DNA of 55,331 bases from Negativicoccus succinicivorans (GTDB lineage Bacteria; Bacillota; Negativicutes; Veillonellales; Negativicoccaceae). The notes below the pieces were generated by a model. It saw only the letters and a program-made list of their open reading frames with translations, ran no database searches and was not told where the DNA came from. A program made the position numbers and the translations under genes. Location: NCBI RefSeq assembly GCF_014207605.1, contig NZ_JACHHI010000004.1:87384-142714 (forward strand). The letters run 5' to 3'. Numbering within the stretch: position 1 is the first letter of the stretch; the number at the start of each line of letters is the position of its first letter. Shown here in pieces: positions 1 through 55,331 of this stretch.

Positions 1-1
1 A

Positions 2-646
2 GTAGCGGCTGTTGCCGTCGGCAATGAAGAGGAAGGATTTACCCGTCAGGTTACGGGCGTCGCCGCCGGCACGGAAGATACCGACGCGGTGAACGTGGTT
101 CAGCTGAAAAAACTGGCCAGCAATGTAAACGAACAAATGACCGGGTTAGATACCCGCATCACAACGAACACTGAAAACATTACCGCGAACACTGAAAAAA
201 TTACCGTTTTAAACGGACGAGTCGATCGACTGGACACGAGAGTGGACAGAATCGGCGCGGGCGCGGCCGCGTTGGCGGGACTTCATCCCTTGGATTATGA
301 TCCCGAAAACAAATGGGACTTCGCGGCGAGCTATGGCAACTATAACGGCGCGAATGCGGTAGCCATCGGCGCATTCTATCGGCCGACCGCAAACAGAATG
401 TTCAGCGTCGGCGGCTCGTTCGGCGGCGGCGAAAACATGCTGAATGTCGGCTTCTCCATGAAAGTGGGACAGGAAACAGGCATCAGCACTTCCAAAATCG
501 CCATGGCGAACGAAATCAGAGATCTGAAAACCGCGAATGAGAAGATGCAGCAAGAAAATAAATTCATGCAGCAAGAAAACAAAGAAATGAAGAACGAAAT
601 CGAAATTTTGAAGCAACAAGTGCAGCAACTCATGGCAACAAAATAG
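2..646 (+). CDS. Trimeric autotransporter adhesin, C-terminal part (5' end outside window)
   Basis: The frame is open from the window edge (first full codon at base 2), so this is the last 214 residues of a longer gene; the GTG at 89 is internal. It begins with a YadA-type neck (TGVAAGTEDTDAVNVVQLK) and a short coiled coil. The YadA anchor follows at about bases 241-470 (GAGAAALAGLHPLD, then a Gly-rich SVGGSFGGGENM strand). In the family the anchor forms a 12-stranded trimeric outer-membrane barrel. Unlike classical YadA the chain does not end at the barrel: about 50 residues of Gln/Glu/Lys-rich coiled coil (repeats of MQQEN) follow, which should lie in the periplasm. It is the first of four adhesin genes in a row. 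The family call is firm; the ligand is unknown. Confidence 0.93.
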   Translation, partial: VAAVAVGNEEEGFTRQVTGVAAGTEDTDAVNVVQLKKLASNVNEQMTGLDTRITTNTENITANTEKITVLNGRVDRLDTRVDRIGAGAAALAGLHPLDYDPENKWDFAASYGNYNGANAVAIGAFYRPTANRMFSVGGSFGGGENMLNVGFSMKVGQETGISTSKIAMANEIRDLKTANEKMQQENKFMQQENKEMKNEIEILKQQVQQLMATK

Positions 647-660
647 GCGCGGCGCAGGAG

Positions 661-690
661 GAAGGAACCCGTTACGGGTTCCTTCTTTTT
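661..690 (+). terminator. Intrinsic terminator of the first adhesin gene
   Basis: An 11-bp perfect stem (661-671 with 675-685) with a 3-base loop is followed by a T-run, 15 bases after the stop codon. Confidence 0.9.
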
Positions 691-1000
691 TATTTCTTTT
701 TTATTCTTGGGCTTGCAAATACGGGATATTCATCGTCATAAAGGTAAGTACCTTAAATCTTACTAAACTCTAAGAGAAAATCACCATGATATAAAGTCAT
801 GGAAGTTGTTCGACATGCGATATTTATATATAGTTAAAGAGGTAATCATCTTGTAATTAACCTATAATAAAATTGAATAATTATACATGGCATCAGATAA
901 TGCATCAGAATATCAAACGAGATGGATGCCGGATTTGGGAGGTGGCGCATTACCTCATGGGCGGTTTATTGGGGAAGGTATTTAGAGAGGAGCACAAGAA
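691..1000 (+). other. AT-rich intergenic leader of the second adhesin
   Basis: No gene is seen here. A TATAAT hexamer at 863-868 is a possible -10 box, but there is no convincing -35 at normal spacing. A ribosome binding site (AGAGAGGAG, 984-992) precedes the GTG start at 1001. Nothing else stands out. Confidence 0.5.
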
Positions 1001-4000
1001 GTGAATAAAATTTATAAAATTATTTGGAGTAAAGCGGTAGGAGCCTACGTGGTGACTTCCGAGCTCGCTAAGTCGCACACCAAGAGCCCGTCGGGTAAAG
1101 GACTGCGGCGAAGCGTCACGGCGGCTCTTTTGGCGGCCATGGTGGCGGCGCCTGTCGCGTTCGGCGTGTACGCGGCCGAGGACACCCACTACGTCTCGGT
1201 AAATAGCACTAACAAGGCTACAGATTCCAACTATGATAATCAAGGCGCGCAGGCGGAAAACAGTATCGCGATCGGTCCTTCCGTCAAGACGACAGGCGAG
1301 GACAATATCGTTATCGGATCGGGAGAACTGGGCGGGAAAAAAGGCGTCACATCCGTTAACGGGCAGAGGGTTCTTGTCGTCGGTCACGGGAACTATTTCC
1401 AACCGACATCGGACCGGAACGGAAAACCTGTTTCCTACCGGGACTCCGCTATTATCGGTCATGATAATAAACTTCTGCAAGGGAATGCAGACGATGCGGG
1501 CGGGGGAACCCCGGCTTACCAGATTATTCACGGGTGGAAAAACACACTCAAAGGATCTTTTACGGGGGCCATCGGATATGAGAATGAAATAAAAAACAGT
1601 TGCCGTCCCAATAATACGAGTCAGAATATGGCGTTCGCTATCGGCACAGAAAATACGATCGACGCGACCGGGTACTACATGGGCGATAAAAATAGGGTCA
1701 ATACTCTTCCGGATTACAAAGAACCGGGCAGCAACCCAAATACGGTGGGCGCTGATTTATATGTGGTCGGACGGCATAATATTATAGGCTCTTCCAAAAG
1801 TGAAGAATGGTATGTAAGCGCGGGACATATTGTCGGATCGGACAATGTCGTCTACAGTAATAATGCCAATGTATTCGGCGATAACAATAAAGTTTACTTC
1901 GGTTCCGGCATTGCGATCGGAAACGCTAATAAAGTGGGCATCGACAATGCAGGAAATCTCGTCAAGAATAAAGATGGTCGCGCGATTTATAATCCTGTCG
2001 CTGTCGGACATGGGAATATCGTTACAGGGAATTACGGAGTCGCGCTTGGTGTGACAGCCGAATCAAAAGGGAAAAAAGCGACCGCCGTCGGTTCCACCGC
2101 GCAAGCATTAAGTGATTATTCCGCCGCGATGGGCAGCGAGAACCGGGCGAGTGGATACGGCAGTGTTGCGGTCGGCTCTTTAAATAACAAATATGCTTTT
2201 TATAATCCGAGGGGGCAGAGATGGAAAAGCTTTGACTCCGGAGATTCTTCCAGTGCTGTGGGTGTCCAAAATATTTCTACCGGAGAAGAGTCTAATGCGG
2301 TAGGATACCAGAATATTTCTGCCGGCGCAGAATCCAGTGCAGTAGGTGTGAAGAATAAAACGCTGGAAGAGAAATCCTCTTCTTTCGGGTATCTCAATGT
2401 AGCTGCAGGCAAGCAGTCTTCCGCATTCGGCTATTCTAACCAGGCAACGGAAGCGTACGGTTTTGCTGCCGGTTCTGTTAACTACGCAGGCGGACAGTAC
2501 AGCACTGCCGTAGGCGGCTGGAACCAAGCGGAAGGAAAGAAAAGCCAGGCGGTCGGTTACAAGAACTTTGTCAGCGGTTACGGGGCTGTGTCGATCGGTT
2601 CGGAAAATAATCTGAACTTTGTAAAACAATACCAGGCGCTTGGTTTTGTCAAGACAGGTGATTTGTCCAGTGCTTTAGGTATCAGCAACACGACGGCAGG
2701 TCGTAAATCCATGGGGATCGGGAGCAGTAACTACGCCTTCGGTACTAAGTCGGCCGGCATAGGCATGAATAACTATTCCATGGGGTATGAAACCTTGGCG
2801 ATCGGGCACTATGCTGTCGCCGGCAGCGAAGATCCATCCAAGATAGATCAGGTGAAATACGCGGCGGCTATCGGAAACAGAGCGAGAAGCACGATAACCG
2901 ATGCCGTGGCGATCGGCTCTTTCTCGAATACGACAAGAGACAAGGGCGATTACGGATATAACCCCGCGCTGGGAAAAGCGGTAACCGACACGGATATTAC
3001 CGACGATGCGAACATAGGAACATACAGAGCAGAACTGGAAGCTGCGCGCGTCGCATGGCAGGAATCCATGGAAAAAGCGGAAGATTTGTTGCATAAGATT
3101 CAAACAGGGCAATTTGCAAATCAAGCGGAATACCAACAATGGGGGGCTGAATATGATAAGTTGGAAGCGGACGCTGATGCTAAGCTGGAAGCCTATCATG
3201 AAGCGCAGAAAAAAGTAGGCGCTCTCGTCGGCGCATGGCAGGGACAGATGGCCGCTCTTTCCGTAGGTGACGAAGCTACGGGCAGAACGAGACAGATCAC
3301 GGGCGTTGCGGCCGGCTCCGCCGATACTGACGCGGTCAACGTCGCGCAGTTGAAAGCCATCGACCGGAAATTGGCCCAAGGCGCGGTTCATTACTACTCC
3401 GTAACCAGTGACAAAAAAGCGGCGGGCTCCAACTTTGACAACGACGGAGCGAAAGCCGCTGACAGCATGGTTATCGGCATCGGCTCGACTTCGGAAGCTG
3501 TAAACAGTACCGTCATTGGTAACAACAACACGTTAACGGGCGGTAAGCGAGATAGCGACGGCGTCCGCAGAAACAACAGCATCGTTGTCGGAGAGAATAT
3601 TGAAGTAGACGGTACACATAACGCGGTATTTGGCACGGATTACAGAAACGGGGATAACAAGCTGACCAAAGTGGCAGGCGATCAGAATACCGTCATCGGC
3701 GTAGGAAACCTTGTCGGCTATACAGCGAAAGTTGATCCGGCAGATCAAAACGCATGGATTTATACGAAGAACAGCGCCGGAAGTGACCAGAACGTAGCCG
3801 TCGGTTTGACAAATACGGTCAACGGGGGCAGCATTGCCATCGGAACCAGCTCGGAAGTGACGTCGTTGGGTACCTCTGTCGGACATGGCAATACAATCAT
3901 CAGCAGCGAGCAGTACGGCCTCGCGTTAGGCAACAAACTGATTGTGGACGGTTATCAGTCGATCGCTGTCGGCTCGGAATCAAAAGCGACAGCGGACTGG

Positions 4001-5239
4001 GCGACAGCCATCGGACAGGAAGCCATTGCGGAAAAAGAGGGTTCAGTCGCTATTGGAATGGAAACTAAAGCAATAACCATAAACGGAGTGGCTCTCGGTT
4101 CATACAGCGTTGCCGACAGGGCAAAGGGCGCCATCGGCTATTTAGCGGGAGATAAGACATCAAAAGCTTGGAAATCCAATGTAGGAGCTCTCTCTATCGG
4201 TGGCGGAGAATATGATGTTACCCGTCAGATCACGGGCGTAGCCGCAGGCAGTGAAGACACCGACGCCGTCAACGTCGCGCAGCTGAAAGCGGTACAGGAA
4301 ATCGCGGCGGCCAAGACCACTATCGAAGCGGGCGACAATATCAAAGTCGAAGCGGGAAGCGCGAAAGGCAGCTACAAAATTTCGGCTACCAATACATACA
4401 CGACCGGCGGCACGTATGATGCGGTGAATAAGAAAATCACATTCACGAGAAGTGACAACCAAACCTATGATGTCAACCTTGCCGATTTTGCAGGCAACGT
4501 GACGGATACGAGAAATACGATTGCGAACAGTGACACCGTAACCGTAGATGATACCGATAAAAACGCGGACGGAAGCATCAACTACAAGCTGAATGTCAAG
4601 ACGGACGGTAAGGTCGCGAAAAACGATAAAGGCATTGTCACCGGCGGAACCGTTTACAACGAAACAAGAATTGAAAAAGACGGTAACTACATCAAAGCCG
4701 AAAACACGGCAGGGCAGAACCTGATCGCCTTGGACAAACAGGTAGGTGCCAATACGACCAACATTGCCGAGTTGAACAATCGCGTATATGACATGGGCAA
4801 CCGTGTTGACCGCGTCGGCGCGGGCGCGGCGGCGTTGGCGGGACTCCATCCGCTGGACTTTGATCCGGACGACAAATGGGACTTCGCCGCGAGCTATGGC
4901 AACTACAAAGGAGCTCACGCATTAGCGATCGGCGCCTTCTACCGACCGAACGAAAGCAAAATGTTCAGCGTCGGCGGCTCGTTCGGCGGCGGCGAAAACA
5001 TGCTCAATATCGGCTTCTCCATGAAAGTGGGAAGAGGCAATGAGTACATGAAACTTTCCCGCTCCGAAATGGCGAAGCAACTGGACGCGCAAGCGAAAAA
5101 ACTGGATGAGCAAGCGCAAAAGCTGGACGCGCAAACGCAAAAACTGGATGCGCAAGACGAACAGATCCGAGACATGCAAGCCGAGATGAAGGCAATCACG
5201 CAAAAGCTTGCGACACTCCAAGCGCGGTCCGGAAAATAA
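1001..5239 (+). CDS. Trimeric autotransporter adhesin, 1412 aa
   Basis: A surface fibre exported by type Vc secretion. The GTG start is chosen because it follows a good ribosome binding site and begins the extended signal peptide (MNKIYKIIWSK, the ESPR); a hydrophobic core follows, ending near residue 58. The passenger is mostly YadA-head left-handed helix repeats (many AVG/AIG turns). Two neck motifs (RQITGVAAGS...NVAQLK) lie near residues 765 and 1075, then a coiled-coil stalk, and the YadA anchor lies at about 1268-1343. A charged, helical insert (about 665-755) interrupts the last head repeat before the first neck. The last 60 residues are a heptad coiled coil (LDAQ repeats) beyond the barrel, presumably periplasmic. 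It is a monocistronic unit with its own terminator. The ligand is unknown. Confidence 0.93.
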   Translation: MNKIYKIIWSKAVGAYVVTSELAKSHTKSPSGKGLRRSVTAALLAAMVAAPVAFGVYAAEDTHYVSVNSTNKATDSNYDNQGAQAENSIAIGPSVKTTGEDNIVIGSGELGGKKGVTSVNGQRVLVVGHGNYFQPTSDRNGKPVSYRDSAIIGHDNKLLQGNADDAGGGTPAYQIIHGWKNTLKGSFTGAIGYENEIKNSCRPNNTSQNMAFAIGTENTIDATGYYMGDKNRVNTLPDYKEPGSNPNTVGADLYVVGRHNIIGSSKSEEWYVSAGHIVGSDNVVYSNNANVFGDNNKVYFGSGIAIGNANKVGIDNAGNLVKNKDGRAIYNPVAVGHGNIVTGNYGVALGVTAESKGKKATAVGSTAQALSDYSAAMGSENRASGYGSVAVGSLNNKYAFYNPRGQRWKSFDSGDSSSAVGVQNISTGEESNAVGYQNISAGAESSAVGVKNKTLEEKSSSFGYLNVAAGKQSSAFGYSNQATEAYGFAAGSVNYAGGQYSTAVGGWNQAEGKKSQAVGYKNFVSGYGAVSIGSENNLNFVKQYQALGFVKTGDLSSALGISNTTAGRKSMGIGSSNYAFGTKSAGIGMNNYSMGYETLAIGHYAVAGSEDPSKIDQVKYAAAIGNRARSTITDAVAIGSFSNTTRDKGDYGYNPALGKAVTDTDITDDANIGTYRAELEAARVAWQESMEKAEDLLHKIQTGQFANQAEYQQWGAEYDKLEADADAKLEAYHEAQKKVGALVGAWQGQMAALSVGDEATGRTRQITGVAAGSADTDAVNVAQLKAIDRKLAQGAVHYYSVTSDKKAAGSNFDNDGAKAADSMVIGIGSTSEAVNSTVIGNNNTLTGGKRDSDGVRRNNSIVVGENIEVDGTHNAVFGTDYRNGDNKLTKVAGDQNTVIGVGNLVGYTAKVDPADQNAWIYTKNSAGSDQNVAVGLTNTVNGGSIAIGTSSEVTSLGTSVGHGNTIISSEQYGLALGNKLIVDGYQSIAVGSESKATADWATAIGQEAIAEKEGSVAIGMETKAITINGVALGSYSVADRAKGAIGYLAGDKTSKAWKSNVGALSIGGGEYDVTRQITGVAAGSEDTDAVNVAQLKAVQEIAAAKTTIEAGDNIKVEAGSAKGSYKISATNTYTTGGTYDAVNKKITFTRSDNQTYDVNLADFAGNVTDTRNTIANSDTVTVDDTDKNADGSINYKLNVKTDGKVAKNDKGIVTGGTVYNETRIEKDGNYIKAENTAGQNLIALDKQVGANTTNIAELNNRVYDMGNRVDRVGAGAAALAGLHPLDFDPDDKWDFAASYGNYKGAHALAIGAFYRPNESKMFSVGGSFGGGENMLNIGFSMKVGRGNEYMKLSRSEMAKQLDAQAKKLDEQAQKLDAQTQKLDAQDEQIRDMQAEMKAITQKLATLQARSGK

Positions 5240-5275
5240 AAAACGGCAGCGAAAAGAATCATCCTTTCGCGACAG

Positions 5276-5313
5276 AAAAAGATCACGGCGCGTACGCGTC
5301 GTGATCTTTTTTG
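5276..5313 (+). terminator. Intrinsic terminator of the second adhesin
   Basis: A long inverted repeat centred at 5293/5294 (AAAAAGATCACG... / ...CGTGATCTTTTTT) ends in T6. Both the hairpin and its flanks (CAGAAAAAG before, GCATGGGA after) resemble the terminator at 15641-15672, so these 3' ends are duplicated. Confidence 0.88.
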
Positions 5314-5317
5314 CATG

Positions 5318-5666
5318 GGAGATTTACGCTTTAAGGCGCGTTAGCGTAGCAACGAAAGCCGCGCTCGCTTATCGGGAATTATCCTCGAAACGGATGGAAA
5401 GCGCGTGCGCCGGGACGATAAAATCATCCCGCGTAAGCGCGAAAAATTTTACCGCGAATCGTGTCGCTTTCCGCGCTTGCGACCGTTTGCATTAAGATTA
5501 AAAAAGATTATGTTTTTTCTGTTTTGTAAAGCTTCCGCAAAGAATAATAGAATTTCTTTTTACTGTGGGATGCTTTTCCCGTGAAGACAGCTTGTTTCCT
5601 TGGGAGATACGCGACCTATCAACGCGTGCAGCGGGCGAAAACGGCGCGTGACGGCTGGAAATCGGT
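5318..5666 (+). other. Intergenic region without a recognisable gene
   Basis: About 350 bases between the adhesin terminator and the promoter repeats. Short frames are present, but none has a ribosome binding site or recognisable protein features. Confidence 0.5.
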
Positions 5667-5738
5667 CAGTGCTATGAAGCATGTCTGTATCGGTGCTATG
5701 AAACATGTCTGTATCGGTGCTGTGAAACATGTCTGTAT
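5667..5738 (+). repeat. Three 24-bp tandem repeats immediately upstream of a -35 box
   Basis: The units are 5667-5690, 5691-5714 and 5715-5738, differing at only a few positions (core GTGCTATGAAACATGTCTG). Each contains the palindrome ACATGT, degenerate in unit 1 (GCATGT). The last unit ends one base before the -35 box at 5739. This is a possible operator array or a length-variable promoter element. Confidence 0.9.
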
Positions 5739-5767
5739 TTGATATCGCTATATGCATGATATATAAT
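5739..5767 (+). promoter_or_regulatory. Sigma-70-type promoter of the largest adhesin gene
   Basis: TTGATA (5739-5744), 17-base spacer, TATAAT (5762-5767). It lies directly after the 24-bp repeats and about 80 bases before the ATG at 5850. Confidence 0.8.
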
Positions 5768-5849
5768 AAATAAGATGGAAAAGATTATAGAAAAATGATT
5801 GAATTATTGAATTGCCGATTAGAGCAATCGTTTGTTGTGGGAGGGAAGC

Positions 5850-8800
5850 ATGAATAAAATTTATAAGTTGATCTGGAGCAAGGTCAAAAACTGCTGGGTT
5901 GTCACCTCGGAAATGGCAAAAGGACATGGGAAAAATAAATCCCGCGTTCAAAACAGCCTGCTTGCCGCTTTTGTGACGGCGGCGCTTTTGGCGGGCGGCG
6001 TGACAGATGTACAGGCGCTGACGCAACAGGAAAAAGAGGAAGTCGCCCAATATTTGCTTGACAAGATTGCTCACGGCGGAGAAATCCCCGGTGTGGACGC
6101 GACGCGCGGGTCCACGAATTTTCCTGATGCCATTGCGCATCGTATTTTCTACTATAATGACATTTCGAATAAAATCGGCGAGAAGCTGAAAAAGGACGGA
6201 CTGACGCTCCGGTATTTTGGCGTACGTCCGGACTACATTGAACCGTCCCGCGACTATTTGGAACGCTATGCTAAAACCGACTGGACCAACGTCGATAACG
6301 ACGGTGCATTCGGTGCGCACTCCATGGCGCTCGGCTACCGTGCCTTCTCGGAAGCCAAACATGGCGTTGCCATCGGTCGTTCCGCCTTGGCGGGGGGATC
6401 TAAGCGGGGAGAGAACGATTACGGCGGTGACGGCGGCGTCGCTATCGGCAATACGGCTTGGGCGTTGGGGGATAAAGCGGTTTCCATCGGAAATGACGCG
6501 CGTGCCGTTCATAAAGGCATTGCCATCGGGATTCAAGCCGAAGCGGGCTTGGACGAAAATGATAATACGACCGACTGGTCTACCAGCCCCGGCTTTACAC
6601 CGAAACCGGGTAAGTCGATTCAGTATGACCCGAAAACGAAATTGCCCTACGTGACTAGTGACCTTAGGGATAAAATGGGTGCCATTGCTATCGGTATCGA
6701 TGCCAAAGCACATGGCAATCACTCCACTGCCATGGGTGTGGGCGCAAAAGCAAAGTCACGCTATGCATGGAGCTTCGGTTACTCTTCGGAAGCATCGGGG
6801 GTCGGCTCCATTGCCTTCGGTAGTCGTGCCACCGCCAAAGGAACCAGCGCGATTGCTATTGGCAGCGGTAACTACGATCAGCCGAACGGTGGGGCGCAGG
6901 CATACAGCGAGGACACGATTGCCATCGGTCGCGGAGCGAAAGCCGGCAATGAAGATGATACGGCAACGACATATAATACCGTCGCTATCGGACGGGAAGC
7001 CAGAGCGTACGGCAAAAACTCGATCGCATTGGGCGGAACTGCCAATGTAGGTGATATCTGGCAAAAACAATTAGCTGATGGCGGTACGGCGATCGGCAGC
7101 AGTGCCAATGCGGCCTTGGAAAACGCTACGGCGATCGGACATAATTCGATAGCCTATGCGAAGGACGCGGTGACCCTCGGCGCGAACACCAGAGCGGATA
7201 TCGATGGTGGCGTGGCGTTGGGCAGTGAGTCCAACGTAGGCTCTTATGCCGATTCGAGTTATGGCAAAGCGGGTAAAGTCGGTTATGATCCGTTGGGAAC
7301 CGATGCGGATGGAACTTCCACGTGGAAGGCTACAAAAGCGGCCGTTTCTGTCGGTAATCAGCAAAAGGACATTACCCGGCAGATTGTCAATGTCGCTGCC
7401 GGTACGGACAACACCGACGCGGTCAACGTGGCGCAGCTGAAAACTCTCGGGCGCAAAGCATGGAAAGACCTTGCTGCCGCAAAGGACGAGCTGGGGGCGA
7501 GAATTGCTACGAATACCACAAGTATTACCGCTCTTTCCGGGAAAGTACGCACAAACACGCAAGATATCGGGCGTCTTAAGACGGATGTAAGTACAAATGA
7601 TACAAGAATCAGATACTTGTATGACAATATGCCTTTCATGCACTACGTTTCCGTTAACGAAGGAAATACCAATAAAACGACGGATAATCGCAAGAATGAC
7701 GGAGCAAAAGCAGTAGGTTCTATTGCAATCGGGGTCAATGCACATTCTCGCGGGGAAGATGCCGTTACTTTAGGCTACAATTCTTTCAGCAGAGGACAGA
7801 GCAGTGTCATCATCGGTGAAACTTCAACGCACATGTCCAGTGCAACTAAACCGATTAAAGACGGACAATTTGAGCAAAGTATCATTGTCGGCAGCCAGAA
7901 CGAAATCTATGCGCTGGAAAAAGACTTGGGCGGACGCGAAGACACTATTTTAGGAAGTAAAAACGAAATTACAGAATCTCACGGCACCTTTGTCCGCGGT
8001 GTAGGCAATACGGTATATGATGCGTACAATGATGAAGTCATGACCGCTGATGAAAAGAAACAACTGGAAGGCTATTTACGTAAAGATGAGGATGCGCCGG
8101 AAAGCCCGATCGGCCTCTTTGAAAAAGAAAGAAGCCATGTCACTGTCGACGGTGACGGTAACTCGGTAGCAGGTGCAATCTATACCCGTGTTTCCGGCGT
8201 GAGCAACGACCTTTCTAATACAGAAGGCAAGTCCAGATTGTCCTACAATATCATTACAGGCAACAGAAATAAATTGACCGATTCCAGTCATAACCTGATA
8301 CTGGGCGACAACCACGAGTTGGAAAACGTCAACGGAAACATCATTATCGGCTCGCAGAAAACGAAAACGAAAACCGAAAAATCGAACGTCACCATTCTCG
8401 GCAATGACGCCAACGTCAGCGTCGAAGGCGGCGTGGCTTTGGGTACCGGTTCCGTAGCAAGTACCGCTGCGGGTGCTTTCGGGTACGATCCCGCCACGGA
8501 CAAAGCATCGACAACAGACAATGCGAAATGGAAATCCGGCAATGGCGCTGTATCTGTCGGTAACGCTGATGCGACACGACAGATTACCAATCTTGCCGCA
8601 GGCTTAGCAGACACCGACGCGGTGAACGTAGCCCAGCTCAAAAATAGCAAGACCACCGTCGAAGCGGGCGACTATGTGACCGTTACGCAAAAAACGGAAG
8701 ACGGAAAAGGAACGACCTACACCGTCAAAGGACCGAAAGTCGCCGTAGCTAAAGACGAGAAAAACCTTGTTGTCGATGACATCATGGACGGTGACAAGAA

Positions 8801-11800
8801 AGTCGGTTACCAGCTCAAACTGAAAAAAGATTTGACAGGCCTTACCAGCGTTTCAAGTGAAGCATTCAAAGTTGGTGATAAGACATATATCAATAGCCAG
8901 GGTATCAATGCGAATAGCAATAAAATCACCAACGTGGCAGCCGGAGCGGCAGACGGCGACGCGGTCAACTTCAAACAGTTGAGTGATGTAAAAACAAAAG
9001 TTGAGGCCAACGAAGGCAATATTACAACGAATAAAACGAACATCGGTAACCTGCAAAAAGGCTTCATCGTGAAAGATGAAGGCGCAGGCAAGGCGAATGT
9101 CACACTCGGCGGAGATAAAGAACCGGAAGTCACCTTCAAAGCGAAGGTAGACAAAACAACGGACGCAACGGAGGACGGGTCCTCGCTGACCTCAACTGTC
9201 GATACGAGCAGAAACGTCACCTACACGCTGAACATGAAACAGCTGAAACAAGACCTCGGCATTACCGACGGTCCTGATGGCGTCATGAGCTCGTGGAAAC
9301 TGAAAGTAAAGGACGAAACAACACCGCAGGACATCAAAAACGGCAACACGGTTACCTTTGAGGCTGCCGGCGACGGTCTCACCGTAGAAAGAAAAGACTC
9401 GACCATTAAATACACTATCAAAGGAAGCGAGATTGACCTCAGCGGTAATACCAGTATTACCAATCTGAGTAATGAAATCGAAAAGAGCAAGATCCACTAT
9501 TTCTCCGTCAAGAGTACGGCAACCGGTGCAGGCTCGAACTACGATAATGATGGCGCAAAAAAAGACGGCGGCATTGCTATCGGCAAACAAGCTAGTGCAA
9601 CAGGGACCAGTGATATCGCTATCGGTACGGAAGCGCAAGCGACCGGCGGCTGGGGCGTAGCTATCGGACAGGCAGCGAAAGCGAAGGCGTCGACTGCTGT
9701 TGCCATGGCGTACGCCGCCGAGGCGAAAGGCGCTAATTCGCTCGCGATCGGCATACAGTCGGAAGCGAAAACCAATGACTCCACCGCGTACGGTCGTGGA
9801 GCGAAAGCGCTGGGCGATGTCGCTCTCGCTGTCGGGGCACTGACCAAAGCAGAGGGAAATCATTCTTCCGTATTTGGATACGAAGCGACGACGGACAGCA
9901 CCGCATGGAACGGCACAGCTATCGGCAGAGGAGCCTACATCGGCAAACAGGCAGCGGACGGAACCACGCCGAACATCGGTGTTTCAAATAACTACTACAC
10001 GCCTGTTGACGATGACACCGCTGTGGAAGCCGGCAAAGAAACGAAGAACTCGACGGCGGTCGGATTTGGAGCGAAGTCTTTCGGGTATCAGAATACCGCT
10101 GTCGGAGCAGGTGCGGAAGCATTTGATACGAATACAGTGGCTGTCGGCGTCATGTCCAAAGCCATCGGTCACTATGCCAATGCGTTGGGCAAACAAGCCA
10201 GAGCGGAAGGCGAAAACTCTACCGCCATCGGTCATTTCGCAAGGGCGCTTGGTGAAAGCTCCATGGCCTTAGGTGATTACGCGATTACATCGACCATGGA
10301 CGGCACAGGAAAAGTTAATCATTCGGTAGCGTTCGGCTCGCATGCCCGTGTCGCTACTGACAATTCTCTTGCTTTGGGCTATAACTCTCTCGCGAGTATC
10401 GCCGATGATGTGGACACGGAAGCTTACTTATCCAAGGAAGCCTTCAAGAAAGAAAACGGCGTCGTATCTGTCGGCAATAAAGCATATACTATTGGCGACG
10501 AAACGATCGCGCAGAACTACCGCCGCATTACCAATGTCGCAGGCGGTGCGGACGACAATGACGCGGTTAACGTACTCCAGCTGAAAGCCTTGGAAACCAA
10601 AGTCACGGCCAATGCGGACAATATCACCAAAGGCTGGGTACTCAAAGCGACCTCGGACAAAGACGAAGAGAAAAACGGCAAAACAATCAATAACACGGAT
10701 AATGAAGTTACCTTTGATGTGGAAAAAGATCAGGGACTTACCGTCAAGAGAACCGGCGCGAACATCCAATACGGTGTGAATAACGCTCAACTGGTGAAAA
10801 ATATCAATAACGGCGGCGAGGCAGTCACCAATATTTCCGCGAACTTCTCGATTAGCGGTGCAGACACTACGGCTAAAAAGAATTTGACCCTGAGCAATAC
10901 ATCCGCACCGAACATCCAATTCCTCGGCACGACGGGTGAAACCACCGTTACTGTGGGTGGCACCGATACTGCTCCGACCGTTAAGGTAGGATTAGATCCG
11001 AAGTTCAAGAAACAGGTAACGGATAACACTGAAAACATCAGCAAGAACGCTGAGAACATCGGTAAGAACACCGAAGCCATCGGTAAGAACACTGAAGCCA
11101 TCGGTAAGAACACCGAAGCCATCGGTAAAAACACCGAGAACATCGGTAAGAACACTGAAGCCATCGGTAAGAACACCGAAGCCATCGGTAAGAACACTGA
11201 AGCCATCGGTAAGAACACCGAAGCCATCGGTAAGAACACCGAAGCCATCGGTAAGAACACTGAAGCCATCGGTAAGAACACGAAAGCTATCGAAACCAAC
11301 ACCGAAAATATCGGTAAGAACACGAAAGCTATTGAAAAGAACACGCAAGATATTGCCGCTAAGATGACCTCGTGGAAACTGAAAGCCCAAGGCGTTGCAG
11401 GGGAAGAGGAAATCAAAGACGGTAATGGAGTCACCTTTGACGTAGAAACCGCGGATAACAGAAAAGGCCTCACCGTCACGAGAGAAGGCTCGACCATCAA
11501 GTACGGCATCGACGGAAGCAAGATTGACATCAAAGAAAACGAGACTGTCAAGAAACTTGAGAAGGATATCGAAAACAGCAAGACTACGGTCAAAGCAGGA
11601 GATGGCGAGAAAAATATTTCGGTTGTCAAAACAGACAATAAAAACGAATACACCATCACTCTCGCGAAAGACCTCAAGGACTTGAACTCTGTCTCCGCCA
11701 AGACCGTCAATGCGAGTGAAAAAATCACGGTCGGCGGCGATAAGGTAACGATCAACAACGAAGGTCTTACCATCAAAGACGGCCCGTCCGTCAAAAAAGA

Positions 11801-12614
11801 CGGCATTGATGCCGGCGGTAAGACAATCGCCAATGTGGCTGACGGCAAAGCCGATACCGACGCGGTCAACGTAAGACAGCTCAATGCTATTGCGAACGCG
11901 GGCAATCAGAATCTGGCCATTCTCGGCGGCAAAGTGAGTGAACTGGACGGACGTGTGAACCGAGTCGGCGCGGGCGCGGCTGCGCTTGCCGCTCTCCATC
12001 CGCTGGACTTTGATCCGGATGACAAATGGGACTTCGCGGCCGGCTATGGCAACTACAGCGGCGCGAACGCCGTCGCGATCGGCGCGTACTACCGTCCGAA
12101 TGAAGACACCATGTTCAGCGTCGGCGGTTCGTTCGGCGGCGGAGAAAACATGGTGAACGCGGGCGTTTCCGTCAAACTCGGCCAGGGTAACAACGTCACG
12201 ACCTCCAAAATCGCTATGGCGAAAGAGATCAAAGATCTCCGCGCCGAAGTCGAAGTATTGCGACAGGCGATCGTCGGTGTCGGTCAGGGACAGGAACTCG
12301 ATCCGATGAAGATGAAACTCTTCCCGGACATCGAGAAAAACCACTGGGCCTATGAAGCGGTCGAAGAACTCGCGAAACAGGGATTGCTGGAAGGCTATCC
12401 GGACGGCACCTTCAGCGGTGATCGCATGATGACCCGCTATGAATTCGCGGAAGTCGTTTACCGCGCCATGCAAAAAGGCCTCAAAGTAAACGAAAAACTG
12501 ATTCAGGAATTTGAACCGGAACTGGAACGTTTCCGCATTGATGTCATCTCCCAAGACAAAGACGGAAATCCGGTCATCGAAAGAGTCCGTGTCAATCAGC
12601 AGAAAGCCAACTGA
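5850..12614 (+). CDS. Giant trimeric autotransporter adhesin with C-terminal SLH domain, 2254 aa
   Basis: Start: ATG 5850, behind GGGAGGGAAG, because it opens the ESPR (MNKIYKLIWSK); an upstream in-frame start at 5832 would add six residues that do not belong. A hydrophobic signal core lies at about 35-55. The passenger has several YadA-like head blocks separated by neck motifs near residues 510, 910, 1028, 1560 and 1991. A stalk of repeated IGKNTEA heptads lies at about 1724-1835 and the YadA anchor at about 2038-2111. After the anchor come a short helix and an SLH domain (about 2153-2213; LFPDIEKNHWAYEAVEELA, then YPDGTF). A tail of about 40 residues closes the protein. In Negativicutes SLH domains bind modified peptidoglycan, so this adhesin probably also tethers the outer membrane to the wall. 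Repeat-rich DNA makes its length likely to vary. Confidence 0.93.
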   Translation: MNKIYKLIWSKVKNCWVVTSEMAKGHGKNKSRVQNSLLAAFVTAALLAGGVTDVQALTQQEKEEVAQYLLDKIAHGGEIPGVDATRGSTNFPDAIAHRIFYYNDISNKIGEKLKKDGLTLRYFGVRPDYIEPSRDYLERYAKTDWTNVDNDGAFGAHSMALGYRAFSEAKHGVAIGRSALAGGSKRGENDYGGDGGVAIGNTAWALGDKAVSIGNDARAVHKGIAIGIQAEAGLDENDNTTDWSTSPGFTPKPGKSIQYDPKTKLPYVTSDLRDKMGAIAIGIDAKAHGNHSTAMGVGAKAKSRYAWSFGYSSEASGVGSIAFGSRATAKGTSAIAIGSGNYDQPNGGAQAYSEDTIAIGRGAKAGNEDDTATTYNTVAIGREARAYGKNSIALGGTANVGDIWQKQLADGGTAIGSSANAALENATAIGHNSIAYAKDAVTLGANTRADIDGGVALGSESNVGSYADSSYGKAGKVGYDPLGTDADGTSTWKATKAAVSVGNQQKDITRQIVNVAAGTDNTDAVNVAQLKTLGRKAWKDLAAAKDELGARIATNTTSITALSGKVRTNTQDIGRLKTDVSTNDTRIRYLYDNMPFMHYVSVNEGNTNKTTDNRKNDGAKAVGSIAIGVNAHSRGEDAVTLGYNSFSRGQSSVIIGETSTHMSSATKPIKDGQFEQSIIVGSQNEIYALEKDLGGREDTILGSKNEITESHGTFVRGVGNTVYDAYNDEVMTADEKKQLEGYLRKDEDAPESPIGLFEKERSHVTVDGDGNSVAGAIYTRVSGVSNDLSNTEGKSRLSYNIITGNRNKLTDSSHNLILGDNHELENVNGNIIIGSQKTKTKTEKSNVTILGNDANVSVEGGVALGTGSVASTAAGAFGYDPATDKASTTDNAKWKSGNGAVSVGNADATRQITNLAAGLADTDAVNVAQLKNSKTTVEAGDYVTVTQKTEDGKGTTYTVKGPKVAVAKDEKNLVVDDIMDGDKKVGYQLKLKKDLTGLTSVSSEAFKVGDKTYINSQGINANSNKITNVAAGAADGDAVNFKQLSDVKTKVEANEGNITTNKTNIGNLQKGFIVKDEGAGKANVTLGGDKEPEVTFKAKVDKTTDATEDGSSLTSTVDTSRNVTYTLNMKQLKQDLGITDGPDGVMSSWKLKVKDETTPQDIKNGNTVTFEAAGDGLTVERKDSTIKYTIKGSEIDLSGNTSITNLSNEIEKSKIHYFSVKSTATGAGSNYDNDGAKKDGGIAIGKQASATGTSDIAIGTEAQATGGWGVAIGQAAKAKASTAVAMAYAAEAKGANSLAIGIQSEAKTNDSTAYGRGAKALGDVALAVGALTKAEGNHSSVFGYEATTDSTAWNGTAIGRGAYIGKQAADGTTPNIGVSNNYYTPVDDDTAVEAGKETKNSTAVGFGAKSFGYQNTAVGAGAEAFDTNTVAVGVMSKAIGHYANALGKQARAEGENSTAIGHFARALGESSMALGDYAITSTMDGTGKVNHSVAFGSHARVATDNSLALGYNSLASIADDVDTEAYLSKEAFKKENGVVSVGNKAYTIGDETIAQNYRRITNVAGGADDNDAVNVLQLKALETKVTANADNITKGWVLKATSDKDEEKNGKTINNTDNEVTFDVEKDQGLTVKRTGANIQYGVNNAQLVKNINNGGEAVTNISANFSISGADTTAKKNLTLSNTSAPNIQFLGTTGETTVTVGGTDTAPTVKVGLDPKFKKQVTDNTENISKNAENIGKNTEAIGKNTEAIGKNTEAIGKNTENIGKNTEAIGKNTEAIGKNTEAIGKNTEAIGKNTEAIGKNTEAIGKNTKAIETNTENIGKNTKAIEKNTQDIAAKMTSWKLKAQGVAGEEEIKDGNGVTFDVETADNRKGLTVTREGSTIKYGIDGSKIDIKENETVKKLEKDIENSKTTVKAGDGEKNISVVKTDNKNEYTITLAKDLKDLNSVSAKTVNASEKITVGGDKVTINNEGLTIKDGPSVKKDGIDAGGKTIANVADGKADTDAVNVRQLNAIANAGNQNLAILGGKVSELDGRVNRVGAGAAALAALHPLDFDPDDKWDFAAGYGNYSGANAVAIGAYYRPNEDTMFSVGGSFGGGENMVNAGVSVKLGQGNNVTTSKIAMAKEIKDLRAEVEVLRQAIVGVGQGQELDPMKMKLFPDIEKNHWAYEAVEELAKQGLLEGYPDGTFSGDRMMTRYEFAEVVYRAMQKGLKVNEKLIQEFEPELERFRIDVISQDKDGNPVIERVRVNQQKAN
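11020..11355 (+). repeat. 21-bp tandem repeats encoding a heptad stalk
   Basis: About 15 consecutive 21-bp units within the adhesin gene encode the heptad GKNTEAI and variants. The central ten units are nearly identical, differing mainly by a silent C/T in the Thr codon. In-frame gain or loss of units would lengthen or shorten the coiled-coil stalk by one heptad each. Confidence 0.92.
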
Positions 12615-12647
12615 AACTTCATAAAACGGCACGACCGATGAACTAAG

Positions 12648-12679
12648 AAAAAGCCGAGGCGCTAAGCCTCGGCTTTTTT
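12648..12679 (+). terminator. Intrinsic terminator of the giant adhesin
   Basis: A 13-bp stem (12648-12660 with 12666-12678), 5-base loop and T6 run, 34 bases after the stop. Confidence 0.92.
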
Positions 12680-13188
12680 CATGCGTTATATTGGAACATA
12701 AACCGCAACAAATCTTGCTGATGTCTCTCAGATGAAAGAAATCACTCACGGCAAAAATTACGTCTTTTCGCGTCGGAAACGGCAGCGCGACGGAACGAGC
12801 AAGCATGAGCGAAACATAAAGATTTGATGAAAAAGGAGAAAATAATCAAAAAAAAATATAAGCGCGCGTGTCAAAAAAGTAAACTAGAGCAAGCGCGAAA
12901 ATGAAATTACATCGCAAAACGGATGAAAACCGTGGAAACAGGAGGAATAGTCAAGAACGAACATGTAACAATTAAAAAGCCCCGTGAATGAAATAATTTA
13001 CATGGAAACAAAGAAATAGAACGACTAAACGACAAGCAAATCCATGTAACTTGGCGAAAAAATTAGTCGGTGACAGAACTTTATTTAATTATAAATTGTG
13101 TTAAAATGAAGCGAAGCAACATTAATAGAAACAGTAAAGTATTTTGTTTTGATGGGGTATTTCGGTGTTAAGGAAAGGGAGAGTATGT
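12680..13188 (+). other. AT-rich intergenic region upstream of the fourth adhesin
   Basis: No gene is seen. An inverted pair TTACATGG (near 13001) / CCATGTAA (near 13042) may be a protein-binding site. A weak promoter candidate is GTGACA (13070-13075) with TAAATT (13092-13097). A purine-rich ribosome binding site (13171-13183) precedes the ATG at 13189. Confidence 0.4.
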
Positions 13189-15576
13189 ATGAACAAGATT
13201 TACAAACTGGTTTGGAGCAAAGTAAGGAACACCTGGGTGGTGGCTTCTGAAATTGCCAAGGGACACGGGAAAAGCTCTTCGCCGGAGGGAAACGGAAAAC
13301 TTCTGAAATCTTTAGTTCTCATGGCACTTCTCGGGTGCTTCGTGACAGCAGGTACGTCACCTGTTGCTGCGGAACTGACCTCGGACCAGAAGGCTGTCTA
13401 TGATGCTGTCCTGCAAAAACTGGAAACAGAAAAGAAAATAGTACACTATTTCTCGGTGAACAGTGGTGAACCTGCAAAACCTGCCGGGACCAACTGGAAT
13501 AATGACGGAGCGACAGGACAAGATGCGATCGCGATTGGTAAAAATGCCGTATCAGAAGGACAAGATACGATTGCGATTGGTAAAAATGCCGTATCAGAAA
13601 GACAAGGATCTACTGCCATAGGAAGTCAAGCGGAAGCATACCAGGACTATTCCACGGCTATAGGAAGTACAGCACTAGCAGGTGGGCACCATGCCACGGT
13701 ATTAGGATATGGAGCACAAACAGACTCGAACCGTTCCACGGCTATAGGAAGTACAGCAATAGCAGGTGGGCACTATTCCACGGCATTAGGATATGGAGCA
13801 CAAGCAGACTGGACCTATTCCACGGCATTAGGAAGTAATGCAGAAGCACAAGGGATATATTCCACGGCATTAGGAGGTATAGCCAAAGCACAAGGGCACT
13901 ATTCCACGGCATTAGGATATTTAGCACAAGCAGCAGCAAATAACAGTGTGGCAATTGGTAGAAGGTCAAAAGCCCTGGTAAATGGAAGCGTCGCTTTAGG
14001 CGCAGGCGCTGTGGCGGATACGAAAGCAGGCGCAGTCGGTTACATCGCGACAGGGGGCAGTGCGACCTTTGAAGAAGCTTTAGCAACGCTGGATAAAAAA
14101 GAAGACTACGATAAGTGGACAGCTACGATTAACGCATCAAAAGCGGAATATGATAACTTAACGAAGGCGTTTAAAGATGCTCCTAAAGGTAAAAAAGAGG
14201 AAGCGAAGCAAGCTCTTGAGAAATGGAAAACTGAACATACGGACTTCGTAGAAGCTTTGACGGCGAAGGAGAAACTCGAAGCGACATGGAAAGCAACCGA
14301 AGCGGCAGTCAGTGTAGGCGCGGACAGAGTAAATAAGGCAGGAAACAGAATTATCAAGAGCCGCCAGATTACCAATGTAGCCGCAGGTACAAAAGACACC
14401 GATGCGGTAAACGTGGCGCAGCTGAAGAGTCTTGCCACGGCGCCGATGAATTTCTACTTCGGCGGTTCTAAGGATAAGAACAATACCTACACGCCGGGGA
14501 AGACAAACTGGAGCATGCCGCTCAATGAATTCCGTATGGATTTCGGCGACGGTCTGAAAGCGGAACAAGTGACCGACCAAGACGGCAAGAAATACACTCT
14601 CGTCACGCTCAATAAAGACAGCTTGAAAGGTGACCCTGATTTCAAAGGCGACAAAGGTGAAAAAGGACCGCAAGGACCTAAGGGTGAAGACGGTGCAGTA
14701 GGACCGCAAGGACCTGACGGCAAGTCGGCTTATGAAGTTTGGAAAAATCACACCGAAGATGACGGCAGTCAACCGAACAAGGACAAATCGGAAAAAGACT
14801 TCCTTGATTCCTTGAAAGGTAAAGGCGGTACGGACTTTACGGTGACGGCGGACGGCCCGAAAGCGGACTCTAAGTTCAAAGTGGAAGCGGATCATGCACA
14901 ACTGAACATCGTCGGTGACAAGACGAATATCACCACGTCGATTGAAAAAGACAACACCGTAAAAGTGGCGTTGAACAAAGACATCAAGGTTGACTCCGTG
15001 GAAGTCGGCAGCAAAGACGGCAAGCCGGGCGTGAAGATTGACGGCGACGGCATCAACATGAACGGCAAAAAGATTGAAAACCTGGCACCGGGTACGGCGG
15101 CCAATGACGCGGCGACAGTCGGTCAGGTCAATGAAGTGCGGGATGAAAGCCGCGAAGGTGATGCGATGAACGCGGCGCTGGCAGCGCTCAAACCGCTCGA
15201 CTTCGACCCGTACAATCGCAGTCAGGTCATGGCCGGTGTATCGACCTACAAAGGCAAACAGGCGGTCGCAGTCGGCTTGGCGCACTACTCGAACGAAGAC
15301 ACGCTCGTACATGCGGGTATCGCTTACGGCGGCAGTTCGGATCTGATGGCGAACGCGGGCATCAGCTGGCGCTTCGGCAACAAGGACGATCGCGACGCGC
15401 GGGCGAAACGCGCGGAACGTTTGCCGCAGTATGCGGATGGTCCGATCAGCTCCGTTTATGTGATGCAGGATGAAATGGCGGCATTGCGAGCGGAAAATCA
15501 ATCGCTGAAGGAAGAAAATCAGGAAATCAAGCGGCAGGTGGAAATGCTCATGAAGCATGCCGGCTTGAATGCCTAA
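13189..15576 (+). CDS. Trimeric autotransporter adhesin with collagen-like segment, 795 aa
   Basis: Start ATG 13189 opens the ESPR (MNKIYKLVWSK) behind AGGAAAGGGAGAG; the in-frame TTG at 13165 would add eight foreign residues. A hydrophobic core lies at about 42-62. The YadA-like head (about 112-255) is built from ten 14-residue repeats, then a highly charged helical insert (about 290-370) and a neck near 392. A short Gly-X-Y run follows at about 482-511 (GPQGPKGEDGAVGPQGPDGK). Next comes the SAYEVWKN...FLDSLKG motif that often follows collagen-like repeats in bacterial and phage fibres. The YadA anchor (about 651-735) is more divergent than in the other three. The protein ends in a periplasmic-side coiled coil (LRAENQSLKEENQEIK). 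The ligand is unknown. Confidence 0.92.
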   Translation: MNKIYKLVWSKVRNTWVVASEIAKGHGKSSSPEGNGKLLKSLVLMALLGCFVTAGTSPVAAELTSDQKAVYDAVLQKLETEKKIVHYFSVNSGEPAKPAGTNWNNDGATGQDAIAIGKNAVSEGQDTIAIGKNAVSERQGSTAIGSQAEAYQDYSTAIGSTALAGGHHATVLGYGAQTDSNRSTAIGSTAIAGGHYSTALGYGAQADWTYSTALGSNAEAQGIYSTALGGIAKAQGHYSTALGYLAQAAANNSVAIGRRSKALVNGSVALGAGAVADTKAGAVGYIATGGSATFEEALATLDKKEDYDKWTATINASKAEYDNLTKAFKDAPKGKKEEAKQALEKWKTEHTDFVEALTAKEKLEATWKATEAAVSVGADRVNKAGNRIIKSRQITNVAAGTKDTDAVNVAQLKSLATAPMNFYFGGSKDKNNTYTPGKTNWSMPLNEFRMDFGDGLKAEQVTDQDGKKYTLVTLNKDSLKGDPDFKGDKGEKGPQGPKGEDGAVGPQGPDGKSAYEVWKNHTEDDGSQPNKDKSEKDFLDSLKGKGGTDFTVTADGPKADSKFKVEADHAQLNIVGDKTNITTSIEKDNTVKVALNKDIKVDSVEVGSKDGKPGVKIDGDGINMNGKKIENLAPGTAANDAATVGQVNEVRDESREGDAMNAALAALKPLDFDPYNRSQVMAGVSTYKGKQAVAVGLAHYSNEDTLVHAGIAYGGSSDLMANAGISWRFGNKDDRDARAKRAERLPQYADGPISSVYVMQDEMAALRAENQSLKEENQEIKRQVEMLMKHAGLNA
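13525..13944 (+). repeat. Ten 42-bp tandem repeats encoding the YadA-like head
   Basis: Ten units of exactly 42 bp (14 codons) run from 13525. The last seven (13651-13944) share TCCACGGC near the unit start; the first two units are almost identical to each other. The in-frame period makes expansion or contraction of the head likely. Confidence 0.88.
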
Positions 15577-15640
15577 ACGATCAGCGATACAGGCAGCAAA
15601 ATAAAGAATCATCACCGGAAGAGTCATTCTTTCGAAACAG

Positions 15641-15672
15641 AAAAAGGTCACGGCATACGCCGTGACCTTTTT
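15641..15672 (+). terminator. Intrinsic terminator of the fourth adhesin
   Basis: A 14-bp stem (15641-15654 / 15659-15672) with loop ATAC; the descending arm ends in T5. Its sequence and surroundings resemble the terminator at 5276-5313. Confidence 0.9.
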
Positions 15673-16107
15673 CGCATGGGAAAAACCTATCGGCCCGCGA
15701 CGTATTGACGGGGGATCGGTCGGCAACGCGTGTGAAAAAGGTGAATGACGTCGGAAAACGGATAGCATGAAAATAAAAAAGAAAACATGATGACGATGCA
15801 TCGTATCTATTTGCTTTCGTCTGTCAGCGGTCGTGTCCGAAGCAATCAATACGAGTGGAAATCGATAAAACAAAAATAAAAGCGACAAAAACAGCATTTT
15901 GATTTACATGCGATTAAAAAGCAAGGCGGAAGAGGCGGATCGTTATGGAGTTTATTTTATTGAAAGATTTTTCGCATAGGGCAAAATCCTCGCGGTATCG
16001 AAGAAAGAACGAGTGGAATTGCTTTTCCATGCTCAAAAGTACCCGCACGCGCGCGCTAACGTGTATAATAAATGGAAAGTGATTAAATCAGATGACGGAG
16101 GCAAGGG
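15673..16107 (+). other. Intergenic region before the folate operon
   Basis: About 435 bases without a recognisable gene. A TATAAT (16064-16069) preceded by TG is a possible -10 box of the fol operon; no good -35 is visible. GGAG (16097-16100) before ATG 16108 is the folE ribosome binding site. Confidence 0.45.
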
Positions 16108-16698
16108 ATGAATGAAAAGGCGGCGCGAGCGTATCGCGCGTTTTTGGAAGCGTACGGGTTGGATCTGCAAGCGCTCGGAATGGAAAAAACGCCGGCGCGG
16201 GTAGCGGAACTGTATGAGGTGTTGTTATCCGGTGTCGGGCGAGGAACCAAAGAGATTTGGGGCGAAGTTTTCGCGTCGGACTACCACGGACTTTTGACGG
16301 TGACGGGTTTGCGTTTTCATTCGCTTTGCGAGCATCATATGCTGCCGTTTTTCGGAACGGCGGATATTATTTACGACCCGCGCGACGGTATGGTGGCGGG
16401 CCTTTCCAAAATGGAAAAATTGGTGCAGATGTTGTCGCGTCGTCCGCAGTTGCAGGAACGGTTGACGGAAGAAATCGCCCGCGCGGTGATGGACGATCTG
16501 CGCGCGCGGGGCGTATTTGTCCGCGTTAGCGCGGCGCATTTATGCATGACGATGAAGGGCGACAGTTCGCCCGATACGAAGATTACCACCGTGCGCGGCT
16601 TGGGCACATTGGCGCCGGGCGGTCAGAATGAAGCGCGCGTTTTAGCGCTTTTGGGAGGAATAGATGGCGGAACAACGGACGTATGTACTGAAGAATAA
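16108..16698 (+). CDS. folE: GTP cyclohydrolase I
   Basis: Catalyses GTP to 7,8-dihydroneopterin triphosphate, the first step of folate synthesis, in the cytoplasm. 196 aa, typical for the family. The zinc ligands are visible as C74 and H77 (in LCEHHMLPF) and C146 (in AAHLCMTMKG). A GLSKMEKLV segment and the QLQERLTEEIA helix are also typical. It is the first gene of folE-folP-folB-folK; its last 35 bases overlap folP, which argues for translational coupling. The last 20 residues are not conserved in the family. Confidence 0.96.
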   Translation: MNEKAARAYRAFLEAYGLDLQALGMEKTPARVAELYEVLLSGVGRGTKEIWGEVFASDYHGLLTVTGLRFHSLCEHHMLPFFGTADIIYDPRDGMVAGLSKMEKLVQMLSRRPQLQERLTEEIARAVMDDLRARGVFVRVSAAHLCMTMKGDSSPDTKITTVRGLGTLAPGGQNEARVLALLGGIDGGTTDVCTEE

Positions 16699-17515
16699 TC
16701 GCAGCTGGACGCTCGGCGACGCGACACAGGTAATGGGTATCTTGAATTTGACGCCGGATTCATTTTCCGACGGCGGACAATGGTTCGACGTGGAGCGGGC
16801 GTTGGCGCATGTGACGGAAATGGAAGAAGCGGGCGCGGATCTGATCGACATCGGCGGCGAATCATCGCACCCGGGTTTCGTGCCGGTAGGCGCGGACGAA
16901 GAGATCGCGCGTTTGGAGCCGTTTCTCGCACCGGTGTTGGCATGCGCGACGGTGCCGACGTCGATTGACACGTTCAAGGCGAAAACGGCGGATTGGGCGC
17001 TGCGTCAAGGCGTGGATATGATCAATGATATTTGGGGACTGCAGTACGATCCGGAAATGGCGGCGGTGGCGGCGTACCACCAGTGTCCGGTGATCGTGAT
17101 GCATAACCAAGACGGCACGGACTATGAAGGCGATATTCTGGACGCGATGACGGCATTTTTTGAACATTCTCTGAGCCTCGCGCAAAACGCGGGCGTAAAA
17201 GAAGAAAATATGATTCTCGATCCGGGCATCGGGTTCGGCAAGACGGCGCTCCAAAATATGGAAGTGTTGCGCCGTTTACCGGAACTGATTGAACGGTTGC
17301 CGTATCCGTGGCTTTTGGGCACGAGCCGCAAAGGCTTCATCGGTCAGGCGCTGGATTTGCCGGTGACGGAACGGATGGAAGGCACGGCGGCGACCTGCCT
17401 TTACGGACAAATGGCGGGGTGCAAGATTTTGCGCGTGCATGATGTGTTGCCGATCGTGCGCATGACGAAGATGATGGACATGATTATAGGGAAGCGACCG
17501 TATGGATCAAATTGA
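16664..17515 (+). CDS. folP: Dihydropteroate synthase
   Basis: Joins 6-hydroxymethyl-dihydropterin pyrophosphate to p-aminobenzoate to give dihydropteroate; the classical sulfonamide target. 283 aa with the family signatures: MGILNLTPDSFSDGG near residue 24, DIGGESSHPG near 62, NDIWG near 121, DPGIGFGK near 186 and GTSRKGF near 220. The start at 16664 follows GGGAGGA and lies inside the end of folE. The stop region overlaps folB by 14 bases. Confidence 0.97.
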   Translation: MAEQRTYVLKNNRSWTLGDATQVMGILNLTPDSFSDGGQWFDVERALAHVTEMEEAGADLIDIGGESSHPGFVPVGADEEIARLEPFLAPVLACATVPTSIDTFKAKTADWALRQGVDMINDIWGLQYDPEMAAVAAYHQCPVIVMHNQDGTDYEGDILDAMTAFFEHSLSLAQNAGVKEENMILDPGIGFGKTALQNMEVLRRLPELIERLPYPWLLGTSRKGFIGQALDLPVTERMEGTAATCLYGQMAGCKILRVHDVLPIVRMTKMMDMIIGKRPYGSN

Positions 17516-17861
17516 AATGAAAGGCATCGCGGCATTCGGCTACCACGGCGTGTTGCCGCAGGAACGGGAGCTCGGCCAGCGTTTTTATGCCGATATTACG
17601 CTCGAAACGGATATGACGGCGATCGGACGGAGCGACGAGATCGCGGACGGCGTGAATTACGCGGAAGTGTATCAGACGGCGCAAAAGATTTTGATGGGCG
17701 CGCCGGTCAACACTTTGGAAGCGCTGGTGACGAACATCAACGCGGCGATTTTGCGCGCGTACCCATTGGTCAGCGCGGTCACAACGACGGTGTACAAGCC
17801 GTCGGCGCCGGTGCCGGGACCGCTGACGCATGTGGCGGTGACGCGGCGGGAGGAACGATGA
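17502..17861 (+). CDS. folB: Dihydroneopterin aldolase
   Basis: Converts 7,8-dihydroneopterin to 6-hydroxymethyl-7,8-dihydropterin plus glycolaldehyde. 119 aa, normal length. The N-terminal IEMKGIAAFGYHGVLPQE and the DGVNYAEVYQ segment are typical of FolB; the first carries the conserved Tyr/His pair and the Glu near residue 22. It overlaps folP upstream (14 bases) and folK downstream (ATGA overlap), so all four enzymes are probably made from one message. The phosphatase that removes the triphosphate from the FolE product is not in the cluster. Confidence 0.95.
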   Translation: MDQIEMKGIAAFGYHGVLPQERELGQRFYADITLETDMTAIGRSDEIADGVNYAEVYQTAQKILMGAPVNTLEALVTNINAAILRAYPLVSAVTTTVYKPSAPVPGPLTHVAVTRREER

Positions 17862-18340
17862 GTCGCTACTATGTCGCGCTCGGTTCCAATATGGGGGATC
17901 GTCTGGCATATTTGCGCGCGGCGTTGCGCGAACTGAAGGAAAGCGGCGCGACGGTGGTACGCGCCTCGGCGGTCTACGAAACGCCGCCCTGGGGCAAGAC
18001 GGATCAACCAGCGTTTTTGAATGCGGTGGCGTTGGTGGAGAGCGATCTCGAGCCGGCGGATTTTTTGGCGTTGTTGCAGACGATTGAAGCGGCTAACGAG
18101 CGCACACGCGAGGTGCATTGGGGCCCGCGCACGTTGGATTTGGATATTATTTACGCCGAGGGCGTGCAATGTGATTCGGCGTATTTGACTTTGCCTCATC
18201 CTTATTTTTGGGAGCGCGCTTTCGTGCTGGTGCCGCTGCGCGATGTGGCGGCGGATTTCAGCTATCGGGGCGAAACGATCGCGCACCGTATCGCGGCGCT
18301 GCCCGATGCGGCGGCGATACGCGAAGTGGCGACCTTGTGA
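17858..18340 (+). CDS. folK: 6-hydroxymethyl-7,8-dihydropterin pyrophosphokinase
   Basis: Transfers pyrophosphate from ATP to 6-hydroxymethyl-dihydropterin, giving the FolP substrate. 160 aa, a usual length. Signatures: YVALGSNMGDR at the start, an ERTREVHWGPRTLDLDI block carrying the metal-binding Asp pair, and LPHPYFWERAFVL. It starts in a 4-base ATGA overlap with folB. It is the last gene of the fol operon; a terminator hairpin follows at 18372. Confidence 0.96.
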   Translation: MSRYYVALGSNMGDRLAYLRAALRELKESGATVVRASAVYETPPWGKTDQPAFLNAVALVESDLEPADFLALLQTIEAANERTREVHWGPRTLDLDIIYAEGVQCDSAYLTLPHPYFWERAFVLVPLRDVAADFSYRGETIAHRIAALPDAAAIREVATL

Positions 18341-18342
18341 TG

Positions 18343-18351
18343 TGGTATAAT
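18343..18351 (+). promoter_or_regulatory. Possible extended -10 promoter before mfd
   Basis: TGGTATAAT just after the folK stop; no -35 match is visible. A transcript from it would meet the hairpin at 18372 within about 15 bases. Confidence 0.4.
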
Positions 18352-18371
18352 AAACTTAATTTGAATACCTC

Positions 18372-18396
18372 GGCTTCGCGTGGCGAAGCCCTTTTT
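18372..18396 (+). terminator. Terminator between folK and mfd
   Basis: 8-bp stem GGCTTCGC / GCGAAGCC with a GTG loop, then CTTTTT. It ends only about three bases before the annotated mfd start, so it may act on the fol message or as a leader attenuator of mfd. Confidence 0.75.
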
Positions 18397-18398
18397 GC

Positions 18399-21300
18399 GT
18401 GAGTGATACTATGAAATCCGGATTTTGGCAAAAAATAAAAAACTCCGCGCGTTTGCAGGAACTTTTGACCGCGTTTCAGACGCGCGGCGCGCAACTGATC
18501 CACGGCGGGAGCACGGCGCAGGAAGCGGCGCTGGTGGCGGCCGCTATGCAAGGCGGCTTGCGGCACGCGGTGATCATCGTGGAAGACGCGGCGACGCGAC
18601 AGAAATGGGAAGATGATTTGCGCTTTTTCGCGCCCGAAATTCCCGTTTACGAATTTCCGTGGGTTGAACCCGCGCCGCAGCATGTGGCGGCGCAAAGCAC
18701 GGAGACGCGGGCCTTACGGACGCGCGCGCTCGCGGCATTGCAAGCTGACGAGCCGGCCGCGGTCATCGCGACGATTCGTGAAGCGAGCGCTAAAATCGCC
18801 GCGCCGCCAGATCTCGCCAAGCAAATGACGACGCTTTCTTTAGGCGACGCGCGGGATCGGGAAACCTGGTTCGCGCGTTTGGTGGCGCAAGGCTACGCGC
18901 GTGAGGAACAGGTGGAAAGTTGCGGCGAATTCGCGGTACGCGGCGATATTGTCGATATTTACGCGCCGAATTACGAGTATCCGTTGCGGTTGGAATTTTT
19001 CGGCGATGAAATTGACAGCATTCGCAGTTTTGATCCGGTGACGCAACGTTCCGTCAGTACCTACGAGACAGTGACGCTGGCGCCGTTCGCGCTGCCCGAA
19101 GGCGCGAGCAGTTTGCTGGCGTACTTGGCGGACGGGGCGCTGATTTGCGATGAACCGAGCCGCACGGCGGAAGCGTTGCGCGCGCTGCGCAAAGAAGACG
19201 CAGAGAAAAGCAAGCGGCATTGGTCGTGGACGGAACTTTTACGCGATTCCCAAGCGCGCAGTACGGTTTTCTTCGCGCTGATTTCGTTGCGTGTGCCGGG
19301 GGCGGAGGTTCATGCGCGCTATCCGCTGGACGGCCGACCGGCGCCCACATTTCGTAACCAATGGCCGCATTTTGTGCAGTCGGTGCAAAAATGGTCGCGG
19401 CAAGGCTACGCGACGATTATCGCGGCGGCGGATGAAACGAAGCGGGCGACACTGGAAACGACCCTGCGCGAGGCGGGCATTTTCCCGACGGATGAAGTGG
19501 CGGCGGGCATGGTCACGATTGTTGCGGAAAATGTCGATACCGGTTTTATTTGGCCGCAGGAAAAAGTGGTTGTGCTCGCCACCGCGGATATTTTCGGCAC
19601 GCAGAAAAAACGGCGGCGCAGACAGGTTCGTCACGGCAACGAGATCCGCTATTTCTCCGATCTGACGGAAGGCGATTACGTGGTGCACCAGGTGCACGGC
19701 ATCGGTCGCTATACGGGTCTGGAAACGATTACGCTGAACGGCGCGAACCGCGATTATTTGCGGATCGAATACGCGGGCGAGGATCGGCTGTTTTTGCCGG
19801 TCGAGCGTATTCAGCAGCTGGAAAAATATATCGCGCCGGATGGAACGGTGCCGACGCTGCACAAAATGGGCGGCGCGCAATGGACGAAAACGAAGGCCCG
19901 CGCGCAGAAATCGATTGACGATTTGGCGGATAAACTGGTGGCGCTGTACGCCGAGCGCGAAGTGGAGCCGGGTTTCGCGTTTCCGCCGGACACGCCCTGG
20001 CAACGTGAATTTGAAGACGCCTTTATGTATGAAGAAACGCCCGATCAGTTGCAGGCCGCGGCCGAGATCAAAGCGTCAATGGAAAAGCCGCAGCCGATGG
20101 ATCGATTGCTTTGCGGCGATGTCGGCTTCGGCAAGACGGAAGTCGCGATGCGGGCCGTTTTTAAGGCGGTTATGGCGAATAAGCAGGTCGCCGTCTTAGT
20201 ACCTACGACCGTGCTTTCGCAGCAGCATTATCGCACGTTTAGCGCGCGTTTGGGCCCGTTCGGCGTCAATGTGGCGGTGTTGAACCGGTTCCGCAGCGCG
20301 GCGGAGAAAAAAGAAATTTTGCGCGGCGTGAAAAATGGCACGATTGATGTGTTGATCGGCACGCACGCGCTGTTGAATAAAGCGGTGCAATTCCGCGATT
20401 TGGGACTGTTGGTAGTCGATGAAGAGCAACGGTTCGGCGTCGCGCAGAAAGAAAAGTGGAAAGCGCGCAACACGATGGTCGATGTGCTTACGCTTTCGGC
20501 GACGCCGATCCCGCGCACGCTGCATATGTCGCTTGCCGGCGTGCGCGAGCTTTCGGTGATGTATACGGCGCCGGCGGATCGTCAGCCGGTGCAAACGTAT
20601 GTGGCGGAAACCTCAGACGCGATTTTGCGTGACGCGATTTTGGCGGAAGTGCAGCGCGGCGGGCAGGTCTATTTTGTGTACAATCGGATCGCGACGATTC
20701 GCGACATGGTGCGCAAGCTGGAAAGAATCGTCGGACCGTCGGTCACGTTTGATATCGCGCACGGCGCGATGTCCGGCGAAGAGCTGGAACGGGTCATGGC
20801 AGATTTTTACGCGGGCGATTTTGATGTGCTCGTCTGCACCAGCCTGATTGAAAACGGACTGGACCAGCCGAACGCCAATACCATTATCGTGTACGACGCG
20901 GATCGGCTCGGCCTCTCGCAGCTGTACCAGATGCGCGGGCGCGTGGGGCGTTCGGAGCGCAACGCGTTCGCGTATTTTCTGTATCGGCCGGATCAGATTA
21001 TGAATGAGGCGGCGGAAAAACGTCTGTACGCGATTCGCGAATTTACCGAACTCGGCGCCGGGTTCAAAATCGCGATGCGTGATTTAGAAATTCGCGGCGC
21101 GGGGAATTTGCTCGGTAGTGAACAGCACGGCAATATGGTCGGCGTCGGTTTCACCACGTATACGACGATGCTCGATGAGGCGATCGCCGCCCGACAGGGC
21201 GAACGCGCGCCGCGTAAATCGGTGGCGGCGCCGCTCTTGGAACTGACCGCGGAAGCGTATATTCCGGACCGTTACATTGAAGATCCGACGCAAAAACTCG

Positions 21301-21689
21301 AAATGTACCGTCGTTTGGCGGAAGTGGATACGGCGGTCGAAGTGTCCGACCTGATCGACGAATTGGTGGACCGGTTCGGCACGCCGCCCACGCCGGTGGA
21401 ACAATTACTGCGCGTGGCGCAGTTGCGCGTGCTCGCGGCGAAAGCCGGCATCGGCAGTATTCGCGAACTGCAAAATACGGTGGAAATCACGTGGAACCGA
21501 CCGGAAGCGATGGCGACTTGGGATGTGTCCAAGGTGCCCGCGAAAGTGATGAAAAGTTTACGCTTTTTGCCAGGCGAGGTGCCGCGTGCTACAATAAATA
21601 AGTTACAGTGGAGTCATTCCGCGGTGGATTTTCTGCCGGAAATATTAGCGGCTTTTTTACAGGAAGATATTGCGCAAAGCAAGGAGTAA
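18399..21689 (+). CDS. mfd: Transcription-repair coupling factor
   Basis: ATP-dependent translocase that removes stalled RNA polymerase from DNA lesions and recruits UvrA. 1096 aa, slightly shorter than many Mfd proteins. Order: UvrB-like N-terminal region (1 to about 300), RNA-polymerase interaction domain near 424 (GDYVVHQVHGIGRY), helicase with Walker A near 573 (GDVGFGKTEVA) and DEEQ near 674, then the C-terminal TRCF region. The start is uncertain: GTG 18399 or ATG 18411, neither with a clear ribosome binding site, right behind a terminator hairpin. Genes following mfd match the Firmicutes order spoVB-mazG-hup. Confidence 0.97.
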   Translation: MSDTMKSGFWQKIKNSARLQELLTAFQTRGAQLIHGGSTAQEAALVAAAMQGGLRHAVIIVEDAATRQKWEDDLRFFAPEIPVYEFPWVEPAPQHVAAQSTETRALRTRALAALQADEPAAVIATIREASAKIAAPPDLAKQMTTLSLGDARDRETWFARLVAQGYAREEQVESCGEFAVRGDIVDIYAPNYEYPLRLEFFGDEIDSIRSFDPVTQRSVSTYETVTLAPFALPEGASSLLAYLADGALICDEPSRTAEALRALRKEDAEKSKRHWSWTELLRDSQARSTVFFALISLRVPGAEVHARYPLDGRPAPTFRNQWPHFVQSVQKWSRQGYATIIAAADETKRATLETTLREAGIFPTDEVAAGMVTIVAENVDTGFIWPQEKVVVLATADIFGTQKKRRRRQVRHGNEIRYFSDLTEGDYVVHQVHGIGRYTGLETITLNGANRDYLRIEYAGEDRLFLPVERIQQLEKYIAPDGTVPTLHKMGGAQWTKTKARAQKSIDDLADKLVALYAEREVEPGFAFPPDTPWQREFEDAFMYEETPDQLQAAAEIKASMEKPQPMDRLLCGDVGFGKTEVAMRAVFKAVMANKQVAVLVPTTVLSQQHYRTFSARLGPFGVNVAVLNRFRSAAEKKEILRGVKNGTIDVLIGTHALLNKAVQFRDLGLLVVDEEQRFGVAQKEKWKARNTMVDVLTLSATPIPRTLHMSLAGVRELSVMYTAPADRQPVQTYVAETSDAILRDAILAEVQRGGQVYFVYNRIATIRDMVRKLERIVGPSVTFDIAHGAMSGEELERVMADFYAGDFDVLVCTSLIENGLDQPNANTIIVYDADRLGLSQLYQMRGRVGRSERNAFAYFLYRPDQIMNEAAEKRLYAIREFTELGAGFKIAMRDLEIRGAGNLLGSEQHGNMVGVGFTTYTTMLDEAIAARQGERAPRKSVAAPLLELTAEAYIPDRYIEDPTQKLEMYRRLAEVDTAVEVSDLIDELVDRFGTPPTPVEQLLRVAQLRVLAAKAGIGSIRELQNTVEITWNRPEAMATWDVSKVPAKVMKSLRFLPGEVPRATINKLQWSHSAVDFLPEILAAFLQEDIAQSKE

Positions 21690-21692
21690 TGT

Positions 21693-23291
21693 GTGAGTAA
21701 AGATACATTTATTCGCGGGGCGATGATTTTAACGATCGCGGGCATCATCGTGAAAATCATCGGCGCGGTCAACCGCATTTTGCTATCCCGCTTACTGGGC
21801 GGCGAAGGCATCGGCTTATACCAGATGGCCTATCCGATTTATTTATTGGCCTTAAGTATTTCATCGGCGGGCTTGCCGGTAGCGATCTCGATCATGGTGG
21901 CGGAAAAGAACGCGATCCGCGACTATATCGGCGCGCAACGAGTATTTAGGATCTCGTCGTTGGCGCTGACCGTCACGGGCTTTGTTTTCAGTCTGCTTTT
22001 ATACGCGGGCGCGCATTGGCTGGTCGATACGGGACTGGTGCGGGATCCGCGCGCGTACTGGGCACTGGTCGCGCTTTCGCCGGCGATTTTTATCGTTACG
22101 ATTGTTTCCTGTCTGCGCGGCTACTTCCAAGGCTTGCAGGAAATGAAACCGACCGCGATCAGTCAAATTTTGGAACAGTTGTTCCGCGTCGTGACCATGA
22201 TCGCGTTCGCCGTTTTACTGTTGCCGTACGGTTTGGAATACGCGGCGGCGGGGGCGACGTTCGGCGCGTTCCCGGGCGCGTTGATCGCACTCGTGGCGCT
22301 GGGAATATTCTATTACCGCGATCGCCATGAACGCCGGCGCATGCTGGCCGATCAGGATACGACATTGCCGCGCGAATCGCTCAAAACGATTTTGAAACGT
22401 TTATTGGTGCTGGCGTTGCCAGTTTCCTTGGCGAATATTATGCTGCCGGTAGTGGCCAACATCGATTTATTTGTCGTGCCGCATCGCTTGGCGGTGGCGG
22501 GGTATTCGGTCGAGGAATCAACCGAACTTTTCGGATACTTGACGGGGATGGCGACATCGCTCGTGAACTTGCCGACCATTTTAACGGCATCGCTCGCCGC
22601 GAGCCTTGTGCCGGCGATTTCGGCAGCGTACATGGTGCATGATCGCGCGCAGATTTTTCGCCGCACGGATGTCGCCATGCGGATCGCCAATATTTTAACC
22701 ATTCCTTCGTTTGTCGGACTTTGCGTCATCGCGACGCCGATTTCGCTCATGCTCTACGCTACACCGAACGCGGGATCGTCGATTCAAATCATGAGTTTCG
22801 GCATCTTTCTGCTGGGGGTACAGCAGGTAACGACAGGCATTTTACAAGGCATGGGGCGGACGGCGATCCCGCTCATCAATATGGTCGTGAGCGCCGCCGT
22901 AAAATTTATTTTAAACTGGACATTGACGGCGATACCGGCGCTCGGTATTGAAGGCGCCGCATGGGCGACCAACGCCGATTTCGGCGTGGCGGCGTTGTTA
23001 AATCTCTACTTCCTGCATAAATATCTTGATTACCGCATGGATTGGCAGCATACCGCGCGTATTTTCGCCGCCGCCATCGGTATGGGCGTCTTTACGTATT
23101 TCGGCTATACGAGCCTCGCGGCGGCCGTGCACAGCAATACGCTGGCGACGTTGGGCGCGATCATCATCGGCATGATCGTCTATACGGTCGGTTTGATTTT
23201 GGCGAAAGGCATCTCGTCTAAAGATGTCGCCATGCTGCCGAAAATCGGCCCGAAATTGGCGCCGATCATCGCCCGCTGGGAGCATCGCTGA
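21693..23291 (+). CDS. SpoVB/MurJ-like polysaccharide (lipid II) flippase
   Basis: A polytopic membrane protein of the MOP/MATE superfamily, 532 aa, with about 14 predicted hydrophobic segments. The opening (GAMILTIAGIIVKIIGAVNR, then LLGGEGIGLYQMAYPIY) is typical of the SpoVB/YabM/YtgP branch, whose members flip undecaprenyl-linked wall precursors across the inner membrane. GTG start 21693, three bases after the mfd stop, with AAGGAG ahead of it. Its stop overlaps the mazG start by one base. The substrate is inferred, not seen. Confidence 0.88.
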   Translation: MSKDTFIRGAMILTIAGIIVKIIGAVNRILLSRLLGGEGIGLYQMAYPIYLLALSISSAGLPVAISIMVAEKNAIRDYIGAQRVFRISSLALTVTGFVFSLLLYAGAHWLVDTGLVRDPRAYWALVALSPAIFIVTIVSCLRGYFQGLQEMKPTAISQILEQLFRVVTMIAFAVLLLPYGLEYAAAGATFGAFPGALIALVALGIFYYRDRHERRRMLADQDTTLPRESLKTILKRLLVLALPVSLANIMLPVVANIDLFVVPHRLAVAGYSVEESTELFGYLTGMATSLVNLPTILTASLAASLVPAISAAYMVHDRAQIFRRTDVAMRIANILTIPSFVGLCVIATPISLMLYATPNAGSSIQIMSFGIFLLGVQQVTTGILQGMGRTAIPLINMVVSAAVKFILNWTLTAIPALGIEGAAWATNADFGVAALLNLYFLHKYLDYRMDWQHTARIFAAAIGMGVFTYFGYTSLAAAVHSNTLATLGAIIIGMIVYTVGLILAKGISSKDVAMLPKIGPKLAPIIARWEHR

Positions 23292-24334
23292 TGCGACACG
23301 AGCAATGGCTGCGGGAACTGGGCTGGAACCCCGCTGACGGGTATCGCATTTGCAATGAGATTCCCGCTGAACGCGTAGTGCCGATTATATTGACAGAGGA
23401 AGCGATTTCAAAATTCGCCGGCGCGCGCATTGACGGCGAGTTCCGCGCGTATCGCAGCGGCGTGTGGGAAAAACATGTTGACGCCACGCTGCCGGCAGAG
23501 AGTGAAGCGGTGGTATTGGCGCCGCGGGCGGCCGTCGCGGCGGAAGTGCTCGCTCTTTACCGCATCATGAAAACATTGCGCGGCGAAACGGGTTGCCCTT
23601 GGGATCGCAAGCAGACGCACGCGAGCCTGCGCCGTTACTTGATCGAAGAAACGCATGAAGTGTTGGACGCTATCGATCGGCGCGATATGGAACTGTTGCA
23701 AGAGGAATTGGGGGACGTTTTGTTGCAGGTCGTTTTTCACAGCGAACTGGCGGCGGAACGCGGACAATTTAATTTCGCCGACGTCGCGCGTGGCATCGCG
23801 CATAAAATGACGATTCGTCATCCGCATGTTTTTGGCGATTCGGACGGGCGAAAAGTCGATTTTTCCGATTTTGACTGGGAAAAACAGAAAAAAGTCCATA
23901 AAAAACGGCAAAATATCCTTGACGGCGTGCCTAAAGGCTTGCCAAGTCTCTTATTAGCATGTAAAATACAAGAGAAAACAGCACGCGTCGGCTTTGATTG
24001 GTCGTCGGTTGGTCCCGCATTGGAAAAGTTGACAGAAGAATGGCAGGAAGTCCGTGAAGCTCTTTCTGAAGAAAGCCCAACTCATTTAGAAGAAGAGTGC
24101 GGCGATGTCCTCTTTGCGACTGTCAATGTTCTCCGTCATCTGGGAGTAGAGCCCGAAACCGCGTTGCGGCGGGCGAACGCCAAATATGTTGAACGCTTTC
24201 ATTTCATCGAAGAGCGGCTCCGTAGGATGAACAAATCTTGGGACACAACGACTCCGGAAGAGTTGAATACGTACTGGAATGACGCTAAAGCGCAACTGGC
24301 GCGGCGTGGCGTAACGGGTTCACCGTTCGAGTGA
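23291..24334 (+). CDS. mazG: Nucleoside triphosphate pyrophosphohydrolase MazG with extra N-terminal region
   Basis: MazG hydrolyses (d)NTPs to monophosphates, a house-cleaning role. Two MazG repeats are visible. The first starts near residue 95 (GCPWDRKQTHASLRRYLIEE with the EELGD metal-binding segment). The second starts near 215, with an EEECGDVLFA segment. In many Firmicutes the N-terminal part is a full tetrapyrrole methylase-like domain (YabN). Here only about 90 residues precede the MazG repeats and I do not recognise them. Translation is coupled to the flippase gene (TGATG overlap). Confidence 0.93.
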   Translation: MRHEQWLRELGWNPADGYRICNEIPAERVVPIILTEEAISKFAGARIDGEFRAYRSGVWEKHVDATLPAESEAVVLAPRAAVAAEVLALYRIMKTLRGETGCPWDRKQTHASLRRYLIEETHEVLDAIDRRDMELLQEELGDVLLQVVFHSELAAERGQFNFADVARGIAHKMTIRHPHVFGDSDGRKVDFSDFDWEKQKKVHKKRQNILDGVPKGLPSLLLACKIQEKTARVGFDWSSVGPALEKLTEEWQEVREALSEESPTHLEEECGDVLFATVNVLRHLGVEPETALRRANAKYVERFHFIEERLRRMNKSWDTTTPEELNTYWNDAKAQLARRGVTGSPFE

Positions 24335-24372
24335 GTTCGCAACGCGGACTCTAATCAAGAGGAGGGTTCATT

Positions 24373-24678
24373 ATGAACAAAACAGAATTGATTGCTAATG
24401 TTGCCGAGATGTCGGAGATTACGAAAAAGGATGCCGAAAAAGTCGTAAAAGCGATGTTCGAATGCATCAGCGAAACCTTGGCTAAAGGCGAAAAAGTACA
24501 GATCATCGGTTTCGGTACGTTCGAAGTTCGCGAACGCAAAGCTCGTGAAGGCCACAACCCGTCTAACCCGAAACAGAAAATTAAAATTCCGGCTTCCAAG
24601 AGCCCGGCTTTCAAAGCTGGTAAACAGCTCAAAGAACGCGTTAACGTAAAACCGGCTAAAAAAGCTCGCAGAAAATAA
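24373..24678 (+). CDS. hup: DNA-binding protein HU
   Basis: A small basic nucleoid protein, 101 aa. The complete HU fold is recognisable: [12 protein letters not shown] helix, [15 protein letters not shown] beta-arm entry and the arm-tip region [15 protein letters not shown]. The tail is Lys/Arg-rich (about 10 residues beyond the usual end). A strong ribosome binding site (AAGAGGAGG) precedes the ATG. Its codon use and own terminator suit a highly expressed gene. Confidence 0.97.
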
Positions 24679-24701
24679 GATACGTTCATAAAATAACGTA
24701 T

Positions 24702-24737
24702 AAAATAACTCCCCGGCAATGCTTGGGGAGTTATTTT
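24702..24737 (+). terminator. Intrinsic terminator of hup
   Basis: 13-bp stem (24702-24714 / 24725-24737) with a 10-base loop, ending in T4. Confidence 0.9.
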
Positions 24738-24801
24738 AGTATATAAAGTCCGTGACTATATAAAAAATAATGATTAAAATGCAAATCAATAGGATTTACA
24801 T

Positions 24802-24830
24802 TTGACACCCGATTTTACCTGTGCTACTAT
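24802..24830 (+). promoter_or_regulatory. Promoter of the tandem cobalamin riboswitch transcript
   Basis: TTGACA (24802-24807), 17-base spacer, TACTAT (24825-24830); start expected near 24837, just ahead of the first aptamer. Confidence 0.8.
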
Positions 24831-24850
24831 ATACACAAGTTCAGATTGAT

Positions 24851-24996
24851 CTATAGGTGCCGAAAGGCCATAGAGGGAAGCCGGTGCGAATCCGGCACGG
24901 TCCCGCCACTGTAAAGCGGAGCGAGTTCCAAAAGCCACTGGGAAACCGGGAAGGCGGAGCAAGCGATGAAGCGAAGTCAGGAGACCTGCCTATGGG
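24851..24996 (+). ncRNA. Cobalamin riboswitch, first of two
   Basis: Contains the B12-box landmarks: GCCGGTGCGAATCCGGC hairpin, GGTCCCGCCACTG, AAAGCCACTGGGAAACCGGG and GTCAGGAGACCTGCC. The closing stem pairs CTATAGG with CCTATGG. It is followed by a terminator at 25055, so it probably switches transcription in response to a cobalamin. Confidence 0.95.
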
Positions 24997-25054
24997 AAGT
25001 TTCCGTTTGACCTACGAGCGATAGGGAAGGAGAATACGAGCGATCACGCCGTGT

Positions 25055-25081
25055 CTCTTTGCCTACGCAAAGAGCTTTTTT
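25055..25081 (+). terminator. Terminator after the first riboswitch
   Basis: 8-bp perfect stem CTCTTTGC / GCAAAGAG, 4-base loop, then C and T6; the expression platform of the first riboswitch. Confidence 0.88.
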
Positions 25082-25094
25082 AATTGCATATTTC

Positions 25095-25241
25095 CGTATG
25101 GATGCCGAAAGGCCATGAGGGAAGCCGGTGCGAATCCGGCGCGGTCCCGCCACTGTGAAGCGGAGCGAGTTCCAAAAGCCACTGGGAAACCGGGAAGGCG
25201 GAGCAAGCGATGATGCGAAGTCAGGAGACCTGTCCATATGC
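25095..25241 (+). ncRNA. Cobalamin riboswitch, second of two
   Basis: A near-copy of the first aptamer, starting about 245 bases downstream of it with the same conserved blocks; it differs mainly in the closing stem (GTATGGA with TCCATAT) and a few loop bases. Only about 15 bases separate it from the terminator of the first, so both act on one transcript. Confidence 0.95.
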
Positions 25242-25281
25242 AGCACCCGTCAGACTCACGAGCGATGAGAAGGGGAGATTT

Positions 25282-25312
25282 GTTCTCTTCGCGTTGTGAG
25301 AGAACATTTTTT
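25282..25312 (+). terminator. Terminator after the second riboswitch
   Basis: 7-bp stem GTTCTCT (25282-25288) / AGAGAAC (25299-25305), then A and T7. Confidence 0.85.
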
Positions 25313-25313
25313 T

Positions 25314-25522
25314 CTTGGTAACTTGCTCTTAGGGGCAGTTATATAAAAGGATCTCAGGATCCGGTAACAAGATATATTGGCCTATGTTTTGTTACATCCA
25401 TCTCCTTGTGAAGAGGATACTGACAGGGAACAGTATTCTCTTCCCTCCTTTGTTAATCATGTCATGTGTAATAATAATGATTCATCCCCCCACCCGGCAG
25501 AGGAAACTCTGCCTCTTTTTTT
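25314..25522 (+). ncRNA. Candidate noncoding RNA made under control of the tandem riboswitches
   Basis: This is the only transcribed segment between the second riboswitch terminator and the next terminator. It holds GGATC-TCAG-GATCC (25349-25362), a 12-bp hairpin (25411-25422 / 25431-25442, one G-U pair) and the terminator hairpin at 25496-25513. No frame with a ribosome binding site is seen. Riboswitch-controlled noncoding RNAs are known in the Listeria/Enterococcus eut systems. An alternative is that the original downstream gene was lost. Confidence 0.45.
25496..25522 (+). terminator. Terminator ending the riboswitch-controlled transcript
   Basis: 7-bp stem GGCAGAG / CTCTGCC with a GAAA tetraloop, then TC and T7. 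Confidence 0.9.
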
Positions 25523-25626
25523 GTCATATTATAGACAAATAAAAGAGATGCTTTTATTGCTATGCGATATAAAAAGCAAATGCGGAAGATACGCACGAAG
25601 ATTAAACGGCTCAATAACGCCAAATA

Positions 25627-25656
25627 TTGACGGATGATGAATTCGTAGTATACAAT
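25627..25656 (+). promoter_or_regulatory. Probable tRNA promoter
   Basis: TTGACG (25627-25632), 18-base spacer, TACAAT (25651-25656); 44 bases before the tRNA. Confidence 0.55.
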
Positions 25657-25699
25657 AATCGCATACCCTTTGAACGCGGTTTATTTCCGCGGAACGCTT

Positions 25700-25783
25700 G
25701 CGAGAGTGGCGGAATGGCAGACGCACCAGATTTAGGATCTGGCGCCTTCGGGCGTGGGGGTTCAAGTCCCTTCTCTCGCACCA
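25700..25783 (+). tRNA. tRNA-Leu (anticodon UAG)
   Basis: The acceptor stem GCGAGAG (25700-25706) pairs with CTCTCGC, and CCA is encoded (25781-25783). The anticodon arm is CCAGA-TTTAGGA-TCTGG with anticodon TAG, the class II variable arm is long and GC-rich, and the T arm contains GGTTCAAGTCC. It reads CUN/CUA leucine codons. The integrase of element 1 lies directly downstream in the opposite orientation, so the 3' end of this gene is the likely attachment site. Confidence 0.97.
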
Positions 25784-25901
25784 TCTCTTTTTTAGGGTTT
25801 TCTACGATTTCACAGTGTTTTAAATGCTCATGATTGACCGTCGGGAGCCTTTTGTTTGGGCGTTTTACAGTTTTGTAGAGTTTCAGACGGTTGCGAGGCT
25901 G

Positions 25902-25940
25902 TGCCCATTTTTTGCCCCTTTTTTCAGTCGTGCCCCTTTT
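25902..25940 (+). repeat. Candidate integrase arm-type sites
   Basis: Three direct copies of TGCCCC/A followed by a T-run (near 25902, 25913 and 25931) between the tRNA and the integrase stop codon. On the minus strand they read AAAAGGGGCA, a typical arm-site look at phage integrase ends. Inference only. Confidence 0.45.
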
Positions 25941-25970
25941 CATAAAAAATGGATAATAAAAGAGAGCCGG

Positions 25971-27128
25971 TTACATGCCGGCTCTTATTTTTTCTATCGC
26001 GTTGATGACAACTTCTTTTTGCGTCTTAGTGACGTGAGTATATATTTCCATGGTCGTTTTCATGGAAGAGTGCCCGACGCGTTCCATGACGGCTTTTATC
26101 GGAACGCCAGCCGCCAGAAGTAAACTGACGTGTGTATGCCGGAAGACGTGAGTGGATAAGTTGTCGGCGCAGCTGATTTTTTGCAGGTAGCGGTTTGCTT
26201 CACGAAGGCTAAACGGAGTGCCGCGGGCAGTGGTAAAAATATATCCGTAGTTTTCATAACCTTTCCACCAGCGATATAAGCGGGTATTATCGGCGATGAA
26301 ATATTCGATAATCGTAACGGCGCGGCTGTCTAGTGCTACATCTCGGTAAGACGCGCTCGTTTTCGGCGTGCCGCGCTGTTTTGGGTGCCCGTTCGGTAAA
26401 AAGGGGAGAATTGTGCCGTTTATGTTGATTTTAGCCCCTTCTCGGTCGTAGTCCTGCACGCGCAGGGCGGCAAGCTCGCCGAAACGCAGACCCGTTAGCG
26501 ACATAAACTCTATCGCCATTCCCATACGATAATGCATCGATTTTAGCTCGTCTAATACGGCTTTGAGTTGGTCGGCATCCAGAAATTTATATTTTTGCTT
26601 GGCGGCGTCTTCCGGCGTGTTTGGCTGTCGTTGTACCTCAATATCTTCTAAATAGGCGATATCCTTCACGTAGCCCATTTTACGCGCGAACCGGATGATT
26701 GACCGGAATGTATCGGCGTGCTTGGCGATATACGCGCGTTTAAGCCCGCGCCCTTGCAAGTCGTTAATGCCTTGTTGGATCATAGGCAGCTTGATCTCGC
26801 TTACCAGTACGTCCGGCGGAAGCATACGAATAAGCCGGTTGATTATACCGTTGATGTTGCGGCGGGTGGAGATCTTAAGAGCGGGAGCCCTGTACTTTTC
26901 ATACTCACGCGCGGCTTGTTCAAAAGTGACGCGGGTGTACGATGTATCAGAAAGTTTCGCGTTTATTTTAGCCGCCAACATTGCGGTTGCGTGTTTAATA
27001 GCAGGCCGTGAACAAGTAGGCAGTGTGACAGATGTTTTACGGCGCTTACCCGTGTTCGGGTCGACATACCGTTCACAGTAGCGATATGCGGCGGTACCGT
27101 CTTGTAGTGTTTGTTCTTCTATCCACAT
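25971..27128 (-). CDS. Tyrosine recombinase (integrase) of element 1
   Basis: Site-specific recombinase, 385 aa. An N-terminal arm-binding region (WIEEQTLQDGTAAYRY, AP2-like) is followed by a SAM-like core-binding domain (about 65-165) and the catalytic domain. Catalytic residues: R215 (TGLRFGEL), H327 and R330 (THVFRHTH), H353 (VGHSS) and Tyr363 (MEIYTH). It points toward tRNA-Leu(UAG), which fits integration there. Clearly related in layout to the integrase at 45180-46322, but in a different site. It is the last gene of the leftward series AlbA_2-integrase. Confidence 0.95.
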   Translation of the reverse strand: MWIEEQTLQDGTAAYRYCERYVDPNTGKRRKTSVTLPTCSRPAIKHATAMLAAKINAKLSDTSYTRVTFEQAAREYEKYRAPALKISTRRNINGIINRLIRMLPPDVLVSEIKLPMIQQGINDLQGRGLKRAYIAKHADTFRSIIRFARKMGYVKDIAYLEDIEVQRQPNTPEDAAKQKYKFLDADQLKAVLDELKSMHYRMGMAIEFMSLTGLRFGELAALRVQDYDREGAKININGTILPFLPNGHPKQRGTPKTSASYRDVALDSRAVTIIEYFIADNTRLYRWWKGYENYGYIFTTARGTPFSLREANRYLQKISCADNLSTHVFRHTHVSLLLAAGVPIKAVMERVGHSSMKTTMEIYTHVTKTQKEVVINAIEKIRAGM

Positions 27129-27169
27129 AAAAATACCTCCTTTGGCACGAGAAACTAAGCCGGGAGGTG

Positions 27170-27253
27170 TGGTATAATAACAGTGTTCTTGGTAGGCCTC
27201 CGGGCTTACTTGCCCGTCATCGTGTTGGTAGCACGGTGACGGGTGTTTTTTTG
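27170..27253 (+). ncRNA. Candidate small RNA divergent from integrase 1
   Basis: An extended -10 (TGGTATAAT, 27170-27178) faces away from the integrase. It is followed about 30 bases later by CGGGC/GCCCG and then a 12-bp hairpin with loop TTGGTAG and T7 (CCCGTCA.../...TGACGGG, ending at 27253). The two hairpins share CCCG, so they exclude each other like an attenuator. Element 2 has a similar arrangement at 46341-46470. Confidence 0.45.
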
Positions 27254-27270
27254 TTTTAGTTTATGGGACA

Positions 27271-27426
27271 TTACTTGAAAGCTACTTGAAAGTTACTCGA
27301 AAGTTACTCGAAAGCTACTCGAAAGCTTACTCGACGGCTATTTGAAGGCTTACTCGAAAGTTACTCGAAAGTTACTCGAAAGCTACTCGAAAGCTACTCG
27401 AAAGCTACTCGAAAGCTACTCGAAAG
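27271..27426. repeat. Fourteen-unit array of 11-bp direct repeats
   Basis: Fourteen consecutive units of CTACTCGAAAG or TTACTCGAAAG (two are 12 bp, two have several changes) lie between the integrase and the AlbA_2 gene, starting right after the AlbA_2 stop. There are no spacers, so it is not CRISPR. The period is close to one helical turn, so a protein binding each unit would sit on one face of the DNA. Confidence 0.92.
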
Positions 27427-27430
27427 AAAG

Positions 27431-28861
27431 CTAGCGAATTATTGTATAATATTGCTTTGGGTCTGTTACTGAATTACCGTGCCAAGCAATGGCTCGCTTA
27501 TTTACAAGTGCTTTTAATATTTTTCTGGCAGTGACCGCACTCACCTGGGTAACTCTTTGTGCTGTTTGAGTGTTTATTTGTTCGTTACTATAAAGGTAGG
27601 AGAGTATTTTTCTTTCATTTTCGCTGAACTCTTCAAACTCTAACAATTCTTCCAACCTGCTTACGCGATCATCTATTCGCAACTGGCGGGCAATATGATT
27701 ATTTTCGAGCGTTAATTGTACTGCTTGGTGGTGAGGCTCACTGTATTCAGGGGCTTTTAAGTATAAATCTTGCATTTCATCATAAATACGGTTTACCCCT
27801 TCATTAAGCTCGCGTACCCAACCAAATTCGGTGAGTGCTCGCGCCAAGCGCGGGTTCCGTGAATATCGCGTGTATCGCATATTAGCCAACGTAACAATGT
27901 TGGGCAATGCGCCGGGGCTAAAAATTTCAAGGCGGTCATCGTACATTTTTACTCGAACATAGTCTCCGCGGATTGAATAGTCACGGTGAACAAGAGCGTT
28001 GACAATGCCTTCAAACCAGGCAAATTCTGGGTATTCTGGAACAATACTAAACCGCCCGTCACTGCCCAGAGATTGGAACTCTCTCAGCTGTGCGGCGATG
28101 GCAGGCTTGGATTGTCGAATAATATGGGGGATGGGGCCTTCAAAATCTTGATCTTTTACGATGTTCAATCTTACTCCGGTTTCTGGCTTGGTGCCATTAT
28201 AACGTAAAAAACGCAGCCGGGATTGAGGTAAGTATAGGGAAGCATTTTTAGCAAACAGCAACGCGCCGGCGACTGTTAAACATCCTTTTTTAAGAAATCC
28301 TCGAGCTTCCAGAACTTGTGCAGTACTTATATGTGATGGGGAAGCAATATGATTCTTGTATTCTTCAATCAAACTTTCATCTAAGTCGGCTAATGATGTA
28401 TCCCTAAGGATGCGATCTTCAAATATACGCTCGCCTTTTGCATATTCTAATTGCTTTATTTTACTGAATGATTGTTTGACGCTTTTATCCCCGATACGCA
28501 AATAGACATCTTCATTTCTGCTTTTTATGACGGTGTCTGTTGATACATCTATATGAAGCAGAATAATCGTGTGCTTAATGCCGTTAATTTCCTGGTCTAT
28601 AGTTTCATAATAAATTTCAGGTTGCGGGCTAATTCCTTCTAAGACGGCAAGTCGATATTCGTCTACGCTATGATTGAGAAAAGGAGTGTTTTCTGATAAG
28701 CTTCCGTCGTCTTCAATGCCGATAGCTAGTATGCCACCCTCCGCGTTTGCGAATGCGATTACATGCGGCAAAATATCCTTTGGCTTGATTCGGGCGCTCT
28801 TTCGCTCAAAGTACTGGCTTTCCGGTTGGCACAAAAGATCGCTTATTTTGTATTCGCGCAT
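27431..28861 (-). CDS. AlbA_2 (Schlafen-like) / RecG-like ATP-binding protein, 476 aa
   Basis: Start ATG 28861 has AAAGGTGA ahead of it and opens MREYKISDLLCQPESQYFERKSARI; an upstream in-frame extension lacks protein character. Residues 1-120 are the AlbA_2 domain (FERKSA, then ANAEGGILAIGIEDDG). The middle contains the NALVHRDYSIRG motif of RecG-like HATPase C-terminal domains. The C-terminus (about 400-476) resembles a winged helix. Such proteins are common in mobile elements as putative nucleic-acid-binding regulators or defence factors; the exact role is unknown. Its neighbours are the ImmA/IrrE and CI genes upstream. Confidence 0.85.
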   Translation of the reverse strand: MREYKISDLLCQPESQYFERKSARIKPKDILPHVIAFANAEGGILAIGIEDDGSLSENTPFLNHSVDEYRLAVLEGISPQPEIYYETIDQEINGIKHTIILLHIDVSTDTVIKSRNEDVYLRIGDKSVKQSFSKIKQLEYAKGERIFEDRILRDTSLADLDESLIEEYKNHIASPSHISTAQVLEARGFLKKGCLTVAGALLFAKNASLYLPQSRLRFLRYNGTKPETGVRLNIVKDQDFEGPIPHIIRQSKPAIAAQLREFQSLGSDGRFSIVPEYPEFAWFEGIVNALVHRDYSIRGDYVRVKMYDDRLEIFSPGALPNIVTLANMRYTRYSRNPRLARALTEFGWVRELNEGVNRIYDEMQDLYLKAPEYSEPHHQAVQLTLENNHIARQLRIDDRVSRLEELLEFEEFSENERKILSYLYSNEQINTQTAQRVTQVSAVTARKILKALVNKRAIAWHGNSVTDPKQYYTIIR

Positions 28862-28910
28862 TGGATTCACCTTTCGTAAAATCAAATGTTGTTTTTTATA
28901 TGAGCAATAA

Positions 28911-29714
28911 TTAACTGTATTCGACATCACTTTTCTGCGCCTGCAGCCAAACAGTATGATGCTCCCTGGATATAATGTCCCCAATCTGAGAGGGGAGGCG
29001 GGGTCTAGCATCTCCGCCTTTTAATTCTATCTTGCTACGAGCCTGGAGTGCTTGCCATTTATACTCCCGCATATCCGTCAGAGCGTTAGCAAGTTCAGTG
29101 TCATAGTGAGAGTTGTATTTCGGGTAGACTTTTACATGTTTATAGTGCAGGTAAGCTTCCGTTGCGTACCCGGCAGATTCCTTGGAAAGATCAAAGGATC
29201 GATATAAGGAATAAATATTTAGATAGTTTATGGGGAGCTCAAGCTGCCACGCAAAGTAGTCAATCAGCGCCCTTGGTGCCGCAAGCTCCTTAGCAAAGTA
29301 GTTAGCTTCCTCTTCAAAGATTTTTTTATCACTAGTGGACCAGAAGTCGTGAAGCTGCGGGTGTTGCATTATAAAGTGCCCGATTTCGTGAAAAATACCA
29401 AATTTTTTTCTGGGGGGATAGGTTCGCTCGTTGTAATAAAGATAGGCCCTTTCTGTGTCTTTCTTATAATACAAGGCGGCCTCCATAGAGCCGACATATG
29501 TCGGAACTAACAACGGGCTAATATTATTATCCTGACTAAATTGCCGATAAGTATTGGTGATTAAACCATATTGGTCGCGCAAGAATTGAAAAAGCTCACG
29601 CGGTGAAATAATTAAATTCGGAGAAAGGGCGAGTCGAAGTCGAGCGACTTCTTGATCAATTAAATAATAGCGTGGCTGGCGTATGGGGCGTTTATTCGTT
29701 GAAATCGTCATCAT
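28911..29714 (-). CDS. ImmA/IrrE-family metalloprotease, 267 aa
   Basis: The zinc protease motif HEIGH (H109, E110, H113) and downstream EEEAN (E134-136) are visible, as in ImmA. ImmA cleaves the repressor of ICEBs1 and related elements to trigger induction. The start ATG 29714 is chosen because GGAGG lies just upstream; it overlaps the end of the CI-like gene by 23 bases, which supports co-translation. The C-terminal third is not recognised. Together with the neighbouring repressor this looks like an induction switch of element 1. Confidence 0.88.
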   Translation of the reverse strand: MMTISTNKRPIRQPRYYLIDQEVARLRLALSPNLIISPRELFQFLRDQYGLITNTYRQFSQDNNISPLLVPTYVGSMEAALYYKKDTERAYLYYNERTYPPRKKFGIFHEIGHFIMQHPQLHDFWSTSDKKIFEEEANYFAKELAAPRALIDYFAWQLELPINYLNIYSLYRSFDLSKESAGYATEAYLHYKHVKVYPKYNSHYDTELANALTDMREYKWQALQARSKIELKGGDARPRLPSQIGDIISREHHTVWLQAQKSDVEYS

Positions 29715-30114
29715 CAGGCATATCCTCCGTGGGTTCTGCAGGTTCAAATATTTTTAGTAATGCCGCTACTTTATCCGGGGACTTAATCGCAAGCCTATTT
29801 AGCCGTATGACGTTGTTCTTTGCTTTCTCATCCGAAATGTTTTGCACTTCTTCTGCCATTTTAGTAACTTCCGGGTCAATGCGGTCGGAGGGAGCAACGG
29901 GTTTATCTTCAGGATCGTCCCAACCCATAATAACTGCGGGGCTGATTTTTAGTGCCTTGGATAGGGCCACAATACGGTCGCGGCGCATGTTGGCAATATC
30001 TCCCGATTCCCACCGTGAGATCGTTGCCGCGGATACGCCGACTTTTGCTGCGACATCTTCTAGGGTCAAGCCTAGACTGAGTCGCCTAGCTTTTAGAATA
30101 TCTTTTATTTTCAT
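29692..30114 (-). CDS. CI-like transcriptional regulator (HTH_3), 140 aa
   Basis: Start ATG 30114 (MKIKDILKARRLSLGLT) follows AAGGGCGGTG. The N-terminal helix-turn-helix is complete (LEDVAAKVGVSAATISRWE). There is no peptidase S24 domain, so it is probably inactivated by the ImmA protease encoded next to it rather than by self-cleavage. The tail is acidic (MPDDDDFNE). Divergent from the Cro-like gene at 30267, with operators between them. Confidence 0.88.
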   Translation of the reverse strand: MKIKDILKARRLSLGLTLEDVAAKVGVSAATISRWESGDIANMRRDRIVALSKALKISPAVIMGWDDPEDKPVAPSDRIDPEVTKMAEEVQNISDEKAKNNVIRLNRLAIKSPDKVAALLKIFEPAEPTEDMPDDDDFNE

Positions 30115-30197
30115 TAAGCACACCGCCCTTATTAGTATGTTGTGTTCATAGTGTAGCACTTATTTTGCTTTTACGCAAATATATTCGTAATTACCGC

Positions 30198-30226
30198 TTG
30201 ACATTTGCGAAAAGGTAAGATAACAT
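30198..30226 (+). promoter_or_regulatory. Rightward promoter and operator region of element 1
   Basis: TTGACA (30198-30203), 17-base spacer, TAACAT (30221-30226). Around it, half-sites of the type ACGCAAA / TTTGCG recur (near 30167, 30206 and 30246), which are candidate CI/Cro operators. Confidence 0.75.
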
Positions 30227-30266
30227 AAAATTACGGAAACGCAAAAAGGCAGAAAGGAGGTGCGGA

Positions 30267-30452
30267 ATGGATAAAAACAAATTCAAATATTTTGCCGCAT
30301 CAAAAGGCATTACTTTGCACGATCTTGCAGAGGAGATGGATATGCATCCGGCCACGTTAAGCAAGAAGTTATCGGGGGGTTCTGAGTTTACGAGAAAAGA
30401 GATTCAGAAATATCAAGCGGCAACCGACACTACACCATATCTTTTTATATAG
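30267..30452 (+). CDS. Cro-like small HTH protein, 61 aa
   Basis: Short single-domain helix-turn-helix protein (LHDLAEEMDMHPATLSKKL) with a strong ribosome binding site (AAAGGAGG). It is divergent from the CI-like gene, the classical cro position. No further early phage genes follow, so the element appears truncated here. Confidence 0.85.
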   Translation: MDKNKFKYFAASKGITLHDLAEEMDMHPATLSKKLSGGSEFTRKEIQKYQAATDTTPYLFI

Positions 30453-30492
30453 GTTTCCGTAGGTTTTCATACGTGTTCAAAATGGGTATAAT

Positions 30493-30524
30493 CGCCGTAA
30501 CAATAACGTTTGCGGCGTTTTTTT
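30493..30524 (+). terminator. Terminator after the Cro-like gene
   Basis: 5-6 bp stem CGCCG(T) / (G)CGGCG around a 13-15 base loop, then T7. Confidence 0.6.
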
Positions 30525-30643
30525 AATTTCCTTTAGTTTTCGTAAGTTTGCACGAGCTTGCCCTTTTTTGTTTTTCGCTGATTTTTATCCGTTTTTGCAG
30601 GTCAAAACATGAGAAAGCCTTTAGGTATAACATTTTGGCCAAC

Positions 30644-30677
30644 AAAAAAAGAGGCAGCATCTGCTGCCTCTTTTTAT
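30644..30677. terminator. Bidirectional terminator
   Basis: A-rich/T-rich flanked stem AAAAAGAGGCAGCA / TGCTGCCTCTTTTT with a 2-base centre. It lies directly after the leftward gene 30679-31140 and also faces rightward transcripts of element 1. Confidence 0.88.
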
Positions 30678-30678
30678 T

Positions 30679-31140
30679 TTATTGCGGTTTGACTAAGACG
30701 CCGAACGGCGTTTCTTTATAGACGTCGGTGTCCAGCACTTCGGTCGCGTAGCGATCATAATCAAAATGTTTGTACACATACTCCAAGGTTTCTTTGTCCT
30801 CGGGATCTTTCACCAAGGATGTTTTTGGCATTTTCTGTAAAATATTGTACGCGGCGCCGTCTAAAGTGCTTTTGTAGAAGAAATCGAAAAGACATGTGAC
30901 CATCATGTCATCCGCTTCGGCGGGGTCCATATCCTCATCGGGATAGATGTGCAGGTAGGCGAGCCATTCGGCGAGCAGGCGGTCATCGGTGAGCAGCGTT
31001 TCCGACAAACGATTCTTATGCGTTTCACGGTAGGCGAAAAGCGCTTTCGTCAGGTTGGCTTCGTCGACGGTGAGGTCGTGTTCGGGAACGGTGTCTTGTA
31101 AATACCTGCGAGCGAGTTCGGTCAGATTGTCTTGGTTCAT
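30679..31140 (-). CDS. Hypothetical protein, 153 aa
   Basis: Not recognised. It is acidic and mostly helical in appearance, with no signal peptide or membrane segment and no known motif. ATG 31140 follows GGGAGA. It has its own terminator and stands between the remnant element and pyc. Its codon use resembles the core genes, so it is probably chromosomal rather than part of the element. Confidence 0.75.
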   Translation of the reverse strand: MNQDNLTELARRYLQDTVPEHDLTVDEANLTKALFAYRETHKNRLSETLLTDDRLLAEWLAYLHIYPDEDMDPAEADDMMVTCLFDFFYKSTLDGAAYNILQKMPKTSLVKDPEDKETLEYVYKHFDYDRYATEVLDTDVYKETPFGVLVKPQ

Positions 31141-31331
31141 GGCAGTCTCCCTTACGAGAACAGTAATGATGTAAAAACAGAGCGAATGATGTCGGATATT
31201 TCCATACGTGTATTATAGCAGCATTTCTCCCCATTTTATGCGGTAAGGTTGTCTGCGTAAGGCGCGGGACATGTCGCGCTACCATAGCGGCCAACGGAAG
31301 CGCATGTATACATTACACATAGCGCTGACGG

Positions 31332-31360
31332 TTGTGTTTTGGGGGAAGATTATTTACAAT
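31332..31360 (+). promoter_or_regulatory. Probable pyc promoter
   Basis: TTGTGT (31332-31337), 17-base spacer, TACAAT (31355-31360); AGAGGAGGG ribosome binding site 15 bases further on. Confidence 0.6.
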
Positions 31361-31389
31361 GGACGTAATGACTTAGAGGAGGGAACGAT

Positions 31390-34300
31390 ATGACGCAACA
31401 GCAAGAGACGATTCGTAAATTTAAAAGCGTACTGGTCGCCAATCGCGGTGAAATTGCGATTCGTGTCTTTCGCGCATGTAATGAGCTGGGCATTCGCACG
31501 GTCGCGGTCTACTCGAAAGAGGACTCGCTTTCCCTGCATCGCAATCGCGCCGATGAGGCGTACTTGGTAGGGAAAGATAAATCAGCGATTGACGCGTATT
31601 TGGATATCGAAGATATTATTCGCGTCGCTAAAGAGCAGGAAGTCGACGCGATTCATCCGGGCTACGGCTTTTTAGCGGAAAATCCTGAATTCGCACGGCG
31701 TTGCGAGGCGGAAGGGATTCGTTTTATCGGTCCGCGTCCGGAACATTTGGAAATGTTCGGTGATAAGATCAATGCGCGCAAGCAGGCCGAAGACGCCGGT
31801 ATCAAAATGGTGCCGGGGAGCGACGGCCCGGTAGAAAGCGCGGAGGACGTCAAGGCGTTCGCGGAAAAAGTCGGTTTGCCGATCATCATCAAAGCGGTCT
31901 ACGGCGGCGGCGGGCGCGGCATGCGCGTTGTCGAACGTTTGGAAGATATTGAGGAAGCGTTTGAACGCTCAACGTCGGAGGCGCAAATCAGCTTCGGTAA
32001 CGGCGCGGTGTATCTCGAAAAGTACATTCGCAATCCGAAGCATATTGAGGTTCAAATTTTGGGCGACAACAAAGGTAATGTCGTGCATTTGTTTGAACGT
32101 GACTGCTCGATCCAGCGCCGCCACCAGAAAGTGGTGGAAATCGCTCCGGCCTTCGCGTTGCCGTTGGAGTTACGCGAGAAGATCTGCGAAGCGGCCGTGC
32201 GGTTGATGAAAAATGTCAATTACGTCAATTCAGGCACGGTGGAATTTTTGGTCGCGCCCGAAGGTGAATTTTATTTCATCGAAGTCAATCCGCGTATCCA
32301 GGTCGAGCATACCGTGACGGAAATGATCACGGATATCGACATCGTTCAGACGCAAATTATGATTGCGGAAGGATACAATTTCGCCGATCCGGAAATCGGG
32401 ATTCCCGAGCAGGATAAAATCGAGCATCACGGTAATGCCATTCAATGCCGGATCACGACGGAAGATCCGGAAAATCATTTCTTCCCGGATACGGGGAAAG
32501 TTATCGCTTACCGCAGCGGCGGCGGCTTCGGCATTCGGCTGGATGCCGGCACGGCATACACCGGCGCGGTCATCACTCCGTACTATGATTCCTTGTTGGT
32601 GAAAGCGACCACGCATGCGCTGACGCATGCGCTGGCGGTGAAAAAGATGGCGCGCGTACTGCGGGAGTTCCGCGTGCGCGGTGTGAAAACGAATATTTAT
32701 TTCCTGCTGAATTTGCTGGCGGCTCCGGAATTTTTAGACGGAACGTATGATGTGAATTTCCTTGATTCTCATCCGGAACTGTTCGAGTTGCCGAAACCGA
32801 AAGATCGCGGCACGAAATTGTTGCGCTACATCGCGGATACGACGGTCAACGGTTACGCGCATGAAGGACCGCAAAACAAACCGGATTTCCCCGAACTCGC
32901 GTTTCCGGAAGCGAACGGGCCTGCGCCGCGCGGCACAAAGCAGCTGCTCGATGAAATGGGACCCGAGAAATTCGCTAAATGGGTACAGGAGCAAAAGGAA
33001 GTATTCTTTACGGATACCACGTATCGTGACGCGCACCAGTCGCTGTTCGCGACGCGTTTGCGCAGCTACGATATTTTAGGCGCGATCGGCGCGACGGCGC
33101 GTCGTTTACCGCAACTGTTTTCCTTTGAGAATTGGGGCGGCGCGACGTTTGATGTGGCGTATCGTTTCTTGGATGAAAGTCCCTGGGATCGTTTGCGTCG
33201 CATGCGCGAAGCGGCGCCGAATATTTTGTTCCAGATGCTTACACGCGGCGCGAATACGGTAGGCTATACGAATTATGACGAAACCGTTATTCGCCACTTC
33301 ATCGCGCAGGCGGCGGAACACGGCGTCGATGTTTTCCGTATCTTTGACTGCCTGAACAATCTGGATCATATGACGATTACGATTGATGAGGTGCGCAAGC
33401 AAAATAAACTCGCGGAAGTGGCGCTTTGCTACACGGGCGACCTGCTTGATAAAAAACGGCAGAAATACGATCTCGCTTACTATGTGAAAATGGCGAAAGA
33501 ATGCGCGGCCGCCGGCGCTCACATGATCGCCATTAAAGATATGGCGGGGCTCATTAAGCCGGAAGCCGCCTACGCGTTGACGGCGGCGATCAAAGATGCG
33601 GTCGATTTACCGCTGCATCTGCACTCGCATGAGGGCGCGGGAAATATGATTTATTCCTACGCGAAAGCGGTTGACGCGGGCATTGATATCATCGATCTCG
33701 CGATGCCGGCATTTTCCAACGGCACGAGTCAGCCTTCGATGTCCACCATGTGGTACGCGCTGTCCGATCATCCGCGGCAGCCGAAGTTGGATATTCGCGC
33801 GGTGGAAGAATTGAACCAGTATTGGGAAGGCGTACGACCGTACTATCGCGGTGTCGATCATACCTCGTCGTATCCGAACACCACGGTTTACATGCATGAA
33901 ATGCCGGGCGGACAGTTCTCGAACTTGCGGCAGCAGGCGGCGGCCGTCGGTCTCGGTGATCGCTGGAACGAGGTTTGTGAACGGTACGCCGAAGTGAATA
34001 TGATGTTCGGCGATATCATCAAAGTCACGCCGTCGTCGAAAGTCGTCGGTGATATGGCGTTGTTCATGGTGCAGAACGGTTTGCATGAACGGGATATCTA
34101 TGAGCGCGGCAATACGTTGAGTTATCCGAAGTCGGTTATCGAATTTTTCGAAGGCAAGTTGGGCACGCCGTACGGCGGTTTTCCGGAAAAATTACGCAAC
34201 GTGATTCTGCGCGGTCGCGTGCCGGAAGGCGAACCGGTGCCGGCTCCGGTCGATTTGGCGAAAGTCAAGGAAGAGATGACGGAAAAAGGTTTGCCGACGC

Positions 34301-34830
34301 GACCGGAAGATGTCTCGGCTTATACCATTTATCCCGATGTCTTCAGCCAATACGCCGATCGCTATGAAAAATACGGTGATTTGTCCGTTTTGGATACGCC
34401 GACGTTCTTCTTCGGCATGACCCGCGGCGAAGAAATTCGCACGACGATTGAAAAAGGCAAGACGCTGGTCATTCGGCTGATGAGTATTCATCAACCGGAC
34501 GAAAAAGGCAATCGCGTGGTGCAGTTTGAGTTGAACGGCATGCCGCGTGAAGTCGTCGTTCATGATAATAATCTGGAAACGACAATGACGGGCGGGCGCA
34601 AAGCCGAAAAATCCAATCCGGGCGAAGTCGGCGCGACGCTTTCCGGTTCGGTTGTTAAAGTTCTTGTGAACTTGGGTGATGCCGTGGAAAAAGGCGATCC
34701 TTTAGTCGTTACCGAAGCGATGAAGATGGAAACGAGCATTACCGCGCCGATCAGCGGCAATGTGGGCGATATCCTCGTCAAAGCGGGTTCGCGTATCGAA
34801 TCCGGCGATTTGCTGATCGTGATTGAATAA
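31390..34830 (+). CDS. pyc: Pyruvate carboxylase
   Basis: Biotin enzyme that carboxylates pyruvate to oxaloacetate using ATP and bicarbonate, feeding the reductive branch toward succinate/propionate and anabolism. 1146 aa, a standard single-chain length. Order: biotin carboxylase with ATP-grasp (YGGGGRGM near residue 168; FIEVNPRIQVEHTVTE near 296), carboxyltransferase starting near 542 (DTTYRDAHQSL), a PYC_OADA region, and a biotinyl domain with the biotin lysine K1112 in EAMKMETS. Monocistronic with its own promoter and terminator. Confidence 0.97.
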   Translation: MTQQQETIRKFKSVLVANRGEIAIRVFRACNELGIRTVAVYSKEDSLSLHRNRADEAYLVGKDKSAIDAYLDIEDIIRVAKEQEVDAIHPGYGFLAENPEFARRCEAEGIRFIGPRPEHLEMFGDKINARKQAEDAGIKMVPGSDGPVESAEDVKAFAEKVGLPIIIKAVYGGGGRGMRVVERLEDIEEAFERSTSEAQISFGNGAVYLEKYIRNPKHIEVQILGDNKGNVVHLFERDCSIQRRHQKVVEIAPAFALPLELREKICEAAVRLMKNVNYVNSGTVEFLVAPEGEFYFIEVNPRIQVEHTVTEMITDIDIVQTQIMIAEGYNFADPEIGIPEQDKIEHHGNAIQCRITTEDPENHFFPDTGKVIAYRSGGGFGIRLDAGTAYTGAVITPYYDSLLVKATTHALTHALAVKKMARVLREFRVRGVKTNIYFLLNLLAAPEFLDGTYDVNFLDSHPELFELPKPKDRGTKLLRYIADTTVNGYAHEGPQNKPDFPELAFPEANGPAPRGTKQLLDEMGPEKFAKWVQEQKEVFFTDTTYRDAHQSLFATRLRSYDILGAIGATARRLPQLFSFENWGGATFDVAYRFLDESPWDRLRRMREAAPNILFQMLTRGANTVGYTNYDETVIRHFIAQAAEHGVDVFRIFDCLNNLDHMTITIDEVRKQNKLAEVALCYTGDLLDKKRQKYDLAYYVKMAKECAAAGAHMIAIKDMAGLIKPEAAYALTAAIKDAVDLPLHLHSHEGAGNMIYSYAKAVDAGIDIIDLAMPAFSNGTSQPSMSTMWYALSDHPRQPKLDIRAVEELNQYWEGVRPYYRGVDHTSSYPNTTVYMHEMPGGQFSNLRQQAAAVGLGDRWNEVCERYAEVNMMFGDIIKVTPSSKVVGDMALFMVQNGLHERDIYERGNTLSYPKSVIEFFEGKLGTPYGGFPEKLRNVILRGRVPEGEPVPAPVDLAKVKEEMTEKGLPTRPEDVSAYTIYPDVFSQYADRYEKYGDLSVLDTPTFFFGMTRGEEIRTTIEKGKTLVIRLMSIHQPDEKGNRVVQFELNGMPREVVVHDNNLETTMTGGRKAEKSNPGEVGATLSGSVVKVLVNLGDAVEKGDPLVVTEAMKMETSITAPISGNVGDILVKAGSRIESGDLLIVIE

Positions 34831-34832
34831 TG

Positions 34833-34867
34833 AAAGAGTGTCAAGCAAAAAGCTTGACACTCTTTTT
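34833..34867 (+). terminator. Intrinsic terminator of pyc (contains the -35 of the next promoter)
   Basis: 14-bp perfect stem (34833-34846 / 34852-34865) with a 5-base loop and T5. The descending arm includes TTGACA. Confidence 0.93.
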
Positions 34868-34882
34868 CTCTCTTGCTATAAT
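34854..34882 (+). promoter_or_regulatory. Consensus promoter of the ylxM-ffh operon
   Basis: TTGACA (34854-34859), 17-base spacer, TATAAT (34877-34882): a full match to the sigma-70 consensus. The -35 box is inside the pyc terminator stem. Confidence 0.88.
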
Positions 34883-34904
34883 AAGCGGGTAAGAGAGGGC
34901 TGCG

Positions 34905-35255
34905 ATGGAACTCAAAAAACTCGTTTGGCATGGGGAATTACTTGCCACTTACGGCGCATTGCTCGCCGAACGTCCCCGTCAATGTATGGAATTATATTAT
35001 AACGATGACTATACGCTGGCTGAGATTGCGGACCGTTTAGGCGTGTCGCGGCAGGCGGTGCATGATAATTTGCAGCGCGCGTTGCGCGATTTGGAGCAAT
35101 ACGAAGCGGCGCTGAAACTGGTCGAAGACCAAAAGCGGCGGCGCGAAGTCATGGCGCGCATGGAAGGTGATTTACCCCCGGCGTTTCTGCAAAAATGGCA
35201 GACGGAGTGGAAGATATTGAGCGGAAAGGAGAGCACATGGCATTTGAAGGTTTAG
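34905..35255 (+). CDS. ylxM: YlxM-family HTH protein (UPF0122), SRP-associated
   Basis: 116 aa with a sigma-70 region 4-like helix-turn-helix (YTLAEIADRLGVSRQAVHDNL, read as two helices). YlxM is encoded directly before ffh in many Firmicutes and is implicated in signal recognition particle function (stimulation of SRP GTPase activity in streptococci). The gene overlaps ffh by 19 bases, so expression is coupled. Confidence 0.92.
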   Translation: MELKKLVWHGELLATYGALLAERPRQCMELYYNDDYTLAEIADRLGVSRQAVHDNLQRALRDLEQYEAALKLVEDQKRRREVMARMEGDLPPAFLQKWQTEWKILSGKESTWHLKV

Positions 35256-36592
35256 GCGAAAAGCTGCAACAGGCATTTGCGGATTTGCGCGGCAAGGGAA
35301 AACTTTCCGAACGCGATATCGACGCGGCTCTGCGTGAGATACGACGTGCCCTCTTGGAAGCGGACGTCAATTTCAAAGTCGCTAAAGATTTTATCGCCAA
35401 CGTTCGCACCAAAGCGATGGGTGAGGAAGTATTCGGCAGTTTGAAGCCGGATCAGACGGTGATCAAAATCGTTCGCGATGAATTGACCGAGCTTTTGGGC
35501 GGCACCAGCAGTAAGCTGATGTTGAGTTCCAACGGCGTGACGGTCATCATGCTTGTCGGCTTGCAAGGCGCCGGTAAGACGACGACCGCCGGTAAGCTCG
35601 CGCTCATGCTCAAGAAAAAAGGGCGCAAGCCGTTATTGGCCGCCTGTGACGTGTACCGTCCGGCCGCGATCAAACAGCTGCAGGTACTCGGTGAACAAAT
35701 CGATATCCCGGTTTTCCGCATGGATGAGAAAGTCGATCCCGTACGGATTGCCAAGTACGCTTTGCAAACGGCGAAATCGTACGGTCAGGACGTATTGATT
35801 TTGGATACGGCGGGCCGCTTACATATTGATGAAAAATTGATGGCCGAGCTGCAAAATATTAAAGCGGAAGTACATCCGCACGAAATTTTGCTCGTGCTCG
35901 ACTCCATGACTGGTCAAGACGCGGTCACGACGGCGCAGGCGTTCGATGAAACGCTCGGCATCGACGGCACCATTCTGACGAAGATGGACGGCGATGCGCG
36001 CGGCGGCGCGGCGTTGTCTATCAAGGCGGTCACCGGCAAACCGATCAAATTGATCGGCGTCAGCGAAAAACTCGCCGACGGTTTGGAAGAATTTTATCCG
36101 GATCGCATGGCGGGACGCATTTTGGACCTCGGCGATTTGCAGAGTCTGCTCGAAAAAGCGCAACGCGAATTCGATGAAGACGAAGCCAAACGCATGCAGG
36201 AACAAATGGTCGCCGGCCAGTTCACGATGGATGATTTCCTCAATCAGCTGAATCAGATTCGGCGTCTCGGCTCGTTCCAGAGTATTCTCGGCATGATCCC
36301 GGGCATGGGGAAATTCAAAGACCAACTGAAAGATGTGGATTTGGAAGGCGGCGAGATTAAAAAGATCGAAGCCATCATTCAGTCCATGACATTGAAAGAA
36401 CGACAGGAACCGGGCATTTTGAACGGCAGCCGCCGTAAACGCATCGCGCAAGGCTCGGGAACGCGTGTGCAAGATGTCAATCGTTTCGTCAAGCAGTTCA
36501 TGGAAATGCGCAAGATGATGAAGCGGATGAAGCGTTTCAATAAAAATAAGAATACAAAAGGCGGGTTCAACTTGCCTTTTATGCCTAAATAA
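35237..36592 (+). CDS. ffh: Signal recognition particle protein
   Basis: GTPase that, with 4.5S/6S-type SRP RNA, delivers nascent membrane proteins to FtsY. 451 aa. The start ATG 35237 ([14 protein letters not shown]) follows GGAAAGGAGAG. N domain 1 to about 90; G domain with GLQGAGKTT near 108, DTAGRLH near 189 and [14 protein letters not shown] near 247; Met-rich M domain from about 305 ending in the RNA-binding [12 protein letters not shown] segment and a Met/Lys-rich tail. First of a run of translation-related genes. Confidence 0.97.
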
Positions 36593-36621
36593 GATTACTT
36601 CATAAGGAGGTGAAAGAACAG

Positions 36622-36885
36622 ATGTTAAAAATTCGTTTAACCCGTCGCGGCGCGAAAAAAGTCCCGTTCTACCGTATTGTAGTCATGGAATCTTCGCTCC
36701 CGCAGAGTGGTCGTCCGGCCGACACGATCGGTTACTACGACTCGGTCAAACAACCGGCGGAGCTCAAAATTGACGAAGAAAAAGCGTTGGTATGGCTTGC
36801 TAAAGGCGCCCAGCCGACGGATACCGTACGCACATTGTTCCGGCAACAAGGCATCATGGCTAAATTTGCCGAACTGAAAAAGTAA
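36622..36885 (+). CDS. rpsP: 30S ribosomal protein S16
   Basis: 87 aa. [21 protein letters not shown] is the S16 N-terminus (its last residue is omitted here); ATG 36622 is preferred over the in-frame GTG 36610 because AAGGAGG sits right before it. Genetic neighbours ffh and khpA are the normal ones in Firmicutes. Confidence 0.97.
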
Positions 36886-36899
36886 GCGAGGCGATTAGC

Positions 36900-37127
36900 A
36901 TGCAAGAATTGGTCACGGTAATTGCCAAAGCGCTGGTCCGCAATCCCGACGCTGTGCGCGTTGACGTTGTCACCAAAGGAGATCTCGAAGTGTATAAATT
37001 GCACGTCGCTCCGGAAGATATGGGCAAAGTCATCGGTCGTCAGGGTCGGATTGCCAAGGCGCTGCGCACGGTAGTGCGCGCAGGTGCCATTAAGGAAAAC
37101 AAAAAAGTTACAGTCGATATCGTCTAG
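36900..37127 (+). CDS. khpA: KH-domain RNA-binding protein KhpA
   Basis: 75 aa, a single type II KH domain with the GXXG loop visible as GRQG (VIGRQGRIAKALRT). KhpA, with KhpB/Jag, binds RNAs and influences cell division and translation in Firmicutes. It lies in the conserved rpsP-khpA-ylqD-rimM order, 14 bases after rpsP. Confidence 0.95.
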   Translation: MQELVTVIAKALVRNPDAVRVDVVTKGDLEVYKLHVAPEDMGKVIGRQGRIAKALRTVVRAGAIKENKKVTVDIV

Positions 37128-37135
37128 GAGGCAAT

Positions 37136-37543
37136 ATGGAAGAAATGATTCTTCGCTGCCCCGTTTTGATCAAGTCCAAGGTCACGCAGGCATTGAAAGA
37201 CAACATGCTGCGCGAAGTGCAAACCAACTTGGGCCAGGTCGAACAAGAATTGCAGCAGATCGAATTTCAGGCCAAACGCCTGTTAACCGAGCAGGCTCGC
37301 ATTGATGCACAGGGTCTGATCAATTTGCGTGCGCAGATTGAACAGAATAAAGACAAACTGATGCAGATGAAAGCGAAGCTTACCGAAGAGCAAAAACGCA
37401 TCAGCGAGCTCGAAATGGGCGCGGAAATTCCGCGCGGCCAAATGGAGCAGACCGTTACTGTCAAAGTCGGCGACGACTTGAATAAGTACATGGGAGCAGA
37501 AATTTTGCTGGAAGACGGCAAAATTATCGCGTTTCGCAACTGA
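37136..37543 (+). CDS. ylqD: YlqD family protein
   Basis: 135 aa, coiled-coil-rich (about 25-95; Gln/Glu/Lys heptads) with a small C-terminal beta region (VTVKVGDDLNKYMGAEILLE). This matches YlqD, a protein of unknown function encoded between khpA and rimM in Bacillus and relatives. The call rests mostly on position and shape. GAGG ribosome binding site; stop overlaps the rimM start. Confidence 0.8.
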   Translation: MEEMILRCPVLIKSKVTQALKDNMLREVQTNLGQVEQELQQIEFQAKRLLTEQARIDAQGLINLRAQIEQNKDKLMQMKAKLTEEQKRISELEMGAEIPRGQMEQTVTVKVGDDLNKYMGAEILLEDGKIIAFRN

Positions 37544-38049
37544 TGTCTACGGATATGCTGGTGGTCGGCCGGATCGTCGCCGCGCATGGAGTGCGCGGTG
37601 AGGTACGGCTGAAACCGGACACGGACCGACCGGAGATGTTGACGGCGTTGCCGCATCTTTACTTGGGCGGCAACCGTTACCAAATCCAAAGTGCGCGTTT
37701 TCATAAACAAATGCTGATTGTGCAGTTCAAAGGCATCACTGACCGCAACGCGGCGGATGCGTTAATCGGCCTTTGGGCGGAACTTCCTCGCGAAGAACTG
37801 CCGCCGCGCGCGCAAGGACAATTTTATATTGTCGATTTGGTCGGCATGGAAGTCGTCACCGAAAGCGGCACCGTGCTCGGTACCTTGCAGGATGTTTTAC
37901 AGCCGGGAGCCAACGATGTGTTTGTCGTGCGCGGTGAATGCGAAGAAATTCTCGTTCCGGCGCTGAAACGTGTTGTGAGTGACATCGATCTCGATGCCAA
38001 ACGACTCACGGTGACCGACGAGTTCTGGGCGAACTATCATGAAAATTGA
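37543..38049 (+). CDS. rimM: Ribosome maturation factor RimM
   Basis: 168 aa. Assists maturation of the 30S head by binding S19. N-terminal RimM domain ([19 protein letters not shown]) and C-terminal PRC-barrel-like domain ([12 protein letters not shown] ... DVFVV). Overlaps ylqD by one base and trmD by 11. A decayed copy of part of this gene (bases 37584-37653) is found at 44611-44680. Confidence 0.96.
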
Positions 38050-38767
38050 TATTGTCACGCTCTTTCCGGAATTTGCCGATGCTTTTTTTTCTCATAGCAT
38101 TATTTCGCGAGCCCGCCAAGCGGGCTATTTGACGTTAGGTACAGTCAATCCGCGCGATTTTACGGATAATAAATTCCGGCACGTCGATGATACGCCATAC
38201 GGCGGCGGCAACGGCATGCTGCTGCAAGCCGAGCCGATCTTTAAAGCGGTCGAGAGCGTTTTGCCGCAAAAAACGCCTGACGCCCGCGTGATTTTACTCA
38301 GTCCGACCGGCTCGCCTTTTACGCAAAAAAAGGCGAGCGAGCTGACGAGATACGAGCACTTGGTACTCGTCTGCGGTCATTATGAGGGCATTGACGCGCG
38401 CGTGGAAGATCATCTGGTCGACGAAAGCATTTCCATCGGCGACTACGTGCTCACGGGCGGAGAATTGCCCGCGTTCATTGTGGCGGACGCCGTGGCGCGT
38501 TTGCTGCCGGGAGTTCTCGGCACGCACGCCAGCGCGTTTGATGAATCGTTCATCGAGGGCACATTGGAATATCCGCAGTATACGAAGCCGGCGGAATTTC
38601 GCGGGTATAAAGTACCGGAAATATTGCTGTCGGGTCATCACGCCAATATCGCGCGGTGGCGTCGCAAGCAATCATTGTTGCGCACGCGTGAGCGCCGTCC
38701 CGATTTATGGCGAAAACTGGTATTAAGCGATACCGACCGAAAATTACTGGCAGAGGAAGATACTTGA
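38039..38767 (+). CDS. trmD: tRNA (guanine-37-N1)-methyltransferase
   Basis: SPOUT methyltransferase making m1G37, which prevents frameshifting. 242 aa, normal length. Signatures: [18 protein letters not shown] near residue 50, SPTGSPF, and the trefoil-knot SAM site CGHYEGID...[13 protein letters not shown]. Overlaps rimM upstream; its stop overlaps the next start (TGATG). Confidence 0.97.
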
Positions 38768-39339
38768 TGGCGCATTTTTCTATCGGACTTGTCCATTATC
38801 CTATTTATAATAAACACGGCGACATCATCACAACGGCGCTGACCAACTATGATATTCACGACTTGGCGCGGTCAGCGACGACTTACGGCGTGGAAAATTA
38901 TTATATTATCCATCCGAACTTTGCCCAGCGCAAGCTGGCCGAGGAAATCATGGAGCATTGGCAGACCGGGTTCGGCAGTACCTATAATCCGGATCGCAAA
39001 GACGCCTTCGCCCATGTTAAGCTTCGTGAAAATCTCGCGCAAGTACGGGAAGAAATTCATCGCGAAACGGGGCATCCGCCGCAAATCATTACCACGGATG
39101 CGCGTACTTACCCCAATACCGTCACATACCGGCAGGTACGGGAATGGTTGCAAACCACCGACAACTCATACTTGCTGCTTTTCGGTACGGGGTACGGCAT
39201 GACGAAAGAAGCCATGCAATCGTTCGATTATATTTTAGAGCCGATTTACGGCGCCGGCGCTTACAATCATTTGAGCGTACGGTCCGCGGCCGCCATCATG
39301 TTGGACCGCCTTTGCGGAACCGAATGGTGGCAAGCATAA
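38767..39339 (+). CDS. SPOUT-type RNA methyltransferase (COG4752-like)
   Basis: 190 aa. The opening FSIGLVHYPIYNKHGDIITT and the YGAGAYNHLSVRSAAAIMLD ending fit the Methyltrn_RNA_4 family of predicted SAM-dependent RNA methyltransferases, which often sit next to trmD in deep-branching and anaerobic bacteria. The gene starts on the trmD stop codon (38767), so an ATG inside the trmD end is not needed. The RNA target is unknown. Confidence 0.85.
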   Translation: MAHFSIGLVHYPIYNKHGDIITTALTNYDIHDLARSATTYGVENYYIIHPNFAQRKLAEEIMEHWQTGFGSTYNPDRKDAFAHVKLRENLAQVREEIHRETGHPPQIITTDARTYPNTVTYRQVREWLQTTDNSYLLLFGTGYGMTKEAMQSFDYILEPIYGAGAYNHLSVRSAAAIMLDRLCGTEWWQA

Positions 39340-39351
39340 GGGGGAATTTTC

Positions 39352-40092
39352 ATGTCCGGACACTCTAAATGGTCCAACATTAAACATAAAAAAGGTAAAA
39401 ACGACGCCATTCGCGCTAAAATTACGACGAAAATCGGTAAGGAAATTACCGTAGCCGCTCGCTTGGGCGGCGCCGATCCGACCGGTAACATGCGTTTGAA
39501 ACTCGCCTTGCAGAAGGCGCGTGAAAACAACGTTCCGAAAGACAACATTCAGCGCGCCATCCAGAAAGGGATCGGCGCCACCGACGGCGGCGACTACGAA
39601 GAAATTACCTACGAAGGTTACGGCCCGTCCGGCGTCGCTCTTGTGGTCGAAGTCATGACCGATAATCGCAACCGCGCGGCGGCTGACGTACGCCATGCCT
39701 TCTCCAAGCACGGCGGCAACCTCGGTGAATCCGGCAGCGTCACCTGGATGTTTAAACGTAAAGGCGTGTTCGTTCTCCCGGGCGATGCCGGTGATGAGGA
39801 AGAACTCATGATGATGGCGCTTGACGCCGGCGCGGAAGACTTCAAAAATGATGAAGACGACTATGAAGTATTAACGACTCCGGAAAATTACGATGCCGTC
39901 GAAAAGGCATTTCAAGACGCCGATATTGAAATGACGATCAGCAAAATCACCATGGTGCCCGACACCACCATCGCCTTAGACGGCGATGACGCCCGCAAAA
40001 TGCAAAATCTGCTGGACGCGTTGGATGATCTTGACGATGTCAAAGACGTTTACAGCAACGCGGAACTGCCCGACGACGAAGAGGAAGAATAA
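39352..40092 (+). CDS. yebC: YebC/TACO1-family protein
   Basis: 246 aa with the full family signature MSGHSKWSNIKHKKGKNDA. YebC-type proteins have been described as transcriptional regulators and, more recently, as translation factors that help ribosomes through proline stretches. The start has GGGGG ahead of it (39341-39345). Very acidic C-terminus (DDEEEE). Last gene of the ffh cluster, with a terminator right after. Confidence 0.95.
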   Translation: MSGHSKWSNIKHKKGKNDAIRAKITTKIGKEITVAARLGGADPTGNMRLKLALQKARENNVPKDNIQRAIQKGIGATDGGDYEEITYEGYGPSGVALVVEVMTDNRNRAAADVRHAFSKHGGNLGESGSVTWMFKRKGVFVLPGDAGDEEELMMMALDAGAEDFKNDEDDYEVLTTPENYDAVEKAFQDADIEMTISKITMVPDTTIALDGDDARKMQNLLDALDDLDDVKDVYSNAELPDDEEEE

Positions 40093-40094
40093 TA

Positions 40095-40285
40095 GAAGCA
40101 AAAAAAGACGATGCGAGCGCATCGTCTTTTTTATTTTACAAAATAGATTGGCAATTATAATAAAGCGCGTCAAGATATGAAACATAAAATGCAGCCACTA
40201 AAAAAACACTCCGAAGAGTGCTTTTAGCCTACATAGGCAGAGCCCCGAAGGGCGATGTGGATAAATTTTTATTTGTACTCATAGT
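40095..40285 (+). repeat. 191-bp direct repeat, left copy
   Basis: Aligns without gaps to 44691-44881 at about 90% identity by eye. It contains the yebC terminator (GACGATGCG / CGCATCGTC then T6, 40107-40132) and a second small hairpin (CACTCCGAAGAGTG, near 40207). The metal transporter operon lies between the copies. Confidence 0.93.
40101..40132 (+). terminator. Intrinsic terminator of yebC
   Basis: 9-bp palindromic stem (40107-40115 / 40118-40126) flanked by A6 and T6. Confidence 0.9.
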
Positions 40286-40614
40286 ACCATGCATATAAAA
40301 CAGTTGAAAGGCAAAAAAATGAAGATGCTGGTCAGGAAGAAAAGTATCTTCACTTTATCAGATGAGAAAATGTATGTACACGGGAAAATCTATCGACCAA
40401 CTTTCCTTATTGTGTGATACCGACAATAGCATCTGCGCTACGTACCCTATCTGCCCGGGGCGTACACTTCAAAGGGACGTTTTGACAATACCGTACTATG
40501 CAGGTAGTTGGTAATAGCATATGTCGAGTATTGCTTGTTCCGCTCGCAACCGATTTCGTGTGCAGCTTTGACGAGAATACAATTGAGTTTGGAAATAAAA
40601 GCATGCAAACGCTA
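40286..40614 (+). other. Intergenic region upstream of the metal transporter promoter
   Basis: No gene recognised. TTGACA at 40482-40487 has no matching -10 at a normal distance. An open frame from 40498 runs through the promoter and leader and is not supported. Confidence 0.45.
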
Positions 40615-40643
40615 TTGAAAATCATTTTCATAAATGGTATAAT
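40615..40643 (+). promoter_or_regulatory. Metal transporter promoter with Fur-family-like operator
   Basis: TTGAAA (40615-40620), 17-base spacer, TATAAT (40638-40643). A perfect 7-1-7 palindrome, TGAAAATCATTTTCA (40616-40630), overlaps the -35 and spacer. It differs from the Fur/PerR/Zur-type pattern TGATAATNATTATCA by one symmetric change, so a metal-sensing repressor is likely. Confidence 0.78.
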
Positions 40644-40666
40644 ATGCAAGAATCAGTTCTGTACTC

Positions 40667-40737
40667 GAGCAAAGGTCGGTTGTATTATATCCTTACCTCT
40701 CTCAAACTATCGCCGCAAGGCGGGGCGGACTTTGCTC
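40667..40737 (+). ncRNA. Structured 5' leader of the metal transporter mRNA
   Basis: GAGCAAAG (40667-40674) pairs with CTTTGCTC (40730-40737), enclosing a CGCC-GCAA-GGCG hairpin (40711-40722). The AAAGGAGG ribosome binding site follows 17 bases later. I do not recognise it as a known metal riboswitch (not yybP-ykoY or czcD-like by eye). Confidence 0.45.
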
Positions 40738-40767
40738 TGACGTTCGGGAAAATAAAGGAGGACATGT

Positions 40768-41718
40768 ATGAAAATTAGTTGGAAACAGATCGCGACAGGT
40801 ATGCTTGCGGTGATGATGTTGGTGTTGGTCGGTTGTGGCGGTACCAAAGATGATACGCATGCGGCCGCTCCGGGCAAATTAAAAGTGGTAGCGACGACGA
40901 CGATGCTCGCGGATTTGAGCCGTCAGATCGGTGGCGATGCGGTAGAAGTAACCGGCTTAATGGGGCCGGGGGTGGATCCGCATTTGTATCAAGCCAGCGC
41001 CGGGGATGTCAAAGTGATGACGGATGCCGACGTCGTTGTATATAACGGCTTGCATTTGGAAGGTAAGATGGGTGAAATCTTCAGTAAGCTGAAACAGGAT
41101 AAAAAGGCTACTATTTGTGTAGCAAACAACTTAGATCCGTCGACATTGCTTCAATATGAAGATGATGACGGAGTGCAGGCTACCGACCCGCATATCTGGT
41201 TTGACGTGAAGAACTGGATGCTGGCGGCGGAAGAAGTGTGCAAAGGATTGGCCGCGAAAGATCCGGCACACAAAGATTTGTACAAAGCCAATTATGAAAA
41301 ATATTTGGCAGAGCTGAAAAAAGCGGACGAATATGTGGCCAAACGTGCCGCGGAAATCCCGCAGGAGCGTCGCGTTCTCGTCACGGCACATGACGCATTC
41401 CAATACTTTGCTCGGGCGTACGGATTTACGGTCAAAGGTTTACAGGGGGTCAGCACGGAAGCGGAAGCAGGCGCGATTGACGTTCGTGAATTGTCCGACT
41501 TCATCGTGGCGCACCAGATCCGTTCGATTTTCGTCGAATCATCCGTTCCGCATAAAACCATTGAGGCGGTGCAGGAAGCTTGCAAGGCAAAAGGTTGGGA
41601 CGTAAAGATCGGCGGCGAATTGTATTCTGATTCGTGCGGCGCGCCGGGTACGCCGGGTGGCGATTATATCGGTATGGTCAAAGAAAATATCGATACTATT
41701 GTTACGGGCCTGAAATAA
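40768..41718 (+). CDS. Metal ABC transporter substrate-binding lipoprotein (TroA/PsaA-type)
   Basis: 316 aa. Lipobox LVGC with lipidation at C23 after a short signal peptide. Cluster A-I solute-binding protein; likely metal ligands are H72 (DPHLYQ), H142 (DPHIWFD), E231 (STEAEA) and D288 (YSDSCG), the His-His-Glu-Asp pattern of Mn/Fe-type proteins rather than the three-His pattern of many zinc ones. No His-rich loop. It delivers the metal to the permease encoded downstream. A terminator separates it from the ATPase gene. The metal itself is inferred. Confidence 0.9.
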   Translation: MKISWKQIATGMLAVMMLVLVGCGGTKDDTHAAAPGKLKVVATTTMLADLSRQIGGDAVEVTGLMGPGVDPHLYQASAGDVKVMTDADVVVYNGLHLEGKMGEIFSKLKQDKKATICVANNLDPSTLLQYEDDDGVQATDPHIWFDVKNWMLAAEEVCKGLAAKDPAHKDLYKANYEKYLAELKKADEYVAKRAAEIPQERRVLVTAHDAFQYFARAYGFTVKGLQGVSTEAEAGAIDVRELSDFIVAHQIRSIFVESSVPHKTIEAVQEACKAKGWDVKIGGELYSDSCGAPGTPGGDYIGMVKENIDTIVTGLK

Positions 41719-41725
41719 TATCGAC

Positions 41726-41755
41726 GGCGGGTGCGGAGAGAGCGCCCGCCTTTTT
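41726..41755 (+). terminator. Terminator inside the metal transporter operon
   Basis: 9-bp stem GGCGGGTGC / GCGCCCGCC (one G-U), 7-base loop, T5; between the binding-protein gene and the ATPase gene. Confidence 0.85.
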
Positions 41756-41784
41756 GTTATTAAGATACATGAAGGGGGATTCAT

Positions 41785-42549
41785 ATGGAGTGGGCGGTAG
41801 AAGTCGAGGACATGACCGTTGCCTATGATGAACGACCGGTTCTTTGGGATGTGGATATGCAGATTCCAAAAGGATCGCTTGCGGCGATTGTCGGGCCGAA
41901 CGGTGCGGGAAAATCGACGTTGATCAAGGCGATATTGGGATTGTTGACTAAAATTTCCGGTTCGGTCAAATTTTATTTAGACGGTCGGTTGGCCGTGTCG
42001 CGCGATGATTTCAAGCGGATTGCCTATGTGCCGCAGAGCGGCAGTGTAGACTGGGATTTCCCGACGACGGTACTGGATGTCGTACTAATGGGACGTTACG
42101 GTCATCTCGGCTGGTTTAAACGACCGGGTGCGGCGGAGCGGGAGATGGCGATGGATGTGTTGCGGAAAACGGGCATGGAAGCTTACGTTGACCGCCAAAT
42201 CAGTCGTCTATCGGGCGGCCAGCAGCAGCGTGTGTTTTTAGCGCGCGCATTGATTCAGGAAGCGGATATTTATTTTATGGACGAGCCGTTTAAGGGGGTC
42301 GACGCCAAAACGGAAAAGGCGATTGTCGCTTTGTTGCAAGAGATGAAATCACGCGGCAAAACGGTCATTGTTGTGCATCACGATTTGGCGACGGTGGCGG
42401 AATATTTTGACTGGGTTACGATGATTAACTTGCGTCGTATTGCGATGGGGCCCGTGGAAGAAGTGTTTACGAGCGAGCACATCGAAGCGGCTTATAATGC
42501 CCGCAATCCGTTGCGGCGGGAGGGGCTCCATGCTGTCGCCGCTGAGTGA
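41785..42549 (+). CDS. Metal ABC transporter ATP-binding protein
   Basis: 254 aa cytoplasmic ATPase. Walker A GPNGAGKST near residue 38, ABC signature LSGGQQQRV near 143, Walker B IYFMDEP near 163 and the switch His in VVHHDL near 195. Similar to TroB/MntB/ZnuC. AAGGGGG ribosome binding site. The end overlaps the first permease gene by 20 bases. No promoter of its own was found, so it is probably read through from the upstream promoter past the terminator. Confidence 0.95.
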   Translation: MEWAVEVEDMTVAYDERPVLWDVDMQIPKGSLAAIVGPNGAGKSTLIKAILGLLTKISGSVKFYLDGRLAVSRDDFKRIAYVPQSGSVDWDFPTTVLDVVLMGRYGHLGWFKRPGAAEREMAMDVLRKTGMEAYVDRQISRLSGGQQQRVFLARALIQEADIYFMDEPFKGVDAKTEKAIVALLQEMKSRGKTVIVVHHDLATVAEYFDWVTMINLRRIAMGPVEEVFTSEHIEAAYNARNPLRREGLHAVAAE

Positions 42550-43438
42550 TTATACCTTCCGGATCGTGGCGGCGGGGACCATGCTGTTGGGATTAGCGAG
42601 CGGCGTTACGGGAACGTTTGCCGTATTGCGCAAGGAAAGTCTCATCGGAGACGGATTGTCGCATGCGTCGTTTCCGGGCGTGGTAGCGGCCTTCATGTTT
42701 TTGGCGGTGAAAGATTTGGAAGTGTTGCTGACCGGTGCGGCGGTCGCATCCTTGCTGTGCATGGCGGCGATTGCCTTGACGGTACGGTATACTAAGGTCA
42801 AGTTTGATGCCGCATTGGCGACATTTCTTGCCGCTTTTTTCGGTGTCGGCATGATGCTGATGACGTATGTGAAGCATACGGACAACCCCAATCAGGCGGG
42901 GTTGTCGAAGTTTATTTTCGGACAGGCGGCCACTATGCTGGCGCGCGACGTGGAAATTACCGCGGCGGTGGCGGCAATGATTTTACTGCTGGCAGTCATT
43001 TTTTGGAAAGAATTAAAACTGGTGGCGTTTGATGCCGATTTCGCGCGCAGTTTACAGCTGCCCGTCAGAATGACGCAATTGGTGTACGGTTTGATGCTGG
43101 TGGCCTCGATTATCATCGGCTTACAGTCTGTCGGTGCTATTTTGATGAGTTCGTTGCTCATCGCTCCGGCGGTGGCGGCACGGCAATGGACGGATAATCT
43201 CGGCACTATGGCGGTACTGGCAGGGGGGATCGGGGCGCTGTCTTGCGGCATCGGTACGTATGCCAGCGCGATCGTTAAAGGTTTACCGACGGGGCCGGCG
43301 ATCGTCGTTACCGCCTCAATCGTGGTACTGCTCAGCTTGCTGTTTGCGCCCGGAAGGGGCATCATTGCACGTTACCGGGTGCATCGGGAGGCACGCCGGC
43401 GTTGGAAGGAGGGCGATATCAATGTCCGCCCAAACTGA
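42530..43438 (+). CDS. Metal ABC transporter permease, first subunit
   Basis: 302 aa inner-membrane protein of the ABC-3 family with about eight to nine hydrophobic segments. Start ATG 42530 (MLSPLSDYTFRIVAAGTMLL) follows GGGAGGGG; an in-frame upstream ATG lies within the ATPase gene and adds non-membrane residues. The DGLSHASFPGVV segment is the usual cytoplasmic signature. The C-terminus is a short basic tail. Overlaps the second permease gene by 17 bases. Confidence 0.93.
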   Translation: MLSPLSDYTFRIVAAGTMLLGLASGVTGTFAVLRKESLIGDGLSHASFPGVVAAFMFLAVKDLEVLLTGAAVASLLCMAAIALTVRYTKVKFDAALATFLAAFFGVGMMLMTYVKHTDNPNQAGLSKFIFGQAATMLARDVEITAAVAAMILLLAVIFWKELKLVAFDADFARSLQLPVRMTQLVYGLMLVASIIIGLQSVGAILMSSLLIAPAVAARQWTDNLGTMAVLAGGIGALSCGIGTYASAIVKGLPTGPAIVVTASIVVLLSLLFAPGRGIIARYRVHREARRRWKEGDINVRPN

Positions 43439-44540
43439 GATTATTCTTATCGCGATGTTGGCGGCATTCGCGTGCGCTTTGCCGGGGGTGTTTCTGGTAC
43501 TGCGCAAAATGTCCATGGTCGCCGACGCTATCACACATACCGTATTCTTGGGAATCGTCATTGCATTTCTTGCAACGGAAAATTTAAACTCGCCCTGGCT
43601 GCTCATCGGAGCAACGCTCATGGGATGCTTTACCGTGTGGTGTACTGAAAGCCTGCAACGAACCCGGCTGGTCAGTGAAGATGCATCCATCGGGATTGTG
43701 TTTCCGTTGTTATTCTCTATCGGTTTGATCTTGGTCAACCTGTACGGCAGTAATGTTCATCTGGATACGGACTCCGTCCTGCTCGGGGAACTCGCCTTTG
43801 CGCCCTTTGACCGCGTGCGTGTGAATGGTGCCGATTGGGGCGCTGTGTCCATGTGGGTGTTGGCAGGAATTTGCCTGCTTAATACCGTAGTCATTGTGGC
43901 GGCATTCAAAGAATGGAAGCTGGTTACCTTTGATGCGTTATTGGCGGCCATGTACGGATTTTCGCCGATATGGATGCACTATTTGCTGATGACGCTCGTC
44001 TCCGTGACCGTTGTTGCTTCATTCCAAGCGGTCGGCGCCATCCTCGTTATCGGATTGATGATCGGACCGGCCGCGACGGCCTACTTGCTTACCAAAGATT
44101 TGCGGAAAATGCTTGTTTTGGCGGCGAGCATCGGCGCCCTATCCGCGTGGCTCGGTACGGAGATTGCTTTTTGGCTGGATGTTTCGATTGCAGGCGCGAT
44201 TGCGGGAACAATAGGAGGAGTATTTTTATTGACGGTGATCGCGACACCCAAATCGGGTATTATTGCCCGGTATCGGCGTTTAAAACGTCTGCGCTTACAG
44301 TATGGAGAAGAAACGGTTTTGTTCCATTTGTTGACTCATGAAGGCACGGCTGTACAGGCGCAAGAGGCGGGAGTCGGTACACTTTATGAGCATTTGCGCT
44401 GGAAACCGGAATTTGCCGATCTCATTTGTCGTCGTCTCGAAGCGGGGCATTTTGTACGTATTCATCGTGGCATGGTGCACTTGACCGAGAGCGGGCGCGC
44501 ACGTGCTTATCGCGTTTCAGAAACGCTTTTTGCGGAGTAA
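43422..44540 (+). CDS. Metal ABC transporter permease fused to a C-terminal winged-helix (DtxR/YtgR-like) domain
   Basis: 372 aa. Residues 1 to about 285 are a complete ABC-3 permease (VADAITHTVFLGIV signature). About 85 more residues follow (from 288): a basic, helical segment and a winged-helix-like ending, GMVHLTESGRARAYRV, resembling DtxR/MarR wings. The arrangement recalls chlamydial YtgCR, a permease fused to a DtxR-type repressor that is released by cleavage. Start ATG 43422 follows AAGGAGGG. Whether the domain here binds DNA, metal, or simply the transporter is not shown by the sequence. Confidence 0.85.
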   Translation: MSAQTEIILIAMLAAFACALPGVFLVLRKMSMVADAITHTVFLGIVIAFLATENLNSPWLLIGATLMGCFTVWCTESLQRTRLVSEDASIGIVFPLLFSIGLILVNLYGSNVHLDTDSVLLGELAFAPFDRVRVNGADWGAVSMWVLAGICLLNTVVIVAAFKEWKLVTFDALLAAMYGFSPIWMHYLLMTLVSVTVVASFQAVGAILVIGLMIGPAATAYLLTKDLRKMLVLAASIGALSAWLGTEIAFWLDVSIAGAIAGTIGGVFLLTVIATPKSGIIARYRRLKRLRLQYGEETVLFHLLTHEGTAVQAQEAGVGTLYEHLRWKPEFADLICRRLEAGHFVRIHRGMVHLTESGRARAYRVSETLFAE

Positions 44541-44610
44541 TAATGATTGAAAAATCTCTCATAGGAGAAATCTTTCTTGTGTGAATTGTGTTAGTCATGT
44601 GAGATGGAAC

Positions 44611-44680
44611 GCATGGAGTGTGCCGTGAGGTACGACTGAACCTGTACGCGGACCGCCCGGAGATGTTGGCGGTGTTTCCG
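44611..44680 (+). pseudogene. Decayed fragment of rimM
   Basis: Seventy bases align without gaps to rimM bases 37584-37653 (roughly 80% identity by eye; GCATGGAGTG and CCGGAGATGTTG are shared) but the frame is broken by a stop. It is followed 10 bases later by the right copy of the 191-bp repeat that normally lies after yebC, so everything from mid-rimM to yebC is missing in this copy. Confidence 0.82.
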
Positions 44681-44690
44681 CTTCCGAAAG

Positions 44691-44881
44691 GAAGACAAAA
44701 AAGACGATGCGAACGCATCGTCTTTTTTATTTAACAAAATAAATTGGTAACCATAATAAAGCGCATTAAGATATGAAAAATAAAATGTCGCCACTAAAAA
44801 AACACTCCGAAGAGTGCTTTTAGTCTACATAGGTAGAGCCCCGAAGGGCGATGTGGATAAATCTTTATTTGAACTCGTAGT
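44691..44881 (+). repeat. 191-bp direct repeat, right copy
   Basis: Gapless partner of 40095-40285. Its terminator hairpin (44703-44722 plus T6) is intact and probably ends the metal transporter transcript. Confidence 0.93.
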
Positions 44882-45179
44882 GCATATCCTGCCCATATAG
44901 TAGCGCTTAAAAATCATCCTGTCAAGTTTATTTCACTCGAAAATCATCCATAAAATTTAATGCGATCATTTTAGCGCATAACGCATTGCGACGCTTTTTA
45001 CATCTGGAATCTAATGATTCCGTATGCTATATTTAATATATAAACACTACCGTTTTTGTTCTCATCGTACAAGATCTATAACCGTCGCAAAGCCCGCCGT
45101 TATAGGATTTTGTGTTTTCGCTTTCATCGTAGCGTTTTCGTTTTCATCGTTAAATTTTCCCCCATCGTTCCCCCACGGC
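44882..45179. other. Left end region of element 2 with possible integrase arm sites
   Basis: No gene seen. Between about 45050 and 45175 a loosely repeated motif (TTTTCGTTTTCATCGT and variants, at least four times) precedes the integrase stop codon, as expected of arm-type sites. The exact attachment core was not identified. Confidence 0.4.
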
Positions 45180-46322
45180 TTACATTGATATCTCATCGAG
45201 TTTATCGGCAGCGTCACGATGCATCTGTTCGCTTGCGTGCGAATAAACGGCTAGCGTCGTTTTCGGATTGATATGCCCGACGCGTTCCATGATCGTTTTT
45301 AGTGGAACGCCTAACTCCGCAAGTAAAAATATATGAGTATGGCGAAATACGTGCGTCGTGATGTGGCGCGGCAATTTAAGCGAGCGAAGCGTGTGATTTA
45401 TGTCGGAAAAGCGGATAGGGTTGCCCGTCGACGATGTAAAGAAGTAGCCTTTTTCCGTATATTTGCCCTTATTCCATGCGGCGTCCTTCATGTTTTCAAT
45501 CCGGATCTGGTTCAAAATTTCAATAGCGCGACTGTTGAGCGCTACCGTCCGGAAAGATGACAGTGTTTTCGGCGGCGTTTTTATTTCTTTGGCAGAAAAC
45601 GGGACGGAGTGGGTGATCGTGCCGTTAATATCAATGTTTTGTCCGTCAAAATCTTGATAACGCAAACCGGAACATTCGCCGGCGCGTAAGCCGGTAAGCG
45701 CTATAAATTCAAGCATGAGGGCGTATCTCGGCTTTATTTCGTGTACTTTTTGAAGGACTTCCGCCAGCTCTTCGCGTGTCAAAAACTTTTCGCGCGCGCG
45801 CTTTACATCGTCAACGGTTTTAGCGCGTCCGGAAACCGTCATTTCATGGATAAAACTTATGTCTTCAATATATTTCATTCGCTTAGCGTACTTCATGGAC
45901 TGCTTAAAAAATGAGGCGGTCATGCTGACAGTGACGCCGGACAGGTCGCGCATTTTAAGAAAAGACCTTTGCACAACGGGCAGGGTAATGGCTGATATTA
46001 AAAGACCATCCGGAAATATCTTAACAAGCCGCTTAATCGAATCCGCATGCGCGCGCTGTGTTGACGGTCTAACATCGGGGCGGCGGTACTCCGCATGCTC
46101 TTTTAATAACTCCGCAAGCGTGATATTCTTTGCCGTTTTCGTCTCTTGCGCCTCGTCAATCTTCCGCTGCAATTCGGCGGTTGCCCATTTCATGGTCGCG
46201 TTCGTCTTTTTATCCATCGTAACCGACACGCGCCGACGCTTCCCGGTTAGGCGGTCGACGTACGTTTCAATGGCGCGATAAGAGATCCGGCCGCTTTTTG
46301 ACTTCCGTTCCTCGATATACAT
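45180..46322 (-). CDS. Tyrosine recombinase (integrase) of element 2
   Basis: 380 aa. AP2-like N-terminus (YIEERKSKSGRISYRAIETY), SAM-like core-binding domain, catalytic domain with R213 (TGLRAGEC), H324 and R327 (THVFRHTH), H350 (VGHINPKTT) and Tyr360. Same architecture as the element 1 integrase but diverged. It lies at the element edge and reads outward. AGGAGGAAAA precedes the start. Confidence 0.95.
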   Translation of the reverse strand: MYIEERKSKSGRISYRAIETYVDRLTGKRRRVSVTMDKKTNATMKWATAELQRKIDEAQETKTAKNITLAELLKEHAEYRRPDVRPSTQRAHADSIKRLVKIFPDGLLISAITLPVVQRSFLKMRDLSGVTVSMTASFFKQSMKYAKRMKYIEDISFIHEMTVSGRAKTVDDVKRAREKFLTREELAEVLQKVHEIKPRYALMLEFIALTGLRAGECSGLRYQDFDGQNIDINGTITHSVPFSAKEIKTPPKTLSSFRTVALNSRAIEILNQIRIENMKDAAWNKGKYTEKGYFFTSSTGNPIRFSDINHTLRSLKLPRHITTHVFRHTHIFLLAELGVPLKTIMERVGHINPKTTLAVYSHASEQMHRDAADKLDEISM

Positions 46323-46340
46323 GGCTTTTCCTCCTTATTA

Positions 46341-46470
46341 TGATATAATTAAACATACAGAAAACAGCCCTTTTCGGGCGCGTTTTACTGTCCGCGCCGT
46401 CGCTATGGCATCTCCTAATGCACGACGAGCGCGTCTCTCTGCGGGGCGTTGGTAGCGTCCCGCTTTTAAT
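46341..46470 (+). ncRNA. Candidate small RNA divergent from integrase 2
   Basis: Extended -10 TGATATAAT (46341-46349) pointing away from the integrase. The following 110 bases contain GCCC-TTTTC-GGGC, an overlapping and competing pair GGCGCG / CGCGCC, and a final hairpin GCGGGGCG-TTGGTAG-CGTCCCGC followed by TTTT. Same layout and same apical loop as the element 1 candidate at 27170-27253. Confidence 0.42.
46429..46470 (+). repeat. 42-bp direct repeat flanking the abiF cassette, left copy
   Basis: 40 of 42 bases are identical to 47650-47691; includes the TTGGTAG-loop hairpin and TTTTAAT tail. Confidence 0.93.
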
Positions 46471-46528
46471 ATGCGTTTGTTTTTAATATACAAATATCAA
46501 TACGACGTTTTACAAGCAAGACCTTCTC

Positions 46529-47503
46529 TTATGCTTTCGTAGTGTCTATTTTAGGCGTATGTAAATTCCAATTCGGCGGGAACCCGAGTGTCGCTAATAT
46601 GTCGTTTACCTGCACGGAATACAAATGATTTCTTAAGTGACCATTTATTAATTTCCTGATTTTATTGTGAAGCGCAGCATGTTCCATGACGCTTAAGAAG
46701 CATTTGGTAGATAAAAAAACGGTGTATACATCACGGCGGGGTTGCTTGACTAAAAGATTGATATTAAAAGTATCATGCAATTCCGGCCAGTATTTTACCG
46801 GCGCGCGACAATTAAAATTTATAAGTCTGTTATTATGTGCGCACACATTTCGCACATCATTTATATTCGCAAGAAAACTTAACATTGTTTCTGGTGGGAA
46901 TATACTTGCTTTCGGAATCTGCGGTTTTATAAAACGGAACATATCTTTCGCAATTTTATTTTGAATACTTACCGGAGAACATAAAATCATATGTCGCAAT
47001 TCCCCGAAGTTTAAATAATTGACTAAAACCCAAATGGGTACATCATTATATTTTTTAATATAATGACAAATACTTGTATTTGTGAAACGCTTTTGTTTTT
47101 TAATCGTTTTGGATAGGCGTGATATCATTTCCCCAACGATTAATATTTTTGTTGAATCATAACTTGAGGTGTGGAGATATGCATAAGGGATATTAGGATA
47201 GGCTTCAGCGAACCTATATGCGAATACTGCTTTCAAATGGGCTTCAATTTCTAAAATCGCTTTTAAAAAGGCTTGTTTTAATTCTTTATCAAATAAATAT
47301 AATCGAGTAATCTCCTCAAATGTCGTGTGTTTCGTGTATTCATCTCCTTTATGTGGGAAAAATTTACTATATCCATTAATAATATTGTAGTAATTATTTG
47401 TCAGAAGATACCGTTTAGCATTCTGCTCATCAGAAATAATAAGTTTTCGTGTTTTTAATAATGCAACTTGCTCATCTAGTGTCGTAAATTTTTTATCGTT
47501 CAA
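46529..47503 (-). CDS. abiF: AbiF/AbiD-type abortive infection protein (Abi_2 family)
   Basis: 324 aa from the preferred TTG start at 47503, which lies 9 bases after GGGGAGG (47519-47513). The alternative ATG 47521 has no ribosome binding site and sits inside the terminator hairpin. The N-terminus (FTTLDEQVALLKTRKLIISD, then YYNIINGY) is typical of Abi_2 proteins. A HEPN RNase motif R-X4-H is visible (R218-H223, VRNVCAHNNR). The family gives phage resistance by killing or arresting infected cells, probably by RNA cleavage. The gene is markedly AT-rich, unlike its neighbours, and is preceded by a structured RNA. Located between integrase and CI, a usual cargo position in prophages. Confidence 0.88.
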   Translation of the reverse strand: MNDKKFTTLDEQVALLKTRKLIISDEQNAKRYLLTNNYYNIINGYSKFFPHKGDEYTKHTTFEEITRLYLFDKELKQAFLKAILEIEAHLKAVFAYRFAEAYPNIPYAYLHTSSYDSTKILIVGEMISRLSKTIKKQKRFTNTSICHYIKKYNDVPIWVLVNYLNFGELRHMILCSPVSIQNKIAKDMFRFIKPQIPKASIFPPETMLSFLANINDVRNVCAHNNRLINFNCRAPVKYWPELHDTFNINLLVKQPRRDVYTVFLSTKCFLSVMEHAALHNKIRKLINGHLRNHLYSVQVNDILATLGFPPNWNLHTPKIDTTKA

Positions 47504-47583
47504 AGAAAAGAACCTCCCCATATAATGGAGAGGCTCTTAGCCGCGCTGGTCCCCGTAGAGATGGCAGCACTCTTACTTAAGTG
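47500..47583 (-). ncRNA. Structured RNA upstream of abiF (abiF-RNA-like, candidate antitoxin/regulator)
   Basis: Reading leftward from a start near 47582, three consecutive hairpins are seen. They are CACT...AGTG (47583-47568), a stem capped by a UACG tetraloop (47567-47546), and GGCT-AAG-AGCC (47542-47532). A terminator-like hairpin follows (47533-47513, up to 9 bp, loop UAU) with a T-rich tract to 47501. The last hairpin contains the abiF ribosome binding site. An abiF RNA motif has been described upstream of such genes; identity with it is likely but untested. Confidence 0.7.
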
Positions 47584-47588
47584 TCTCC

Positions 47589-47617
47589 ATTATAGAATTA
47601 TAAGATGCTGTTGTCAA
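47589..47617 (-). promoter_or_regulatory. Perfect consensus promoter of the abiF RNA
   Basis: On the minus strand TTGACA (47617-47612), 17-base spacer, TATAAT (47594-47589). Predicted start 47584-47581, immediately before the first RNA hairpin. Confidence 0.88.
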
Positions 47618-47649
47618 GTACAGTACATGGAAGTTTGTTGCCACGGTTG

Positions 47650-47691
47650 GCGCGTCTCTCTGCGGGGCGTTGGTAGCGCTCCGCTTTTAAT
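47650..47691 (+). repeat. 42-bp direct repeat flanking the abiF cassette, right copy
   Basis: Partner of 46429-46470 with two adjacent changes (TC to CT) that keep the hairpin. Lies between the abiF promoter and the CI stop. Confidence 0.93.
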
Positions 47692-47717
47692 TTATGTAAA
47701 TTTATCCGCAGTGGGGC

Positions 47718-48365
47718 TTAATCTAAGATGATGTTATACATGATCACTTTTCCGATGATCAGCACGTTGTCGGCATCAGCTTTCGGAATGACTAAGTCAA
47801 GAAAGGAGGGATCAGTGCTTGCGGGACGGAAAACGAGCTTTCCGTCAATGTTAAAAAACTGCTTGACGGCGTACTCCCCGTTGTGGGCGAATACAACAAT
47901 ATCCTTGTTGGCCAAGTCGAGAATTTCTATATTTGTTTTAACGGCGATATATGAACCGTCAGGTATGATCTTGTCCATGGATCGGCCATTAATGGGCATG
48001 ATAATAATATCCTTGTTGCGAGCGTATTTGCCTAACAGTGCGTCTGGCACAGTGACTTGCGGTAATTCACTAAGAGCGGAAACTTCAATCGGTAAACCCG
48101 CCGATATAGGCTCAGGAACATAGGAATACGAAAAGGCGGAAAGTGACGGCATGTTGTTTTCTTCTTCGCTCCAACCCATGATGTCGGCAGGCGACACATT
48201 CAGTGCACCGGCAATCTTTTTTATATTGTCATATGGAATATTTCCAATTACGCCTGATTCATAACGCTGGATTGTTTGTCGACTAACATTAACGGCATCA
48301 GCCACTTCCTGCAATGTCATTTGTCGCTGCTGTCGAATGCGGCGGATATTTTCATTAATCATCAT
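47718..48365 (-). CDS. CI/LexA-type phage repressor with S24 peptidase domain
   Basis: 215 aa. Helix-turn-helix at about 17-37 (LQEVADAVNVSRQTIQRYE). Ala-Gly cleavage site at 89-90 (ISAGLP). Serine/lysine dyad S129 (NGRSMDK) and K168 (YAVKQFF) for RecA-stimulated self-cleavage, so the prophage is probably SOS-inducible. AAGGAGG precedes the start; a second ATG one codon later is equally possible. Divergent from the Cro-like gene. Contrast with element 1, whose repressor lacks this domain and is paired with a protease. Confidence 0.94.
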   Translation of the reverse strand: MMINENIRRIRQQRQMTLQEVADAVNVSRQTIQRYESGVIGNIPYDNIKKIAGALNVSPADIMGWSEEENNMPSLSAFSYSYVPEPISAGLPIEVSALSELPQVTVPDALLGKYARNKDIIIMPINGRSMDKIIPDGSYIAVKTNIEILDLANKDIVVFAHNGEYAVKQFFNIDGKLVFRPASTDPSFLDLVIPKADADNVLIIGKVIMYNIILD

Positions 48366-48445
48366 ATAATCCTCCTTGTGGGCTCATTGTACCATCAAAT
48401 TACATGTTAAGCAACATAAAATTCACAAAAATAGTAAAAAGTTAC

Positions 48446-48474
48446 TTGACAAGTACCAGCAACTGTTGTAACAT
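48446..48474 (+). promoter_or_regulatory. Rightward early promoter and operators of element 2
   Basis: TTGACA (48446-48451), 17-base spacer, TAACAT (48469-48474). The half-site CAAGTAAC occurs inverted at 48441-48448, and direct at 48477-48484 and again at 48725-48732 just past the Cro gene. These are candidate CI/Cro operators. Confidence 0.8.
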
Positions 48475-48508
48475 AACAAGTAACAAGAGCGAGAAGGGGG
48501 GTGAACAC

Positions 48509-48724
48509 ATGGCAATCAATACAAACGCGTTGCGCGGCAAAATCGCTGAGCATAATTTGACGCAAAAAGATGTTGCTGATGAATTGGGCATTACGCCGAA
48601 GACTTTTTATAACAAGATGAAGCGCGGTAAGTTTGATTCAGACGAAATGTTGCAACTATCTGTGATTTTGAATCTTAACAAATCAGATGCGGCAAATATT
48701 TTTTTTCCGCAACTTGTCACTTAA
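48509..48724 (+). CDS. Cro-like HTH protein, 71 aa
   Basis: Single helix-turn-helix (LTQKDVADELGITPKTFYNKM). Start ATG 48509 follows a G-rich ribosome binding site (AAGGGGGG); the longer frame upstream would cross the promoter. In the cro position, divergent from CI. First gene of the rightward early operon. Confidence 0.88.
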   Translation: MAINTNALRGKIAEHNLTQKDVADELGITPKTFYNKMKRGKFDSDEMLQLSVILNLNKSDAANIFFPQLVT

Positions 48725-48758
48725 CAAGTAACAAAGCAAAAGGGGGGGTGAGGCAAAC

Positions 48759-49010
48759 ATGAAGATCAAGTGTACAGTCGAGGAATGGAAAGAACTCATT
48801 AAAAAAGAGCCACGCGATAACGGGGCTCAAATAGAGAAACTACTCATACAGAATCTTGCGGCGAACTTGTGTCTGGAACGAATCCTATTTTACGTCGTGG
48901 AACAGATGTATCCTGGCGCTTTACCGGGATTAAACAAAGATTTAGCTGAGATTGATGCACAACGAGATCAACTTTTGAGCCGTTTTCAAAATGCCCATAA
49001 AAAACAATGA
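48759..49010 (+). CDS. Hypothetical phage early protein, 83 aa
   Basis: Not recognised. Strong ribosome binding site (GGGGGGG) 35 bases after the Cro stop. Helical, with a charged C-terminal stretch. Its last 167 bases are antisense to the leftward gene 48844-49218. Confidence 0.65.
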   Translation: MKIKCTVEEWKELIKKEPRDNGAQIEKLLIQNLAANLCLERILFYVVEQMYPGALPGLNKDLAEIDAQRDQLLSRFQNAHKKQ

Positions 49011-49218
49011 TGTTTGGATTTTTAAATCCTATAGAGTCTACGATGATAGGTTTATTTGAAAACATGGCAACTGTTAAGGCTGAAATTTCATCATCATTCA
49101 ATTCTGCTTCAAATTCATTGATGGTCTTAACTAAGCATTCATAAGTCCAATCAGCTAATTGATAGTCACGAATCCGTGCGAATAGGTCAACGGGCGATTT
49201 TTCAACATTTTCACTCAT
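48844..49218 (-). CDS. DUF6173-like protein, 124 aa
   Basis: Start ATG 49218 (MSENVEKSPVDLFARIRDYQ) follows AGAAAGGG. The SPVDLF... opening, a middle segment IIVFYGHFENGSKVDLVVHQ and an ending with RRKIGF resemble the small DUF6173 family found in Firmicutes prophages; function unknown. It is transcribed against the early operon and overlaps the neighbouring gene tail-to-tail, which suggests a later-inserted moron gene. The family assignment is from memory of its motif pattern and is only moderately sure. Confidence 0.6.
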   Translation of the reverse strand: MSENVEKSPVDLFARIRDYQLADWTYECLVKTINEFEAELNDDEISALTVAMFSNKPIIVDSIGFKNPNIIVFYGHFENGSKVDLVVHQSQLNLCLIPVKRQDTSVPRRKIGFVPDTSSPQDSV

Positions 49219-49331
49219 AGTTTGCGCACCCTTTCTGAAAAAATGATTTGTAAATCTATCCAAGGCGATTATAGCGCCAAACAGTTTATGGGTCAAACAT
49301 ATTTCACAAGATATAGGAGGTAGGGGTGTAT

Positions 49332-49532
49332 ATGGGTCAACATTTTGTAGACGTGATGAAAAAGACGCGAAATGAAAAAGGGTGGACACAGTACAGGCTG
49401 GCGAAAGAATGCGGCCTATCAAGGGAGATGATTTCAAAGTTGGAGCTGGAAATGCACTCTCCTATGATCAGCACGGTAGAGCGGATATGTTCAGCACTGG
49501 GGATTGAGATTGTGTTTAAGAAAAAGAGTTGA
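49332..49532 (+). CDS. Small XRE-family HTH protein, 66 aa
   Basis: HTH with TQYRLAKECGLSREMISKLE. ATG 49332 is preferred to GTG 49326 because the AGGAGGT site (49315-49321) is ten bases ahead. A short single-domain regulator; possible antitoxin-like or secondary repressor, no partner toxin seen next to it. Confidence 0.82.
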   Translation: MGQHFVDVMKKTRNEKGWTQYRLAKECGLSREMISKLELEMHSPMISTVERICSALGIEIVFKKKS

Positions 49533-49547
49533 GGGGGCGAAAAACAA

Positions 49548-49925
49548 ATGACGGCAGCAGCCGAACAATGGAAGATGTATCAAGCCGTGAAAGCGTCGCT
49601 CGAGCCGGATCAACAAAACGTACTATCAGAAATTGAGGGGCGCGCGGCGAACACGGAACCGGGAGTTACGCTCGCAGAAGTTGTTGTTTTTAATGACCAT
49701 GTGAACGATTTGCGCGGGGGAGAATATTTCCCGCTCGAAAATCGGCGTTTTTTGATCGAGTTGGGAAATGTTGATATTAGCGCCCTAAACTGGCTTACTG
49801 TTCAAAGTCTGTTCGACGGGGTGGGATTATATCACGCGCACGGTGGGTGGAGATTTGCAATCCGTCTTTCCGATTACTTTTCAAAGGTGATCGGCGCGTA
49901 CATTCGCGATAGAAAGGAGGCGTAA
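49548..49925 (+). CDS. Hypothetical phage protein, 125 aa
   Basis: Not recognised. Ribosome binding site GAGGGGGCG; begins 15 bases after the HTH gene. Mixed helix/strand character, no membrane segment. Followed three bases later by the next gene, so part of the early operon. Confidence 0.72.
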   Translation: MTAAAEQWKMYQAVKASLEPDQQNVLSEIEGRAANTEPGVTLAEVVVFNDHVNDLRGGEYFPLENRRFLIELGNVDISALNWLTVQSLFDGVGLYHAHGGWRFAIRLSDYFSKVIGAYIRDRKEA

Positions 49926-49928
49926 AAC

Positions 49929-50186
49929 ATGGCAGACGTTCAACTGATAGACGGTCCGGTACTCATTTGCGCCGGCGATACATGGTGCAAAACAAGCGGG
50001 CTAAAAAAATTCGTAGGCCTTGGCGACACAAAGATCCGCGAACATGCGGCAATGATGGAAGCCAGCGGAAAATATGACGATAAAATCATCAGCTATCCGG
50101 GCATGCGGCTTATCAACGCGGGCGCGTTCATTGATTATCTTGTAGCGACGCAAAGCCTCAAGGCGAAAAAGAGGTTGGAAAAATGA
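49929..50186 (+). CDS. Hypothetical phage protein, 85 aa (possible small DNA-binding protein)
   Basis: AGGAGGCG ribosome binding site. The C-terminal part (LGDTKIREHAAMMEASGKYDD, read in pieces) faintly resembles small phage excisionase/adaptor proteins, but I see no firm motif. Overlaps the next small gene by 4 bases. Confidence 0.68.
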   Translation: MADVQLIDGPVLICAGDTWCKTSGLKKFVGLGDTKIREHAAMMEASGKYDDKIISYPGMRLINAGAFIDYLVATQSLKAKKRLEK

Positions 50187-50335
50187 CGCTGTCATTACTG
50201 GATCTGATTTTTATCCTGCTTCTGTTCGGCGCGTTTTTCATCGGCGCGGTGACTTCTGTAATGCTGGTAATAAAAAGCGAATGCGAGCGCCGGGGGATCA
50301 CGTATAAAAGCGATGAAAGAGGTGAAAAGAAATGA
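50183..50335 (+). CDS. Small membrane protein, 50 aa
   Basis: Begins MTLSLLDLIFILLLFGAFF with one clear transmembrane helix and ends in a charged tail (ECERRGITYKSDERGEKK). Starts inside the end of the previous gene (overlap of 4) and ends in an ATGA overlap with the next, which supports it strongly despite its size. Resembles single-helix phage proteins of the DUF3789 kind; function unknown. Confidence 0.72.
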   Translation: MTLSLLDLIFILLLFGAFFIGAVTSVMLVIKSECERRGITYKSDERGEKK

Positions 50336-50592
50336 AAAGGCGCAGAAAACTGACCGCCGTTCAAAGGCTGGTATTAGCGCTGATTTTCATTCATGAGCAT
50401 TGGCGGACTATTGGCGCGGCTATCGGCGGGGCGCTTATGTTAATAGGTGCGGCAAACTTAATCACGGCCGACGTGGAGTTATATGTTGATTATTCGGTGG
50501 CGCTGAAGTATTTAGCCAAGAGTTGGGGCGCAATAATCGGTGGCGGCGTGCTGATGAGCCTATGCGTTGACTTTGAGGAGGTAACGAGATGA
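50332..50592 (+). CDS. Two-helix membrane protein, 86 aa
   Basis: Basic N-terminus, then two hydrophobic segments (about 24-45 and 60-80, Gly-rich). ATGA overlap with the gene before and after. Unknown function; possibly acts with the 50-residue membrane protein encoded just before it. Confidence 0.72.
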   Translation: MKRRRKLTAVQRLVLALIFIHEHWRTIGAAIGGALMLIGAANLITADVELYVDYSVALKYLAKSWGAIIGGGVLMSLCVDFEEVTR

Positions 50593-50831
50593 AAGAAGCC
50601 GAGAACCCAATGGTCATTGACCGTCCGACAATTCCAACTCCGCACGTTTACAAGCTGAAAGTGACGGCTACTGTTGAGGCTACTATTGAAGTCACGGCAG
50701 ATGATGAAGAGTATATCGACCTCATCATCGACGATTATACGGATAGCGTCATAGCGGAGATGGACAACTGCGAAATAGATGACTGGGAAGTAATAAGTGT
50801 TGAAGACGCGGAGGAAGAATATTATGACTGA
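50589..50831 (+). CDS. Acidic hypothetical phage protein, 80 aa
   Basis: Strongly acidic (long Asp/Glu runs, ending in VEDAEEEYYD), with a predicted beta segment VYKLKVTATVEATIEV. Such DNA-mimic-like composition occurs in phage anti-host proteins, but no specific family is recognised. Overlaps both neighbours by a few bases. Confidence 0.7.
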   Translation: MKEAENPMVIDRPTIPTPHVYKLKVTATVEATIEVTADDEEYIDLIIDDYTDSVIAEMDNCEIDDWEVISVEDAEEEYYD

Positions 50832-51120
50832 AATAAAAAATGCGTCCGCGGCAACGGACGCACAAAGAACTATACACATAAATTATAGCACGACAAGTCT
50901 CTTCCATCAAAAAGTGATGGGGAAATCGGTTACAAGCGAATTGAGAGCGTTTGAAGCCATCGGCGAACATCTTGCCAATTTCATTGATGAGACGGATATT
51001 CTTGACGAACGTTCACTGGATTATATTCACGGGCAAGGCGAAGGCATGTTGAAAGTAGTTGACGGCATGAAAGAGATTATCCAAAAGATAATCGACAGAA
51101 ATGTAGAGGTGCATATATGA
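50824..51120 (+). CDS. Hypothetical phage protein, 98 aa
   Basis: Start ATG 50824 with GGAGGAAG ahead; the longer frame from 50797 is not needed. Helical, no motif recognised. ATGA overlap with the Gp157 gene, so probably part of the same recombination/replication module. Confidence 0.7.
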   Translation: MTEIKNASAATDAQRTIHINYSTTSLFHQKVMGKSVTSELRAFEAIGEHLANFIDETDILDERSLDYIHGQGEGMLKVVDGMKEIIQKIIDRNVEVHI

Positions 51121-51605
51121 CACTATATGAAATCGGCGAAAATTACCGCGCATTGGCGGAACTTCTTGAAAGTGAAGAAGTAACACCGGAAGAAGTCGCC
51201 GACACATTCACCGCGATTGAAGATGCGGCGGGGGCAAAAATTGACGCTATCGGTTGGCTTTTCCGTAACCAAATGCGCATGGCGGAAGCACTAAAAGCGC
51301 AAGAAGCTGAATTTGCGCAAATGCGCAAGCGCAAAGAACGCGCGATGGAACGGCTGAAAGGTTTGTGTTTAACGTATTTAACCTTAACCGACAAGCGACA
51401 AGCGGCAGGTGATTTATTCACCATTAAGCGCCGGAAGAATCCCGCGTGCGTCATCGTAAGTGATGAGACGGCTATTCCGCGTGAATTTATTCGAGAGGAA
51501 GTTACGACGAGCGTCGACAAAACGGCCATCAAAAAAGCACTGAACGCAGGACAAGCCGTTACCGGCGCATTTCTGGAACAGGGGGAGAGCGTGGTGTTTG
51601 AGTAA
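51117..51605 (+). CDS. Siphovirus Gp157-like protein
   Basis: 162 aa. Long helical N-terminal half (LYEIGENYRALAELLES...KAQEAEFAQMRKRKERAMERL in pieces) and the KNPACVIVSDETAIPREF segment are typical of the Gp157 family of Siphovirus early genes. First named for a streptococcal phage gene affecting phage resistance. In prophages it usually precedes the RecA-like ATPase and DUF669 gene, exactly as here. Confidence 0.88.
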   Translation: MTLYEIGENYRALAELLESEEVTPEEVADTFTAIEDAAGAKIDAIGWLFRNQMRMAEALKAQEAEFAQMRKRKERAMERLKGLCLTYLTLTDKRQAAGDLFTIKRRKNPACVIVSDETAIPREFIREEVTTSVDKTAIKKALNAGQAVTGAFLEQGESVVFE

Positions 51606-51650
51606 ACAAAATAAGAGACGCGTTAGGTATTTAAGAAGGGAGAAAACAAC

Positions 51651-52595
51651 TTGTCATTTCAAATTACACGCGGCAAACAAGAACGGGCGCAGCGCATTGT
51701 GATTTACGGTATTGAAGGCATCGGCAAATCCACATTAGCGTCGCAATTTCCCGCGCCTTTGTTCATTGACACGGAGGGCGGCACGGCGCACATGGATGTC
51801 GCGCGTTTGCCCGTACCGGACACATGGGAAGAGCTGAAAGAAATGATTGCGCGCATACCGAAAGATCCGGCTATTGATGACTTTAGCACCATCGTTATTG
51901 ATACCGTCGACTGGGCGGAAATGCTATGCATTGAGTACGTATGCAAAAAGCACGATAAAACCAACATTGAATCGTTTGGCTACGGTACCGGCTACACCTA
52001 TGTCCGGGAAGAATTTGAACAATTTATTAAGTCGCTAAACGAGATTATTGCGGCCGGTCTGAATGTGGTACTCACGGCGCACGCGCAAATTCGTAAATTC
52101 GAGCAACCGGGAGAGGCGGGCGCGTATGATCGTTACGAATTGAAGCTGGGCAAACGTACCGCATCACAAACAGCGCCAATCATCAAAGAATGGGCGGACA
52201 TGCTTTTATTCATTAACTATGAAACAAAAGTGTACAACGTAAATGGTACGGAAAAGTACAGAGCGACCGGCGGAAAACGAACCGTGTATACCACACACAC
52301 ACCTGCCTATGACGCGAAAAATCGGCACGATTTACCGCCATCATTCCCGCTTTCATATGAACCGCTGGAGAACATTATTCCGAACCGATTTAAGCGGGAA
52401 ATCGACCCGCGGCTGGTAAAGCTGATGATCGACTTTGATGTAACCGATGAGCAGGTACGTGCGGCCGTTGAAAAAGCAGGATATTATCCGGCATCAAAAC
52501 GGCTGGAAATATATCCGACCGAATTTGTAGAAAACAACTTGATTAAAAATTGGGACGGCGTTGTGTCCGTCATTAAAGAAGCCAAAGGAGAATAA
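51651..52595 (+). CDS. Phage RecA-like ATPase (Sak4-type single-strand annealing/recombination protein)
   Basis: 314 aa from TTG 51651, with GGGAG ten bases ahead. Walker A GIEGIGKST (K26), acidic Walker B end near D84 (FSTIVIDTVDW). RecA-like core with short N-terminus, as in Sak4 and other phage nucleotide-binding proteins. Neighbours (Gp157, DUF669, helicase, primase) make a recombination/replication role likely. Recombinase activity itself is inferred. Confidence 0.85.
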   Translation: MSFQITRGKQERAQRIVIYGIEGIGKSTLASQFPAPLFIDTEGGTAHMDVARLPVPDTWEELKEMIARIPKDPAIDDFSTIVIDTVDWAEMLCIEYVCKKHDKTNIESFGYGTGYTYVREEFEQFIKSLNEIIAAGLNVVLTAHAQIRKFEQPGEAGAYDRYELKLGKRTASQTAPIIKEWADMLLFINYETKVYNVNGTEKYRATGGKRTVYTTHTPAYDAKNRHDLPPSFPLSYEPLENIIPNRFKREIDPRLVKLMIDFDVTDEQVRAAVEKAGYYPASKRLEIYPTEFVENNLIKNWDGVVSVIKEAKGE

Positions 52596-52598
52596 CAA

Positions 52599-53114
52599 AT
52601 GGAACAAGCAGCTAACTGGAAACAATTCGCCAACACTCCGAACGGAGAACCGCAAGTACGTGAGTTAGGTTGGGGAGATGAAATCACGCAAGACAGCAAT
52701 AATTTTGATCCGTTTGAAAACGGTATTTACATGTTCACCGTCAAAGAATACGAAAAGACGCGGACGCGCGGCAATGAAAAATTTCCGCCATGCAACATGG
52801 CTAAATTAACACTCGAATTATCCGACGGGCAACGCAACGTGCGCGCCTTCGATAATCTCGTGTTGCGTAACGATTTAGAGTGGAAAATCGGGCAATTCTT
52901 CCTGTCTATCGGCATGAAGAAAGAAAACGAACGGGCGCGCATTGATTTTGACGGTGCGATTGGTAAAAGCGGCTATGTGAAGGTAGAGAAAAAGGCATAC
53001 ACAAACCGCGACGGACAAACACGGTATCGCAATGAGATTACCCGCTATCTCGCGCCGAACGACAAGGAATTATTGGCGTTTGTTAAGGCGGCCACCGATA
53101 ACACGCCGTTCTGA
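52599..53114 (+). CDS. DUF669 phage protein
   Basis: 171 aa. NNFDPFENGIYMFTVKEYE and the RNEITRYLAPND ending match the DUF669 family, which is nearly always encoded next to a RecA-like ATPase in phages and may bind single-stranded DNA. Starts three bases after the previous stop; two bases before the helicase gene. Confidence 0.85.
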   Translation: MEQAANWKQFANTPNGEPQVRELGWGDEITQDSNNFDPFENGIYMFTVKEYEKTRTRGNEKFPPCNMAKLTLELSDGQRNVRAFDNLVLRNDLEWKIGQFFLSIGMKKENERARIDFDGAIGKSGYVKVEKKAYTNRDGQTRYRNEITRYLAPNDKELLAFVKAATDNTPF

Positions 53115-53116
53115 TT

Positions 53117-54700
53117 ATGCAACTACGCGACTACCAAGAACAAGCGGTGAAAGCAGTGTTCGCGGAGTGGGCAGACGGGCGACAGAAAACGTTGCTCGTT
53201 TGCCCGACCGGAACAGGCAAAACAGTCATCTTTTCCGAAATTGTACGGCGCATTGTAACAGCCGGCAAGCGGGTGCTGGTACTTGCGCATCGTGAAGAAT
53301 TATTGAACCAAGCGGCGGAAAAGATTGAAACGCTGACCGGATGCATGACGGCGCTCGAAAAAGGCACGCAAACCAGCCTTCACAGTATGGCGCCGATCAC
53401 CATTGCAAGCGTGCAGACGCTATCAAGAGAAAGCCGTTTGCAAGCATTTGAACCCGACCATTTCGACACGGTCATTATTGATGAAGCGCATCATGCGCTA
53501 AGTCCCACATATCGACGTATTATTGACCATTTCCAAGCGAAATATTTAGGCGTAACGGCGACACCTGACCGCGGCGACAAAAAGAAATTGGGCGAAATAT
53601 TTGATTCGTTAGCCTTTGAATATTCGACCATTACGGCGATCAATCAAGGTTATCTCGTGCCGATTATCGCAAAACAAATACCGCTAAAAATTGACATCAG
53701 TCAAGTTGGCAGATCCGGCGGCGATTATGCGGCCGGCGATAGCGGACATGCGATTGAACCGTATTTATCGGAGATTGCGCGGGAAGTCAAACCGCTTTGC
53801 CCTGACCGCAAAATAGTCATGTTTTTGCCACTCATTGATACCAGCCGAAAGATGGTAAAAGCATTACAGGACATCGGCATATCCGCGGCGGAAGTGAACG
53901 GCGAATCGGCTGACCGTGCGGAGATTATCCGCGATTTTGAACGCGGCAAATATTCCGTACTTTGTAACGCCATGTTATTGACGGAAGGTTGGGACTGTCC
54001 GGCCGTGGATTGTATCGTCATTTTGCGACCGACTAAAGTCCGAAGCCTTTACGTGCAAATGGTAGGCCGGGGAACACGTCCGGCAGAAGGTAAAAAAGAT
54101 TTATTATTGCTGGACTTTTTGTGGCAGTCGGGGCGAATGGAACTATGCCGACCGGCTGACATTGTCGCCGACAAAGAAGAAAAACTGGCGCGAATCACGC
54201 AAAAACTTACCGATGCGGACGGAGAACAGCTTGACCTGTTGGAACTTGCCGATGAAGTTGACCGCGATATTGTCAAAGAGCGCGAGCAGGCAATGAAAGA
54301 TCTGCTGAAAAAAAACAGCACAAAAAAAGGCAAGACGGTCAATGTTATGCAATTTGAATTTTCTATCGGCGGCGGCATGCTGCTCGATTATGAACCCGAC
54401 TTTGCATGGGAACGTGAGCCGGTTACGGAAAAGCAGGCACAGACATTACGAAAAATGGGCGTTGATCCGGATAGTATTTCATGTAAGGGCGCGGCAGTCA
54501 TTATTATTAGTCGCTTATTAAAGCGTAGGAAAGCAGGACTGGCAACGCCGTTACAGATGCGGACGCTGGAACGATACGGCATGGAAGACGTCGGCGACTG
54601 GACAAAAGACCAAGCGACACGGGCGATCGGTTTCATTGCCCAAAACAAATGGAAAATGAGCGCCACAGTAAAAGAGCAGATTAGGGGGATTCGAGCATGA
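53117..54700 (+). CDS. Phage DEAD/DEAH-box (SF2) helicase
   Basis: 527 aa. Walker A CPTGTGKT (K35), DEAH box at 122-125 (IIDEAHHAL), motif III-like VTATPDRGD, and the C-terminal helicase half with QMVGRGTRPAEGK. Belongs to the phage replication helicases related to Type III restriction-like SF2 enzymes. ATGA overlap with the primase gene. Confidence 0.93.
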   Translation: MQLRDYQEQAVKAVFAEWADGRQKTLLVCPTGTGKTVIFSEIVRRIVTAGKRVLVLAHREELLNQAAEKIETLTGCMTALEKGTQTSLHSMAPITIASVQTLSRESRLQAFEPDHFDTVIIDEAHHALSPTYRRIIDHFQAKYLGVTATPDRGDKKKLGEIFDSLAFEYSTITAINQGYLVPIIAKQIPLKIDISQVGRSGGDYAAGDSGHAIEPYLSEIAREVKPLCPDRKIVMFLPLIDTSRKMVKALQDIGISAAEVNGESADRAEIIRDFERGKYSVLCNAMLLTEGWDCPAVDCIVILRPTKVRSLYVQMVGRGTRPAEGKKDLLLLDFLWQSGRMELCRPADIVADKEEKLARITQKLTDADGEQLDLLELADEVDRDIVKEREQAMKDLLKKNSTKKGKTVNVMQFEFSIGGGMLLDYEPDFAWEREPVTEKQAQTLRKMGVDPDSISCKGAAVIIISRLLKRRKAGLATPLQMRTLERYGMEDVGDWTKDQATRAIGFIAQNKWKMSATVKEQIRGIRA

Positions 54701-55331
54701 ACCGTGACTTATTACAGGCGCTTGACTGCATCGACCCCGCCGCGCTTGATTACCAAGAATGGCTGAATGTCGGCATGGCGTTAAAGTTGGAAGGTTACCC
54801 CGTGCATATTTGGGAAGATTGGAGCCGGAACGACACGGCGCGTTTCCATGAAGGAGAATGCGCGCGCAAGTGGGCGGGATTTAACGGCAACGCGACACCC
54901 GTCACGGCGGGGACTGTGTTCATGCTTGCCAAACAACACGGCTGGAAGCCGGCGGCTAAAGATGTACATGAATTGGCATGGGACGCCGAAATAACGCAAG
55001 ACTACAAGATCATCCAAACAGAATGGCTGGAAGGGCGGGAACTGGTTGAGCCTTCCACTTGGGATCCGGCGCAACAATTAATTACCTACCTTGAAACGTT
55101 ATTTGAGGCGGACGAACATGTCGGCTACGTGTCGGAAAGCTACCATGCGAAAAACGGCCGATATTTGCCAAGCATGGGATTTTGGGACAGAACGGCAGGA
55201 CAACTGATTGAATCGTTGCGCCGAAGCCCGGACGATATCACGGACACCATCGGAACGTACAACACGGAAGCGGGCGCGTGGATTCGATTTAATCCGCTGG
55301 ACGGACAAGGCTGCAAGAACGCCAACGTTAC
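54697..55331 (+). CDS. Phage DNA primase/helicase-type protein (PriCT_2), 3' end outside window
   Basis: Opens with LLQALDCIDPAALDYQEWLN and continues with the Trp-rich ARFHEGECARKWAGF segment of the PriCT_2 (primase C-terminal 2) domain, found at the N-terminus of phage VirE/D5-like primase-helicases. 211 residues are visible without a stop. ATG 54697 overlaps the helicase stop. It likely starts the replication gene set that continues past the window. Confidence 0.85.
   Translation, partial: MNRDLLQALDCIDPAALDYQEWLNVGMALKLEGYPVHIWEDWSRNDTARFHEGECARKWAGFNGNATPVTAGTVFMLAKQHGWKPAAKDVHELAWDAEITQDYKIIQTEWLEGRELVEPSTWDPAQQLITYLETLFEADEHVGYVSESYHAKNGRYLPSMGFWDRTAGQLIESLRRSPDDITDTIGTYNTEAGAWIRFNPLDGQGCKNANV

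Follow-up and report, generated by a model that had tools for sequence, protein, structure and literature searches.

AbiF is considered ancestral to Cas13. RNA antitoxins that restrain toxins of this kind were demonstrated in 2025, for C. difficile with RCd22 (PMC12373285) and for PbAbiF (PMC12737573). RCd22 stops transcription ahead of abiF and acts in trans by binding and neutralizing the toxin, and the toxicity of AbiFCd requires R202 and H207; a riboswitch-like trigger for toxin expression is raised by its authors as speculation only (PMC12373285). In the PbAbiF-AbiFr ribonucleoprotein (PDB structure 8vz6; reviewed in PMC12737573), a member of the HEPN family is bound by an antitoxin RNA encoded beside the toxin, with one RNA per monomer. 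The abiF RNA of Rfam, RF03085, is a hairpin located immediately 5′ of Abi_2 genes.

We analyzed a stretch of 55,331 nt of Negativicoccus succinicivorans DNA, hereafter the window, and give all coordinates as positions in that whole stretch in forward-strand numbering. It harbors a locus with the composition of its closest characterized counterpart, C. difficile AbiFCd-RCd22 in phi027 and phiC2, namely, a sigma-A promoter, a short RNA, a terminator and an Abi_2 toxin gene, all in a prophage. Its parts are as follows.

47612..47617, minus strand: -35 element TTGACA of the antitoxin RNA promoter (with the -10 element, 12/12 consensus positions; spacer of 17 nt)
47589..47594, minus strand: -10 element TATAAT, exact consensus
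47582, minus strand: predicted transcription start (+1), 7 nt 3′ of the -10 hexamer
47542..47571, minus strand: putative antitoxin RNA core, made of a 7-bp stem, a 2-nt 5′ bulge, a 4-bp stem and a UACG tetraloop (covariation; 41.7 bits with our R1 model)
47508..47538, minus strand: intrinsic terminator hairpin of 14 bp, -20.0 kcal/mol
47513..47519, minus strand: ribosome binding site (RBS) GGGGAGG, or segment C, within the terminator 3′ arm (from sequence; overlap kept in relatives)
46529..47503, minus strand: abiF-like toxin gene with a TTG start (Abi_2 PF07751, E 1.1e-39; PbAbiF 8vz6, E 3.3e-22)
46835..46852, minus strand: HEPN RNxxAH catalytic motif (RNVCAH)

The RNA-abiF locus and its relatives

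By profile and motif, the product of the gene is an AbiF/AbiD (Abi_2) HEPN protein, as originally predicted, and it is a presumed toxin. It matched the PF07751 profile with 137.1 bits (curated cut-off, 25.6) and was assigned to AbiD by PADLOC (5e-56), and its sole relative of solved structure by sequence is PbAbiF, to which it aligns over the full length. The residues R218 and H223 of the original prediction, counted from the TTG at 47503, are R224 and H229 when counted from an upstream ATG; in the latter numbering R224, N225, A228 and H229 were invariant among 16 relatives.

The minus-strand promoter proved to be the exact full-consensus TTGACA-N17-TATAAT that had been proposed, of the sigma-70 type. 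The distance between its -10 element and the predicted start is also that of RCd22 when the start determined by RACE (PMC12373285) is placed on the phiC2 sequence. The predicted 83-nt RNA folded with -34.7 kcal/mol, against -22.2 ± 3.4 kcal/mol for shuffled sequences (z = -3.7; none of 200 shuffles equaled it). The fold comprised two hairpins, the composite 7+4-bp hairpin of 30 nt and the terminator, rather than the three of the original prediction, whose UACG loop was nevertheless present. The terminator hairpin containing GGGGAGG was also found as described, with its stem at 47538-47508 and the RBS at 47519-47513. This overlap is conserved, as the terminator 3′ arm holds the RBS in nearly all of 39 loci. 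A mechanical count gave TTG as the first usable start after the T-run in 22 of these 39, in support of the predicted start at 47503. In four abiF relatives (L034, L037, L051 and L059), no start codon but ATT fitted behind the buried RBS. A more compact layout was observed in L041-L048, relatives from Bacilli metagenome-assembled genomes (MAGs), in which the antitoxin hairpin seems to be itself the terminator and is followed by a T-run and an ATG.

We scanned IMG/VR and genome contigs and found 52 relatives with protein identities of 31 to 58%, most of which have a closely related RNA directly 5′ of the gene. The locus also occurs in Streptococcus prophages (L003 and L007-L009). The window RNA gave no match to Rfam abiF RF03085 at the gathering threshold (37 bits), nor even at E ≤ 10, whereas the Rfam library found the phiC2 RNA of C. 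difficile, our positive control, at 37.6 bits. No Rfam family was matched by the window-type RNA in relatives or in phage copies. The compensatory changes in relatives that the original prediction called for were strong. In 23 aligned cores, 93% of the cells were paired and six pairs had both sides changed; covariation amounted to 0.495, compared with 0.250 after shuffling, and none of 500 shuffles reached it. R1, a covariance model that we built for the core, found matches in 5 of the 61 genomes examined from the order. The window RNA is thus an undescribed AbiF-associated RNA in no Rfam family found, and its role would by analogy be that of an antitoxin. The initial reading of a toxin gene under a short, RBS-hiding RNA stands, as does its working analogy to abiF RNA, but membership in RF03085 does not. 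Three RF03085 matches in bacterial genomes (L101, L105 and L107) lay without a convincing Abi_2 gene nearby.

As in type III toxin-antitoxin systems, the gene for a structured RNA lies 5′ of a toxin gene of the RNase type, and a terminator separates the two; tandem repeats are lacking, the window RNA having a single core. The number of AbiF RNA cores is one in RF03085 loci and two in RCd22 and in L060. Termination in cis combined with toxin binding in trans, in the order promoter, RNA, terminator and abiF, is already known from RCd22 (PMC12373285), so that this part of the original reading is not new. RCd22 differs in that its RF03085 motif is present twice and its RBS stands apart, 3′ of the terminator, whereas the window has one non-RF03085 core and the RBS inside the terminator. 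The antitoxin RNA of PbAbiF-AbiFr is of another sequence type than that of the window, where RNA-toxin binding would be expected by comparison only.

The RNA-abiF unit is carried by a prophage, with the following surroundings.

47718..48365, minus strand: CI-like S24 repressor gene, likely source of read-through (HTH_3, Peptidase_S24; phrog_4)
47650..47691: 42-bp direct repeat on the repressor side of the cassette; a third copy lies in a further prophage of this genome
46429..46470: 42-bp direct repeat on the integrase side of the cassette
45180..46322, minus strand: phage integrase gene downstream of the cassette (PF00589; phrog_1)

The unit made of promoter, RNA and abiF is flanked by the two 42-bp repeats. 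Another prophage-like region in this genome, lacking abiF, contains a repressor, a further gene and, upstream of a near-identical integrase, a single copy of the repeat (L055 1501-1542), and the sequences outside the two repeats of the window are contiguous in this empty site. The cassette seems to have entered as one piece, duplicating the repeat. On the minus strand, the repeat at 47650-47691 holds CCCCGCAGAGA, nearly complementary to the core TCTCTACGGGG (47542-47571), with which it pairs in the predicted long read-through RNA, perhaps by chance. Elsewhere, at 24838-25251, the window contains a tandem pair of cobalamin riboswitches.

Complementarity between promoter and terminator

The original prediction had not included a conserved complementarity between the promoter and the terminator, which is new here. 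It involves two segments.

47584..47594, minus strand: segment A, TATAATGGAGA, from about -12 to -2, made of the -10 element plus five bases
47521..47531, minus strand: segment B, TCTCCATTATA, terminator 5′ arm and loop, complementary to A and largely also to the RBS arm C

In the window, A (read from 47594 to 47584) is the exact reverse complement of B (47531 to 47521). Relatives keep the match with quite different letters, as in L025 (AATAAAGGTG), L036 (GAATAGGAG) and L037 (CTAAGGACAG). We compared the match at each locus with that obtained by exchanging promoters and terminators between loci, a procedure that preserves base composition and the shared TATAAT. In 39 distinct loci, the mean own-locus match was 9.0, compared with 5.9 after swapping (z = 11.5), and it was reached in none of 20,000 permutations; the z value was unchanged in 37 non-redundant loci. 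Inspection by eye of more distant relatives showed a match of 7 nt in L015 and none in L062.

Across the 39 loci, the matching stretch extends from -11 to -2 of the promoter. About 80 to 100% of loci matched at -11 to -3, with a peak at -9 to -6 and lower values at -12 (16/27) and -11 (28/35). Matching was 84% at -3 and 62% at -2, and it was at chance from -1, immediately ahead of the expected start site. We also considered that A might directly resemble the RBS arm as a second copy of the -10 element. This likeness was much weaker (z of only 4.3, versus 11.5 for A:B), and therefore pairing with B is what is kept. The coevolution of A and B and its boundary are established at the level of sequence, and the pairing is almost certainly real.

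In phiC2, we read from the sequence a partial match between AATAATAGT and AATATTAGT, which does not appear in the paper on RCd22 (PMC12373285). RF03085 loci of the same phylum differ in that a T-run follows the RNA hairpin itself and the A:B device is absent; most have no separate terminator, and the device is therefore not applicable there.

A possible switch set by the origin of transcription

The composition of B bears on how it may be used. At positions where C is G, B was T in 36 of 43 cases in which segment A has an adenine, which allows U-A with A and U-G with C, and B was C in 99 of 101 cases in which segment A has a G; with swapped A segments, B was T in just 46%. B thus looks like a compromise between two partners, A and C, as in attenuators, which would be the mark of a two-state switch. 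The two pairings, B:C in the terminator and A:B, are mutually exclusive, as in a switch, and both are conserved by coevolution.

We propose the following mechanism. The strong local promoter would produce the antitoxin RNA of about 80 nt, and the terminator would end most transcripts ahead of the toxin gene. Leaky transcripts would also be poorly translated, because the terminator 3′ arm buries the toxin RBS, and the RNA core may bind and inhibit any toxin produced, as deduced from RCd22 and PbAbiF. Segment A is expected to be absent from the RNA of the local promoter and present in any transcript begun upstream, and it is therefore proposed to act as an antiterminator and RBS-release device for upstream-initiated transcripts only. 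In such transcripts, A would pair with B before the RBS arm emerges, hindering the terminator and freeing the RBS. Toxin would thereby come from upstream transcription at a low level, and the strong local promoter would yield the antidote only. The read-through source in the window is probably the phage repressor operon: the upstream gene, which encodes the CI-like S24 repressor, lies on the same strand as abiF, and no same-strand terminator-like site was found between this gene and A. Upstream genes have the same orientation in most relatives, the exceptions being L036 and L051, where they are on the other strand; A:B is nonetheless strong in L036.

In predicted folds of the nascent read-through RNA before C, the own A beat the swapped A in 38 of 39 loci (8.8 versus 5.3 pairs), and the barrier along the direct path from A:B to the terminator had a median of 11.8 kcal/mol, which is an upper estimate. 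At equilibrium, 35 of 39 loci favored the terminator over A:B (in the window, -20.0 versus -11.9 kcal/mol), and antitermination would therefore have to be kinetic. Longer upstream sequence lowered A:B in the predicted folds. At least five A:B pairs formed in all 39 loci with 10 nt of upstream sequence and in 28 with 110 nt, compared with 25 and 14 after swapping; in the window, A:B was almost gone with 80 nt upstream (0.05 pairs) and was back at 6.0 pairs with 110 nt. Energies in the trp attenuator, which operates through the order of folding, are similar. Like leaders of the trp type, the window has three segments with mutually exclusive pairings and similar energies, and it differs in that A lies within the promoter, so that the origin of the transcript would decide, not a ligand or a ribosome. 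In the transposase genes of IS10 and IS50, the sequence just 5′ of their own start alters translation only in transcripts begun outside. The effect proposed here is of the opposite sign: in those elements outside transcripts bury the RBS, whereas pairing of A with the anti-RBS arm would release it.

The locus might instead be an ordinary AbiF antitoxin locus, with the RNA acting in trans, the terminator and buried RBS acting in cis, leaky read-through supplying the toxin, and A:B having no role in expression. RCd22 operates in this manner, its promoter also giving rise to a read-through transcript of 1,086 nt, and no antiterminator has been described for it (PMC12373285); the prevalence of the terminator over A:B at equilibrium points the same way. 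This explanation, which we find rather unlikely, does not account for the coevolution of A with B, for its abrupt stop at the start site or for the U-A/U-G compromise that B displays. It is improbable that A:B acts on DNA or in trans, either by pairing of a released B with the melted non-template promoter strand or as an inverted repeat for protein binding. A does overlap most of the region known to be melted in an open promoter complex, and G-U accounted for 14 of the 57 A:B mismatches in own loci and about 18% in swapped ones, a slight enrichment that does not single out RNA-RNA pairing. However, the match ends at -2, whereas a full bubble would reach +2, recognition by one protein fits poorly with A and B differing between loci yet staying matched, and a released B would be locked in a very stable hairpin.

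With about 50 to 60 nt between their arms and a hairpin-forming core in the middle, these loci are quasi-palindromes of the sort known to be corrected by template switching. Such switching from one inverted repeat to the other might re-match the arms repeatedly as the DNA is replicated and so maintain A:B neutrally. We regard this as highly improbable: conversion tracts should not end at one promoter position everywhere, whereas matching falls from its value at -3 to chance two positions on, and the linkers between the arms have not become one long palindrome. B might also copy the -10 region if the opposite strand carried a second, convergent promoter. The reverse strand of the window terminator does read TATAAT, with a promoter-like site scoring 10/12 at 47499-47526 on the plus strand, but matching peaks at -9 to -6, with lower values at -12 and -11, which are the positions critical for a promoter, and L004, L036 and L025 match only at about -9 to -2, without a reverse -10 element. 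We rejected an antisense promoter on this positional profile and give it hardly any credence.

Our preferred reading, with a probability of roughly 55%, is that an AbiF/AbiD HEPN toxin is held by the upstream antitoxin RNA and that the A:B switch lets only upstream transcripts make toxin. Antitermination and RBS release by A:B, taken separately, have about an even chance, because the terminator is usually the more stable structure at equilibrium.

Free-standing copies of the RNA in phages

Searching with a DNA pattern of the core yielded 21 viral stretches, and a second such pattern yielded 20. Twelve of these viral records have no Abi_2 gene anywhere in the contig (L070, L073, L075, L078, L080, L081, L084, L085, L093, L094, L096 and L097), and two of them share identical local sequence. 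Since IMG/VR records may be fragments, the absence of abiF is provisional for those records. R1, which was trained without these orphan copies, scored them at 36 to 49 bits. In twelve orphan-type cores, including two copies from Streptococcus agalactiae phages, the stems were 94.7% paired and covariation was above that of all shuffles.

A tRNA or tRNA-like sequence adjoins the core in L070, L073, L080, L085 and L093, and terminase genes lie near it in L070, L080 and L085. L073 is a 108-kb contig related to the Herelleviridae phage LfeInf, in which no copy of the antitoxin RNA was found. In L093, a 71-kb phage contig, the orphan core is directly followed by a ROOL RNA (RF03087) and tRNAs, at 826-1467. 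In more than 20 records of S. agalactiae phages, an unannotated array of tRNA-like sequence ahead of terminase and portal genes includes a core-like RNA, for example at the following positions.

L098 2503-2532: core-like RNA of S. agalactiae phage Javan39
L099 2494-2523: core-like RNA of S. agalactiae phage Javan35

No Abi_2 gene was found in Javan39. The only one in Javan35 is distant, with about 23% identity, and lies under another RNA. The orphan copies are candidate RNA decoys against AbiF. Their precedent is the pseudo-ToxI of phage phiTE (PMC3475682), in which a phage likewise carries a copy of an antitoxin RNA of type III, there for a different toxin.

In its broadest form, the idea is that the promoter serves as antiterminator of its own downstream terminator, such that a local start gives antitoxin RNA only and a polymerase coming from upstream gives toxin, and that phages answer with free-standing antitoxin RNA copies in tRNA and small-RNA arrays. 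We hold this combined proposal tentatively, at slightly below even odds. The orphan copies, including that of the LfeInf-related contig, would point to an RNA-based counter-defense against AbiF. As to how RNA-restrained AbiF toxins come to be expressed, the coevolving pair offers a concrete answer, that the origin of transcription decides. If this is true, the locus would serve as a compact genetic device for distinguishing transcription begun locally from that begun upstream.
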